Origin: Montifringilla adamsi
Lineage: Eukaryota > Chordata > Aves > Passeriformes > Passeridae
Length of the DNA stretch: 64,000 bases
Reading direction: 5' to 3'
NCBI GenBank assembly: GCA_017590115.1
Contig: JAGGNK010008226.1
Location: 3,951,617-4,015,616 of the forward strand
The notes under the pieces were generated by a model. That model did no database searches, had not been told where the DNA came from, and saw only the letters and a list, made by a program, of their open reading frames with translations. Every line of letters begins with the position of its first letter. The first letter of the stretch is position 1. Positions 1 to 64,000 of the stretch are shown here, one piece after another. The translations under genes were made by a program, and so were the position numbers.

Positions 1-467
1 AATTGAAGCTTTAGCTGTTATTACTAGTTCTCAATATCTCACTTGCAGGGTGATTTGAGTTTTGGGATGTGTGGTGAAGGGGGTTTTTTAGTTGATCAGT
101 TTTTTTTCTTTTTGTGGTGTGGGTGGATGTGTTTGCTTTGTGTGGTTTGTGTGTTTGCTTTTTTTTTTTATTTTTTAAATACACTCTGGTACAACTGAGT
201 AAATTAAAAAAGCCCTGTCTGGTTATGGAGTGAACAGGCAGTCATTATGAGACATTTTATAGGAAGCTTCAATAGAAGCTTGCTAAAAAATCCACTCTAA
301 CAAAAGTGAGTACTTTCTTATTGTTAGAATCGTAATACTTGGAAAGATTTTTCCTCTTTCAGTCATTTGTTTTCTGACTATCTGTGAAATTAAGGGGAAG
401 GAGGGACTACTTATTTGTTACTTGAGTACTGCAGCTATCAGATTTTCATTATTCTTTTTCTTCACAG
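1..467 (+). other. SEC23IP: SEC23IP intron, 3' part (truncated by window edge)
   Basis: This is the sequence before the first visible exon. It has a T/G-rich low-complexity stretch (about 100-170) and ends in a pyrimidine tract and CAG acceptor at 465-467. I see no coding exon or recognisable repeat in it. Confidence 0.8.
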
Positions 468-609
468 TTGATGATTTTAGGACTGTTTCTCTGAAGTTGT
501 TGCAGACTCACTTTAAGAAGTGTTTGGAGGAACGCAAAGTGAGCAGGGTGGAATTCCTTCCAGTTCACTGGCACAGTTCTCTGCATGGAGATGCAACTGG
601 TGTAGACAG
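468..609 (+). CDS. SEC23IP: SEC23IP exon a: lipase-like core, first part
   Basis: The exon encodes [18 protein letters not shown] and onward to [15 protein letters not shown], a typical stretch of the core of this phospholipase family before the catalytic motif. The acceptor is TTCACAG and the donor is GTGAGG. The exon starts with two bases of a split valine codon and ends with AG of a split arginine codon. Confidence 0.95.
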
Positions 610-3600
610 GTGAGGGTGTTGTTTAATGTTGAAAACATCTTAAAAGCTGCTGTTCAACGGGTTATGGAAAATGGAGAAAAAGAGAAGTTCATATGCTCTG
701 AAGGTTGCATGAGCAAATGTATGACTGGATTAGGGAATTGCAGATTTTTTAAAATTAACATTTTGACGAGGAGTATTTGGAAAGCTAGAAGGGTGTGAGG
801 AGTATTTCTCATGTTTATTTTCTTGCACACAACTTTTCAGTACTGGATTTGCATGAGAGTGGCCAATGCATGATACTTGATGAGTGAGTGTGTGGAGATT
901 GTGGTCACAAGGATGAGGTGGTGAACCTGGAGATGTTCTGTCCATGAGATGTGCACAGTTTGGAGTGGAGAGTTGTCTATTCTTTACTTTCCTGCAGTCT
1001 GATTGAGTTTCACCCTAGCAGTTATTTCTGAGGAAGGCACTGAGCCCTCTGTCCAGTCCTAGAGGAGTGCCTGAATTATGATTAGGCACTTGAGCTAAGG
1101 GGTTCTTTTTTAAAGCAAAGTATCTGTATTTGGGTAAGACTGTTACAGCATTTAAAATCTGTTTTAAAATCCCTTTTCTGGGCCTACCCCTTTGCTATGA
1201 CTTCACATTTCAAGCTGTTTCCCTTGCTCAAAGCTGGGGAAGTGAAAATTGAGAGTGGCAACCTGTGCCTCTTAAAGTGATGCTGATGTTCTCCAGACTG
1301 TTTTAGCTCAGTCAAATCACACTGCTTTCCTCCAGCCTTGGTGTTTTATTTGCATTTGGGCACTGCATGAGGAGGGATCCTTGTTCTGTTAATCAAACCA
1401 GGCAGTCTGAAGTCTATAGCAATTCCAGTGCAGCTGTCTTGACTGCAGACAGGCAGATGGTGATGCCAAGCTTGTTCTTCAAAAAGAGAATATTACCATT
1501 CTGTGATTCTAATTTTATATGCAAGTTCCTTTTTCTCTTCCACTTCAATCTGCTCACCAAATTTCCCTGGTACTTTATGAGAGCAGTGTTGGAATAAAGA
1601 AGAGGTTATTTCAGGTACCCCTTCTGCCTGGAGAGAAAAAAAGGAGCTGTATCTTTCTCAAATATTACAATCAGCAGGTAGCATTAATGTGTGAATATGC
1701 ACCGAGGCCAGAAGGCTGGGTTATGGGTTTTTAAAATCTCTTTAGAGACCCTCTCTGTAGCATTTACGTTGCATTAATTTCAAAAGCTAACAAGGTTCTC
1801 GCGAGCATTTCTTAAAAGCCTTTCATGCTTTTAACGATTCTGTGTTACCAGGAACATAAAGAAAATCACTTTGCCGAGCATTGGTCGCCTGAGGCACTTC
1901 ACCAACGAAACGCTGCTGGACATCCTGTTCTACAACAGCCCCACCTACTGCCAGACCATCGTGGATAAAGTGGGCATGGAAATGAACCGCCTGTACGCGC
2001 TCTTCATGAGCCGCAACCCCGACTTCAAAGGGGGAGTCTCTGTGGCTGGGCACAGCTTAGGTGATTGTCTGAGGAATGCTGCTTTTATCCCAAATCAGTT
2101 CCTCTTAAAAGGAAAATGGCCTCTTTGTTATGCATAAAACTCAAATTAGCTGTTAGGGCATGGCTGTCTTTCAGAAAACAGCTGACAAGCTCCTCTCAAC
2201 AGCTGAGTTTATCTGGCTTTGAGAGAAAGTTAGTACTTCGCTTCGTGAAAACTTAGTGTCTAATGTGTGTTTAAAAGTTAACAGGTCATCTGGTTAGGTA
2301 GGTGATGTCTGTGTCTCAGAGCCCCCACTTAGTAAAAATACAATCATTTTTTTGGAATATAGAATAAGTGTTAGAGCAGAATATTGACATACTGGTTTGG
2401 ACTGGAACTTTTCCTCCAGTTCATCAGTCTTAGGAGTTTAAGGAAAAATAGTTTAGTCATGGCAACTACATAAAGCATGAAGAGGGAAGAAAAGGGGTTG
2501 CTTTTAGCTTTTTATGTTCAAGTTAACATATGAGTATTTTCATTCAGCCATCTCTTGATCAAACTATACCGTGACATTACTGTTGCATATAAGTCTTTCT
2601 CAAGATTTAGGGACAGGAAAACCTGATATTTTTCCCAGATCAACTCTTAATTCCTGTTTGCAGGTTCCTTAATTCTATTTGACATATTGTCTAACCAGAA
2701 GGACTTGGCTTCATCAGTAAATTCTGGACCATTCTCTGGTGTTAATGGGAGTGTGAAGGACGTTCATGATAAACAGGTAATTTGCATGCTGGTCTTTTCA
2801 GGCCTGTAGCTCTGATATTTTCAATCTTTTTTTTCTGATTTTTTAGAATTTATTAGCTGAACCAAGTTTGTGGGTTTTGATGGTACATTTAAACATGTTA
2901 ATGGAAAGATGCTGTTTTGTAAATATTGTCATTTCTCAGGACAAATTAATTAGCTCTCTCAAGTTTCAAGTAGGCCAGTAATGAGATTTGGTGGTGAACA
3001 TCAGCTTTGACACTTGTGAATATGTAACTTGGTCTAACAGTAAATGATGGGGCAGATGTATAAAAGGGAAAGAATCTGTGTTTAGACTAGAAATGGTGAC
3101 CAGTTTGAGGAATAAAAGGAAGCATTTTTGAGTGTTTTATCTCTCATAGTAATTTTTAAATATTTATTTTGCAGGTCTATTTTAGTGGCAAATCTGTATC
3201 TTGCTTCACTAAAAATGGATATATATTTACAGAGCTTGCCTGATAATGTTTTTAAGAGAAACTAGTTAAACTTGGTTTTGCTTGCTGCTTACTGGTTTTC
3301 CACTGTTAGAGGGTGTGATTCTGTTTGTGTGCTGTTTTGTTGAGATGACTGAAGATACCAGTTCCTTGGGCTCCTCCATTGCTACTTCTGCTGATGACCT
3401 TTGTGAGGCTGAAGCAGAGGAAGATGTTCCCACTCTGCAGAGGACTCTGGAAATGCTCAGTTTGTCAGAGTACGTGAGCACCTTCGAAAAGGAGCGGATC
3501 GACATGGAGTCTCTGGTACTGAAATCTTCACTGGACCTGTAGGGGCTGCCCAGGGACTGGAGGTTTATGTTTGGGTTTTCTTCTTGTCTTGTTTTTCCTC

Positions 3601-6600
3601 TCAGTGGCCATGAGAGCGGTTGCAAAGATAAGATAATCAATGCATGGCTTGAAGACTGAGTGTTCTGCAGCTTTTTTTTTTTTTTTTTCTTGATGTGGTG
3701 CATCCACCCAGTTATGTTAGGCACTTTGTGTCATGTCTTTTTAATTTTTTGTATTTTCTGTAGCTTTATAAATTGACTTAACAAATTCATAGGTCATTGC
3801 CAGTATGAAATTATTTATTTTACTAGAAAAGTTATAAGTACTTTTTCTACTAGAAAAGTAATTTTTATGTGTGTGTTTGGTGTTTGTTTCTTTAGCTCAT
3901 GTGTACAGTTGATGACCTGAAGGAGATGGGGATACCTCTTGGACCAAGAAAGAAAATAGCTAATTTTGTAAAAGACAGAGCAGCCAAGCAGGTAATTACA
4001 TATTTCAGGATGGAAATTAAAAGTTGTTAAGCAAATGCTTGCTGTGGACTAGCTTCTATTCTTGAACACTCTTGTTAACATCCTGAATATATTAAAGGAA
4101 TTTTGACAGCTGTGAAATTAACCTTTTTTCTCCCTAACTTTAAAACTTTTCTCAAAAGGAACAGAAGAAAGCAGTAGCAGAAAAGAAAGCAGTGCTGGCT
4201 GCCACGCTCCAGACTCAAGAAGACACCCAGAAATCAAAAGACACAGTTTCTTCTGTCTCACCTTCAGAGTCTGGTCAGATGCACACAAAGAGGAAGCTCC
4301 CAGTTGGTGCATCTGTGTCTTCTGTGAACATTGACTATGAGTATTTTGAAGTTGGAACTGGCCAGGTGAGACTGTGCAGATCTAAATGATTTGAACAATT
4401 TAAAGGATTTGTTCAATCCTCTCGTTTCACTGTAGTTCTTTTTAATGTTGATGACATTTTGCTATTTCCTTTGAAGCTGACAGTTCTGAGAGATGATGTG
4501 TCTGATTTCTGCCTGGTAGGTTTCTGTGGTTTACAGTGCACTGGACTTTGAACCAGATATTTTCTTTGCTCTTGGTTCCCCTATTGGTGTGTTCCTTACT
4601 GTGAGGGGTGTGGAGAAGATTGATGAAAACTACAGGCTCCCTACCTGCAAGGGGTTCTTCAATATCTATCACCCAGTGAGTAGCAGTGCTTTTGATATTT
4701 GATTTTAGTCGATGTAGATGACAAAAAAGGCAGAATACTAAGTTCTGCCGTCTGAGCATTACACCTCTTGTTCCCCTGTGTACATTTCCTAAAACACTTC
4801 CAGGCATGGGTTGTTTTCATAATATTTGCCTTGTTTCTTTTCAGAATTAAGGAAGTTTTTTTGTGGGGGGGAGTTGTTTGGGCTTTTTTCATTAATTTGA
4901 GGCCACTCTTGTAGATTTTTATGGAATATTTGTATTTTTACATGCAGTGTTTGCTCTCCTCTGTCTCATTTTGTTTAACAATTTAATGTTGATAGAGATT
5001 GAGTGCAAGGAAATCTTGCTGTTGTGTTTCCCCATTAGAAGCTCTTTCTGTAGGAGAACAAGACCAAGGTAGTTCATGAACCTGCTTAATATGTCATGAA
5101 CTGAATTTCTGTAAATTCAAATAGTGCAGAATTCAAAAATGGTTGTCTGTAATTCATAAATAGGGATTTTTTTTTCACTGAAATGTGATAATTTTAAAGA
5201 TAATTAAATGTCAATGTGTTGTTTCTCAACAGCTTGATCCAGTAGCTTACAGGTTAGAACCAATGATCATTGAAGACATGGATTTAAAACCAGTTCTCAT
5301 TCCGCATCATAAAGGCAGAAAAAGACTTCATCTGGGTAAAAAGAAAACTTACTTCATATGGATCCTATTCATTATTTCCCATTTGATGCATTAGAATATT
5401 GTAAGCTTTTAAGAGATTAATTAATATTCCTGGATATCTGACTCCATATTTTTCCAGACATCAGAGGTGATTCCACCCAGCCCCATTAGTTCGGCATTCA
5501 CAATTCCATTCAAAAGTAATAATCACGTTTCCTCCAGATTTAACCTTCTCATTACCAAAGTTCCATTAAAGCACTGCTGTACATTGCTTGATCACCTTCA
5601 TTGCTAAGAAGCTGTGCAATAGAAACTAAATTTATTTGTCTCCCTAATGACCACCATGATGTGTTTAACCAGAGTCTGTTTAGTGTTGGGAACCCTGAGG
5701 GAAAAGCAGGTTCTGTGGCCATCGGAGGGCAGGGACTGACTTTGTTGCTCATGGGTGCACGTCATACCAAGGTGCTCTACTTAAATTTTGCACATCTCAT
5801 AGGGAAAGTCAGTTTTGCTGTTGTGCAAGTTCACAGAGCCCTCCTGAAAGCCTCTGTTCAGGCACTTGGAGAGATTCTGTAGCATCTGTCCTTTGGAATT
5901 GTCCATTAGAGTGAGTTTGCTTTGCTAGACTACACAAGATACTTGTTTCAGGTTACAACACTCCAAAAGTGTGTATAGTAAAGGAGAAAAATATGGTCTG
6001 TTGCTCCTTATTGTTTTGACTTTGATCTAGGTGGATTCATTGACCCATTCAGTAAGAAGTCAATTGTGTATTAATTGCATTTCACCTAATCTTTTAAAAT
6101 GGAATAGAGAAGCAAGAAACATGCATTTATGACATGGCAGGCTTGTTTCCCCTGGTAATTGGGATGTTTATTGAACAGAACTTCATCATTCTGCTTGTAG
6201 TTGGTAATTTTAAATCCTTCTGAATTAAATTTTTGGTGTGTTTGTTTTTTTTTTTTCTTTCTTTCTTTCTCAGAGCTGAAAGACTCTCTGTCTCGTATGG
6301 GATCTGATCTGAAGCAGGGCTTTATTAGCTCTTTGAAGAGTGCGTGGCAGACCCTTAATGAGTTTGCACGTGCTCATACATCTTCAACCCAGCTGCAAGC
6401 AGAGCTGGAGAAAGTAGCTAACCAAATTAAAGAGGAGGAAGAAAAGCAAGTGGTGGAAGGTACATGGACACATTATTGGTTTTTCTGTAGCTTACTTGTC
6501 TCAAATAAGTTGACACTTGAGTGTCTCAGTGACTGTTCGCTATTGATTTTCCTGACCCTGTTAAAGAGGTTTCTGCTAATTGTCAGGTTCCCGCCAAAGC

Positions 6601-9193
6601 TGCTCTGTCACTCTCCTCCTCAGCTGGGTATGGGAGAGAAATTACAATGAAAGCTTTGTGGGTTGGAGTGAGTTCAGGGAGAAATCACTCAGCAGTTACT
6701 TGTTAAGAAAACTGTTTAAACTGTTAGGAGAGAAGTAAGCCTATAGTTCAGTACCCTTTCTGAGCCATGCTGGGCAGTTCAGGTTATTATTGTCTTATCA
6801 CAAACACTTGGAAATTACAGCAGAAAAAATGGGTAATATTTCTTAATTATAGTCAATCAGGCTGTGCTTGAAAATAGTTTAAATGTGAAACTCTTTGATT
6901 TTAGCTGAGAAGATCACTGAAAGTCCAGACCCTCCAAAAGACGAAGATGTTTCAGTGAAGGTTGGGATGCTGAATGGAGGGCGTCGCATTGATTATGTTC
7001 TACAAGAGAAACCAATAGAAAGCTTCAATGAGTACCTGTTTGCTTTGCAGAGTCACCTGTGCTACTGGTAAGGGGAGATATCTGTGATTCCAGAAATTGT
7101 GCTTAAGGGACACAGTATATGTGATTGTCCAGGAGTGTCAGACTCAGGATGTAGTGCTTGCATGTCACTATTTGATAATCCTGTTTCAAAGGAAAATTCT
7201 GTGTTAGCACACAGTGAACAAATCTGCAATAATAATATTGGCAATAATATTGCAAATTTGCAATATTATATAGAATAATATTTACAATAATATTACAAAT
7301 TTGCAGTAAAAACATTGCACACTCTTCTCTCAACCTTTGACACTCCAAACACACATTTTTAGCTACTGTCATTTTCAAAACAAGGAGAACTCTGGAAGCA
7401 TTTTCACAATTGTAGCTCTTCAAATAAAACTGTTCAAGAAGGACTTTTATTAGACTACAGTAAGTGGTAAAACTTTATTGCTTCTTCTGGCAGAGCAAAG
7501 GATGTGTGAACTATATTTAACAGCACATCTTGGTATGTAATAGCTAACCTTGGGTGTCAGCTGTGAGCTGTGCAAAGTGATGTTGGTGAGGGAGGAGTGG
7601 CTGGTCTCTCATTTTGAGTTCAGCAGGTGCTGGACAAAGAGTGCTCTACGCTCTTTCTGAAGGTTTTGATTATCAGTAGGTAATTTTAGCAGCAGGCATT
7701 TTTTCCAGAGGTTAAAACACAGCTCTGAAGGCGTTACCTGAAGGGTCTGATTAGAGCCATCATCAATTGAATGATGAAGCTCAGCACCTGCCAGAGGAGG
7801 GGTTCCCGGGGCTGCTGTGAGCCCTGGGCTCTGTCAGGGTGACCCGGTGGTGGCAGTGCCGTTCCACAGGCAGCGCTGAAGGGACGGGAATTCCTGCCAC
7901 AGGGTGGCAGCCGATCACTGCCAGGATTTTAAAAGCTTGGTTCCTGTGGCTGCTTTTGTCATTCGGGTGAGGAAGATAAGCACAGTGATTAATGACCCAA
8001 ATAGGAGAGCATTTTTTTCCTGAGGAATGGTGGGAAAAGCTTTAAATGAAGTGCTCTGAGTGTTGGAGAGATTGGAGCTTCTGTGTTGAACCTTCTGCTT
8101 GCTTGTTTGCTGCTCATTTAATGCAGAGATCGTCAATAAATGTCTGTGCTCAATTTGGAATATACATGTATTCCCTTAGCTTGCATGTTTAATTCTGTAC
8201 CTGCAAATTATGTTCCTCACATCCTTTGGAGGATCACAGTTCTGACCATCTAAATCTCTCTTACTGGCTCCCTATATATTTTATTTTAAAAAGCACAGGA
8301 GGCTGCCCTCATCTCACAGATCCTGCAGCTCTGGAACTTTGTTAAAATTTGCCTGTTTAACATTGGGGGTTTTTATGTTAGTATTGTTTATGTGTTAGTA
8401 TTGTTTAAATAGCATTTTATAGATGAAGAAGAAAATTAAGTATCTTCATGTTAACTTTAGATTCAGACAGCTTGAAGCTTTGATTTTTGAAAAGAGGAGA
8501 TAAAACATCCACTTGGAAACGTGGCACTTGAATGATACTAATCTTTAAATTATTTGAGAGCTATCTAACATTTTAGTAGTAAGCAAGAGAGGAAGACTAT
8601 GGGTGTTTAACACAGTCTGTTTACAATTAAGGGCCTGCCAGTTAGAGAAGAATTAGAATATTGCTGCTAGAACTGGGCTAATTAATGGAGTGGGATAAAA
8701 TTAGTAGAATGAAGTTGGAATATATTCAGGATAAAAAGTGATGCATTATTTGAGGAGATTAAGATGAGGAAGTAACATCAAAGAAGAGGATAGAGGAGGG
8801 GGTTTGGAGTTGCAGCATAGGAAGTTAGGGAGGACAGGAGGAGGAAATGCACTAGAAAAAAGGTAAATGCATAGGCTAGGGCTGATAGCAGAACTTGTGT
8901 AGAATTATAGCTTGAAGGAAGCTGGTGGAGGTAAGGCTGTGTTCATGTAAAATAAATACTGGGCCAAGAGGTTGTGCAAACTCTTTGGAAAGCTGAAACA
9001 GGATGGATTGTGACTTAGGAAAATTAGAAGGTGGACCATACTGAACTAACTTTTTTTTTTTTTTTTTTCTTCCCTTTTTTCCTTTTGTTTTATTTATTTC
9101 ATTCTTTGTAGGGGATCAGAAGACACTGCCTTGCTGTTTCTCAAAGAGATATACAGGACGATGAATATCAATCCTGAGCAGCCACAGCATTGA
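468..9193 (+). CDS. SEC23IP: SEC23IP (p125), 3' half: eleven terminal coding exons
   Basis: SEC23IP binds the COPII coat protein SEC23 and acts at endoplasmic reticulum exit sites; it belongs to the DDHD / intracellular phospholipase A1 family. Exons are 468-609, 1852-2060, 2664-2776, 3345-3515, 3896-3991, 4159-4365, 4520-4675, 5233-5335, 6274-6459, 6905-7067 and 9112-9193. All eleven join in one frame, and all ten introns within the window are GT-AG. The spliced product is about 541 residues with no internal stop. In order it shows the lipase-like core with GHSLG, a SAM domain, a lysine-rich linker and a DDHD domain ending in PEQPQH. The SEC23-binding proline-rich N-terminal half lies upstream of the window. 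The paralogue DDHD2 is excluded because it lacks the [17 protein letters not shown] segment and has a different C-terminus. The family assignment is sure; the exon edges come from reading splice sites and codon phase. Confidence 0.97.
610..1851 (+). other. SEC23IP: SEC23IP intron (1.24 kb)
   Basis: This is a GT-AG intron. I found no exon, RNA gene or clear transposon in it; the short open frames at 730-945 and 1367-1734 look random. Confidence 0.85.
1852..2060 (+). CDS. SEC23IP: SEC23IP exon b: lipase core up to the GXSXG serine
   Basis: The exon encodes [51 protein letters not shown]: the most conserved block of the DDHD family. The nucleophile serine of GHSLG is the AGC at 2054-2056. The last glycine of the motif is split by the following intron (G at 2060 plus GT at 2664-2665). 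The exon is GC-richer than its surroundings. Confidence 0.97.
2061..2663 (+). other. SEC23IP: SEC23IP intron (603 bp)
   Basis: This GT-AG intron interrupts the GHSLG motif. It contains nothing else I can name. Confidence 0.85.
2664..2776 (+). CDS. SEC23IP: SEC23IP exon c: after the lipase motif
   Basis: The exon encodes [17 protein letters not shown] followed by a poorly conserved serine/glycine-rich linker ending [12 protein letters not shown] directly after GHSLG is diagnostic of SEC23IP/DDHD2. The donor is GTAATT, and the exon ends on a codon boundary. Confidence 0.95.
2777..3344 (+). other. SEC23IP: SEC23IP intron (568 bp)
   Basis: This is a GT-AG intron, AT-rich, without a recognised feature. 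Its acceptor (TTTTGTTGAG) is weak, with a broken pyrimidine tract. Confidence 0.75.
3345..3515 (+). CDS. SEC23IP: SEC23IP exon d: acidic linker and first half of SAM domain
   Basis: The exon encodes an acidic stretch ([13 protein letters not shown]) and then the first helices of a SAM domain ([20 protein letters not shown]). The 5' edge is set by the AG at 3343-3344: reading from the earlier AG near 3309 meets an in-frame stop. The exon is in phase 0 at both ends. Its first codon is ATG, but it is an internal exon and not a start. Confidence 0.9.
3516..3895 (+). other. SEC23IP: SEC23IP intron (380 bp) splitting the SAM domain
   Basis: This is a GT-AG intron with a T18 run near 3672-3689 and otherwise no recognised feature. 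Confidence 0.85.
3896..3991 (+). CDS. SEC23IP: SEC23IP exon e: second half of SAM domain
   Basis: The exon encodes [20 protein letters not shown] and then [12 protein letters not shown], the C-terminal helices of the SAM domain. SAM domains in this family take part in oligomerisation and phosphoinositide or membrane binding. It is 32 whole codons, in phase 0. Confidence 0.96.
4159..4365 (+). CDS. SEC23IP: SEC23IP exon f: lysine-rich linker to DDHD
   Basis: It has 69 codons: a basic, alanine/lysine-rich start ([12 protein letters not shown]), a serine/threonine-rich disordered middle, then [13 protein letters not shown] leading into YFEVGTGQ at the DDHD boundary. The linker is the least conserved part of the visible protein, as expected for the family. 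Confidence 0.94.
4520..4675 (+). CDS. SEC23IP: SEC23IP exon g: DDHD domain, first part
   Basis: The exon encodes [32 protein letters not shown] and [17 protein letters not shown]...FNIYHP is the opening signature of DDHD domains. It is 52 codons, phase 0, and the donor GTGAGT overlaps the final proline codon region. Confidence 0.97.
4676..5232 (+). other. SEC23IP: SEC23IP intron (557 bp)
   Basis: This is a GT-AG intron with no further feature seen. Confidence 0.85.
5233..5335 (+). CDS. SEC23IP: SEC23IP exon h: DDHD domain, conserved D and H residues
   Basis: The exon encodes [12 protein letters not shown] and [20 protein letters not shown] and PHHKGRKR carry the conserved aspartate and histidine that give the DDHD domain its name. 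It ends on the first base of a split glutamate codon. Confidence 0.97.
5336..6273 (+). other. SEC23IP: SEC23IP intron (938 bp)
   Basis: This GT-AG intron has an acceptor pyrimidine tract that contains a short (CTTT)n repeat at about 6257-6270. The 93-residue open frame at 5601-5882 has no recognisable similarity and reads as chance. Confidence 0.85.
6274..6459 (+). CDS. SEC23IP: SEC23IP exon i: helical, coiled-coil-like insert in DDHD
   Basis: The exon encodes [40 protein letters not shown] and [17 protein letters not shown]. The amphipathic, glutamate-rich helix is the segment that separates SEC23IP from DDHD2. It starts with AG of a split codon and ends with G of a split alanine codon. Confidence 0.97.
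6460..6904 (+). other. SEC23IP: SEC23IP intron (445 bp)
   Basis: This is a GT-AG intron with nothing else seen. Confidence 0.85.
6905..7067 (+). CDS. SEC23IP: SEC23IP exon j: DDHD domain, final conserved block
   Basis: The exon encodes [20 protein letters not shown] and [31 protein letters not shown] carries the last conserved aspartate of the domain. The tryptophan codon is split TG|G by the last intron. Confidence 0.97.
7068..9111 (+). other. SEC23IP: SEC23IP last intron (2.04 kb)
   Basis: It is the longest complete intron in the window. It contains the AT-rich palindrome and repeat cluster at about 7225-7305, a GC-richer patch at about 7790-7910, and ends in a long pyrimidine tract (9050-9110) before TAG. 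I saw no exon or known transposon in it. Confidence 0.85.
7225..7306. repeat. AT-rich local duplication with 26-bp perfect palindrome
   Basis: Bases 7244-7269 are a perfect self-complementary 26-mer centred on AAA|TTT. A 21-base unit (CAATAATATT-R-CAAATTTGCA) occurs at 7242-7262 and again at 7285-7305 with one difference, a period of 43 bases. This is a local duplication in intron sequence; I know of no family that it matches. Confidence 0.8.
9112..9193 (+). CDS. SEC23IP: SEC23IP last coding exon and stop
   Basis: The exon encodes (W)[20 protein letters not shown] and then PEQPQH followed by TGA at 9191-9193. The ending is the SEC23IP C-terminus, unlike that of DDHD2. The glycine after the conserved CYW replaces a glutamate usual in mammals. 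Confidence 0.97.
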
Positions 9194-10315
9194 TGTATAA
9201 AAACATGAATTTGTAAGTGTGCTCTAATGTAACTTCTGTGCTCATATCAAATTCAGCTACATCTCAGATGTCTTTACTTTCCCTTTCTCCTCTGAAGTTT
9301 AAATTATGAAGCAGACAGCCATTAAATGTCATTTTGATTGCAAAAACAATTTCTGAACTTGAATGCAGAGGAAGCCTTTTTCTTCTTCCTTTCATTTCCA
9401 GAAGATATATGATGTTAGTGCTTTTGATACTGGATAATAATTGCCACTACAAATACAACCAAAGTGTGATCTCTTTCTTACGCTTCTCCTTCAGTTCTGT
9501 TGTTCAGTGAATGTTCAAGAATAGGAAAATTTGGTGAAATTGGATATGATGAAACTTTATGTACCGTGCAGTAGATTAAGGAACCCCAAAAGTGTTTCAC
9601 TGGTGTACTTTAAATACAGGATTGGTTGAACAATGGTGCACATTTGCCAGCAAAAAGCTGTTTATCTCCTAAGAAGGTGATAAACATTGCTATTGGTAAT
9701 TGATGCTGTTGATAAAAAATCAACAAAAAACAAAAAACAAAACACAAAACAAAAAAAAAACCAAAAAAAAAAAAAAACCAAAAAAAAAAATCCATGCTAT
9801 TGATATTGCCCTTATATAGGTCAGTATTTTATTATCTTTGTATAGATGAAGAATTTCAGTAGAACAAGTGAAATGACACAGCGTGGAAATTTGCTTTGAA
9901 AAGAAATTAAATACATATTAAAATTGAGTATCTTAGATCTGAAATATTCTTGCAGTTATTTTTATTTTAAGATATAGGTTTCCAAACTAAGGATCTGTAT
10001 TGTACCAGTTTGCATCACTGGTTGTTACAGAAAAGAAAATACTTTTGAGAGGCAGCGAAGAAATAATATGCACCTTGCCTTTTTGGAATCATACAAGATA
10101 GTTTCTGATGTATTTCTCCATTTTCAGAAGAGCTGATAATGTCAAGGTACATAAATACCCAGCATGAAGAGAAATGCTTGACATTTCAGAGGAATATTTT
10201 AGGTGTCTTTCATTGCTACCATACAGTTTTAGTAGTCTTTTGTAACAAAATGCTTCTGATGGTCAGTTGATAGCAGCTTTTTTAAAAAAAAATAAAATGT
10301 CAAGGCTGATCAAAT
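9194..10315 (+). other. SEC23IP: SEC23IP 3' UTR (distal end uncertain)
   Basis: The first canonical AATAAA after the stop is at 10291-10296; ATTAAA variants occur earlier (near 9322 and 9905). The UTR contains an interrupted A-rich tract at 9713-9790. Mammalian SEC23IP has a longer 3' UTR, so later polyadenylation is possible. Only transcript data would fix the end. Confidence 0.5.
9713..9790. repeat. A-rich / (CAAAA)n tract in the 3' UTR
   Basis: About 78 bases are almost only A with scattered C on the + strand, a low-complexity tract. It could be a microsatellite or the decayed poly(A) of a retroposed sequence, but I recognise no retroposed body next to it. Confidence 0.85.
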
Positions 10316-13121
10316 GCATTTCTTTAAAGCATGGAGAAGTAAAAGGAAAAGGCACCAGCTGGCTGCACAGCTCTGACAGTGGTGTATCAGTCATCACAAT
10401 GGCTTTTGCACAGTCTCAAGTCACAGGTGCAGAATTTTTTCTCAACTTCTGTTGCTTTATGATGGCTCTGGTTGAAATCATAGGAATCTCATTGCAAAGG
10501 GAATGCCTTTCAGCCTCATTGCAGGGGGGAATGGGATGCGCTGATTTTTCAGTGCAGAGCTCAGAGGAGTTTTTTGCTCAGCAGCCAGCAGACACTGGGA
10601 TAATTGTGGTTTTTTCTTTGAGACCTCCACTGTTGGGGGACAGTTTAGCGGGATGTCACACAGCAAAGCACAGTCAGGGAAGTCTGTAAATCCATCAGGA
10701 ATTGCTCAGAATGTCCCCCACCACTGGCTTGACTGGACAGTGTTTGAGACTGGGATTCAGATACCAGAGGGAGGTATCTTAATGCTTAAATGCTTAAATG
10801 GGAGGGCAGAATGCACTGAAGTGGTGTCTTGGGAAGGCTGCACACCTCAAGACCAGATCTTTTCCACATGACAAAAAATGTCTTTACATGTGCTGTGTTA
10901 AATATTATCACATCACAAGGAATCTGGAAGTACTGAAGTGGAAAATTCTCCCCCAGTGTTAGCAGTCATGTGGGTTTTTCTCTTTTTTTCTGTTCTTTTA
11001 AGACCTTCACATGTGAAAGGTGGCACTGTGAAGGTAATTATTACCAGTGGTGCCTCTGACAGCAGCATCCATTTTATTTTGCATGAGTAACTTGATTTAG
11101 CTCTTCTAGAAGCTGCTCTTGGTGAAATAGTAGTGTAAGGTTTCATATAAACAATGGAAAGAAGTGCACCAGCAGATTAAACCTTGGACATATAAACTGT
11201 CACCATCCTTACTAGGATAATTTATTATCAAAAGCTAAAGAATCTAACAGCTGGTTAAAGTGTATAATGAATGACACCCTTTTAGCAGTTGTAAGCTTTT
11301 TCTGTTTGCAGTTGTAATTGCCAATTTGTGTCCACAGAAAGTACATTTCAGAGGCTTACTGTATGTAAAGTTTGATTAAAAACATGTATGGATTTTTAGA
11401 TCCTTTTGAGCCCTCTTGAAATTGAACAGTGGCATATTTGATTTGATCAGTACTACTGCAGGAATAGAAAACCTGATAGATTTCCTATTTCCAATATGTC
11501 CATGTTCTGTTCTCTCTGCACAGCCATACCCGTTGCTCCAGCAGACCTGGTGAAAAACCATCTGAAGAACATCTGGTATTTTCAGAGTTGCACATGAGAA
11601 GATAAACATCAGAGGTTTTCTTTCCTGCCAGTCCAGAACTTGCTTGGATTCTACCTTCTTGTGTCACTTCAAGCAAACTTAAGTTATGAGATGATCAGGA
11701 CTGTCATTCAGGAGATGGATGGAATGACACAGTTTTGATCTTAAATCAGCTCAGTTGTACCATTGCCAAATATAAGGTGATTGAAGAAAGGTTTTTTGGC
11801 ATGTAAATCATAACTTGTCTCCTTCATCTCTCCTGTCTCAGCTGGCTGCCAGACATGCTTTGCCTACCAAGGCAGCATGTCCTTAGTAAAAAGGACTTGA
11901 TGAGAAACAGCAATAATCTACTCTTCTTGACACATTTGTTCATTCCCCTTTAAGAAATGAAATGTGAACTGAAGTTATAACCATCTTTAATACAGATTAC
12001 ACAAACCAGTTCATATTTACTAAAAACTAGCAACCAGAATCATTTTCTTACTATTGTAAGTGTGATGGAGATTATTTTATAAAGACCTTTTTAAGCCTCT
12101 GTTAAGAGTTTTATTGTGGCTTTTTTTTAAGTAAAAATGAACTTTTGACTTTGAAAATATTAGAAATTTGTTACAGCTAGTTCAGTGTTCGCATATCCTG
12201 AAATGAGGAATGATTTAAAATGACATTTTGATCTGGTAATTATAGAATCACAGACTATTCTAAGTTAATTAAGGCAATTTTAGTGAAAATAGGCTGCAGT
12301 TATGAGAACTAAAACAGTTACCTTGACCTTGCAGTTTAACATCTCAGAACTGTTACTGTAAATAGGAACCTGAAGCTTATGCGTGCTGGATAATGATCTA
12401 GATCCAGCCCTGCAATCCAGACTCCATTTTCTTGTAATGAGGTTGAGGTGAGTTAGGTATTGTGAAACCCTTGGAATTAATGTCTCTGAGTACTGAGCTT
12501 CTGTAGCTTTCCTCTGGCTTCAATTTACACACACATTGTGGCTTTCCTTAATATTAGTGACTTATACTTATTCCTAACTATTTGCCTCTGTTATTGCAGT
12601 AAACAAATTTTGAAATGCAGTATGTTCTTTTTTTCCTTGATATATGTAAAATACACATTATTGTGTATATAAATTGATGGCTGTAATTAAAATTACCTTA
12701 TTTCCAGTGGGTCTTTTCAACAAGGTTTTGTATTTAATCACAAAAAATAGCTTGGAGGGTTGCTTAGTCCGACTTCCCTGCTTCAAAGCTGGAGATTCTT
12801 TGCCTCTCTGGCCCTGTTGTAATGTTTGACTACTAGGATTGCAATTTTTTTTCTGATACACAGTTGAAATTTTCTGGGTGGGGCTCGTATCTGCGGCCTT
12901 GTTCATTCTCTGCATCTTCAAGAATAACATCTCTGTCTTCTCTTGTACTCTCACATTTGATAGCTGAGGACAACAAGATTTTCCCGTTTGCCTTCTCAAG
13001 ACCCAGGACTTCCCGTGGCATCTCTTGCCTGCCATGGGCTGTGGCCCTCTATTGAGTCTTGGGGCTTCCCACTGAACTGGCTTTCCAAAATCCTTCTTGC
13101 TCTGGGGAGAAACTTGACAAG
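10316..13121. other. Intergenic, no gene seen
   Basis: This is AT-rich single-copy-looking sequence downstream of SEC23IP. Open frames (for example 10267-10689, 140 codons) show no domain, low-complexity bias or splice context. It could include an extended SEC23IP 3' UTR. Confidence 0.6.
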
Positions 13122-13151
13122 TTTGGATAAAAAGGAAACTTTTTATCCAAA
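13122..13151 (+). other. Perfect 13-bp hairpin with GAAA loop
   Basis: Bases 13122-13134 (TTTGGATAAAAAG) and 13139-13151 are exact reverse complements separated by GAAA. If transcribed it would form a stem capped by a GNRA tetraloop. It is too short for a pre-miRNA, and its function is unknown. Confidence 0.8.
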
Positions 13152-16100
13152 ACAGACAAATAAATGTCTTTGTATCTTTATAAATTAACCTGTCAGACAG
13201 AACTTTTTAGGCTTTACAATGTCCTTTGTTAGTTAAAATACAAATTTTTTTTAATATATATATATATATGCAACACCAACACCATGACCACTGGCCTCAT
13301 TTCCATATTAAATATCAGACTGGAGGGTTATATACATTTGTATTTATCAGCTCTGTCACATGAGCAATCTGATGAGTTTGCTTAGATAGCATTTTTAAGA
13401 AGGTGCTGGACAGTGATGCATCCCCTTGGGAGGGGACAGCAGCACCAAGGAGCAGTCAGATTTTATGGGTGTGGGAGAGGAGTTGCTGCAGGGGGACCTG
13501 GCAGGCAAGGAGCTGCCTTGCAATGGAAGGGGGAGCAGGAGAATGCTGCAGGAATGAGGAGCATCTGGAGTGCAGAAATTGGTTGGGGAATATGGCATAA
13601 AAATGAGTTCTAGTTATAGAAACAAAAAATGGGCTGCAACTACAGTAATGAGCCATTCTTACACCTTAAAAGCAAATGGAAGTTTAGACATAAAGGAAAG
13701 AAAAATGAGTGTAACCTATAGTTATATAAAACAAAGAAAAATAAAATGAGTTTATAGAGTGATTTTAAATCTGCTACAAATGAATACTTTGCTTCCTCAG
13801 CAGAAATCTTCCTTGTGTGCTGCAGCACACACCATACACAGCACAGCTCCCAGTATATCCAGTAAATTTTCATGGTTTTTTTTGTATGTATTATAATGCA
13901 TAATTAAATAGATAAGGCTAATTGCACTTTAATTAGTCAATCCACATACAAAAATTTAGTTTTCCCTGCTATATTTTCATCTGTGCTGAAGTTATTGTGA
14001 GCATTAAAAAAAAAAAATGTCTAGAAGATGGAATCTAAATATCTATGGAACAGGGCATAGAAAGAAGGTGGAGATTTTTATGAATTAATTCCAAGCAAAA
14101 AAATCAGAGCCTCTGTAAAAAATCCATTACCTTCCCAAAAAATTCCCATTTGGACAGAAGTGAATTTTTTATTGAAAACTTTTTTTCTTTTGGAAAACTT
14201 CTTATCCACTGCTTCTTTTCCTCTGTTGCAGGACTCCCTGCTTCTGCCAGTAGGAATGTTCCTGTCCCTTGGGAACACCTCCTCTCACAGCTGTTCATAA
14301 AAGCAGCACAGTCAAATAATTCCTCCTTGTGCTGGGAGATGCCTTGCATGATACAAAAAATTTCCAGTAACTGTGCTGGAGTTGTCCTGGTCCTTTCCTA
14401 ATGAATGTTAAATTAATATTTATAACTTTGTCTCTGCAATATGACAAATGTTTTACAAACTCTGTCTAAAATGCTATTTCCATAATAATATTCTCCCTGA
14501 TTCCTTCCTGTATGTGATTATTTTTTTTTAACATGTGATGAATAATAAAATCTAGCATTTCATATTTCCTACAAAATGATCAGTGCCAGGCTGCTGCTGG
14601 TGGAGACTGGGTGTCCAAATAGGAGCAGGGATTGGGGCAGAGCTGTATTAATGGACTATTATTTTTAATCATCCCTTTGAATTAGGGTGTGTTCCCCAGA
14701 GCTGAAATAAAAAATCCCATTAATTTCTGTTTAATAATGGGAAATATTATTTCATGTGCCTGTTCCCATTTCAGTGCTCTTGGCAAACCTGTGCTTAATC
14801 CAAATGGTGGAATCACTGGCAACTACTTGGATTTAATAGGAGCAGTCTGGGTTTTTTTTCCCCACTCTTCTAACAGCAACCCTTGAACTCTGAGCTTGGC
14901 TCTAGACTTGATTTTCAGAACTGTAAATCAGGATTAACTTCCCAAAGGCTGATGGAAGCACTCCAGGGTAATATGATTACAGGCAGCCTGCAGGGCACTT
15001 GCACAGAGCCACTGAGGGGGGGTTCATTTCCTTCAGGTGCAGATTTACCAGGGATGTCCTCCACAGAGTTCCCATTTTCCCTTGGGGGCAGGAATGGGGT
15101 GAAGGGAAGCAGGAGATGGGCTCTGGGTGCCACACAGCTCCTGGGGGTCTGCCAGGAGGGAGGCTGAGGGAAAAACGGCCATTGCAGCATGAGCTGGGAC
15201 CTGCTGCACCCACACGGGGCCCTTGGGGCATCCTTGGCCCTGCATGTGGGGAGTGAGCAGAAAAGTTGGGAATATGGGAACCCTGTGTTCTGCTCTGTGA
15301 TGCAAACAGGGAAGAAAAGCAGGGATGTAGATGCTACCCACAGTCACCAGGACCCAGGGCTGTCCCTGCAGAGCTGCTTTCCTGCTGATGTCCCCCTGAC
15401 CTGTGTGACAGCACAACCATCACCCAGCACTTCCTTTTAGGGTTTATTCCTTACTGCAAAGCCACCAATGGACAGAAAACCACAAACTGCTCTGCCCTCT
15501 GTTGCAGATCCCAGAGACCAAAGTATTTGTCTTTTTTCCACAGTGGAAATTTTCAGTGACCTGAGCAGAGGTGGCCATGAATACAGGGTTTGCTCCTCTC
15601 ACTCAGCAGAGCTGTTTGGAGAGCAGAGAACCCCACCTAATGCATACCCTTGAAGGTAAAATGCAGTTCCCCAAAGTGCAGGAGGAGTGGTGCTTTCAGC
15701 TTGATGGCTCATAAATGAAGGAATCTCAGGCTTCCTTTACATATGGAGGCTGTAAAAGAAATATCTTTTGTATGTCTATAAACCAGCTTCAGATCCATAT
15801 AAAGCCAGGCAATCAAAAGTGAAGTGTGTCTGTGTAAGAGATGGTTATAGAGAACAAAGGCCTGAGAGGAGAACAAATGAAGCAGTTGACCTTGTAGCTC
15901 ACTTTCTGCCAAAAACCAGTTCAAATAACTTTTAATGTCATCTTGTTAAAATGGCCTCATGAATAAAACCAAAGCAATGTTTATGCTGGAGACTGCTGAG
16001 TGCATGAGTAGCACAGGGCTTATTCAGAAACCAGGAGCTCACTTGAGTGTAGTGAGAAGTCAAGTTTTCCCAAGCTGAGGTTTGTTATGGGTGTTGTGGA

Positions 16101-19100
16101 ACATTTGGTTCTTCATCTGCTGGTAGCTTAGGGGGTTCATGGTGTTCTCTGCATTTCAGGATGTTCAGGTATGATTGTTCTGTTCCCACTTTTCTGTCTG
16201 CACAAAGAACGGAGAAAATGCAGCTCTGAAGATTTAAATAATCAGCTCTAGCTCTAGCAGCCACCAGGGATGGTCTAAGGTGGTGTGTGGAAGGGAGCTG
16301 GAGAAGGGATCTGAGGGAGAATCAGGTCTCAGATTTCTGTCCATGTAAAGTAGCCAGGAAAAGGGGAGCTCAGCTTTGTCATGGCAAATACTTCCCCTGG
16401 TTTTCCTCCTTTGCTTCTCGGTGGAAGCTGCATGTGGAGAAAATACTGACAGTGAAAACCAGGAGTTGTAGCTGGAGAGCAGAAATAAATCACCTCCGAA
16501 AGTCCTTCATGAAGGTGGCAGCATTTCTGCAAAATAGCTTGGCTAAATGATTTGTTAAGGGACTATTTTTTCTCAGAGCTGAGCTCTGTCAATAAACAAG
16601 ATTAGTTTTGCTTTTCAGGCCATCCTTTGTCCAAATAAATGTGGTTTCAGCCACTGGAAGCCTCTTTGTTAATAGGGTCATGATACAAGTTTATTGATTG
16701 AGGTGTGGTGACATCTCATATTGAGTGATTTGTGAAATCCTCTCAGGAGATAACACTTAGAACACAGTGATGCCTGACAACAGCATCAAAAGAGCTATTA
16801 CCAGAAACTACAAACTGAGATAGAATTAACAATTAGATACAAATGCATATGTACATATTATGTCTTTATGTAATGAGGCACCTGTTTGAAAAGTCCTGAG
16901 GACAGAAGAGGGATTTCTCCTGTATCACCAGTGCTTGATTTGCAAAGGGGCTGAGAGCCTCTGCCCTGTAACCTGTGAAGCAGGTGCCTGGGCACAGAGA
17001 ACTGCCTGAGCAGGAGCTGCAATAAACTGGGTTTGGCTCCCAAGTCCTCCTGAGCTCAGCCATCTGTGCAAAACTGCTCTGTGCACCCAGATGTTTTATT
17101 ACTCATAAACTGGAAGAGGAAATAAGTGCCAAAAGTGCCAAATACATGTGCAGAATACGGGCAGCTTCTTCAGCCTTTTGTCCTTTGCTTTGATAATAGA
17201 TCTCAAGCTTAACCCTTCCTCCAAGAGAAATTATACAAGTTATCAACCCTCAAAGGTGTATTGAACTGAAATCCACTTCAGTGATTTTATCATGTCCCCA
17301 ATTTATTTTCAATATGACCTTGATGTGGTACCTTTCTTTTAAATGACATTAAGTTCAAAATGCCAGCTGCAGCAGACCACTGACACAGCAGATTCAAGGC
17401 AGAGATGGAAATGTATCTGTGCTGTGCTCAAAGGGCTCATGCCAGGCTCCTTTTACTCTAATGTGAACTTAGTAATTAGTTCTGCAATCACTCAGGTGGT
17501 GTTTTGACATATTTGGAGTAGTCACATCACCCTACAAGGCTCTTTCCCTATTTTGATCACTCAGTTGCCAGCTTGGATGTGTCTGTGCAGCTGAGGGGCT
17601 GCTTGGTGACCTGGACTCAGGTTAAAAGTAGTTCAGAAAGAAAAAAAAGCTTTTTCCTCTGGATCAGCTCCTGGTTCAGGAGGAACCAAAGAACTTCTCA
17701 GCCACAGCAGAGGTGACAGCTTGGAGCTGTGGAACTTAGGCCAGCAACACTGCTGGAAGCAAATGCTTGTCAAGCTCTTCCCTGGGAGGTTTATGTGGCA
17801 ACAATGATTTTTTTTTATTATTTGAGGTGAAAATATGTAACAGACTTACTGTCTGCAACAGCAGCTCCTCAGGTGCCATTTGGTGTCTGTGCAGGCTGGA
17901 TTACTTAACAAATATCTTCTGCACTCTTTAATCTGAGTCATTGTTATAATGTACAAAGGATTTTTGCTCACTAATGTCCATGGGAGGTCTTTAGGCAGGC
18001 AGTCTCCTGTTGACTACAAGCAAATATCCTTAGCAAAAAAATCTAATGTACCATTAGTACAGGAGTAAAAACCCTTTGGACAGTCTGTGTGTGCTGAACT
18101 CACAATGTGCCTAATTTGCTGATAAATGTACCTTGTTAGGTATGATTTTCTCCAGATATGCATTGACCTTTCCTTGGATTTCAGCAGGAGGTTCATAGTT
18201 AAAGTACAAGATAATTAATGGCCTAGCTAATCATATCAGATGTTGTACTGGAAGCACTGAGAGTAAAGCAATTAGGGATTAGTTCAGTAAAAGTTAATAT
18301 AATCTGAAGGCTAAAAAAATTGTAGGTTTGGGCTTGGCCAGCAGTGAAACTTTGGAAGTTTGTAGAAAGACAAACTCTTTCAGAATAGGCATAAATTAAA
18401 TGAGCTTAACACTGGTCCTTTATCATCCACAGCCCTAAGGAAAGCTTGAGGCATCCTGTGCTTTCACTAGCAGGGGCCAGGATTTTGAAGATCACCAAAT
18501 TTATTTAAAATTGAAGCTGATGGTAGGAAGGGGAAGGAAAGGGAAATTTTTTTCAACCTTAATTGCTGGGAATTGTTAAGAAAAACAGTGTGAAGAATGG
18601 ATTTGGGAGCAAAGTAGAAAAACCTTTTGCAGGGAACTTGTCTGTGCTGGCAGCTGGACCCTCCTGTGGCTGAGTAGCTCCTGGTCTTTACCTGGCACAG
18701 TACCTGGGATGCCCCTGATTTGCCTTCTGCTGGACTTCTTCTCCCCTCATCCTGCCCAAGGAAAATGCCTCATTCCAAAACCCCTTCCTTGCCTGCTGCA
18801 TCGAGTCCAGGCTCGTTTCTTCTGGTCACACAGTCAGCTGTGAGGGCTCAGAGCCTGCAGGAGGGCTCAGCTCTGCCCACACAATGTATCTGCAGAGAAA
18901 TGAAATAATATTTTCCCTTTATTGCTCTTCATTCCAGGTGTCTCTGTGTGTAACTCTCCAATGCACCCTTGCTAATCAAAGCAATATTCTGCAGCATGGT
19001 TTTGTTATACTGCCCACATTTATTATAATAGAATATCCACTGGGAGAGAGCAGCCAGGGCAGCAGAATGGTACCTGTAAATAATCCTGGATCTGGGTGAA

Positions 19101-22100
19101 ACAAGCAGGAGTCCACAATGTGGGCTTGGTGATGTGATAATATACCATATTAAATGCAAATAACAGAGCAGTAACAGAGCAAGACGTCAGTGCTAGAAGA
19201 AGAAATTCCTACCAGCAAAGGGCAATGTCAAAAATATTCACTGCCTGGCTTAAACTAGATTTGATCATTACAAACCTACAATTTACAGCCCAAATTAGGC
19301 TTTTGAGTTGAAAACATGATTTCTGCCTCAGCTTATGGATGTGGAAGCAGAGAAAACACCAGAAGTAGGGACAGATGGCTTGTCATCTTTGTAAGCAGTT
19401 CCCTTAGGAATGTACCAACTTTCAAATACAGAGAATATGTGCCACTTGCCAAGGTTTGTCACAGAGCTCCACAATCCCTTGACTCCAGAGCTGCACAGAA
19501 AAGGTCTGTGTTAAGAGCACAGGTCTCTGGATAAATTGTCTTTTTAGGTACCCAAGAGAATGATCAGAAAATCCCACTGGAATATAGAGGGAAAGGAGTC
19601 TGTTCTAGATGCCTGACAAACCACAGTAGTCACACACAGCACATCTGAGGACAAACAAGAGTAGTGCAATTCCTTTTGTGTCCCCTGCAGTTTTTTGGTG
19701 GTGTCTGACCTTGTCTGGCTCCAAAATATGCTGCCAATATTTTAACAAGGGCTTGCTATGGATAGAAAGTGTTCCTGCCCAACCTTGCCCATTATCCAGT
19801 GGTAAACTTCACGTGCCAGTGGCAACCTGCAATGCAAAGGTAATAAATGTCTCATTTCTTGCTCTCTTGAGGGCACTTTAAAATGACAATGAACTCCACA
19901 ATCTTTACCTTTCCATGCTGAGTTTCAAGAAAGAATTCCTTCAGGAGAGAAAGGAATTTCTTAAATTCTCTTTAGTAAGGGAATTTCAGCACAGATTGTT
20001 AAAATTTTCACCTTCAGCGCAGTGAGTTAAGGTCTTGGGGCTGAGCTTTGTGCTGATATATTTTGCAGAATTCCAGCTCTAACAAAGGAGCTCCTGCAAT
20101 GCCTGCCAGCAATAAAAGCAAACCTTGAGTTTATCTTGGCAACACTCTCACTTGCATTCTATCCAAAACTATAAAATACTACTATCAGCCCCGAATCCAT
20201 TGCTTCTGAGCAACGAGCTTCAGGATTCAATTAGTGTATCATTATTCACATACACCAGAGAATGACTCTAAGTACCTTTCTCAGAGATAATGACAATGCC
20301 TTTACTCAGGCAGGGATGGTGCCCATGAGATAACCTGCACTGCAAACCTTGATGCTCTACGTCCATGGTGTGCTCATGTCCTGCAAAAGTAGCAGCTGGT
20401 TTAACTGTGTATTCTGCTCAAAACCAGACCAGGCTCTCTGCCTGATACTTCCCTCTACAGGGGAATTATGGCTTTTAGGAGCTCTGTTAGTACTGACCAT
20501 TATATATTAATAAATACACTGCTGAACTTGTTTTAATTTTATCTTTTTGAGGCTGCTTTAGCGGAACCTAAGTAGCTATTTTCATGCCTGGTGCCAAATG
20601 TGGGAAGTACTATATAAAATGAGGATTAATCATATCAGAAATGGAAAGGCAGTTGAAAGAGAATGGGAGTTTGTTAGTGCTTCAGTGGGTTTTAGATGTG
20701 GCTTGGCATGTTTTTGGAGGGCAAGTCCTGCTGACAACCTCCTGCCCTTCCCTCCATGGCCAGTTCAGTCCACACGTCTGCAAAGGCAGTTCACAAAAAT
20801 GTGCAGCACAATCAAAAGTCCTATCTGAATGTGAAAATACCCTTTTAAGATCCAAGATGTGAAGGGGAATATAAGTGTTTATTTGCATTAAATAGTGAGA
20901 TACAGGAGTAAAGGAGGTCAAATAAAATGTTAATACCTTTATCTTGCTCTGAGACAATAATTTGTCTTGCAGCATCAATTATGCTCACACAGACTTTTCC
21001 TGTGCACATTTCAGGGGGGAGTCTTCATTCACATTTTTATTCAGGAACAGGGAAACAAAACCATGGAAATAAATTACAATTTCTTCTTTGATGTGGGAAG
21101 GAAAGACCAGCAGCAATAATTTTTCCAGAGAAAAATGAACAGGTGTGAGAGACTCCTGTTTGTGTCAGTCCCACAGCCAGCAGCACCCTCCTGTCCAGAA
21201 AGATTCCTTCACAGGGAAACTTCACCTGGCACAAGTTGGTTTTGGGAAGCAAAACCTCCCAATGGATCTATCCTGCTTTTCCTGCAGATTGCTTCTCTTA
21301 TTTCTCTGCTTCCTGGGAAAAAACAAAGGAAGGAGCCATGTGGAAATTCAATCCATTCATCCTTCTTGTCATCCCTGTGCAATCAAACTCTCTCATATTT
21401 CTTGAGGAGACTCAAGGGCCATTTAATCTCTTGGAAGGAAGAGCTGATGAGCCAGAAAATGAATGAATTATCAGCAAGTGCAGACAATCCATGGGAGAAC
21501 AATACAAGCAATGCTGACCTTGTGTAAGAGAATTTGTGTACAAGGCATGAAACCAAACGCTGATGATTTTTTCCTTCCTTTAGTTTTGACTCTAAGCAGT
21601 AAGGAAAGAATTACAGGCTGAAATTCTACAAACCTGGATGGCCTGTGTTAGTTATTCTGTCATGTTGGTCTTGAATACCAAATTTCAGAACTTTTCTCTC
21701 TCAGGCACTTCAGTTGTATCTATTAATGTTGTCAGATAACCTATGTTTTGTGAGAAGGCAAAATTTATTCTGTAGGATCAAATATGATTAAATTATTTTC
21801 TTGTATTTTCATTTTGTTGAAATGAAAGGAATGGTTTTAACTACAAACCTCTCTGAGCATTTCCCATGTTACAAACCCCTGTTAAAATGTGACAATCCAG
21901 AAAGCAAAATAATGACAGATGTTTTTATTGCCCAAGACATCTTATGTGTGAGTGGTAAATTACTGAAGAGGAAATCAGATTTCAAAAAATTCTTTCAGAT
22001 TTAATAATATGGAATACTACCAGCAGCACAGGTTTCGCTTGGTTTTAATAAGATTTTTCAGCTGTCAATTTAAAAAATCCCCCAAATCAATACTTTATAG

Positions 22101-23289
22101 GCAGGACAGCTGCCACAAAATATGATGCCAAGAAAAACAAAGCCCTGTTTAACATGAGAATGGCTTTCCATTTTCTTCATTTCTGTGCTTAGCAGCGTTT
22201 AATTCCTGGAACTATTCTGGTCCTGATTACAATTTACAACTAAACACAAAATGACTCCCTTTGGAAGCTCTGTCTTTTGGCATGTTGTGTAACTGACATT
22301 ATTCATGGGGATCCTAGCTCAGTTATATGCCCATCAATCACAGCTTCGTTTGGATTGGGCTTTTTTAGTGTTTTTTTACCTTCTTTTTTCTCTTGGTTTA
22401 TTGGTTTCTTGTCAGAAATGGAATATTGCATGACAGCTCCATTTATATCTAATACAGAACATGAAATTATGACATTTCTATTATCTCATAAGAAATAAGG
22501 TTTACAGTGTGTTCTTGCAGAAAGTATAAAACTACAACCAAAACATTTATATAAAATAGATGGAAGTGATCTAATTAACAGAGCAAACTCAACATGCATT
22601 AAAATTGAACTTCATTCAAAATGCCTTATTAAAATATAACAAAATAATTAGAATAAAATCCTTAAACTGTTTAGGAAAAAAAATTACATTTACACTGAGA
22701 AAAGTACAGCTTCTACTATTACCAGTCAGCATAAGATGATGTTTTCTGTCCAGTCCAGCCGCATCATAAAATTATAAACTCATCTATACTTGTGTCAGGA
22801 CTGACAACCTAAACTGTTAAAGGCAATCTTTGTACATAAGGAAGAATAAGGTTGTTTTACAGCACCTTCAGGGTCCTTTATAAATAAAGCTCTGAAAGGA
22901 AGTTCAGCCAAAACCTCTTTTTGAGTTTCCCTGGCTCTACATGAGCAGCAGCTCTGCTTTCAAACAGCAACGTGGCACTTGCAGCCAAGGGCAGGAGGAG
23001 CCCGGTCACTCCTGGTGACCTGATCTGCTGGGGAGTTTTCTGTCCAGGTGCCTGTGGCTGTGCAAAAGGGGATGGAATTGTGCCAACAACCACCACCCTC
23101 TTTCTCCACATTACTCTGCTAAAATTGGAGCTATTCTAATGCAGCATAGGATCAATTTTCCTGCAAGCTCAGTAGCCAAACAAGACAGTAAGTAAAATTG
23201 CTGGGGGTGGTCTTTGCAAAATCATTAACAATGACTTTGCTACCAGCAGCCACTGGTGTTTTTTTTTAAATTTTCTTTGCTGTTAACAC
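13152..23289. other. Intergenic, no gene seen
   Basis: About 10 kb without a supportable gene. It includes an (AT)8 run at 13254-13269 and a GC-richer patch at about 14960-15450, where several overlapping open frames on both strands arise simply from few stop codons. No CR1 or LTR was recognised here by eye; old fragments could be missed. Confidence 0.6.
13254..13269. repeat. (AT)8 microsatellite
   Basis: A simple dinucleotide run next to a T-rich stretch. Confidence 0.95.
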
Positions 23290-23542
23290 CATGAGGAGGC
23301 AATGGGCGGAAAATGATGCCCAGGAAGTTACACCTGAAGATGAGGAAGAACTTCCCTGTGCAGTGACTGAGCACTGGAATAGAGACCAGAGATGTGTGGG
23401 GTCTCCCTCCCTGGGGATGTTCCAGAACCCTCTGGGCACAATCCTGTGCCCTGTGTTCTGGGATGGCCCTGCTTGAGCAGGGAGGTGGGACCAGGTGAGC
23501 CACTGTGCCCCACAAAATCCTCTGATTCTGTGAAAATCATGC
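23290..23542 (+). mobile_element. CR1 LINE fragment, 3' end, + strand
   Basis: The order of phrases is that of the avian CR1 3' region: a GAGGAAGAACTTCC stretch, GCACTGGAATAG, a TCTCCCTCCCTGG block, ATCCTGTG, GGCCCTGCTTGAGCAGGG, and then the terminal CTCTGATTCTGTGA, which resembles the CR1 3'-tail octamer repeats. It is diverged and 5'-truncated, as is usual for CR1. Confidence 0.85.
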
Positions 23543-26500
23543 AGCATGGTACTGTATTTCATCAGGCTATGAAATTTTTAGAGCTAACGAAGATTTTTTT
23601 CTTAACCAATCTTAAGAGGTAAGAAAGGGATTTCCATTTTCCTTTTCCTGGCACTGTTTATCATTATTTCCCCACATCATGAACCATTAGCAAAGCTACC
23701 ATGGGGCTTCAGGGGGAACAGCATCTCCTCTGGGACCTTTATAGGCTGCAGCTGTGACTCACTGATGTGAACGCAGAAAGATCAAAAAATATAACCCAGA
23801 TCAGCTTCACTTCTCTCTTTTGATTGCTCTTTCCCTTTCTGTAACATGTGAGTGCATTCCTGATGCTCTCTGACACCTGCAGACACCTTGCTGGGGACAT
23901 GCAGAGCCTGTCCCAGCCCCTTCTCCCTTCCCTCTGCCTTTCACCTCCTGCAAGGAGCAGATTGAGGCAATGGAGGGTAATTAAAAATGCTGGGGCTGGT
24001 TTGCACCACCCAAGGGCCTGGCACAGCTCTGTCACCATTCTGAGGGCACTAAAAAGCCTTGAACAGCCTCACCTGAGACCTCTGCCCCCAGCCCTGGGCC
24101 CAGGGATTCTATTGAAGCTCAGCTTAGGTGTAAAGAATGAGGTTACTGTGAACGCAACAGGAGAATTCCTAACTCAGGAACAATTTGGGGCAGCTCTCTT
24201 ATCCCACTGAGCTGTGACTTTCAGTTAAATTTTAAGTACTGAAGAGGGCACTGTATTGCCCCAAACCCCAGACAAGATCACAGAAAACGTTCAAATGAAG
24301 CAGTGGCAGCACAGTATCCTGGGTAATTAAGCTGACATACCCCCGTGTCTTTAAAGCCTGGGGGGAGGCTTTTAGGGAGCTGGTGGATTGCTGTGATGAA
24401 TGTTTGTGACACTCAGAGCAATGCACTGGCCACTTGTGAGAGCTCATTCTAGTTCAGTCTCCAAAATCCTCTCTAAACTCATCACACACTGCATGTCCTG
24501 CTGCTGACATCGCCAGCAGAGCAGCACAGTGGTGAAGCCAGGCTGGGGACAGGTTTGCAGCACTGCATTCACAGGTGCAGAGGGTTTGGGACACGGAACC
24601 CATGCCCTGCTGCTTCCCCAGCCTGCACTCACAGCTGACTTTGGCACTTTGCAGAGCACCAGCCAGGGATTGGGGTTCAGCTGGAGAATTATGCAGTGGT
24701 GGATGCTTTCCAAATCCATTTTGTGTTGCTGTTTTTCTGCTGCCTGCTTTGCTGGAACTGCAGGGGTTATTAGAGGAACAGCACTTGATTAAAGCAGGCA
24801 GGGCCAGTGTCCCACCAGGAATGTGCCCTCAGCTTGTCCTGCTGAGGTCAGAGCAGCAAACTGACCACACACCAGCTCCTCTTTCTTAAAAAAAAAGAAA
24901 AATTAACTCAAAAATTTGTCTAATCAGTCTGGGCATGATTCAGATAAAAATATATTCTAGAAGACTGGTTTAATATAGTTTTTTTGTTTTATCTAGGCTC
25001 ATCCTATTGTGTAATATTTCCCAGGTTGAGTGTCTTTTGTTAACATCAGTAGAACTCCACTGTGCTAAATGCTGATGTGTTTGTTGTGTGGCTTTGGTCT
25101 CAGTCTGATGTAGCTCAGTGGGAATGATTGCTTTCCTCTTGATGTACTCTGGAATGAAGCAAAAGGATCACTCTCCCCTTTTTTGTTCTAAACAGATACC
25201 ATATCAGTACAATTTTTTGCAAATTCTGTCTTCTGAATGTACACAGAGAAAAAATTCCTCCAGGAAAAGAACTTGATGAATAGTTCCTGTGAGGCTTTGT
25301 TGAAATTAAAAATAATGCCAAATACAGGGATTAGAGCCCCGTCACCAGCTTTATTTATTTATTTTTCAAATGTTTTTCTCGAACACTGTTTTCCTTATAC
25401 AAGCTAATGGTAATAAATGAGCTGCCAGTAGCAATCCCACCACCTGTTGAGTTTCATTTCTCAAACCCTCCCATGAGCAGATCCCCACAGCTCCAGCAGG
25501 CAGGAAGAAAGGGAAGCAAGGCTGCCTGTGAAACCAGAGCCCAGGAGTGCAGGGGCACCAGGGAGCTCTGCACCTCATCTAGCCACAGACCCCGAATATT
25601 CAGGCAAGAAGTGACCTTGAAATGCAGCTGAGGTGAACATTTCCCAGCAGAGCAGGTACATGGGACAGCACTCAGCTGCTTGATGGCAGCTTATCATTCC
25701 AAACATCAGCATTTCCCTTCAGGAATGCAGAGAATCCACTTCACCAGAGCATCAGGCTACTGGAGCTGGCTTTACATCTTACCCAGGAAAATGATTTCTG
25801 TTCTCAGAGTGGAAAATGCCCATCTGGAGTATTTAGCTGTTACAAGGAGGAGTTGTTATTACCTGAAGCTACAATTTGGTTTATTTTTCAATGGAAGGTA
25901 CATTTCGTTCACAGGAATTCCTGGTCATTGCTTTTCTAGGACATGTGACTAAGGGCCAAAAAATATAAATATGTGTAAGGTCACTTTTCTTATATCTGTA
26001 TATAAAAAAATCAGTCTCTAAGATGGTACAGTATATGTAGCTTATGGAAAAAAGAAATAAAAGTAAGTGGAACAATCTGAAGCATTGATATATATCACTG
26101 TGGCATCACTATAGCAAAAAAGGTTAGATGTTCAAGTCCTAAATACTGCCTTTAATGAGTTCACCTTGAAAAATACAGTATTTTCTTTTCTGTTTCCCTC
26201 TAAAGGATAAAAAGCCTTGTTTTGTACAGTTATATAAATGCATAGTTCCAAAGCTGTATACTTTTTTATTTCCAAGCAATCAAGATTTTTTCCTTTAAGG
26301 AAATCAGTCAAAAATCCAATTTCTTTTGTTATTTTCAAATGGCACATGAAGAACTGCAGCTTTATTATTGCTGCCTGCTGCCTGTCACTGCTATGATTTG
26401 AGACTCTTTCAAGGCCAGAATATGAACATTTTGGAATATGGGAGTTACTGTAGGAATTGGGAGGCTCCACATCGTGGTGAGTGTCTGGATCTGATCACAG

Positions 26501-26593
26501 TGCAATCATCTTTTTGTAAGTCAATGTCTTAATCCAAAACCTGCTCCCATTTCTCTGTCAAGACAATGAACCAAAATGAACAAATAATCTGCT
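23543..26593. other. Intergenic, no gene seen
   Basis: This is mixed AT-rich and moderately GC-rich sequence. The open frames on both strands at 23.8-24.9 kb have no recognisable similarity. Confidence 0.6.
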
Positions 26594-26795
26594 TTTAGAG
26601 TAGGTTTAGATGGGATGTTGGGCAGGAATTGCTCCCTGGCAGGGTGGGCAGGCCCTGGCACAGGGTGCCCAGAGCAGCTGTGGCTGCCCCTGGATCCCTG
26701 GCAGTGCCCAAGGCCAGGCTGGACAGGGCTGGGAGCACCTGGGACAGGGGAAGGTGTCCCTGCCATGGCACTGGATGGGATGTAGGGTTCCTTCT
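26594..26795 (+). mobile_element. CR1 LINE fragment, 3' region, + strand
   Basis: It contains the highly recognisable CR1 block GCACAGGGTGCCCAGAGCAG, CTGTGGCTGCCCCTGGATCC, AAGGCCAGGCTGGACAGGG, and then GAAGGTGTCCCTGCCATGGCA. The usual end (AAGGTCCCTTCCA and octamer tail) is missing or scrambled after 26785. It is the same subfamily as the copy at 34.7 kb. Confidence 0.92.
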
Positions 26796-29700
26796 TTTTG
26801 GTTCTTTGATTTGGATCTTTTCAGTTTCTAGCCACATCCAGAAACTGAAAATTTGTTTGGTGTTGAGAGCTTCATTAAGGTTTACAGGGTTTGAAGGGAG
26901 GAAAGGAGGTTGTTATATATGTAGCACTTAATTCAGAGCCCAGTAAAGAATTCAGGAGTAAAAAAAGTTCACCTGAGGGAACACAGACATGATTAAACTT
27001 GAGCAGAACTTTCCTGCTAAGTTAATAGATAATACAGGGATTAAACCCAGAGGATCATTACTAGAGCTCAGCAATGTAACTTGTACTTATTAAGGAAAAG
27101 CAGAATCAAACTGAAACTCCTTTTTCTGAACCTGGTTGTTTCTTCTGGGATTTCATCCATCACATGGATGAGATTCAGAGCCCAACAAAAGAGCCTAGAA
27201 TTAAGGATTTGTACTTTAGGTAGAGTTTGCTTCAAATTCCTACATCTGACACTGACTTTCAAAACAAGAGTGAATTCTGTCCTTCTGATGGATGCTGGCC
27301 TCTATAAATGTTTGACCACAGGGATGAGAGGACATGTATGGCCTCTGTATGGAAAAAGCTGAAGGTTCCAATTACAGAAAAACACTGCTTTGGCTCTTCT
27401 CTTGATACTTGCCTCTGCCCAGGTTAGAAACAAGCATACAGACTTGTCCCTTTGGCCTCAAACTGTGTCCTCCTGGGGCTCCTGGTTAGAATTGGATGAC
27501 TGATATTGAATGGTTCCAAGGTGCCTATTAACTGTGCAAACCATCTGTTCTTTGATATACTTTAAACAGAGACCTAATTAAAGTTCTGAAAGAGAGTGAT
27601 GCTCACAGAGGCTTTGTTTCCTTTAAAAAAGCCTTTTCAGAGCCTGGGCTTTTGTAATTCCTGTTTTTTGAACCCTTCTTGTTTGCTTACATCCTTTAAG
27701 ACACTGATTAAAGTGGCCTGGGAGTTATTTTGAAAACTGTAAGATAATCTTTCATACTTCTGAGTGAAGAAAACTCAGCACTGCTAAATGAGGGGGAGGA
27801 AAAGAATCAAGTTCCTTCCAATCTGCACATTGACTGATTTATGTTGTACCTCTTTGCATTGGCAGCTTGCAATACAAATACTTTTTAGTGCACTAGCTGG
27901 CCAAAAGTTAGAACTAATTTATACCAAATATAGCACTAATCATAGAAACAGTGCAGCCCTGAATAAATAACAAAGAGTAAAATTCCAACAATTCTTTCTG
28001 GAATGGAAACCACTCTTTTTTTTTTATTTGCATGTAACTGGTTTTTATTGCATCCTTCTATCATGGGTTATACCACTACCTTCTAACTTTTGCCCTGCTA
28101 CTGGACTAAGAGGAACAAGAAAGGAAAAAAAATCACAGACTGGTAAAAGAAAAATAGTTATGAGAAGCCCTGAAGGCAGGTGAAGCATCAGCTCACTGTG
28201 GTAGAGCCCAGGAATGGTCAGCTGGAGGAGAAAAGAAGAAAAACTTATTAAAGAGGAAAAAAACTCTGTTCATTGCAGCCTTCTGCAGGCACTGGCCTTT
28301 CATGGTTGAGGGTGACCCAGAATTAAGGGCAGCCTGTGTAAAAGTGGTTTGTATTCTGGATTCCAGCTTTTTCTGTTGCCATGGTAATATTTCACTTTTT
28401 TCCACCCTTACTGGGAGGCTGTGAATATTAGTTTAGGATTTTAAGGAGTGATGCTCCCTTTGCAGCAACAGCAGCTCTGAAATACCTGGTTGGGTAAGAT
28501 AGAGAAATGGGATCATCAATTTTCAGTCTTCTGTGACAGCAATTTCTTTGAAGTCAAACAGTTCCTAAAAGCTGATGTTATCTTTTTGAGCATCCTCAGA
28601 GCTTTAGAGGCCACTACTATGATCAAAAACATTTTCTTCAACTCGTTTTATCTTCCGCTGAGCTAGTGTTGGCCTCCGCTTCTGGGTTAGAAATTCCAGA
28701 GTGGAAGTTCCTTGGTATTTATGGCATGGATGAGCTTAAATTATTAAAGCTTATTTCACTATCTAACTTTGAAAAAGCACTTCCATATTCTTGTGTCACT
28801 TTTCTTCCAAAATAATCAGAAACGAGTGTTTTGAGCTCCACAGAAATCATTTGACACACCCTGCTTACTCTGTGCCAGGTTTTTAGAAGCCATCCAGTGC
28901 TATCCCACCAGCTTCAAATTCACTTTAGTCAACTTCTGCACACTAAAAAACCCCAGAATTTTCATTCTGCTACTCAAGACTTCAAGGTTTTAATTGCTTC
29001 TGCAGTACCTGTCACTAAACTCAGCAAGCAGTGCCCCATTAGGATTGTTCTTCAGCCTTTTGGGTCTGCAAAAACATGCAAGTAAGAAATCTTTTTGATA
29101 CTAAAGGAGTTAAAAGTCATACTTAAAATTTTTAAAACACAGGATTTCAAGGGATCATTTTTAGCCCATTAAAATGAATGGCAATCCAACCCAAAGGGTT
29201 TGGTGAACATCAGGTCAGGCTGGTGTCTCCCAGGCACTTCCTGACACAGTAAACAAAAACTAATGAGCTGTAATTAAAATCACATTGTTTGCTATGGATT
29301 ACTTGGTAGAGGTGATTTTTGCTTTCAGGTTAAAGTATGGTTCTGTTCTGGAAAGTCACTCTGAGAGTGGCAGGGGGAAATGGCACATTTATTTGTCACT
29401 TTAGTCTTCCCAGGTGAGCTTGCTCAGTCCATAAGCAAAAAAAGGCATTTCTTCTGCCTTGTTGCTCGCCCTGTAAATGACATTTTGAAAGGGAATTTCA
29501 GCCATGTCCTTCACTGTTTATGATTCATCACCACTGAGCATGATAAAGCCCAGAGAGATCAGAGCTGAGATAAAAAATGCAAATGAAAGATACCTGTTGT
29601 AAGCCTGAATTAAAGATATATCAGTGTTTTGGAACACAGATTTCTACATTGACTCCAATTACTTTTCCATCTGGTGTTTGGAAGCTAATTCTGAAAGTGT

Positions 29701-31779
29701 TTATACATCTACTTAATCCTGATGCTGAAAAAAAATCACTGTCAGCAAGTGGAAACCCCATTTATTCTGATTATGCCAGATTTTTAATTTTCCACCGGCT
29801 GTAAACTTGAGCTGCAGAACGGATGTTGTGGGGGAAAAAATAAGAAAGAAAAGTAAGAAAAAATAAAATAAAAATTTCTTCTTATTCTGACATTTTCTGT
29901 GTCTCAGGCCCAGGTCCTGAAGCTGCTGTGTGCACAAGCACCCACATGAACTGTCTGAGCTCCAGCCTCAGAGTTTCTGCTAAAATCTGACAAAAAGGTC
30001 ACAAAGCATGACCAGGAGCAAGGGCACGTCACCAAAACACATTTTCATTGTGTCCTGCGGGTCTTTAATCAATAGAAATGAAAACAAAGTCAGCAGAGCC
30101 GGGCCCGGGGCCGTGCAGGGTGAGGGGGTCACACAGAACCTCTGCTGTGGTGTTGGCTCTGGGACAGTGACCACAGCGGTGGCAGTGGTGGAAATAAAGC
30201 TGTAAATGGAAAATTGGAACCAGAATCAGGGAGTTTGTGGGTGCTCAGGAGGTGCTGGGTGCCTGGGCTCTACCGGGCACCATTGCTGCTCTCCCTGGCT
30301 CCTCCATCACCTCTTTTCACCTGCAGACACAGAACAAAACTGGGGGGCACTGAGGAGTGAAAAATGGGTTAATTACTGTGAAATAAGTTGTGCTTAAAGC
30401 AGATCCATTCCCAGGCAGCCTCAGGCTTTCCCTGCGCTGCTGGGAGTGCTGCTGTGCCTCAGTGTCCTGCCAGGCAAGGGGGGAGGAGGAAGGAGCTGGA
30501 AATGAAGAAACCAACACCTGGTTTGGGAGAAATTCCTGAGCCACAACAATCTGTGTGTCTGTTTTGTGAATGATTACTCTGCAGCAGAAGTCTTCCTGTT
30601 GCATGTGGACATGTTAAACCCTGGGGAAAACACTTTTTTTTGGGCATAAATCGGATTTTTCTTCAAGTTCTGTCCCAACCAGATTTTATTTATGCAGTGA
30701 AATGCTGCACTCCCTTTTGCAGGGAGCAGGTGTGCCTCTTTAAAACTTCCATTTTCCTTTTCTGAGGTAGGAAAGCAAAGCAACCCCTTGGAATGGCAGC
30801 AGAGTTCTTGGGGAAGAGCTGGAGATATCTGCGAGGCATCATCTGTTCTCTGGCAATGGAAATAGGAAAAAGTGCAGGAGGAAAAGCAGCTCTACAGCCG
30901 TATTTCCTGATCTGGAGGGACAAGTCGGTGTGGGAAGTAATGACAGCCTGTAATAGCCTTGGCTGGCCATCTGTTGGGGCTTTATTTACTCTGTAAAATA
31001 GAGTGAATTTAATACTCAGTTTAGGAAAAAAATGGTGCCGTCTGAAAATTCAGTCAGCAAAACAGGAAGAGAGAGAATTTCTCTCATGCCAAAACCACTT
31101 GTCGGTGTGGAGGTTCTGTAAATACATATATGTATATATAGATTTTTTTATATGGACACACAGAGATATCTATGTAAATTCTTCAGAAAATTATCAGAGA
31201 TCTCTAGCGTATGTTGGGCTCTAAAGAACTAGTCACAGAAAAACAGGAAAAGTTTGAATTTTACACGCTGAATAAATTGAAAGACATCGGCAGGAGCTTA
31301 AACAGTCTTCAGTCAACAGTTTTAGAATAACACTTGAAGAGCTGTGAAATCAAACAGCCAAAGTTTCAGAGGTGGTGAAGAAACAAAATTGGCATTTCTA
31401 ACACAGTGAAATTTGGTTCATCTGCAACTTTGGATGTGTTTTCTTGGAGGCCGAGCTGCAGGAGGTTCATTCCTTCAGCAATACTTACTGCTTGAGGTCT
31501 CCACTAACCTGCAGCTGTGTCATTGCAGCTCAAAACTTCTTCAGGGAATCTTCATGGAGCTGCTTTCACTCCATTTCACTCCAGGGAAATATCCAGCACA
31601 TTATGACCCTGTGGTTTGCTGTGCAAAGCCACAACCCAAGGGCTGCTGGCTCTCTCATCGTATTTCATGATGCAATCTTTGAGCCAGGACTGAAAAACAG
31701 ATTCTGGTGTGTCAGAGTGAGCATAGCTAATTCTGAGAGTGAGACATAATTCACAGAGTGAGACAGATAATTCATAATT
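26796..31779. other. Intergenic, no gene seen
   Basis: About 5 kb without a supported gene or transposon. A short CpG-containing patch occurs at about 30095-30180 but is too small to call a CpG island with confidence. Confidence 0.6.
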
Positions 31780-31850
31780 GTAGAATGGTTTGTCTTGGAA
31801 AGGACCTTGAAGATCATCTCATTCCAAGCCCCTGCTGTGGACACAGGTCA
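31780..31850 (-). mobile_element. CR1 LINE 3'-end fragment, - strand
   Basis: TAGAATGGTTTGTCTTGGAA followed by AGGACCTTGAAGATCATCTC and ATTCCAAGCCCCTGC is the reverse complement of the CR1 3' terminus. It is a short piece only. Confidence 0.85.
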
Positions 31851-31911
31851 GTCTTATCCTCAAAGCCTGAGCAAAAATTCTGGAGCAGTCACATCTTCAA
31901 AGGTGAAACAT

Positions 31912-31950
31912 AAAAAAAACCCCAAAAAAACAACAACAACAAAAAAAAAC
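31912..31950. repeat. A-rich / (CAA)n low-complexity tract
   Basis: A-runs broken by CCCC and a (CAA)3 stretch. Confidence 0.9.
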
Positions 31951-34674
31951 CATCCCAAAGATTAAGGCAGTGCTCGGGTTTCATAGCAATTCAGTATTTA
32001 CTGTCCTAATTGCAAAGCTAGCCTCTGACTGTAGGGAATTTATCATTTGAAAGAAAAAATCCTCATATGAAGAGCAGGCATCAAAATTCCCACATGCACT
32101 GCAAATCATCTTGGCATGGTGACTGAACTAAAATATTAACTTGAGCTCAGTGAGGATCCTGGGTGTTGACATTAGCTGGAGGTACTGACTGCCTCCAGAA
32201 ATGTGAAATACTCAAGGATGCAGAGACAGGATTCATTTATCCTGCAGGAAGCACCCACATTCCTTAATTCAGGGTTCTCATATCTCAGTGTAACTACTTT
32301 GCCAAAAGATTTTCTCATTGTATTTGGGGTTTTAAACCCATTTTTTTCAGTAACTGCTAGAAGCTCAAGCAACTTTTTATTTGTTATTGTACTGCCTAAA
32401 CAGTTTTCTTTATCCAGATGGAAGAGGACCAGAAAAAACATTGCTTGATCTCCTTTGAATAAAAAGCAGCAGGTGACCAAATGCAGAAAAATTACTTATA
32501 AATTTGAATTTTATATCAAAGCAGTTCTAAGTGTGTTCAGACCACAAGGAGCATCCAAGATGCTTAATAGGAGATACCATTTTCAAGACATTTTTTAATA
32601 ATTTAAAACATCAATGCTAATGTTGGTCCTTTTTCTTCTGGTAACAGGGGTATTATACTAGAATCCATCTTTCTGCTCATTAACACTCCAAGAGAGTAAA
32701 TAAAAACAGGCATCAAGCAACAAATGTGCTTTCTAAGTTTTGATGTTTATGGCACAGAACCTCATAAACTCAGCCTTAAAGTGTTTTGTCAGTGTTAGAC
32801 ACTATAAAGATTTGGCTTTTCTACTTTATTTCACAGCCTATCATTTGCCCATTACAGGCTTGTTTTTACTGAATTCCCACTGCATTTCATTTCTTTTTAA
32901 AAACATTTGCTTATATACTCATCTGAAATGTCTTTATGTCTGCATGCTGGGAACTTCCCTCTCTCAGCTCTCTTTGATGATGTTCTCTGTTTAATTCGGC
33001 TCCTTTTCATATTTGGTGCACTAATTGGCTCTTCACAGCCTGGCTTTTCAACTCTGCATGATAGATCTTTGTGCATTAAACCCATTTTTACCTTTGTTTC
33101 CTCTCCCATTCTCCAGCTTCCCCCCCTCCCCTTTTATTAGTTCTGCATTGTTGTCTTTCCTGTCAGCAATGTGTAATCACATCGATCAAAATTGCTTCAA
33201 ATTAACTTTTTGCCCAACTCTTTCCTCACTCTGTGGAAGCTTATTTAAGGCAGACTGACTGAAGCTATGGGATAAAATCTGGAGTCTGAACAGGAGGTGA
33301 GGAGTCAAACAATAAATACATATATTTTAAAAACTATTTGTGCCAAATAAAAACAGCCTTCCTGCCTCATCTTTGCTTGTAAAGGGAGAATTCCCTTGCC
33401 TCTGTTTTGATCTTCCCATCAAATGTCTTATTTGACATAAAAGCTTTAAAAAAAAAAAAACCCGAACAGCTGAAACACACCCCAAAATGTTTAATCTCTC
33501 ACCCAAAAAGGGATAAATTCCCAAAACTAGATCACATTTACATTAACTCTTTTATCAGCATTAAGGTTGATGATATCTGCTAAGGAAAAAATCTCATATA
33601 TAAGTTCAGGGAATTGAAATGAAGTGGTGGAAAACTGAAATAAATCCTTGCAGCCATCCCCAAAGGAATATCAGTGGAGTGTCACCCATTCCCTGAGGGG
33701 TGTCAAAACCAAACAACTTCAATATTTTTCCTCACTTTTAAAACTTGTTCCAGCTTATGGTGTTGGCTGACAGCAAAGCAGGGACTCAGGGATTGTGGAT
33801 GGGACAAGAAAAAGGAAATCCCCTTGTCCATAGCTCACTGTTCCTTACTTGGGAATTTAGATATTTCTGAGACAATGCAGCAGTGACATCAACTCAGCCA
33901 CATGCCATGGCAAAATTACCTATATGCTCATAAAATGAGACCCTGGTGGAAATGAAGTGTTCAAAATCCTATGGCTGAATTGGAATATATTTAATCTCTC
34001 AATATGAATGCTGATTTCCTTCCAATGCCTTACTCTCTTTTTTTTCAGTGTGCTAAAATTATTTCCAATACAAGCAGCAGTGCCTGGAATTTACAGGGGA
34101 AGAAGACTTGGCAGCCTGTATCTGTTTCCTTATAAAACATTTTGTAAAGTGCATACAGTGAATTAATTAGGAAATAGAATAGAGAAATACAAAGCTTTGC
34201 TCTTTATTAGGCTTACTAGGCAGACTAATTAATATTGCTAGATACCATATCAGCTTTGGTGACTAAGTGGCCAATTCCAGCTCACTGGGGAAAAAAAGTA
34301 AAACAACTGGAGCCTAAATCACTCTGATGGGATGAGGAGCCAGCTGCATTGAATTGGAAAAACTGGAGAGTGTTGGGTCATGGCATTGAATTTTCTGTGT
34401 GAATATCTACATCACAGCTCTGGAAAGGTTCCTCATGCACTGGGCAGAGAAGGGGCCAAATGCAGGCTCTGGACATGGCACCAGCCATGCTCCTGCTCCT
34501 CTTTCAGCACCAGCTTGGAAGCTTCGTTTGGAGCTTAGAAGACAAAAATAGGCGACAGAAAGAGAAATTATTTGCAAAGCAGGGAGGATTGGCTTTATGC
34601 CTCATTTGAAAACCTTGGAAGCCTGTGGAGGAAGAACAAAGAACTTGTTGCTGGGGAAAATCTGGAAAAATGAT
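31951..34674. other. Intergenic, no gene seen
   Basis: This is AT-rich sequence with an A12 run near 33450. No gene, RNA gene or transposon was recognised. Confidence 0.6.
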
Positions 34675-34980
34675 GCTCGGAGGGCTGAGGAACCTCTCTG
34701 GGGAGCAGAGGCTGGGGTGTCCAGCCTGGAGAAGAGGAGGCTCCAGCCAGACCTTAGAGACCCTCCCATTGCCTAAAGGGGCTCCAGGAGGGCTGGAGAG
34801 GGACCTGGGACAAGGGTGATGGGACACAGGGGGATGAGTTCAAATTTAAGGAGGCAGATTTAGATCAGGTATTAGGAAGGAATTCCTCCCTGTGAGGCTG
34901 GTGGGGCCCTGGCACAGGGTGCCCAGAGCAGCTGTGGCTGCCCCTGGATCCCTGGAAGTGCCCAAGGCCAGGCTGGACAG
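34675..34980 (+). mobile_element. CR1 LINE, part before the nested insertion
   Basis: From GGAGCAGAGGCTGGGGTGTC, GTCCAGCCTGGAGAAGAGGA, GGAGAGGGACCTGGGACAAG and GATTTAGATCAGGTATTAGG to AAGGCCAGGCTGGACAG, the order matches the CR1 3' region. The element continues without loss at 35504, so it was intact when the 34981-35497 insertion arrived. Confidence 0.95.
34975..34980. repeat. Target-site duplication, left copy (GGACAG)
   Basis: GGACAG here and at 35498-35503 flanks the inserted element. An uninterrupted CR1 would read GGCTGGACAGGGCTTGG, with one copy. Six bases is the duplication length typical of alpharetrovirus/ERVK-type integrase. Confidence 0.9.
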
Positions 34981-35064
34981 TGTCACCATGATATTTTTTT
35001 AAAAATCCTTTGCCAGGATTTTCTGCTGAGAAGCCTCAGAAAAGAAATGTAAACAAAAACTGTC
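34981..35064 (+). repeat. Left inverted repeat (copy of the U3 start)
   Basis: It matches the reverse complement of 35414-35497 at 80 of 84 positions, starting TGTCACCATGATATTTT. The differences are at element positions 1, 18, 20 and 77. Weaker similarity continues to 35070 through the microhomology TCAGAAGG. Confidence 0.95.
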
Positions 35065-35100
35065 AGAAGGCGGCGTGTTCAAATCACATCGGGATCACCA
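35063..35100 (+). other. tRNA-Trp 3' half with CCA end, fused to LTR
   Basis: The 38 bases run from TCAGAAGG through GCGTGTTCAAATCAC to TCACCA. They match the 3' half of vertebrate tRNA-Trp(CCA), from about the anticodon stem through the T arm and acceptor, at about 34 positions as I recall that tRNA. The added CCA is not encoded in tRNA genes, so the source was a mature tRNA. It is not a functional tRNA gene because the 5' half is absent. Confidence 0.88.
35083..35100 (-). promoter_or_regulatory. Retroviral primer-binding site, tRNA-Trp type
   Basis: The minus strand reads TGGTGATCCCGATGTGAT two bases (TT) after the LTR's terminal CA. It differs from the alpharetroviral tRNA-Trp site by two C-to-T changes. 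The CA-TT-TGGTGA spacing is that of avian leukosis-type viruses. Confidence 0.92.
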
Positions 35101-35102
35101 AA

Positions 35103-35497
35103 TGTGGTTGTGTTCGAGGGTCCCCAGGACGAGGGAAGAGATGAGAATCTTGACTCCATGTTTCAGAAGGCTGGTTTATTTTACCATGATATATTAAAAT
35201 GTTATACTAAAACTATACTAAAAAGAACAAAGAGAAAGGATCCATCAGAAGGCTAGAAAGGAAAGGAATGGAATGAATAACAAAAAAACGTGACAGCCAG
35301 AGAATCTGACACAGCTGGACCCTGACTGGCCATCAAGCAAAAACAATCCACATGGACCAATGAATGATGCACCTGTTGGTAAACAATGTTCAGACCACAT
35401 TCCACAGCCATCAGACAGTTATTGTTTACATTTCTTTTCTGAGGCTTCTCAGCAGAAAATCCTGGCAAAGGATTTTTCAGAAAATATCATGGTGACG
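35103..35497 (-). mobile_element. LTR of an avian ERVK/alpharetrovirus-like element
   Basis: It is about 395 bp, ending in CA on the minus strand; its first base is C in place of the expected T (TG to CG). It carries an AATAAA polyadenylation signal (complement of 35175-35180), followed by the sequence CCAGCCTTCTGAAACATGGA typical of the R/U5 part of a common passerine LTR. No gag, pol or env sequence is attached. Confidence 0.88.
35408..35415 (-). other. U3 microhomology to the tRNA (template-switch site)
   Basis: The minus strand reads TCTGATGG, and the tRNA portion at 35063-35070 reads TCAGAAGG: 6 of 8 identical. The LTR-derived inverted copy ends and the tRNA copy begins exactly here, which is what priming by a short imperfect match would leave. 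Confidence 0.75.
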
Positions 35498-35503
35498 GGA
35501 CAG
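35498..35503. repeat. Target-site duplication, right copy (GGACAG)
   Basis: It is identical to 34975-34980 and forms the start of the resumed CR1 sequence (GGACAGGGCTTGG). Confidence 0.9.
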
Positions 35504-35604
35504 GGCTTGGAGCAGCCTGGGATGGTGGAAGGTGTCCCTGCCATGGCAGGGGTGGAAGGAGGTGGCCTTAAGGTCCCTTCCAGCCCATTCCATGTTTCCA
35601 TGAT
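35504..35604 (+). mobile_element. CR1 LINE, part after the nested insertion, with 3' tail
   Basis: It continues the CR1 copy: GGCTTGGAGCAGCCTGGGAT, GGAAGGTGTCCCTGCCATGG, TAAGGTCCCTTCCAGCCCAT, and then the tail TCCATGTTTCCATGAT, close to the CR1 3' octamer repeat. Confidence 0.95.
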
Positions 35605-38600
35605 CTTTCTGAGGTACCCTCACATCTTCTCCAAACCAAGCACTGCCCTCAGCTCCCTGCTGGACCCTCCTGCCCCAAACCTGCATCCTCTTGGTCCCAA
35701 ATCCTTCCTGACCCCCAGGGCACCATGCAGAGCATTCCTGCTGCTTTCAGGTGCTGGTGACCAGCACCTCCTGGGAAAATACTTTTATTTCAGCTGCTGC
35801 TCCTGAGAGCAGAGTTTTCAGCCGGGGGAGAGGCCCTGGGAAGCAGTGGTGTTTGTGTCAGGAATGAAACCCCAGCACGTCCCAGGCTGTGCCAGCCCAG
35901 GGAGCTGCTGCCCTGGCCCTGGCTGGTTCCAGGCTGCTCTTTCAGCAGGGCTAATGGGATTAAAGTCAGCTTTCCCCACTGAGGTAAACAGAAATGACAG
36001 GCTCAATAACATGTAGCTTTTAAAGTCGCATAGATGGTTCAGCAGACAGAAGTTTTGCCCTGTTTGTGTCTCAAGTCGGAATATTTTCCACTTAAATTAA
36101 AATAACTGCTGATTTATGCAATCAAGGCAAAAGTTGGAATAAGCTACATGGTCTTTTAAGGTAATCATGTAAAAATATCTAGCATAAATGGAACTGCTGG
36201 TTTAAAATAGACAAAAACATCTTATTCAGAAAAATAACTCCTTCAGATATAACCATCAGTATTCAAGTACAAAGCAAGCTGTGCTTTCCATCATCATCCA
36301 TTTGTTCAAATGCAATATGAGATACGAAACACTTTTAGGGATGTTTTTTCCACAATGTTTATTTGGTTTTCTTTTATTTATTTATTTATGACAGCACAGG
36401 ATACAATTATTGTTGGAGACTCTTGGACACCTTTGCACCTTGCATTTTTTGATATTTTTTTTTCCAATATTGGAGGCAAAGGGATCTGAATGACAAATAT
36501 AAGCATTCAAAATGAGTTGGGAAACTTGTCTTTAATACTTAATTGGATTTTGCCAGGCACTGTGCCCGGCCAAGAAAACACTTAAAGTATCCCTGTCTGA
36601 AAGTGTCATAATTTTACACAGGGAAATGTCTGCATGCCAAACATATCACCAAATAATTGAAACACAAAACTGCCAGAATTTTCTTTTCAGTAATGACAGG
36701 AAATTAAGTAATTGTTAAATATGAATTCTAGAAAAAGCCCTCAGGTCCCTTACATTATATGAATAGGGTCACAGTATTAAAGGGTTACAGTAATGATCTT
36801 GGATTTCAAAGCCAAATAAGTAAAAAAAAATATCATACAAGTTTTCTGGATGTCAAGGCTGATGGTTTTGTGGTTTTTATTTCCTTTAATGTGTTATTCT
36901 AAGGAATTTTGTACAGAAATTTTTTTTCTTCTGCTGTTCAACAAAATTGCTAAAAGTTATTTCTAAACAAGACAAGAATTATAAAGCTGTTTAGTGCCAA
37001 AATTTCAGCTCAAAAAGCAATTTTCTGTTCCAAGAAGCAGGAATTGGGATCCACTTTGATCAGCTGAATAAAAAGGCAGAGCCTACTGGAAGACTTCAGC
37101 TTTTTCATTGTTTTTTCTATTACTGCAGAAGTGCTTCAAAAGCTATAATGGACCTTTTAACTGGGAATAATTCCCCCCAGTGCTGTTTGCTCCAGGACAG
37201 ACGCTGCCCTCTCTTGCACCTTGCTCTGTGTGCTCTGGGCTTGCAGTGAAATTGTTTCCAGTGATTCCAATTCCCAGTGACTGACTCTTGCAAAGACTCA
37301 CAGTGTGACAGAAGAAATTGAAACCTAAACACCACTTTTGTTAGAAGTTTTGATTCAAGAGAGCACCATCCATTTCATGCCTGCTCCATTTTTTAACAGA
37401 CTCGTTTGTGTGGTTGTCAAAACCAAATTAAAGGCACTGTGTGTCTGCCATCCCAAATACAGGAACTCTTTCAAAACTTGTTTTTCCAGCAATGATGATA
37501 TTCTTTCTCTTCTTTTTTTTCAGGAAATGCCTGGTTTAGAAGGCAATGATGTGTGTTAGCAACAACTTGGTGAATAGTTATTATTTTAAGCAATGTTCTC
37601 CTATTTATTGGTCAAAATAGAGAAAAACATTAGAATTTCATGAAGTGAAAAAGTGGTGGTGCTGCCTCAGTACTGTCACCCTTCAGTTTGTGGCATCAGA
37701 GTTTAGGACTTTAATTTCCACTGTAAAGGCCAGTATTTCTGAGAGGAAATAGCATGATAAATGTGATAAACTTGATTCAAACATACAAAACCTGTAACTA
37801 TATAAGGGATGAGGTATCTGGCATAAAAGGACCTTCCAACCCTGAAAACAAAGGCCAAATCACATTAATATAAAAAACATGCAAACTATGAGACAGAACA
37901 GAGTCCCCTCCCAGCTGGTGCTTATCTGGTGTGCCTGATCTGCTGGCCAGGTGAAACTTAGAAATCAGTAATTATCCCTGACCCCCAACAGCTGATATAA
38001 AAGTCTTTTAGACAAGCAGAGGGAGTGTATGCTTGGAAAGAGGAATGGCTCAGCTCAGGGGTCATCTTATCTGCTAATTTTCTCAATTTTATGAAAAAAA
38101 GATTAATTTTGAAGTGCTTTGAGGAAGTTGGTGGAGTGTTTTCTGCCTTGTTGGTGCTGTCAGAGCATTTGCTGGGCTGCTACTGGCCAGCCCCTGGGAC
38201 AGGCTGGGTGGCTGTACCTGGGCTTGTAACTCTGCACAATAAATTGTATATAAATATTTCACACTTAAATTTTCTGCTGTCTTTGGAAAGTGGGAATAAC
38301 TCTGCAGTTCTCTCTCTTGATGGCAAGGCCAGGCAGGGATGGGTCTGGAGCTGGAGTTCAGGTGTAGTTTGGATTTCCATGGATTTTGCTGTGCCATTTT
38401 TTTCACTGTTTCTTTGCTTTTCTCTCTCCCTGTGAACTGAGCTGCTTTAGAAAACATAGCCTCATAGCTTGCTTCCCTTTGTGAGGGTTTTGAGAAGCTA
38501 TAAACAAATTAAAGACTGAAGTAAAAAGCTCATTTTCTATTTGTGGCCAGGGCAATAAACCAGGTGGAATGACGAGCTCCCAGGGGATGCCCCACGTGCC

Positions 38601-38872
38601 ACAGGTCAGGGACAGGGAGGGAAGGAGCTGCTCTTCAGGAGGTGCCTGATGGCTTTCTAGGAGCCTGTAATCACCTCTGAGCCCCTGGTTTTTCTGCCCT
38701 TTTCTCTGTTCTGTACGCCCTGCTGTCCTCTGGGGCACGTGGCACTGTGGAAGGTGTTGGTGCAGCAGGGCACAGGGTGAGCTCCTGGGATGGGCTGATG
38801 GATTCCAGCTGCTCCAGCTTCTGTTCCCAGCACAGGCATCTCCCAGCCTGCAGCTGCTGAGCCTTTGCCCCT
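35605..38872. other. Intergenic, no gene seen
   Basis: A moderately GC-rich patch at 35.6-35.95 kb is followed by AT-rich sequence with a (TTTA)n run near 36376-36390. No gene or transposon was recognised. Confidence 0.6.
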
Positions 38873-38940
38873 GGGTTGCACCCTGGCAGTGAAATGTTGG
38901 ACGTTTGGGTTGCACCCTGGCAGCGAAATGTTGGACGTTT
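38873..38940. repeat. 34-bp tandem duplication (two copies)
   Basis: Copies at 38873-38906 and 38907-38940 start GGGTTGCACCCTGGCAG and differ at one base (T/C at unit position 18). The T-to-C difference makes a CpG in copy two. The single difference points to a recent duplication. Confidence 0.95.
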
Positions 38941-39452
38941 GGCAAGTTGCACAGTCCATGAGAAATATTACCTGCTCCCCCAGGCTGACAGGGCTTGAAA
39001 GGGAGCATTTGTTAAAACAATTCCTTGGTTTCTCTACTTTCCTTGGTCTTCTTTATGCATTGTATTAAGGTAAAAAGGTGGCATGAGATGGGAGGGTGAT
39101 GAATTTCTTTAATTGGGGGGTTCTGTATTAACTTCCCCGAGGGGCTGTCACACACACCAGGCAGAGCTCCTCTGGGGTTCTATTCCCAGCACTTCTCCTG
39201 GCAATGAAATCTCATCTGAAGCTGTGCTGGTGCTTTGCAAACATCCCTTACGTGTCTTGGTGCTCAAGAGAGCACAGTGATTGTGTCCTATCTGGTTATA
39301 ACTTGTGCAGATGAAAATAAGGCACAGGTGTGCAGGGGCAAGGTGGTGCTGACACAGGTGTGGGTGGTGCTGGGGCTGTGCAGCCACTGCTGTCACCAAA
39401 GCAGCTTGGAAACCATCTGTTCCCTCCCATTGCTGCCCATTCCTCCCCTCTT
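38941..39452. other. Intergenic, no gene seen
   Basis: No gene, RNA or mobile element was recognised between the tandem duplication and the next CR1 piece. Confidence 0.6.
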
Positions 39453-39508
39453 ACAGACTCAGAATGGTTTGTGTTGGAAGAGTCCTTAAGGATCACATAG
39501 TTCTGCCT
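39453..39508 (-). mobile_element. CR1 LINE 3'-end fragment, - strand
   Basis: CAGAATGGTTTGTGTTGGAA then GAGTCCTTAAGGATCACATAG is the reverse complement of the CR1 end. It is short and diverged. Confidence 0.75.
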
Positions 39509-42500
39509 TGGTACCACGTGGTTGATAAGAAAAATCTCATTCTAGGCCCTTTTTTTTTTGGGTGTAGCAAACACTGGTCTTTTGACGAGCTGTTTATCCT
39601 TAGATTGCCCTTTTTAATTTGGTGTGCTCATGGTTTGAGGCATATTGCTCATGCCAGTGCAGCTTTCCATAGTATCCAGCACCAGCGAGCCAAGAGAAAA
39701 TTCAGATGTGATTTTTACATTGTGCACAGAAATAAGGTAATTGCATAACACCTCATGGAAGTGGGTGAAAAGAAGAACCTAATACACCTGACTTGCCCTT
39801 TTGTTTGAGCTTTTGAGAAGCTGTTTGGTGGTTTTTGCTGTGTTTTCTGTGTGGCACAGTGAGAGGTGCTGCTGCAGACCAGGAGCAGTCGGATCAGTGT
39901 CAGTCCCTGCAGCCCCGGGTGGTCACAGGGGCTCACAAGTGCAGCTGGATCAGCCCTGCTTGTGCTCACAGCAGAGATCAAAGTGAGCTCAGAGCTGTTG
40001 GAGCTCCTGGGATGCTGCAGAAGGTGGCTGAGACAAGCTTGGAAATGAGTGAATGAGGTCTGGCATTTGCCACAGTGAATAAATATGATTAAAGATTTAA
40101 AAAAAAATGATTGAAGAGAAAAAGGATTGCTGGTGAAATCAGTCTACTATAATGCAAACAGTATTGCTGGGATGTGCTTTGGCTGTGGCCCTGTGTCATG
40201 TTCCGTGTTTGGGGTGGAAATGGGGTGGCTCTGAGGGAATTGGGGAGGATTCTGTGCTCTGCAGGGGCAGCTTTCACACAAACTGGCAGCTCCTCTGCAC
40301 CATGGAGCACTGCAAGACAAATCTGCCTGGTCTGGCACACCTGGAACAGCATTTATGGCACTTTAGAACTAATATTTTTTTCTATTTCTGAACAATTGCA
40401 CCTATCTCTGCTTACCTTTCTTTAGTTTTGCCTAAAAAATACCCCAAACAAAACTACAGTTGTGGTTTCTGGAACCTAAACTACTTATAAAGGGATGGTG
40501 ATTGCTCAGTAATTGCTGTGTTTAAGTGTCTGTGACTATAATGTTGTGTGATTATATCTGTAGGAAGTAAAAAATAAAAGTAACTTATCAGAATTGCCAC
40601 AGGTTTAATCCTGTTCTTCTGGAGTTCTTGGAAATATTGCCTGTGATTCAGCCTGCCACAAGATTGTGGCTTTCAGAGGTGTTCTTTAGGTTGCTCTGGT
40701 TTTGTACAAGAGTCTCAGTAGTGAGCCATGTATTTACTTTTTTCTTTTCCAATCACCTGGGAGTTTTTAGGCATATTTCATAGTGTTAATTTGAAATAAA
40801 ACTAGCCTTGCTAGTATTTAGATCTCAGTGTATTTCCTCAAAAAGGCCCATACAAACAAACCCATGAGTCAGTCCAAACTATAAATTAGATTTGAGGGCA
40901 GAAATATATTAAATTAGAAGTTTGTTTTTTTTTTTTTTTTCAGGCAGCCTCATAAAGGGTTGGGAGAGTTTTCTTCATTTAATTCAATCTGCAAAAGCAA
41001 ACAATAGTCTGCAAGTATCCTTTTTCCTACCCAAATGGCTCTCCTGCCTTTGCAAGGTAATGTTCTTATGGCTTTAGGGAGATTTAAGCCTGGAGTTCTG
41101 CTAGGAGAGTATTCAACATTTCAGCATTCTCTCTTCTATTGAGAACCAGATCTAATTATTTTTACTTACAGATGTTCTTCCTCCCTATGGGAGGCACTGT
41201 AAGATAAATTGTGCAGTTGGTCGATTGTTTTAATTCTCACACCTATCCACTATTAAATGACTCTTTATTAAATGCTTTTGAAAGCCTTTTAGTAATGTTA
41301 TCTCAATTCTTGTAGCTCACCAGTGGAGAATATGAGGCAATTCCCAATAAAATTGTTGTTTTTTCAAGCTGTGTCCATATGAAAATAATTTAATAAGGGA
41401 CTAATCCTGGGAAGTTTGCTATAATGAACAAGTTTAGTTTCATTAAGAGGAAAATAAATTATGGCAGAATAATGACCGAAATCCTTTAGGGAGTTTGTAG
41501 TGATGCATTTCTGTGCAGGCAACTTGACTGGCTCTAGTCCAGGTAGTCCTGGGTTTTATGGCAACTGATTGATAATTAATTGCCCACAATTAGTTGTACT
41601 TTAAGATTGGATAGTTATTGGTAAATAAGTTTCTGGAGGTTTGGAACAAAACTCCTCAGAGGAATATCATCCTCCGTGGGAGTTCCAAGTAAGAAACAAA
41701 CAAATCAGTTTGGACACTGGTTCAGACAGGGCTTAGTGCTAGAAGCTGGGGTGCACTTGGAAATGATCAAATGTTGCCAGGCAGATTCACCAATTCCCTT
41801 GCAGAGTCGAATGAATTTGCTGAAATTTTAGTCCCTGGAAAACAGTGAAGTGAGGAGCTGCTTATGTAACTAAGATCAGCATCTGTGCTTACATTAGTTA
41901 GAAGAAATTAGGAAGGTTATTAATGCTTCAAATCACTGACTGAAATTAAAAGGAAAAAAAAAAATAGCCCATAATGGCACATCCATGCTGTGGTGTAATT
42001 ATGTGCATCACCCTTCCTCTGATTAAATGAAATTCAAGCTTCTGTTAATAACAAATAAAGAAAAAAAAAATAATAGAAAATTACAAACCTCCGTAAACCC
42101 CTACACCTGTTCCTGGTTTATCAACTGCTCCAACCACAATCCTACAGAATTTTAGAGCAAACAGCATCCCCAAATATGCAACATATCCATGCTTTATTTG
42201 GGGCAATGGTAACTGCAGCATTACACCCACAGGTATTAATGGGTTTCAAGACCTCTTTGTGATCTCAAAGGCAGCTTTGTGATCTCGTTGTGTTTCTGGA
42301 AATGGGAGCAGCTGGTTCATGCTCCCTTCAGGGGTCTGAATTCTCTGTATCTGCAGCCCATGTGTGATAAGGTGGTGGCAGTTTTGCTCTTCTCTGGACC
42401 TTGCTTTGTGCCCAGCTCTGCATTAGAACCCCTTCCTAATGTGGACAAAAACTGAATTATCTCCTTTCTCCACAGCAAAGCCAGTGATCAGAAATTGAAG

Positions 42501-43555
42501 CTCTTCCCCAGTGGGTGGTGTGTGTTTGGTGTTTAAGTTAACAGCCTTGCATTTTTATATCAATATACTCAATATAATTATTACTTTGTCTGTAGTCCTT
42601 CAAGTTGCCACTAAATTGAAGAATGCCAGCTTTCTGAACGTGGGACAAATCTACTTTATCTGTTAAATTAATTAGCAGGAGACTTTATAAACACTAGAAA
42701 TAATTTAATAAAGGAGGACTCCAGATGGCTGAAGGTACACTCAGGCATTCAGAGCATTCCACATCCTGATTGCAACACCACGCACAGCCATAGGTCCTGA
42801 TGCTTTGGGGAATTTACAGATGAGCTGCACTGCAGTCTGCTGGGAGGCAGAATAGTCACAGGGCTTCATTGTCACACAGAAAACATAATGTCTATTGAAG
42901 AAAACTAATTGCTGACAGTTTTTGAGCTGGCTTCAGTGCACGATGCATTTGTTCTGCCCTGTAGATCCTTGTTTCAAAAAATAAAGTCCACACATGCAAA
43001 TAGAAACATATTGCTCCCATCTCCATGGCATTTATGTACAATTTCCCTCCAAGGGCCCCAAGCTCCCTTTGTCTGTACAGGTGTTTAGCTGGGGGGTTTT
43101 TCCAGAGGTTCCCTTTCAATGCAGCTCTGCTGAGAGACCCTGCATTGCACAGCTCAGGTCCTGAATAACAAACTAGTGTGAGAGGCTTGAAATTATGTGC
43201 TTCAGCACATCCTTCTTTCCTTTCAGGAGGCAGGAAGAGCACACAGTGGTCCAGTTTCTCCTTGGGGATGCTCTGGGATGCTGCTCTCATCTGAGAGCAA
43301 AGAAAGAGCTGTAATTCAGGATTCTTACCCAGAAACACCTGCAAAAGAGAAGGGAATCCCCCAAACATCTGTTTCTGATCTCCAGTGGCCACTGTAGCAT
43401 TTGTTCACAGTGTTTTTCTCCTTTTGTCCTTCTTGTTGAGGATAATCCAGCAGGCAGTGAGTGTCAGTATGACCCTCAAGAGTTCCAATATCCACTGCTA
43501 ACTGACTGAAAGCCAAATTACAGCCTGGCTGCAGAGGGCTCACCTGTATATTTAA
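39509..43555. other. Intergenic, no gene seen
   Basis: AT-rich, with T and A homopolymers (about 39550, 40924-40940, 41950, 42060). The 166-codon minus-strand frame at 42892-43392 is not recognisable as a protein. Confidence 0.6.
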
Positions 43556-43564
43556 AAGGAGGAG

Positions 43565-44117
43565 TGTGATAATTCATTTCTGGAGAATTTTGGAAGGAAT
43601 TTTGAATGAGTTAGAGATGGGACCTCTGAGTTGTTTTTGATGATGTCGTTTATTTTCTTCTAGATAGACAGGAAGGGTGAGTTTGGCTCACATCTTTACC
43701 ACATGGTTTAGAAGGTCACAAGACCCTTGGTTAAAAGAACTTTTAAGGACTTCTTGACCAATAAAACACTCCAACAAGAATATTTGTTTTTACCCAATCC
43801 TTAAATATTTCTTCTTATGGACCCATGCTACAGTAAGCTTTTTTAGTTAATTATGTTATGACACACAAACCCACAGTGCTGCATTCTAAACTCCTTGTTT
43901 ACTTCTGGAACTATTTTTTCTATATCTTAAACTCTAAAACTCTAAACTTTACTCAGCTTAATGTGTCTCTGCTTTAAACTACAAATCCACATTCTAACTT
44001 CCAGCACCTAAGTCTGGAAGCCTTTTCCAAGGTCTCAGATCAAATCCTGTGTTTAATTCTAAGCTTTGGCTTACAGGCCCAAATCTCTGAGAGTTCCTTG
44101 CATTTTGGATTTCAACA
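43565..44117 (-). mobile_element. Probable solo LTR of a passerine endogenous retrovirus
   Basis: Read on the minus strand it starts TGTTGAAATCCAAAATGCA and ends ATTATCACA, with the TG...CA ends of an LTR. It has an AATAAA at the complement of 43649-43654 about 85 bases before its end, as expected for R-U5. Its opening resembles an LTR common in songbirds as I remember it. A near-terminal direct repeat AAGGAGG (43556-43562 and 44118-44124) may be the target duplication, offset by two bases on the left. No primer site or internal gene follows, so it is a solo LTR if the call is right. Confidence 0.65.
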
Positions 44118-44877
44118 AAGGAGGGTTTATGCCACAGAACAGTTTCCAGAATTAAGGCACCCCCATGCAGAGATATGCAGAGTAATTACATGTTGATAAC
44201 TCAATATTAGCAATGTATTCTTACTTGGTCACTTACAGGTGTAGAAAAGTTTGTGCTGCAGTTCAGTGGCTTCTCCAGAAGCAAGGGGATCTGTAGCTTC
44301 TGTAAGGTGCTTTTTGGGGCTGTGCTTTATTTTTTTCCCCCTGTGAACCCTCATTATTCATCCCCTGCCCAGTGAAAAGCCATTTATCAGTATTTCAATG
44401 TCAATCTTGGAGCAGTGGAGAGTTCCTGCTGAAGGAAGGGCACCTCATGTGTCACAGAAACTGGAAGGGCACCAGTCTTGGAAGGATTGTGCATGGGCAT
44501 TGAGGTTGTATGAGAGAGTTCAGCACTCAGACAAAGAAAATGTGTTTGCAGTGATTAATTAGCTTTGCCTGCTGTTGGGTTTTGCTGATGAAATTTGCTC
44601 CTCTGATTTGATTGCCTTGGCATGGACACCCAAGGAAGTCGTGGTTGCCACTGGAATACCTTTGTCAGCGTGGAATACACAATTTATATCTGAAATAGGA
44701 GTGGTTGTGCATGGATTGATTGAAATGGAGCCTCCTGGGATCTGCAGCCATGCCTGGGCTTAGAAGAGAATAAATTTTGTCCCAACAGGATTGTGAGTGT
44801 CTGAGAGCATTCAAAGCTGGGAGACCACACATGTGAGATGACCAGAGGTCTCAGGAGTGTCTCCAGCTCACTGAGTT
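44118..44877. other. Intergenic, no gene seen
   Basis: Nothing recognised between the LTR and the next CR1 fragment. Confidence 0.6.
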
Positions 44878-45066
44878 AGAATCACAAAATAGTTTGGCTT
44901 GAAGGGACCTTTAAAGGTCACCTCATCCATTCCCCTGCAAAGAGCAGGGACATCGTCAACTAAACCAGGCTCCTCAGGGTCCTGTCTGACCTGACCTCAG
45001 ACCCTCCCAGGGCATCCACCAGCTCTCTGGGCAACATGTGCCAGAGGTTCATGAAGTGATCCCGAC
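44878..45066 (-). mobile_element. CR1 LINE fragment, - strand
   Basis: AGAATCACAAAATAGTTTGG, GAAGGGACCTTTAAAGGTCA, CTCCTCAGGGTCCTGTCTGACCTGACC (in parts) and GGGCATCCACCAGCTCTCTGG match, as reverse complement, the CR1 3' end and the region before it, of an older diverged subfamily. Confidence 0.88.
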
Positions 45067-45949
45067 AGAGTCACAGTTTATACCTTCTCCTCTAAGTAAA
45101 ATAAAGCAAAAATTGCAATAACAAGAAGTTTAGACTTTGTAGAAATGATTTCTTTGCAATATTAATGTAGAGGCTGGATAATGTAGCAGGGGAGTGCTGC
45201 CAACACAAATTTGACAAAAGAATGAGTGTGGATTATAGGAATAAAACTATTCAACCTCCTCTTGGCATCTGCTATAATCCATCAGACCTCTGGGAAATTC
45301 AAATGTATAAGCAACTCCTGGAACAAAACAATCACTATTGCTTTCCTATTTTAAAATTTCATGTGCCTAGTCATGAGGGAGGAAAAAACAAAAGAACTGA
45401 AAATGGTTACAGATCTATCCACTGCCTTATTTAGGCAGCTCACGTCTGAGATGGGAGCATTTTAGTGCTGGAAATTGATTTCTGGACAAAATGGGGATCA
45501 AAGAGGTAAAAATTGGAACTCAAACCATGTTTTCATCAGCAGCCAGACTTCAGACAGCTGCGTGGTGGGAAGGCTTAGCAGCAGCTGAGCTGTGCCTTGA
45601 TAGGATAAACCTGGCTTTCCAATCAGGGATGGAGCAACAGAAATGCTGGGCCTGCTTGCCACAAAGCTCAGATCAGAGAGAACTTGCTTGGAGGGTTGAA
45701 GTTTTGTTTAAAGGAATGTTTATGGATTAACTTTGGAATGGGAAGGCTTTGTGCCATGCCTGGAGCTGTGTCAGTGGGCATAGATTTAACAGAAAGGAGC
45801 GTGAAATTCAGGCTGTGCTCTCTGACTAACCAGAAGTGAGTTGGTGACTCAGGAGTGTTTTTATTTTTTTAAAAATAAAGATATTTGCTATTTTTAAAAA
45901 GAAGCGTGCTTATTTTTAGGGGGATGTTTTTTCAAAGACGTTAAAGAAA
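45067..45949. other. Intergenic, no gene seen
   Basis: It includes an AT-only inverted repeat: 45866-45877 pairs with 45889-45900 (12 bp, 11-base loop). No gene was seen. Confidence 0.6.
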
Positions 45950-46035
45950 GCTGAAGCTGTCCAGAGAAGGGTGATGGAGCTGGGAGAGGGTCTAGAAAAC
46001 ATGAGGAGCAGCCGAGGGTGTTCAGTCTCAACTAA
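45950..46035 (+). mobile_element. CR1 LINE internal fragment, + strand
   Basis: CTGTCCAGAGAAGGGTGATG, GAGCTGGGAGAGGGTCTAGA, ACATGAGGAGCAGCCGAGGG and TGTTCAGTCTC follow the order of the CR1 segment that precedes its 3' region. It is diverged and short. Confidence 0.8.
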
Positions 46036-47559
46036 ATAACACAGGATTTCCAGAGAGATTGCACAAGAGCCTTGTGAAAATTTCACAATGTATTGCATAG
46101 AATCTATGACACAAGATTGTCAAAGAAGTTAATTTCATAACAGAAATCAGTGCAAGCTATAGACATATATTTATGTACATTGACTGTGCTCTTACATTTA
46201 CAAATTTTCAAGATCCAGGGATGTGGTCAAGTCATAGGCAGGAAAAATCTTTTGCAATGATGATAATCAAAGTTGCCTTCCCAAAGCAACTTTTTTTCTG
46301 TAGAAAAACCTACTGGTTACAGAAGGAAACAAAATGCTGATGGTCTGAAGATTCCTAATCTCAGTTATTAAATAAATACCTTATTCAGCTGATCAAAACC
46401 TTTACTGTAAGAATAGTGAGTTGTATTTTTTTTTTTTAATTACAAGGTATGTAATTATTTTTTAAGTAGGTGAATGAAATCTGTGGGTGGTGAAAAATAA
46501 CCCCATACAGAAGGACTAGCAGGTGTGATACTTCTTTCTCTCTGTCTCCTGTAAATCAAGAAGTCTATCTCAAATGAATCAGATTCTGGTAAAAACACTC
46601 CCGAAATGACAGAACCTTTCCTCTCTAGTTCTTGTAGCTGAGGGAATGTTTCTCCCATCCTCTGTGTGAAAAAAATCCGGACTTATCCTCAACATCATAA
46701 ATTCCTTTGCTCACTTTTATTTTGTCTGTATCCAGTTCCTGTTTCCTCAATTGACTGTATTAAAACAAAATGTTAATTGCGCAGAGGCTGACCTCTGAGC
46801 TTGCATGCCTTTAATTTCCTCTACCCTGTTTATGAAATCTTCTTTATAAAATGCCTGGAAAAACACAAACTGTGGAGTCTGAGATGGAAGGAGCCTGCTC
46901 AGAGGCAGAGGTGTCCTGAGAGCCCCTGGGTTACCCAGAGCTCTGCTCTGACTGATGGCACAGCTAGAGGGGCTGCCCCTCTGGGAAGCTGGAGTAAGGA
47001 AGAATTTAGAGCTCAGCTCAATGCCAACTGCTTTTTTTGGGGGTTTCCCACAGCCTGAAGTGTCTGAGGATCTGCCTCTTAAGCCAAGCCCCTAAAATCA
47101 CGGTCAAACAGCAGAGCTGCAGCTGCCTCTCCCCAGACCTTGGGTGTGTTGAGCCAGCAGTGCTCCTCAAAGTTATCCTGGTGTCAGCAGTTTCCTGGTT
47201 TTCCTCTTTTACCCATCCCAGACCTCACTTCTGCCCCTGGGCTTTGCCCTGCACAGCTGGGGATGGCCTGTGAGAGAGAACGGACTCCTTGGAACTGGAG
47301 TTTAATGTGCTGAGAGGGAGCCCCTGAGGCCACAGAGTGACTATTGCTCAGTGTTCTTGCCTCCACTTTTTATACATTTCCAAGAATATAATCTTTGGGA
47401 AGTGGGGGGAAAAGATGTGCTGCTCAGGGTCGCTCAGGGAAGCTATGGAAGAGCAAGCACAACACCAGCAGCCACAACTGGGCTTGCTGAGCCTTTCTGG
47501 TGCTTTTTTGAGAATATTGCAATTTTTTCCTTGCCCTATGACCTTGAAAGTAATTTAAC
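46036..47559. other. Intergenic, no gene seen
   Basis: AT-rich until about 46.8 kb, then GC-richer. No gene recognised. Confidence 0.6.
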
Positions 47560-47880
47560 ATAATGTGTGTAGTGGAATAAACCATGTGAAACTCCATTTT
47601 CTTCATGCAGGAAAAAGCCCATTCTTTATTCACATAACTCATTTTTATACAGTTTTACAGACCTGGTGTGTGACTCTAATTGGTTAGCAGCTTTTTTGCA
47701 AATTACTTTATTGGTCAGTTAAAGATATTTTAATTGTCCATCACATCTCTCTATTCTTAAATTGTTTACATATTTTCTTCAGTGGTTTTCATGGGATAGA
47801 TTTCATGTTTATGCAGGTGCTAGTTGTTTTTCACCCAGGAATAGATTGCTGTGCTAACAAACTGTTCACACCAGGATTGC
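47560..47880 (-). mobile_element. Probable LTR fragment (second, different family)
   Basis: The minus strand has a promoter-like order: a CCAATTAGAGTCACACACC block, TATAAAAATGAG (complement of about 47637-47648), AATAAAGAATGGGC about 20 bases further, and then GAAAATGGAGTTTCACA. This TATA-to-AATAAA spacing is typical of compact retroviral LTRs, and the wording resembles a passerine LTR as I remember it. Edges are approximate; I found no target duplication. Confidence 0.5.
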
Positions 47881-50800
47881 TTCCACATGACAACTTGCAG
47901 AGTGCTGGCTTGACAGGCCAGCCACTGATCTCACAGAGCAGGCCTGCTTTCATGAGACCTTTCTTTTATAGTTTTTCTACCTTACTGCAACGTGTGTGAA
48001 ATTTATCTGTTGGTGAATTGTCTTGTTCAGGACACACAGGATTGTTGTATGAAGCTCCAATTTTTGCTGAGTGAAGTTGCCAGGTGGTAGCTTAAAAAAT
48101 GGGAGTGTGCTGTTAGAAACTGGAGATAAATTCCACCAGGGTAAAAGAAAGATATTTCTGCCTTTGTGGAGAGGTTAAGTGCCCTATCTCCTTGATTAAA
48201 TTAGAGCTGGCAAGGATATGATGGGGCTCTTTGGGGGAGAAAAATAATTCCTGTAAGAAATACTGTCCATTCTTTTAAAGAGAAGATATTGAAAGGATTT
48301 TGAACTTGAAAGTAATCTAACTGTGGTAGAAGTGGTGCAAACTAAAAGCTCAGTTGTCTGCTGAAACAACACGAACCACAACTCAGTTTTTTTGCTGTGG
48401 TTTTGTACAAAGAGATGGGAATTACCAAATAACTGGGTGGGAAGAATAATTGCCACACTTTGGAACAAGATGCTGAGTTATCAGGGAGAGGTTTCAGCTC
48501 CCACTGTGGGACTGGGGGAGCATAACGGGATGAGCAGACTTAGTTACATGTTTTATTGGGGAATTTCCAGCAAAACAGTTGGTTACTTGATCCCTGACTG
48601 GTTTATCAATGTCTTTTTACATTGTTGAACCAGCCAGATAGGTGCTGAGTCTGGGAACAGTCTGATGCACTCAGCGTCTTATGGAGAAAGAGTAGAAACT
48701 GCTTTCTATCTAGGGAATCCTTATAAATAAAGTGAATTTAGGAAATAATTTGTGCCTTTAAACAGTCTGCTGTGTTCAACCACCACTCGTGCCTTGTTCT
48801 GGCTAATGTGATCAAGTCATCTGCTGTGCCTGCTCTGTGCCTGTTACATCCACTGTGGAAAACCTATATAACCTATAAATATCCAGCAAATTCCAGAGGG
48901 CTGTAACTTAAATCACATGCAGTTTAACAGTAGCGCTCTAGGCCAAGAAGGTACAAATGCAAGTTAAAAAAAAATTATTTATTGTGAAACGCTACTTGCG
49001 ATGCTATTTTTTCACTTGTCAGCCCAATCTTATTGTTGCTCATGGATTTATAGCAATATTAATTTTGCCCTGTATTTTGATTTGCAAAGGTGAGCAGAAA
49101 TATTGTTCCTTGTTATTGCAAATTTTATAGTGGAGAAACAATAGGGAACTCACCTGATTTCACCTAAAGATATCTCCAAGCAGTTAAGGGAAAATGATGT
49201 ATTTCTGCCAAGGCATTAAGAGAATACTTTGTTAAAAAGTCACTCTTGCCCAAGTCTTGTTTTTATGGAGCAATTATAATTAGTTAGGACTGCTCCAAGT
49301 GTCAGCCAGGAGTCAGGCTGCTTCAGGGAAATAAGTCCAACAAGTTTATTCCTTCCCACTTTGGAGTGATGGCCTCCCTCAGCAACCTGCAGCATGCCAA
49401 ATAGCTTCTGATGGGATGAAAACTCAAATTTTATTACTTCTGAAGGTCACAGCATATTAAATGTATCACAAATACACATAAGCAGCCGTAAAATGCAAAT
49501 TCGCTTCCTCTGTGAAGCAAAATCTCCTCTAATATATTTCTAGTTGGTTTCTTTTACTTGGCTCCTGCTGAAATCAGGTCTGTAAGATTTATTTATGGAG
49601 TGGCTGAGTTGGTGTCTGTTGCTTTCTTTATTTTTTTGTTTATTTTAAAGAGGTTTATTTACATCACTGAACTTCCCAGTTCCTTAGTTATTTATATCAG
49701 ATAGTGGATTTTTCCCCTTTATTGAGGAATAATCTTTTTAATACAACCTTCATCCTTTTTAATTGAAATCTACTTTGTCACGAGGGGCGGCTAAATATTA
49801 AATTGTTGCAGCAGCATGACATGAGGTGCTATTTTCATTCCTAGATTAGGGGTTCAGCTCTGCCTGTGGCAAAGAGAAGATGCTCCAATGTGTTGGTGCT
49901 GCCCAAATTAACAAGTTGTGACTGATGGCTTTTAATGGACTGGAAGGACCCAGTGCAGGATAACTTTTTTCCTCAAGAGTGTTTTGTCTTTCACATTTGC
50001 TGACTTGAATCTTTAGGAGTGCTCTCCTAGGAGATTACCTATAACCTTAATGGTGTTTTTTTACTGACAATAAAGAAAATTTTTGTCTTCCAAAAACCCA
50101 GTGCGTTCCCAACATCTATTTCTCTCTTTCACTGAAAGAAAGAGGTCTGCAAATAAGAGTTGCAGAGATCCTTGGAGAGAAAAAAAGTGTAATCATAACT
50201 TATGACTGACTTTTTTTGTCTGAAGGTGTGTGATATGTTTTCTGAGTATTTTATCTTTCAATAAGATGGTTTTCAGCTACCTGAAAGAAGCTGAGCAAAA
50301 TAAGAACACAAGAAGTGGCAGCAAAATATTTTTTAGTTTGATACTTAGATTTTTGAATACTTCTGGTTGACAGGATTATTCATGAAGGCCATTGGAAGCT
50401 TTTCTGAAAATGGCTTTGCCATTATTCACTAGGGTAAATTAGAATTAAAAACACTAGAGTTTGAGTTTGCCTTAAAATAATTTGTCTTTCATTTATTTGT
50501 GTTTTATACTAATGTTTTCTTTGGCTTGCTATAAAAATATCAATTAGTCTTTATCCTTTGTTTTTGAAAGAACCCCCACAACCTGCAAACAGAACTGGAA
50601 ATTCCAATAAGATCTTCTTGTCTGTCTAAACCATGATTTATTTCTTTGTTTTTTGTAAGTCCCAAACTTGGGGTTGAAGTTAACAATCTTTTCTTTCCCT
50701 TCCATTAATGAGAGAAGGCTGTGAAGCTTTCAGGCAGGTTTGGTTTTGTGTTTGAAGCCTGCTAGAGAAATTTGGTCATTCAGAACAATTTGCTACATTG

Positions 50801-53800
50801 CACATCTCCCTGTCTCTAAAAAAATTGTGCAGGCTGTCTTTTGCAAGAGTTAATGAATGTGAATTTATAAAAAGCCAGGAGAAAGAGCTGCTTCAGATGC
50901 TCCTCGTGGAACAGGGGACAGGAGGGCACCTCAGCTCTCCTGCTCCATCAGTGCTGAGGAGGTGAGTGCTGGTGTTTATTTAAGTGCTGTAGTGTGAATT
51001 CCACCCAAGTGTTTTACCCATTTAAGGTTTCCATGAAGTTAGCATTTGAAGGAAACTTCTCTGTCTGAAACACCAGTTCCAAAATCTGGTTTCTGATGTG
51101 AGGCATCTCTGTAGTCAGTGGAGAAAGCCTGACCCTTGAGAAGTCAGCCCATCAGGAATGAGGTGGGGGAAACTTCACCTGGCTGTGCCTCTCCCCCTGC
51201 ATTATTTTTGAGGGCTGTGGAAGGAAGGGGGTGACAGAAGAGCACTGGGTTAGTGTCTGCAGGCAGTGGAACTAAGAACAAGACCAATTCAGCCCTAAAA
51301 AAGCAGTTGCAGCTTGACTTCAGTGCGATTTCTGCTGTAGCCATCGCTCATGAGCCCCGTGTGCAGGGCAGATCTGATACTAAATATGCAGTTACTGGCA
51401 CCATAATGTTTTTTTCCTGGTTTTCTACTGCAGCTGTTATCAAATTACTGAATTTTCTACCTCTGTCTGACTGCTGTCAAGGAGAACAGTCTGCCTGCAG
51501 TGATTGATGGCAGCTTTTCCCATCACTGCTACCTTCTGATTTCATTTTCCAGGCATATCTACATTAAATTTTATTATGAAAGATTCCTGCTTCGTAATTT
51601 CATTATACAGAGAGAAAGAAGAATTAAAAACATAAACACTTTTGTAATAAAGCAATATGTAGATTTCCAGATTCATGTTCTAAAATGTTCACTGACTTCA
51701 AAGAAAAACACAGTGCTTGAGGCAGAAAAAGGCAGCCGTGGAATTATGAGTTTAGGCTCTGGAGAATCCAGCTGAGGCCTCTGCCAGTACAAACAGGCAA
51801 TTAGAAAAATATCTGCCCCAAAGGGCTTCAGGTTTATAGACAGCACAGGCAAGCTGTGCATTAGGAAAAAGTCTGAGGGGATGTGACAGAAGTGACAGAG
51901 CCAGAAAGTGGTGGCACTTGAACCTTCGTGTGACTTGTGGTGGCCCCAGGTCCAGGCAGGCAGAACGTGGGGTGTCCCAAAGCCTCTGCTTCTCCCAGAG
52001 AAGGAAAATGGAGAGCCTGGAGCAGCAGGACAGCTCTGGGACAGCCCTGTGTGCTGTGAACTCACCCAGCTGAGCTCAGAGGGAGCTGAGGAGCTGAGCT
52101 GTGATCAGACATGACCAGTGTGGGAAATGGCTTTATAGAAAACTCTCAGAGCCTGGCAGAAGGCTCACACAGAGTGCATCTGCATGTAAACCTTGAGACA
52201 AGAAGTGCTGACTTAGAAATGCCATGGAATAGGACAGACATTGCTGAGAGTGAAATGGAGCTAGAAACAAGTTTCAAAGGGTGGCCTTGCAAATAAGACT
52301 AAATCCTTTGGAGAAATACAACTGTGAAAGATGCATTGGAGTAGGACCCACAAGGGTAGGTGATTGGCTTTAAGGCATTTACAGCATGGTGTGGCAAAAG
52401 CTGATAGGCCAAGAAACAATTATAGTGTTTTGTAATTAGGAAATATTTGGCTTCTGATTGTGATGGTGTGAATTATAACATCTGTATTGTCTCACCCTTC
52501 TTATGAGACTGAAAATGGAACAGAAGCTTCTAAAACACCTCTCTGGGTCAGAAAAAGGCTTAGTCTGACACAGCAGGATCTCATGTTAGTTTGTCCAACC
52601 TGCCTCCCTTGGTGCAGGAGCCCCCAGACCCTGCCCAGCAGCTTTGCCCACTCACCCTCCAGAGCTCCACTCACTCCAGGCAGCTTTTCCTCAAGCCCCC
52701 TGCAGCTGCGTCAGAAATTCCAGGAAAGGATGGACTCAAGCAACAGAAAATAGAGCAAAGTTCTGGAAATAAAGTCAAATAACATATAGCCTGGGATTTC
52801 TAAGGAGATTTGAAGCATAAACTTGGCCAGCTTTCCATGAAATGTGAGATTTAGAGCTTCAGCTCCTTGAAGCTGGGCAGGAAGTTTTTTTTTGGAAGTT
52901 TTAAGCTAAGAGAAAAGAACAAAAAAATTTTAGAAGGCAAGTGATAAGAGTTGTGTGGCCCAAGGCAGAATGGGAAAATCTGACCCTGTTGAGGATCTCT
53001 GGCCTCTTCTGGGGGGTGTGGGAGGGCTGGGGCTCATGATTTTCACACTGGCCTGTGATAAAAAGTGAGCCCAAAGCAGAGCCAGGAGTGCTGTCAGTGC
53101 CAGGCTGTGCCCAGCACTTTGGGTTCTGCCTTCTATCATGTGCCCAGTTCTGAACTGAGAATTATAACAATCCAATAATTTTGAGGGTTTTTCCCCTGAA
53201 GGATTGTCTTGGTGGTGGGCGGGGGGGGGAAAGTTGGTTTTCTGGTTTTGGTGGGGTTTTTTTGGTTTTTTCTTTCTGTACCATAAGAAACAGTATTGAT
53301 GACTTGGATATATGCACTGCCAACATGTTAGTCCCAGCTCATTTGCTGTCAGTAAATTGCCTCCTTGTTGAAGAGGAATGATGATGACTCAAATTATAGT
53401 TGATGTTGTATAGCAAATAACAAATATCATAGAGGAGCTTTGGCTATGATGTTGAATGTTCTTTCTCTGATCTTTTAAGTGTAGTCACTTAATGATGGTG
53501 ATATGTGAATAAGTCAAGGGGAAATTTTATAATGGTACAAAGGAATAAGCTACAAGCACAGATCAGTTTTAATACTGGAGGAATGAGTTATTTTACCTGT
53601 GAAACAGCCTCAGACCTGCCAAGTACCTCAGCTAAGCTGCCTTTTGCATGGTGTGTGATAAAAATTTTGCTAACCTGGGCCAAACAACTTATTTATGCAG
53701 TTCAATATATATTTCTTGTATTTATTTATTATATTTTTGTTGTGTTAAAAATCCCTGGTTTTTTCCTACCTAACCAGATCTTCTACTTGAATTTCTCTTT

Positions 53801-56250
53801 ACACTTTCATGAGCATTACAACTTGAATTAATCCAGTTTTTTATGATGGTTGATCATCAGGAACAGCTGGGATAGGAGTACTGCACTTATGTTTTAAGAA
53901 GTATCTTGCACAAAACTGCATGGAACAGTCTTGTGCCAGTAGAGTGAAAAACCCCAGACTTTAAAGGCAAATAAGTGAGTATTATGTCTGTAAACCCCAT
54001 GCCTCTGGGTGATGCTGAGAGGTGCCTGAGGACTCACAAGGAGGGGTGGTGGAGTGTTAATGTGTGATCCTGGAAGATGATTTCATCTTGTAAGGGAGCA
54101 CAACCTCTCAAACTGTTCTTGAGAGTCCCAAGACTGAAACTTTAATTCCTTAAACAAAATGAAGATTCTTACAGATCAGTCTGGTTTGAGCAGCAGAGGA
54201 TTTTAATAAATAAAATTTGTTCCTTAGTCTTGTGATGCAGCTATCATGGTATTCAGAAATGAGCCTTTGATGACACATTGTGCCTCAACACTCCTAAATA
54301 TTGAGTGAGAAGGGCATCAATGCACTGATCTGACTGTCAGACACCTCTGACTAAATGCATCCTCAAGTTAGGTGACCTCATACATTAGCAAGGTTTATTT
54401 CTGCAGCTGAATTCACAGCTCATTTGTTTACCACTCAAAGAAAAGGGAAGAAAAACATAAAATACAGCTTTTCTTTTGTTCTTTTAAAGAAATCCTGGCT
54501 TGTTGACCAAGTTGTGTGTGTATTTCTTCCTAAATAACAGGATTTAGTCACTGAGGTGGGACTGACAGAATAATAGCATTCATCTGAAAAAAACACTTGA
54601 ATTTATTCTATTTTATGGTGATAAAATACCCATATTCACTTGCTTGTTTTCAATTTCTGTGAGATAATGTCTCTCTTCCAATGCCAATCAGCAAAGCATG
54701 CAAATAATATCAGTGCATGGAATTAGCCCTGACCAAGAGGGAACAGTGTGTGGTCTGTTGTACAAATAGACTGATTCCTTCCTTCCTATTTTTTTTCCCC
54801 AGCTCCCTTTAAGATGAAATTCTGTGGAGTATTAAACACACAGGGCTTATTCACTTGTTTGTGTTGGGGGAGTGAATTCAGGGCTTGTGGGAGATGCCAG
54901 ATGGGCTCTGGCAGAGACAGAAGTTCTCTGTGTCCCCACCAAGCAGCAGCAGTGTGTGTTTCCCAAATTGTGCTGCCAAGTGCCTCAAACCTGACCCACA
55001 GGTAAGAGGCTCATTTTGACACCCCTTCCATCCATATTTAACGGATGAATATTAATGTCCTGAATACTCCATTTCTTCCTGGGGTGCTGCTGCTCAGCGT
55101 GGAGGTTTAGAGGCTGCTCATCTTCAACCCTCCTTTGAGACAAACATCCCCTGCCCTCCAGAAAAGACACAGCAGTGATTACACTGCTTGGCCTGCTAAA
55201 AAAATAATAAATCCCCAAAAAAAACATATCCAGAAGGAAAGAGCCCCATAATTAATTTCCCTTTCAATCCTGAGTGGTTGAAAACAACGTGCATAAAACT
55301 TAGAGTTTGATAGTTTTTCCTCTTTCATATTGCTGTTGTTGGTAAGTAAAGAGATTAGTTTAATAAATTTATTCTGTTGTAGCCTGGTGCAGTGGGAAAA
55401 CAGAAGTCTGTATCAATTTAAGACTGAAATTTCTTCTTATGTTAATGAAAACTTTCCAAACCACAATATTCTGAACTAGAGAGTTCTTTGTGGACTGTAC
55501 AGGGTCAGGGTACTGGCTGGTTTCAGTTTAAGCCATAGTTCAGTTTAATTTGTTCTCCAGTTGTCATCAGTTGAAAAAGTTTAATGAATGTGGGTGAAAT
55601 TACGAGCTACACAGCATTTTCCTGAAGAATACATGTATAAATATTTGCAGTGATTCTGGTTTGTTGCTGCATGTTTTGTGCAGCCCATTTCACAAAGCTT
55701 AGCAGAGTGGATTTGGTTTTCACTTTGTGACTTGTTAAATTTATCTTGAGAATGAAATGCCAACAGGAAAATTTCTCAGGTTTTGTTTTTCAGTGATTTT
55801 CGTAATGTTTTTTAAGTTGGAAGGAAGATGATTAATTTGGATATTTGGGCAGAAAACAAAAGCTGCAAGGGAAACATTGGATTGTATGAGGGGGATTGGA
55901 GGGGAGCTTTATTTCAGACAAACAGAAATTGTAATTATGTATTGTTTTATCTGTTCCATGGATAGGACTTTCTGAATAATCACAGCAGGACATCAATCAT
56001 GGCAGCTATTACAACCCAAACCAGACTTAGCAGTTTTCTTTCTGGAATATAACTTAGTCAATCCTTATAAAAACCAACTCTAGGATGCCTACTAGAATTC
56101 CAAAAGGATTGGTATGTGAGTGTGTGTAGGAAGTCAGCTGAGTTTGCAGCAAATTCTTTAATACATAGATTTTATTTTTTTTTTTTACTCTGGTTAGTCA
56201 GAATATGTTGTTCTTCATGGGAACACCTGAGATCAATGATAGAGCCAGAG
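47881..56250. other. Intergenic, no gene seen
   Basis: More than 8 kb without a supported gene or clear transposon. Part of it (48.9-50.6 kb) is AT-rich, non-repetitive sequence of the kind often conserved as regulatory DNA. A G9 run lies at 53221-53229 with T/G-rich sequence after it. Confidence 0.6.
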
Positions 56251-56318
56251 ACTGGTTTGGGTTTGAAGGAACCTTAAAGATCCTTAAAGTTCTAACCCTC
56301 CTGCCCTGAATTTGGAAG
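56251..56318 (-). mobile_element. CR1 LINE 3'-end fragment, - strand
   Basis: ACTGGTTTGGGTTTGAAGGA, ACCTTAAAGATCCTTAAAG and TTCTAACCCTCCTGCC are a decayed reverse complement of the CR1 3' end. Confidence 0.75.
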
Positions 56319-59300
56319 GGGTTAATCCTTTGCAGCCCACTGTGAATATTTTAGGCTTAATTTTTTTCCCCCTGTCTTCAGTGCACAAGCTCATATGAAA
56401 TTACAGAAGCAAAGCAATATATTGACTTCCCTCTGAGTACAGGGCTTTGAAATAAGCTTTTGCACCCAGGTGGCTCAGCCAGCACAATTCAAACAATAGA
56501 GACATCTTGGGCTGCTAGATCAATGTCTCACACTAATGAAGCTTCTGTTTGAAATACTATGAGGATGAATCCTAAAAATCAATCTGTTTGTCTTTAGGCT
56601 AGAAAAAGGTAGTGTTAAACATTCATCCTTCCTGCCTTTTTTGGTGTTTAGTTCTTTTTGTTAATTATAGTTTCAGTCTTGTTAGTTATTATTTCAGTCT
56701 TACAAGGTCCTGAAGCTGCTGTAGGGTTGGTTGCACAGTGGAAAAGAAGAGAGGGAAAGAATCAGCCCTGAGATGCTCTTTCCCTGCTGTCCCCGGAGCA
56801 GAGAAAATTGAAGAATTAAAGGCTGTGGAGGAATGAAAGTGAATCAGGAGGAAAGGGGAAATGAGGGAGCACTGTGTCCTGAGGGAACCTGCTCAGAATT
56901 CTTCTGACAAAACCAAATTTCAGCCCCAAATGCCTGTTTGAATTTGAAATATTTTTGTTTTGAGGCACTGTGATCTCAAATAAAGCTTCAAATCCAGGGC
57001 AGGACTCTGCTTCCCAGACAAGAGTCTTGCCAAACTTTGGGAGAGGCTTGGTGCTTATCTCATTATCTCATCCTGGGGATCTGGATGGGGTTTTGGCTGA
57101 ACAGAACAGATTGGGTCTGACTGAGAGGAGTTAATTTTCCCCTCTGCAGCCCTCCCAGTGCTGTGCTGGGAGCTGGGAAGGTGCTGAGAGCATGCCAGTG
57201 TTTGGGAGCACAATGTTCTCTCCAGCATTCATCACTTGGGGGTGGACAAAATCCTGGGAGGGGACACAGGCAGGACAGCTGGCCCAAACTGACCTGATCT
57301 ACCTTATCACAGGATATCTGCTCAGCAGTGGCAGCTAGGAGAAGGGGAGGGTGTGTGTTCATTATTACAACATTTGTCTTCTGGAGCGATTGCAATGGGT
57401 ACTGCAGCCCTCCTTCCTGGGAATTGGCTAGACATTGCCTGCTGCTGGGGAGTGGAGAATAAATCTTTTGTTTTCCTTTGCTCCTCTGCACTGGTTTTGC
57501 TTTATTAAACTGCCTTTGTCTTGACTCATGAGGATTTTCTTTTTTTTTTTTCCATCTTATTTTCTCTGTCTTGCTGAGGAGGGGAGTGACAAAGCAGCTT
57601 GATGGGCAACCAGCAGCCAGCCAAGGTCAGCCCACCACACAGAAGAGCTGAAAAGAAGGGGGAAAATAACCATTTTAACTTGTGTTGTAATGAGACTTTA
57701 ACCCCCTTGAAACCTCAAGTTAGAGGCAAGTGTGCTCCTCCTGCCTGACCTTGTCACCTTAAAGCCTACATCTTTAGTGCTCTGTTCTCCAAGTGGAGAT
57801 GCCATGCCCTGGAAAGGAAGGCTCAAGGGATGTGCTTCTGACAGAGCCTTGCAGGGCTGTGTGTGTGTGTTCCTGCCCTGTCCCCATGAGAGCACAGAGC
57901 AGGGGATGCTGTGCTGCCCAGCTGCCAGGGCATGGGCTCTGAGCTTTGGAGCCAGGCATTTAACTGAGCAACTTGCCAAACCTTGCACAGCTTGCCCAAG
58001 GACACACACAAATGATCCTGCTACAAATAGGAGCAGGGATCAAGGACTTGCTGCTTTAAAAGGAGCAGGGGCAAGACCCTACAGCCTGCCATGGGTGTGG
58101 AACTGTGGAGGTCGATGTGGTATGAGCTCTGATCCTAAACTAGGGTCTGCATTTCTGCTGGCACTGAAGAAAAAGCCATAAAAAACCCCAGACACACCTT
58201 CTTATATTTTCAAGGCAGTCCATCTGCACACAGACCACGTGTAATCCCCCTGCAGGTCAATGCCCATGGATTCTGAACGCTCTGGAGGAAGCTGCAGCCC
58301 AGCTGCACCTTGGGCAGGCTCTGTGTGCCTGTGGCTCACAGCCCTGCCTGGTGCAGCTGGTCCAGAGACAAATATTCCATCTCCTCCCTGGCCGCCAGTC
58401 TGAGCCAGGAGCAGTGGCAATGAAACACTGCCTCGGGGGCTCTCTCAGAGGTGGAGATGTAACTCTTGTCTGTCTTACACAGCGTGGCTGCTCCTGTTGG
58501 TGCAGATTTATGGGGTGTGTCAGGCAGTTTTCCCTGGCAATAGTGCATCAGAACCTGTAGAATCATCTGGGGATGGAGTCTTCCCTCTGGTGCAGCCTGT
58601 GGTGTGTGCTGGGGGCTGGGAAGGGCTGTGCCATGAAGAAGGGGATTGTGACTGTGGGATGACACTGATGTGGGGTGACACTGTAGCATGACCCCTCTGG
58701 TGTGAATGGAGCCAGCACTGGGTCAGCCAGCAGGTGAGCATGTGGGAAAAAATCTCTTTATTTCTTGGAGGTGGAGTGCTGACCATAAGGAAGTTTGCTC
58801 ACAGGAGCTCTGCCAGCATTGACTGCTTTAATGTGCATCAAGGGCTTTGGAGATGGAAATGTCTGCATAAATCCCGAGTTGTTGATGGTGACAATACTAG
58901 TTTAGAGCCTGGGTGGAATTAGGGACTTTTTTCTTGGGATAATGCACTCCTTTTGCTTTATTGGTCTGTCAGGCTTTACCCTTTGGAGTCGCTGCGCTGT
59001 AGCTCATAACTAGAATTACAACATCCACAGCAGTAACTATTATTTCCTCAGTTCCCTGACTGAATAAAGTCTGTGTAATGGCCTCTGAGGATAATGTTTC
59101 TCCCAAAACCTGTGTGTTACCAGTTTGCACAAAATTAGGTCTAAACACTGTGGGTTTTTTGAGTTGAAACACAAATCCTTTTGAAAGCAATGAGATGGGA
59201 ATTTAATGGCAGAAAGCTTCAACTTTTCAGCTTTTTATACAGTATTGTCTTAGCTGGGGCAAGGCCAAATCTATCTATATGTATTTAACACAGCCTATTA

Positions 59301-62300
59301 AAATTTAGTTGCTTTTGCTGGACCTTAGACACGTCCTAGTTTTAAATCCTGACATCTCTCCAAAATCTGTAAATCAAGAATGATAAAACAGAATGCCAAA
59401 AATCACTCTTCCATGCAAAAATGGATTGAAAGGAAAGGCGTAGAGGGAGAAGATGTTAACTGCTGTTAGTTAGAGATGACAAGGCAAGTCCATGAGCTGT
59501 GTCCCCCTGGGTGCTGCTGGCAGGGGAGCAGAGCTTGAGGGCAGCTCCTGGGAAAAACAAATGTGTGAGCAAGTTGTGCATCTGAGTGCCTTCCTAGGGG
59601 GAAAAGGATGGGTTATCACAAAAGGTATTTTGCTTCATCTTAGAGTTTACTTCACCTCAAAGGCAACACAGAGTTTTGAACTGTTCTTTTGAATAAGCTG
59701 TAAAACCACACAGGGGCCCTTTTGACTTCCACAAATGATGTGGACAGCACAAAACCAGTTGGTATTTGGGGTTTTTTTGCTATGTTGGTGTTTTTTGTTT
59801 GTTTGTTAAACATCCCTGTGAGTTTTGACAATATACTTGAACTATCTGCATCTCCCCTCTTTGATCTACTTTATTAGGACACACAAACTTTAGTGAGTAC
59901 TTGATGCTGTGCTAATGAAATCATAACATTTCCTCATGTTCATTTAACTAGACTTTTTTTTTTCTCCAAAAGTTGATGCAAAACCAATTAAAGCATGCTA
60001 TTGCTAATTAGCAATCCTACTAAGTATCCCATCATTGTGTAAAGTAGATAAAAAAATTCCATTCTACTCCACCAGAATTCTTTGTATTTTAATTTACTGG
60101 AACATTAACAGCATATATAATAGTTTTTAGATTCTGAGGAATCAGAGAAATTCTCAGACCTCCACACTTCAACACACATCTCTCAATTCAAGTGACAGTG
60201 ACAGCTGTGCATTTTTATATTGGGAAATATATTTTAAGCATTTGGGGAATAGCTTACAGAGGTTTTAAAAGCCATTTATTTATTTATTTCTGGTCTCAAC
60301 AAAATTCCAGGTTTTCTAGTAGGGCATGTTGGTTTGACAGTGACTAACAGTGTACCTAAATTGATTTCTGTCTCTGTTTCACACAGAAATAAAGCATTTC
60401 CAGGGCCATCTGTCACCTGCCTTCTTTCTGTTCCCAGGATTCAGTCTTGCCTTCTCTTTTCCCTCTCTTGCATCTCCAGTTGTCCCTGCTGATCCCAGAG
60501 GGGTCGTGCCTGGGTCTGAGCACTCTGCAGGCTCTGGGAGATGTGAGATTTGAACTTGGTGTTTCACAGACCCTGGTGAAAGCCAAACTCTTTCCAGAGT
60601 CAATGTTCTGGTGGAAGCTCCGCAATGAGGTTGGTTCTGTAGCTATGGCCAGGAGCTGCTTTGCTCCGTTTGCTCTCCTTTTGACTTTGATGTGCTCAGA
60701 GCATCCCTGACCCACTGCTATTAACAGATTCCCCCTTTTTTGTGCCTCTTCTGGACTTTTCACTTGACATTCTCAAACTGTGCAACAGAGAAGGTGAGAG
60801 TTTTAGCACTCGGGGTACTTGATCCAGGCAATTGCCATGCAGCAGTGTTTATGGAGCTTGAATGTCAAGCATTTTAATAATCTCGGCTTGGCTGACCAAG
60901 ATTTAATAATTAAGAACAATGTTCCACAACTGTAAGCCCACCATGTTAATGAAAAAATATTGCTGCTTTTATTTATTATCGGTTCTGCTTAGCATTCCAG
61001 GGCTTAAAGGCCAATGAAGAGTCTGATCTCATTAGATTTGTAATAAAATTTTAAGGCAATAAATATTCCCTGTCATGTAGTCTAAGGGAAGGTGCCTTGT
61101 GCCATGTTCTCAGTTGTTGTTACACACAACCAAAATATTGATGTCTGTTATTGCAATGCCAGACCTCCATTTGTTCATATCTCAGACATGTCTGGTTTAT
61201 AAACATGTTAATTTGGCTGGATAAGGTTTTTTTACAGTTCTGGGGTTGTTTGTGTGAGCCAACAGAGCACCTGGGCGAGGCACCTCTACCCAGGACATGC
61301 AGAGATGCTGATCAGGATCCACCATCCAGCCTAAATTGAATTATTTATGGCTTCTCTTGTAACTGTGGCAGGGAACATGCTAGAACAGCAAAATTCAGCA
61401 CAGCAAGGACATCCTCAAAGGGGAGCTTTGCTGAGATCAGTGGCAGGAAAAGTATTCCATGGATTAAATCAAGCAACAACAATTGCCACAAGCCTTGCCA
61501 TGGATTGTGCACAAGTTCCTCACTTGCTCCCAGCACCAGCTCCATGTGAACAGTTTTCCTCACAAGACCAGGCTAGTGCAGCTCCTAGGAAGAAACCTCT
61601 TCCAACTTCTTTTTGCACTTAATAAATGTGAAAATGCAAGGACGAGATGGTTGATGCAGGAAGAACAGAGTTATTATAAATAACACCATATTATAAATGG
61701 TCATTTCTACAGAGTAGTTCATTGTGGCACATTTATTGGTGTTGTTTTCCAGAGGCTGCCCATAGCTGAAATCATATATCTTGGGGACAAAGCTTTGCAC
61801 ATTGCCAGCCACATATGGCTCATTGTGGGAACAAACAGCAGTTGAGTTCAAAAAGACATTTTTTTTCTCGCAGCCACTGATGCCTCAAACCATGGAAATA
61901 TATAATATTTTCAGTAATTACTTTCTGCAATTCATAATTACCTGACATATGCAGGGTGGTGGGAGTTTCCAGCAGAAGCAACTCAACTGTTCAGCACCAA
62001 CAGGAGAGATGAAAACCAGACATGACTCCTTCCTTGTGATATTGGCCTGCTCTGTGTTGGACTTGAACCCAAAATTTTGGGACTCCTGGAATTATACATC
62101 CACAGGGACTACATAACACATCTAAGGGAAAATAAGTTTTAAAGTTATTATCACTCTGTACCCCCCACTGGAACAGAGAATGCAACTTTCAAATTATTTT
62201 GTGTAATAAAACACTGAGTGCCTGTTCCAGAGGCATTGATCAGCTCAACTTCTCATCTGCCGCCCTTGGGCTTAAAAGAGATGGGTTTTTCCCCCCCTGG

Positions 62301-64000
62301 TTTATCAAACACAGATTTTTACCAAATCTCCAATGCTCAAATCAAAAGAAAACCCAATATTTGAGTAAAGGGAGGAGTGGAAGAGGGATGACACTGCTTA
62401 AAACTACCTTAACAATACACTTGCCACTCCTGTGCTCTTCAGCCACCTTGAGATATTATCATCTGCTTCTTCACCTATATCTTACTTGGGTATCTAAGTA
62501 TTTCGTATGAAAAAATTGAAGTGAAATATTCTTGTGTCAAATCAAAGGAAGATTATTGCCCTGTAGGATGTGCCTCCTCCTCCTGCTAACACTGTTTTTC
62601 CATGGGGACAATGCTGGTGTGAGATGTCCCCTACCTGAGGGGCAGCTCAAAAAACAGAGGTGGAGTTTTGTGCTGTGATATTGAACTGTGTTTTGAAGTC
62701 ACTGCAGAAAATTCAGGTAATCCCTGAAGAGATGGGTGATGAGGCAACAAAATAAATTTTCATACACACCCAAGGTAGTACTAAACAGGATGGGAATTCC
62801 CCTATGGAAAGAAGAGCAGGAAATGCAACAAAATCTCTTTTTTAGCCAAAGTGGCTAAAGACAGCCACTGGCTTGTACCATGCATGTCTGGGTAAAATCT
62901 TTTTAAACTGTTTTTCCTTCAGTATGGCATTAGGTTCTCTGCCCAGGCTATAGTTTCAGCCTCAATCATCTACATTTTACAGGCTCAGACAAATATCTTT
63001 ATGCATTTTTCATGCTTTCATAATTTTTCAGTGACCTTGTAAATGTCTTCACTCACTTTATTGTGCTTTTTAAAACCTCTCTCTAAATCTCTTCTTTGTG
63101 GTATTGTCTCATTCTTTTTTTTAAATCAACTCATAGAATTTAGCTTTGAGGCTGAAAGGCAGTGAAATAGAAAGGGGACCGAATGACACAGCTGTTGACT
63201 GCTTTCCTAGGACTTGCCCTACTTTTGCTTGTAAAAATTCTAAAGTTTCTCTCCAGTGACAACTTTGATTAGAGAAGTGACTAGATTCAGAATGTATCTG
63301 TTAAAAACATAATTGTAATTGATTTTTTATGTTAAAAACTTAAACCATTGATCTGGTTTTTATTTTCACATCTCTTTAGATTTTTTTTTTCTCAAATTGA
63401 TCTCCAGGTTAACTATTTTATTTTAATCTAAATAATCTAGATGTTGATGGTTCTTAGTGGAGGCTCTTAGTGCCTTTCTAGTGTGGCAGGTCCTCAAAGG
63501 CTGTAACCCAGGGTAGATGTGACAGTGAGGAGCTTAAATGTGAGATGTCATTCATTGTCCCTCTAAAGACAGAAATTAACTGACAAATATAACCCAGAAT
63601 TATTCCTGTTGTAGTTTATTACTTACTTTTCTGTTTACATAAAGAATTTTTCAATGCAGTCATTAATTTTGTATTTGTGGAACAGGGTGTACAATATGTA
63701 CAATAAATCCCATGCAGCAGGTGGGAGATGAAGGAATAAACCAAAGAACAAACTCACCTTGTAGGAAGATATAAAATATCCCAAATATTATTTTTTTTCT
63801 TATTCTTTATTTTTTTACTTAGTATTTTGTTAGCTGCAAAAGAAATTCAGGCTTGACCACACCAAATTGCCTTTTTAGTCAGTCCTTTAAACATTCTGTA
63901 GTATCATAGTATAGATATTAATATTGAACAATTTAAGCTTGATGTAGTTAATTAGCACTAAACATTTTCAGGGATCTCTAGGAGAAGAATATTTTCTGCC
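56319..64000. other. Intergenic to window end, no gene seen
   Basis: No gene recognised. It includes a (GT)6 run at about 57860, (ATTT)n near 60270-60290, a 16-bp palindrome with a TAATTA core at 60000-60015, and AT-rich non-repetitive stretches at 59.9-60.1 and 60.85-61.1 kb. No PLPP4 or WDR11 exon was recognised on either strand. Confidence 0.6.
60000..60015. promoter_or_regulatory. 16-bp palindrome with homeodomain-type core (candidate)
   Basis: ATTGCTAATTAGCAAT is perfectly self-complementary with the TAATTA core bound by dimers of paired-class and other homeodomain proteins. It sits in AT-rich non-repetitive DNA. Function is inferred only. Confidence 0.35.

Follow-up and report, generated by a model that had tools for sequence, protein, structure and literature searches.

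An ordinary provirus carries the viral leader directly after its primer site, and the dinucleotide at an LTR end is normally lost during integration. Two-LTR circle junctions are reverse-transcription products that depart from this standard provirus, and the minus-strand strong-stop DNA of HIV reportedly undergoes TAR-dependent self-priming.

During plus-strand synthesis in HIV, the main stop lies before m1A58 of the primer tRNA, and a minor plus-strand product, which ends at the modified A37, is inactive as a template; m1A58 occurs in retroviral primer tRNAs, tRNA-Trp among them (accessible text of a 2026 review, PMC13191261). An m1G is tabulated at nt 37 of human and bovine cytosolic tRNA-Trp (PMC7200024, Table 1). 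Many zebrafish tRNAs also carry m1G37, with cytosolic tRNA-Trp unnamed among them in the accessible portion of the report (PMC11417395). Asymmetric-LTR proviruses are another group of non-standard reverse-transcription products, described in the accessible portion of their report without an inverted U3 or a second U3 tip (PMC9278108). With regard to integration, the integrase of RSV carries out concerted integration in vitro with a donor bearing only the gain-of-function U3 end, according to the available part of PMC3579926.

The window, which is the whole 64-kb stretch of DNA analysed here, contains a 517-bp insertion (34981–35497) with the 6-bp sequence GGACAG on either side. On the minus strand, the parts of the element follow in the order LTR, TT, primer site, 20 more nucleotides of tRNA-Trp, and the reverse complement of U3 nt 84–1 (Table 1). 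Both ends of the element are U3 tips. A sequence-only reading had described a retrovirus-derived, non-coding, palindromic insertion that is neither a provirus nor a solo LTR, with U3 at both ends and a 6-bp GGACAG duplication. The parts and their order are indeed read in the sequence, and this description holds with exact coordinates and an identity of 80/84 between the arms.

Table 1. Coordinates of the element, its flanks and the closest uninterrupted repeat in the window.
Feature	Position	Strand	Remarks
Left copy of the target-site duplication, GGACAG	34975–34980	.	Flanks form one continuous CR1-like repeat
Inverted copy of U3 nt 1–84; outer end is the U3 tip (TGTCACC)	34981–35064	+	80/84 identical to the U3 of the LTR
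tRNA-Trp nt 39–58, past the 18-nt primer site	35063–35082	+	18/20; first 2 nt (TC) common with U3
18-nt primer binding site, tRNA-Trp type	35083–35100	-	16/18 against the printed tRNA-Trp complement
TT between the LTR end (CA) and the primer site	35101–35102	-	
Full-length LTR of 395 bp, from the U3 tip (35497) to the CA of its U5 end (35103)	35103–35497	-	
AATAAA, probable polyadenylation signal of the LTR	35175–35180	-	Motif present; role putative
Right copy of the target-site duplication, GGACAG	35498–35503	.	
Related CR1-like repeat, uninterrupted, with a single GGACAG (paralogous empty site)	26602–26770	+	150/170 identical to the joined flanks

Across the window, only 34 of 63,471 positions (0.05%) show six identical bases at the same spacing, and the GGACAG duplication is therefore unlikely to have arisen by chance. 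The repeat that received the insertion is putatively a CR1, in agreement with the sequence-only reading. For an empty-site comparison, the two flanks were joined with one GGACAG removed and aligned to the other repeats in the window. The closest one (26602–26770) aligned without a gap at the insertion point and with one gap a few bases beyond it. A more distant repeat (45044–44896) also crosses the insertion point, with 115/160 identical positions, 17 gap positions and AGACAG in place of GGACAG. Both empty sites are paralogous, not orthologous. As expected of an insertion made by a retroviral integrase, the element has viral tips at both ends together with a short duplication, one of the tips having its last base changed: the first base of the LTR is C, and the other arm has T at this position.

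The primer site reads TGGTGATCCCGATGTGAT on the minus strand and is identical to the tRNA-Trp complement at 16 of 18 positions. As the tRNA-Trp reference, we used a human sequence, a suppressor with an engineered anticodon, as printed in the available part of PMC6379413, and all nucleotide numbers were counted on it by us. The reference 18-mer of tRNA-Trp is the primer of chicken ALV and EAV proviruses, according to the accessible text of PMC5029493. Only one site in the window matches a tRNA-Trp-type primer site at 14 or more of the 18 positions. The element thus has the feature of a tRNA-Trp-primed avian retrovirus, in that its LTR adjoins an 18-nt site that would pair with the 3′ end of tRNA-Trp. 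No retroviral gene region was found within the element. The TT between the LTR and the primer site was probably kept because that LTR end was internal.

Beyond the primer site, the next 20 nt match tRNA-Trp at 18 positions (chance P = 1.6e-9), whereas none of the 4 nt that follow do. The copied tRNA stretch thus runs from nt 76 to nt 39 (38 nt), and the next nucleotides of the tRNA would be A38 and G37, followed by the anticodon. Because a viral leader would be expected at this place and an 18/20 match to tRNA was found instead, the tRNA was likely copied past nt 58. We also considered a viral leader that happens to resemble the tRNA. A complementary stretch adjoins lentiviral and spumaviral primer sites (accessible text of PMC13191261), but a match of 18/20 over 20 nt seems too long in comparison with it, and we judged this possibility unlikely. 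ARAGORN called no tRNA in the window. Rfam gave nothing at gathering score in the window, and the two rows that fell between 34900 and 35600 were far below their gathering scores and contained no tRNA. The missing tRNA call is unsurprising because only half of a tRNA is present, but it adds no support. The tRNA end of the element resembles the position-37 product of HIV, although it falls one nucleotide before the place where the stop would be expected.

The inverted arms (34982–35071 and 35407–35496) are 94% complementary over 90 nt. Within the outer 84 bp, counted from the tips, they differ at 4 positions (1, 18, 20 and 77), which fits a single template copied twice and mutated afterwards. 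When the window was searched for inverted repeats of at least 40 nt (exact seed of 14 bases, arms no more than 5000 bases apart), four pairs were obtained, namely the arms of the element and three overlapping pairs in an A/T-rich region (9051–9777). In that region, T-rich and A-rich stretches approximately 610–630 bp apart pair as imperfect inverted repeats. The fold of the element as single-stranded DNA is far better than those of shuffled sequences (z = −13.5; 0 of 100 shuffles), which restates only the palindrome. The 4/84 arm differences give a rough age of 2–32 million years, with mid estimates of 7.5–12.3 million years, the range spanning the count interval and two assumed substitution rates. 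A motif near the U3 tip, ACCATGATAT (34985–34997), is repeated inside the LTR at 35183–35195, where it adjoins the AATAAA, possibly by chance.

The tRNA copy and the inverted U3 overlap by 2 nt, TC, at 35063–35064. In an exploratory pairing test, the tRNA copy was taken as a 3′ tail and compared with every site in U3, using three tails and six lengths. At a length of 8 nt, the site that was used (U3 nt 83) has 6/8 matches and is one of 4 such sites among 310. At 13 nt, with 9/13 matches, it ranks first of 305 for both the element tail and the human tail. With 16 nt of the element tail, it leads all 302 sites, but with the human tail it belongs to a group of 4 that match at least as well. With 20 nt, this group grows to 6 (element tail) or 11 (human tail) among 298 sites. 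Shuffled U3 sequences contained an equally good 13-nt site in 64 of 1000 cases for the element tail, 272 of 1000 for the human tail, and 16 of 1000 for the third tail, a variant. In this exploratory comparison, the support for the junction lies in the rank of the used site and not in the strength of the pairing.

Comparison with the known systems illustrates where the element stands. Like a solo LTR, it holds one LTR between short target duplications. However, the U5 end of this LTR is followed by the TT, the primer site, the tRNA and the inverted U3, all of which the element has kept, and it ends in U3 and U3 instead of U3 and U5; it is accordingly not a solo LTR. It has one full LTR and no interior past the primer site, which distinguishes it from a provirus, and it also differs from a TRIM, which has two direct LTRs, because the full LTR is single and the second copy is inverted and partial. 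The element shares with the plus-strand read-through product of HIV a copy of the primer tRNA that passes nt 58 and ends beside position 37, modified in HIV's primer and putatively so here (PMC13191261 for HIV, in its accessible text). The HIV product is minor and derives from tRNA-Lys3, whereas the copy in the element is of tRNA-Trp, joined to an inverted U3, and chromosomal. The minus-strand self-priming of HIV is alike in that a strong-stop DNA serves as its own primer through its 3′ end, but the strand proposed for the element is a plus strand and its product is integrated. The asymmetric-LTR proviruses and the two-LTR circle junctions resemble the element as products of non-standard reverse transcription, and the inverted U3 and second U3 tip of the element have no counterpart in the accessible portion of PMC9278108. 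MITEs and foldback elements are also short and non-coding, with terminal inverted repeats and a target duplication, whereas the ends of the element are retroviral U3 tips and the window shows no sign of a family. The element probably belongs to the aberrant reverse-transcription products, a kind that is already known. A literature search over titles and the beginnings of abstracts, with most subscription journals outside its scope, did not find this layout, and the accessible part of PMC7472051 contains nothing on it.

We consider it probable that the element is a plus-strand strong-stop DNA that overran the tRNA stop, primed on U3 in place of the transfer to the primer site, and was integrated via two U3 tips. 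The steps of this route are reconstructed from what the DNA itself contains, namely the parts, their order, the 2-nt overlap of tRNA and U3, the two U3 tips and the 6-bp duplication. Plus-strand strong-stop DNA would have begun at the polypurine tract and copied U3 through U5 and then the tRNA, and the tRNA sequence would be present in the element because reverse transcriptase copied it. Synthesis would have passed tRNA position 58 and halted at nt 39/38, beside a putatively modified G37. The last 20 nt of such a 3′ tail would misfit the viral primer site region, and the second strand transfer would fail. The absence of the viral interior may be explained in this way, since a tail of this kind would prevent the second transfer.

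The tail would then have paired with U3 around nt 83–95, the U3 belonging either to the strand that carried the tail or to another plus strand packaged in that particle, and would have been extended to the 5′ end of U3, an end made exact by the cut at the polypurine tract. The inverted U3 would end exactly at the tip because plus strands start there. In the simplest case, another short plus strand, begun at the same U3 tip, would have served to finish the complementary strand. Such a second strand would be needed because a hairpin by itself offers a single double-stranded end, and its simplest source would be the other genome of the particle or a second initiation. Finally, integrase would have inserted the product by a concerted joining of the two U3 tips; the two U3 tips and the 6-bp duplication would be present because integrase used both ends. 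Against the proposed overrun of strong-stop DNA, the stop would be expected after A38, whereas the copy ends one nucleotide earlier, and a single copy gives no replication of the pattern. The exploratory nature of the pairing comparison and the additional strand demanded by a hairpin also count against it.

It is also conceivable, although we regard it as unlikely, that two retroviral DNA ends were joined by another route before integrase inserted them. A plus strand still in synthesis, halted at U3 nt 84, might have switched to the tRNA tail of a completed strand, or host end joining might have connected two LTR fragments via the TC microhomology. The junction overlap of only 2 nt is as in end joining, and two U3 tips would also be obtained, with no hairpin to be opened. 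However, the breakpoint coincides with the U3 site that pairs best over 13 nt and lies near the tRNA position where a polymerase would be expected to stop, and end joining requires neither. Autointegration or circle products were set aside, as they would not be expected to give two U3 ends. If two LTRs had been inserted separately in opposite orientations and a deletion had then occurred, a course to which we assign a nearly negligible probability, two outward-facing U3 tips would likewise result. A single GGACAG pair encloses the whole element, and the tRNA nucleotides past the primer site would be left unexplained. The sequence-only reading had named a separately inserted LTR as a possible source of the left arm, but neither host sequence nor a second duplication separates the left arm from the tRNA part or is found elsewhere inside the element. 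We give very little credence to a rearrangement after insertion, in which host recombination or gene conversion changed a provirus or a solo LTR. Solo LTR formation is very frequent in passerines, according to the available part of PMC11009239, but copying of tRNA nt 39–58, or a second exact U3 tip at the duplication, would not be expected from such events. An assembly or library artefact at an internal junction is about as improbable. Inverted chimeras are a known library artefact; such a chimera would not be expected to yield a 6-bp duplication in an otherwise continuous repeat or a tRNA copy ending beside G37, and the arms have diverged at 4/84 sites.

The sequence-only reading had also proposed a MITE-like element, possibly a mobile family. 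This proposal, in which a non-autonomous family is spread by retroviral integrase acting on two U3 ends, appears very unlikely. It would account for the terminal inverted repeats, the small size, the absence of coding sequence and the target duplication. However, no second copy was found in the 64-kb window, and the element lacks what cut-and-paste transposition or retrotransposition needs, so the machinery for spread is missing and the proposal is unsupported. Integrases act on linear reverse-transcribed DNA and never excise integrated DNA, and a transcript with a single R, and none at its 3′ end, would be expected to allow no first strand transfer. The sequence of the terminal repeats is that of the LTR tip, where a retroviral U3 starts, which argues against recognition by a DNA transposase. 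A one-off accident of reverse transcription explains every part. Exact-pattern scans for the junction, the U3, the 3′ part of the LTR and the tRNA extension gave 0 matches in viral and prokaryotic collections, which have little bearing on birds, and the whole element had no match in a phage collection.

Independent recurrences with other junctions are possible, and there is ample material for them because solo LTRs of ERVK occur in bursts in passerine genomes (PMC11009239, in its accessible text). We can suggest only tentatively, and hold it to be somewhat doubtful, that integrated U3–U3 LTRs, produced when overrunning strong-stop DNAs snap onto U3, are a recurrent but unrecognised class in birds, each with its own junction. 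If there is such a class, its members would preserve, as fossils, instances in which the second strand transfer failed and traces of how tRNAs were modified in ancient germ cells, and would be a natural proof that retroviral integrase can insert two U3 ends in a living genome. If the origin from overrun plus-strand strong-stop DNA is true for this element, one ancient insertion records the passage of tRNA nt 58, a stop beside position 37, and the in vivo insertion of a DNA with two U3 ends by concerted integration. Annotation tools would probably label the element as a solo LTR fragment and overlook its layout. The signature of LTR, TT, tRNA-Trp nt 76–39 and inverted U3 can be searched for in any bird genome and would gauge the failure rate of the second strand transfer.

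Elsewhere in the window, a Pfam scan of ten of the 19 listed long open frames gave no family above the cut-off. Below the cut-off, the open frame at 6201–6647 (+) matched DDHD (E = 0.002) and Sec8_N (E = 0.007). The region 38001–39052 has overlapping long open frames on both strands, of which one per strand was scanned against Pfam with no match, and it contains a 34-bp tandem repeat at 38872–38942 (2.1 copies, 97%).
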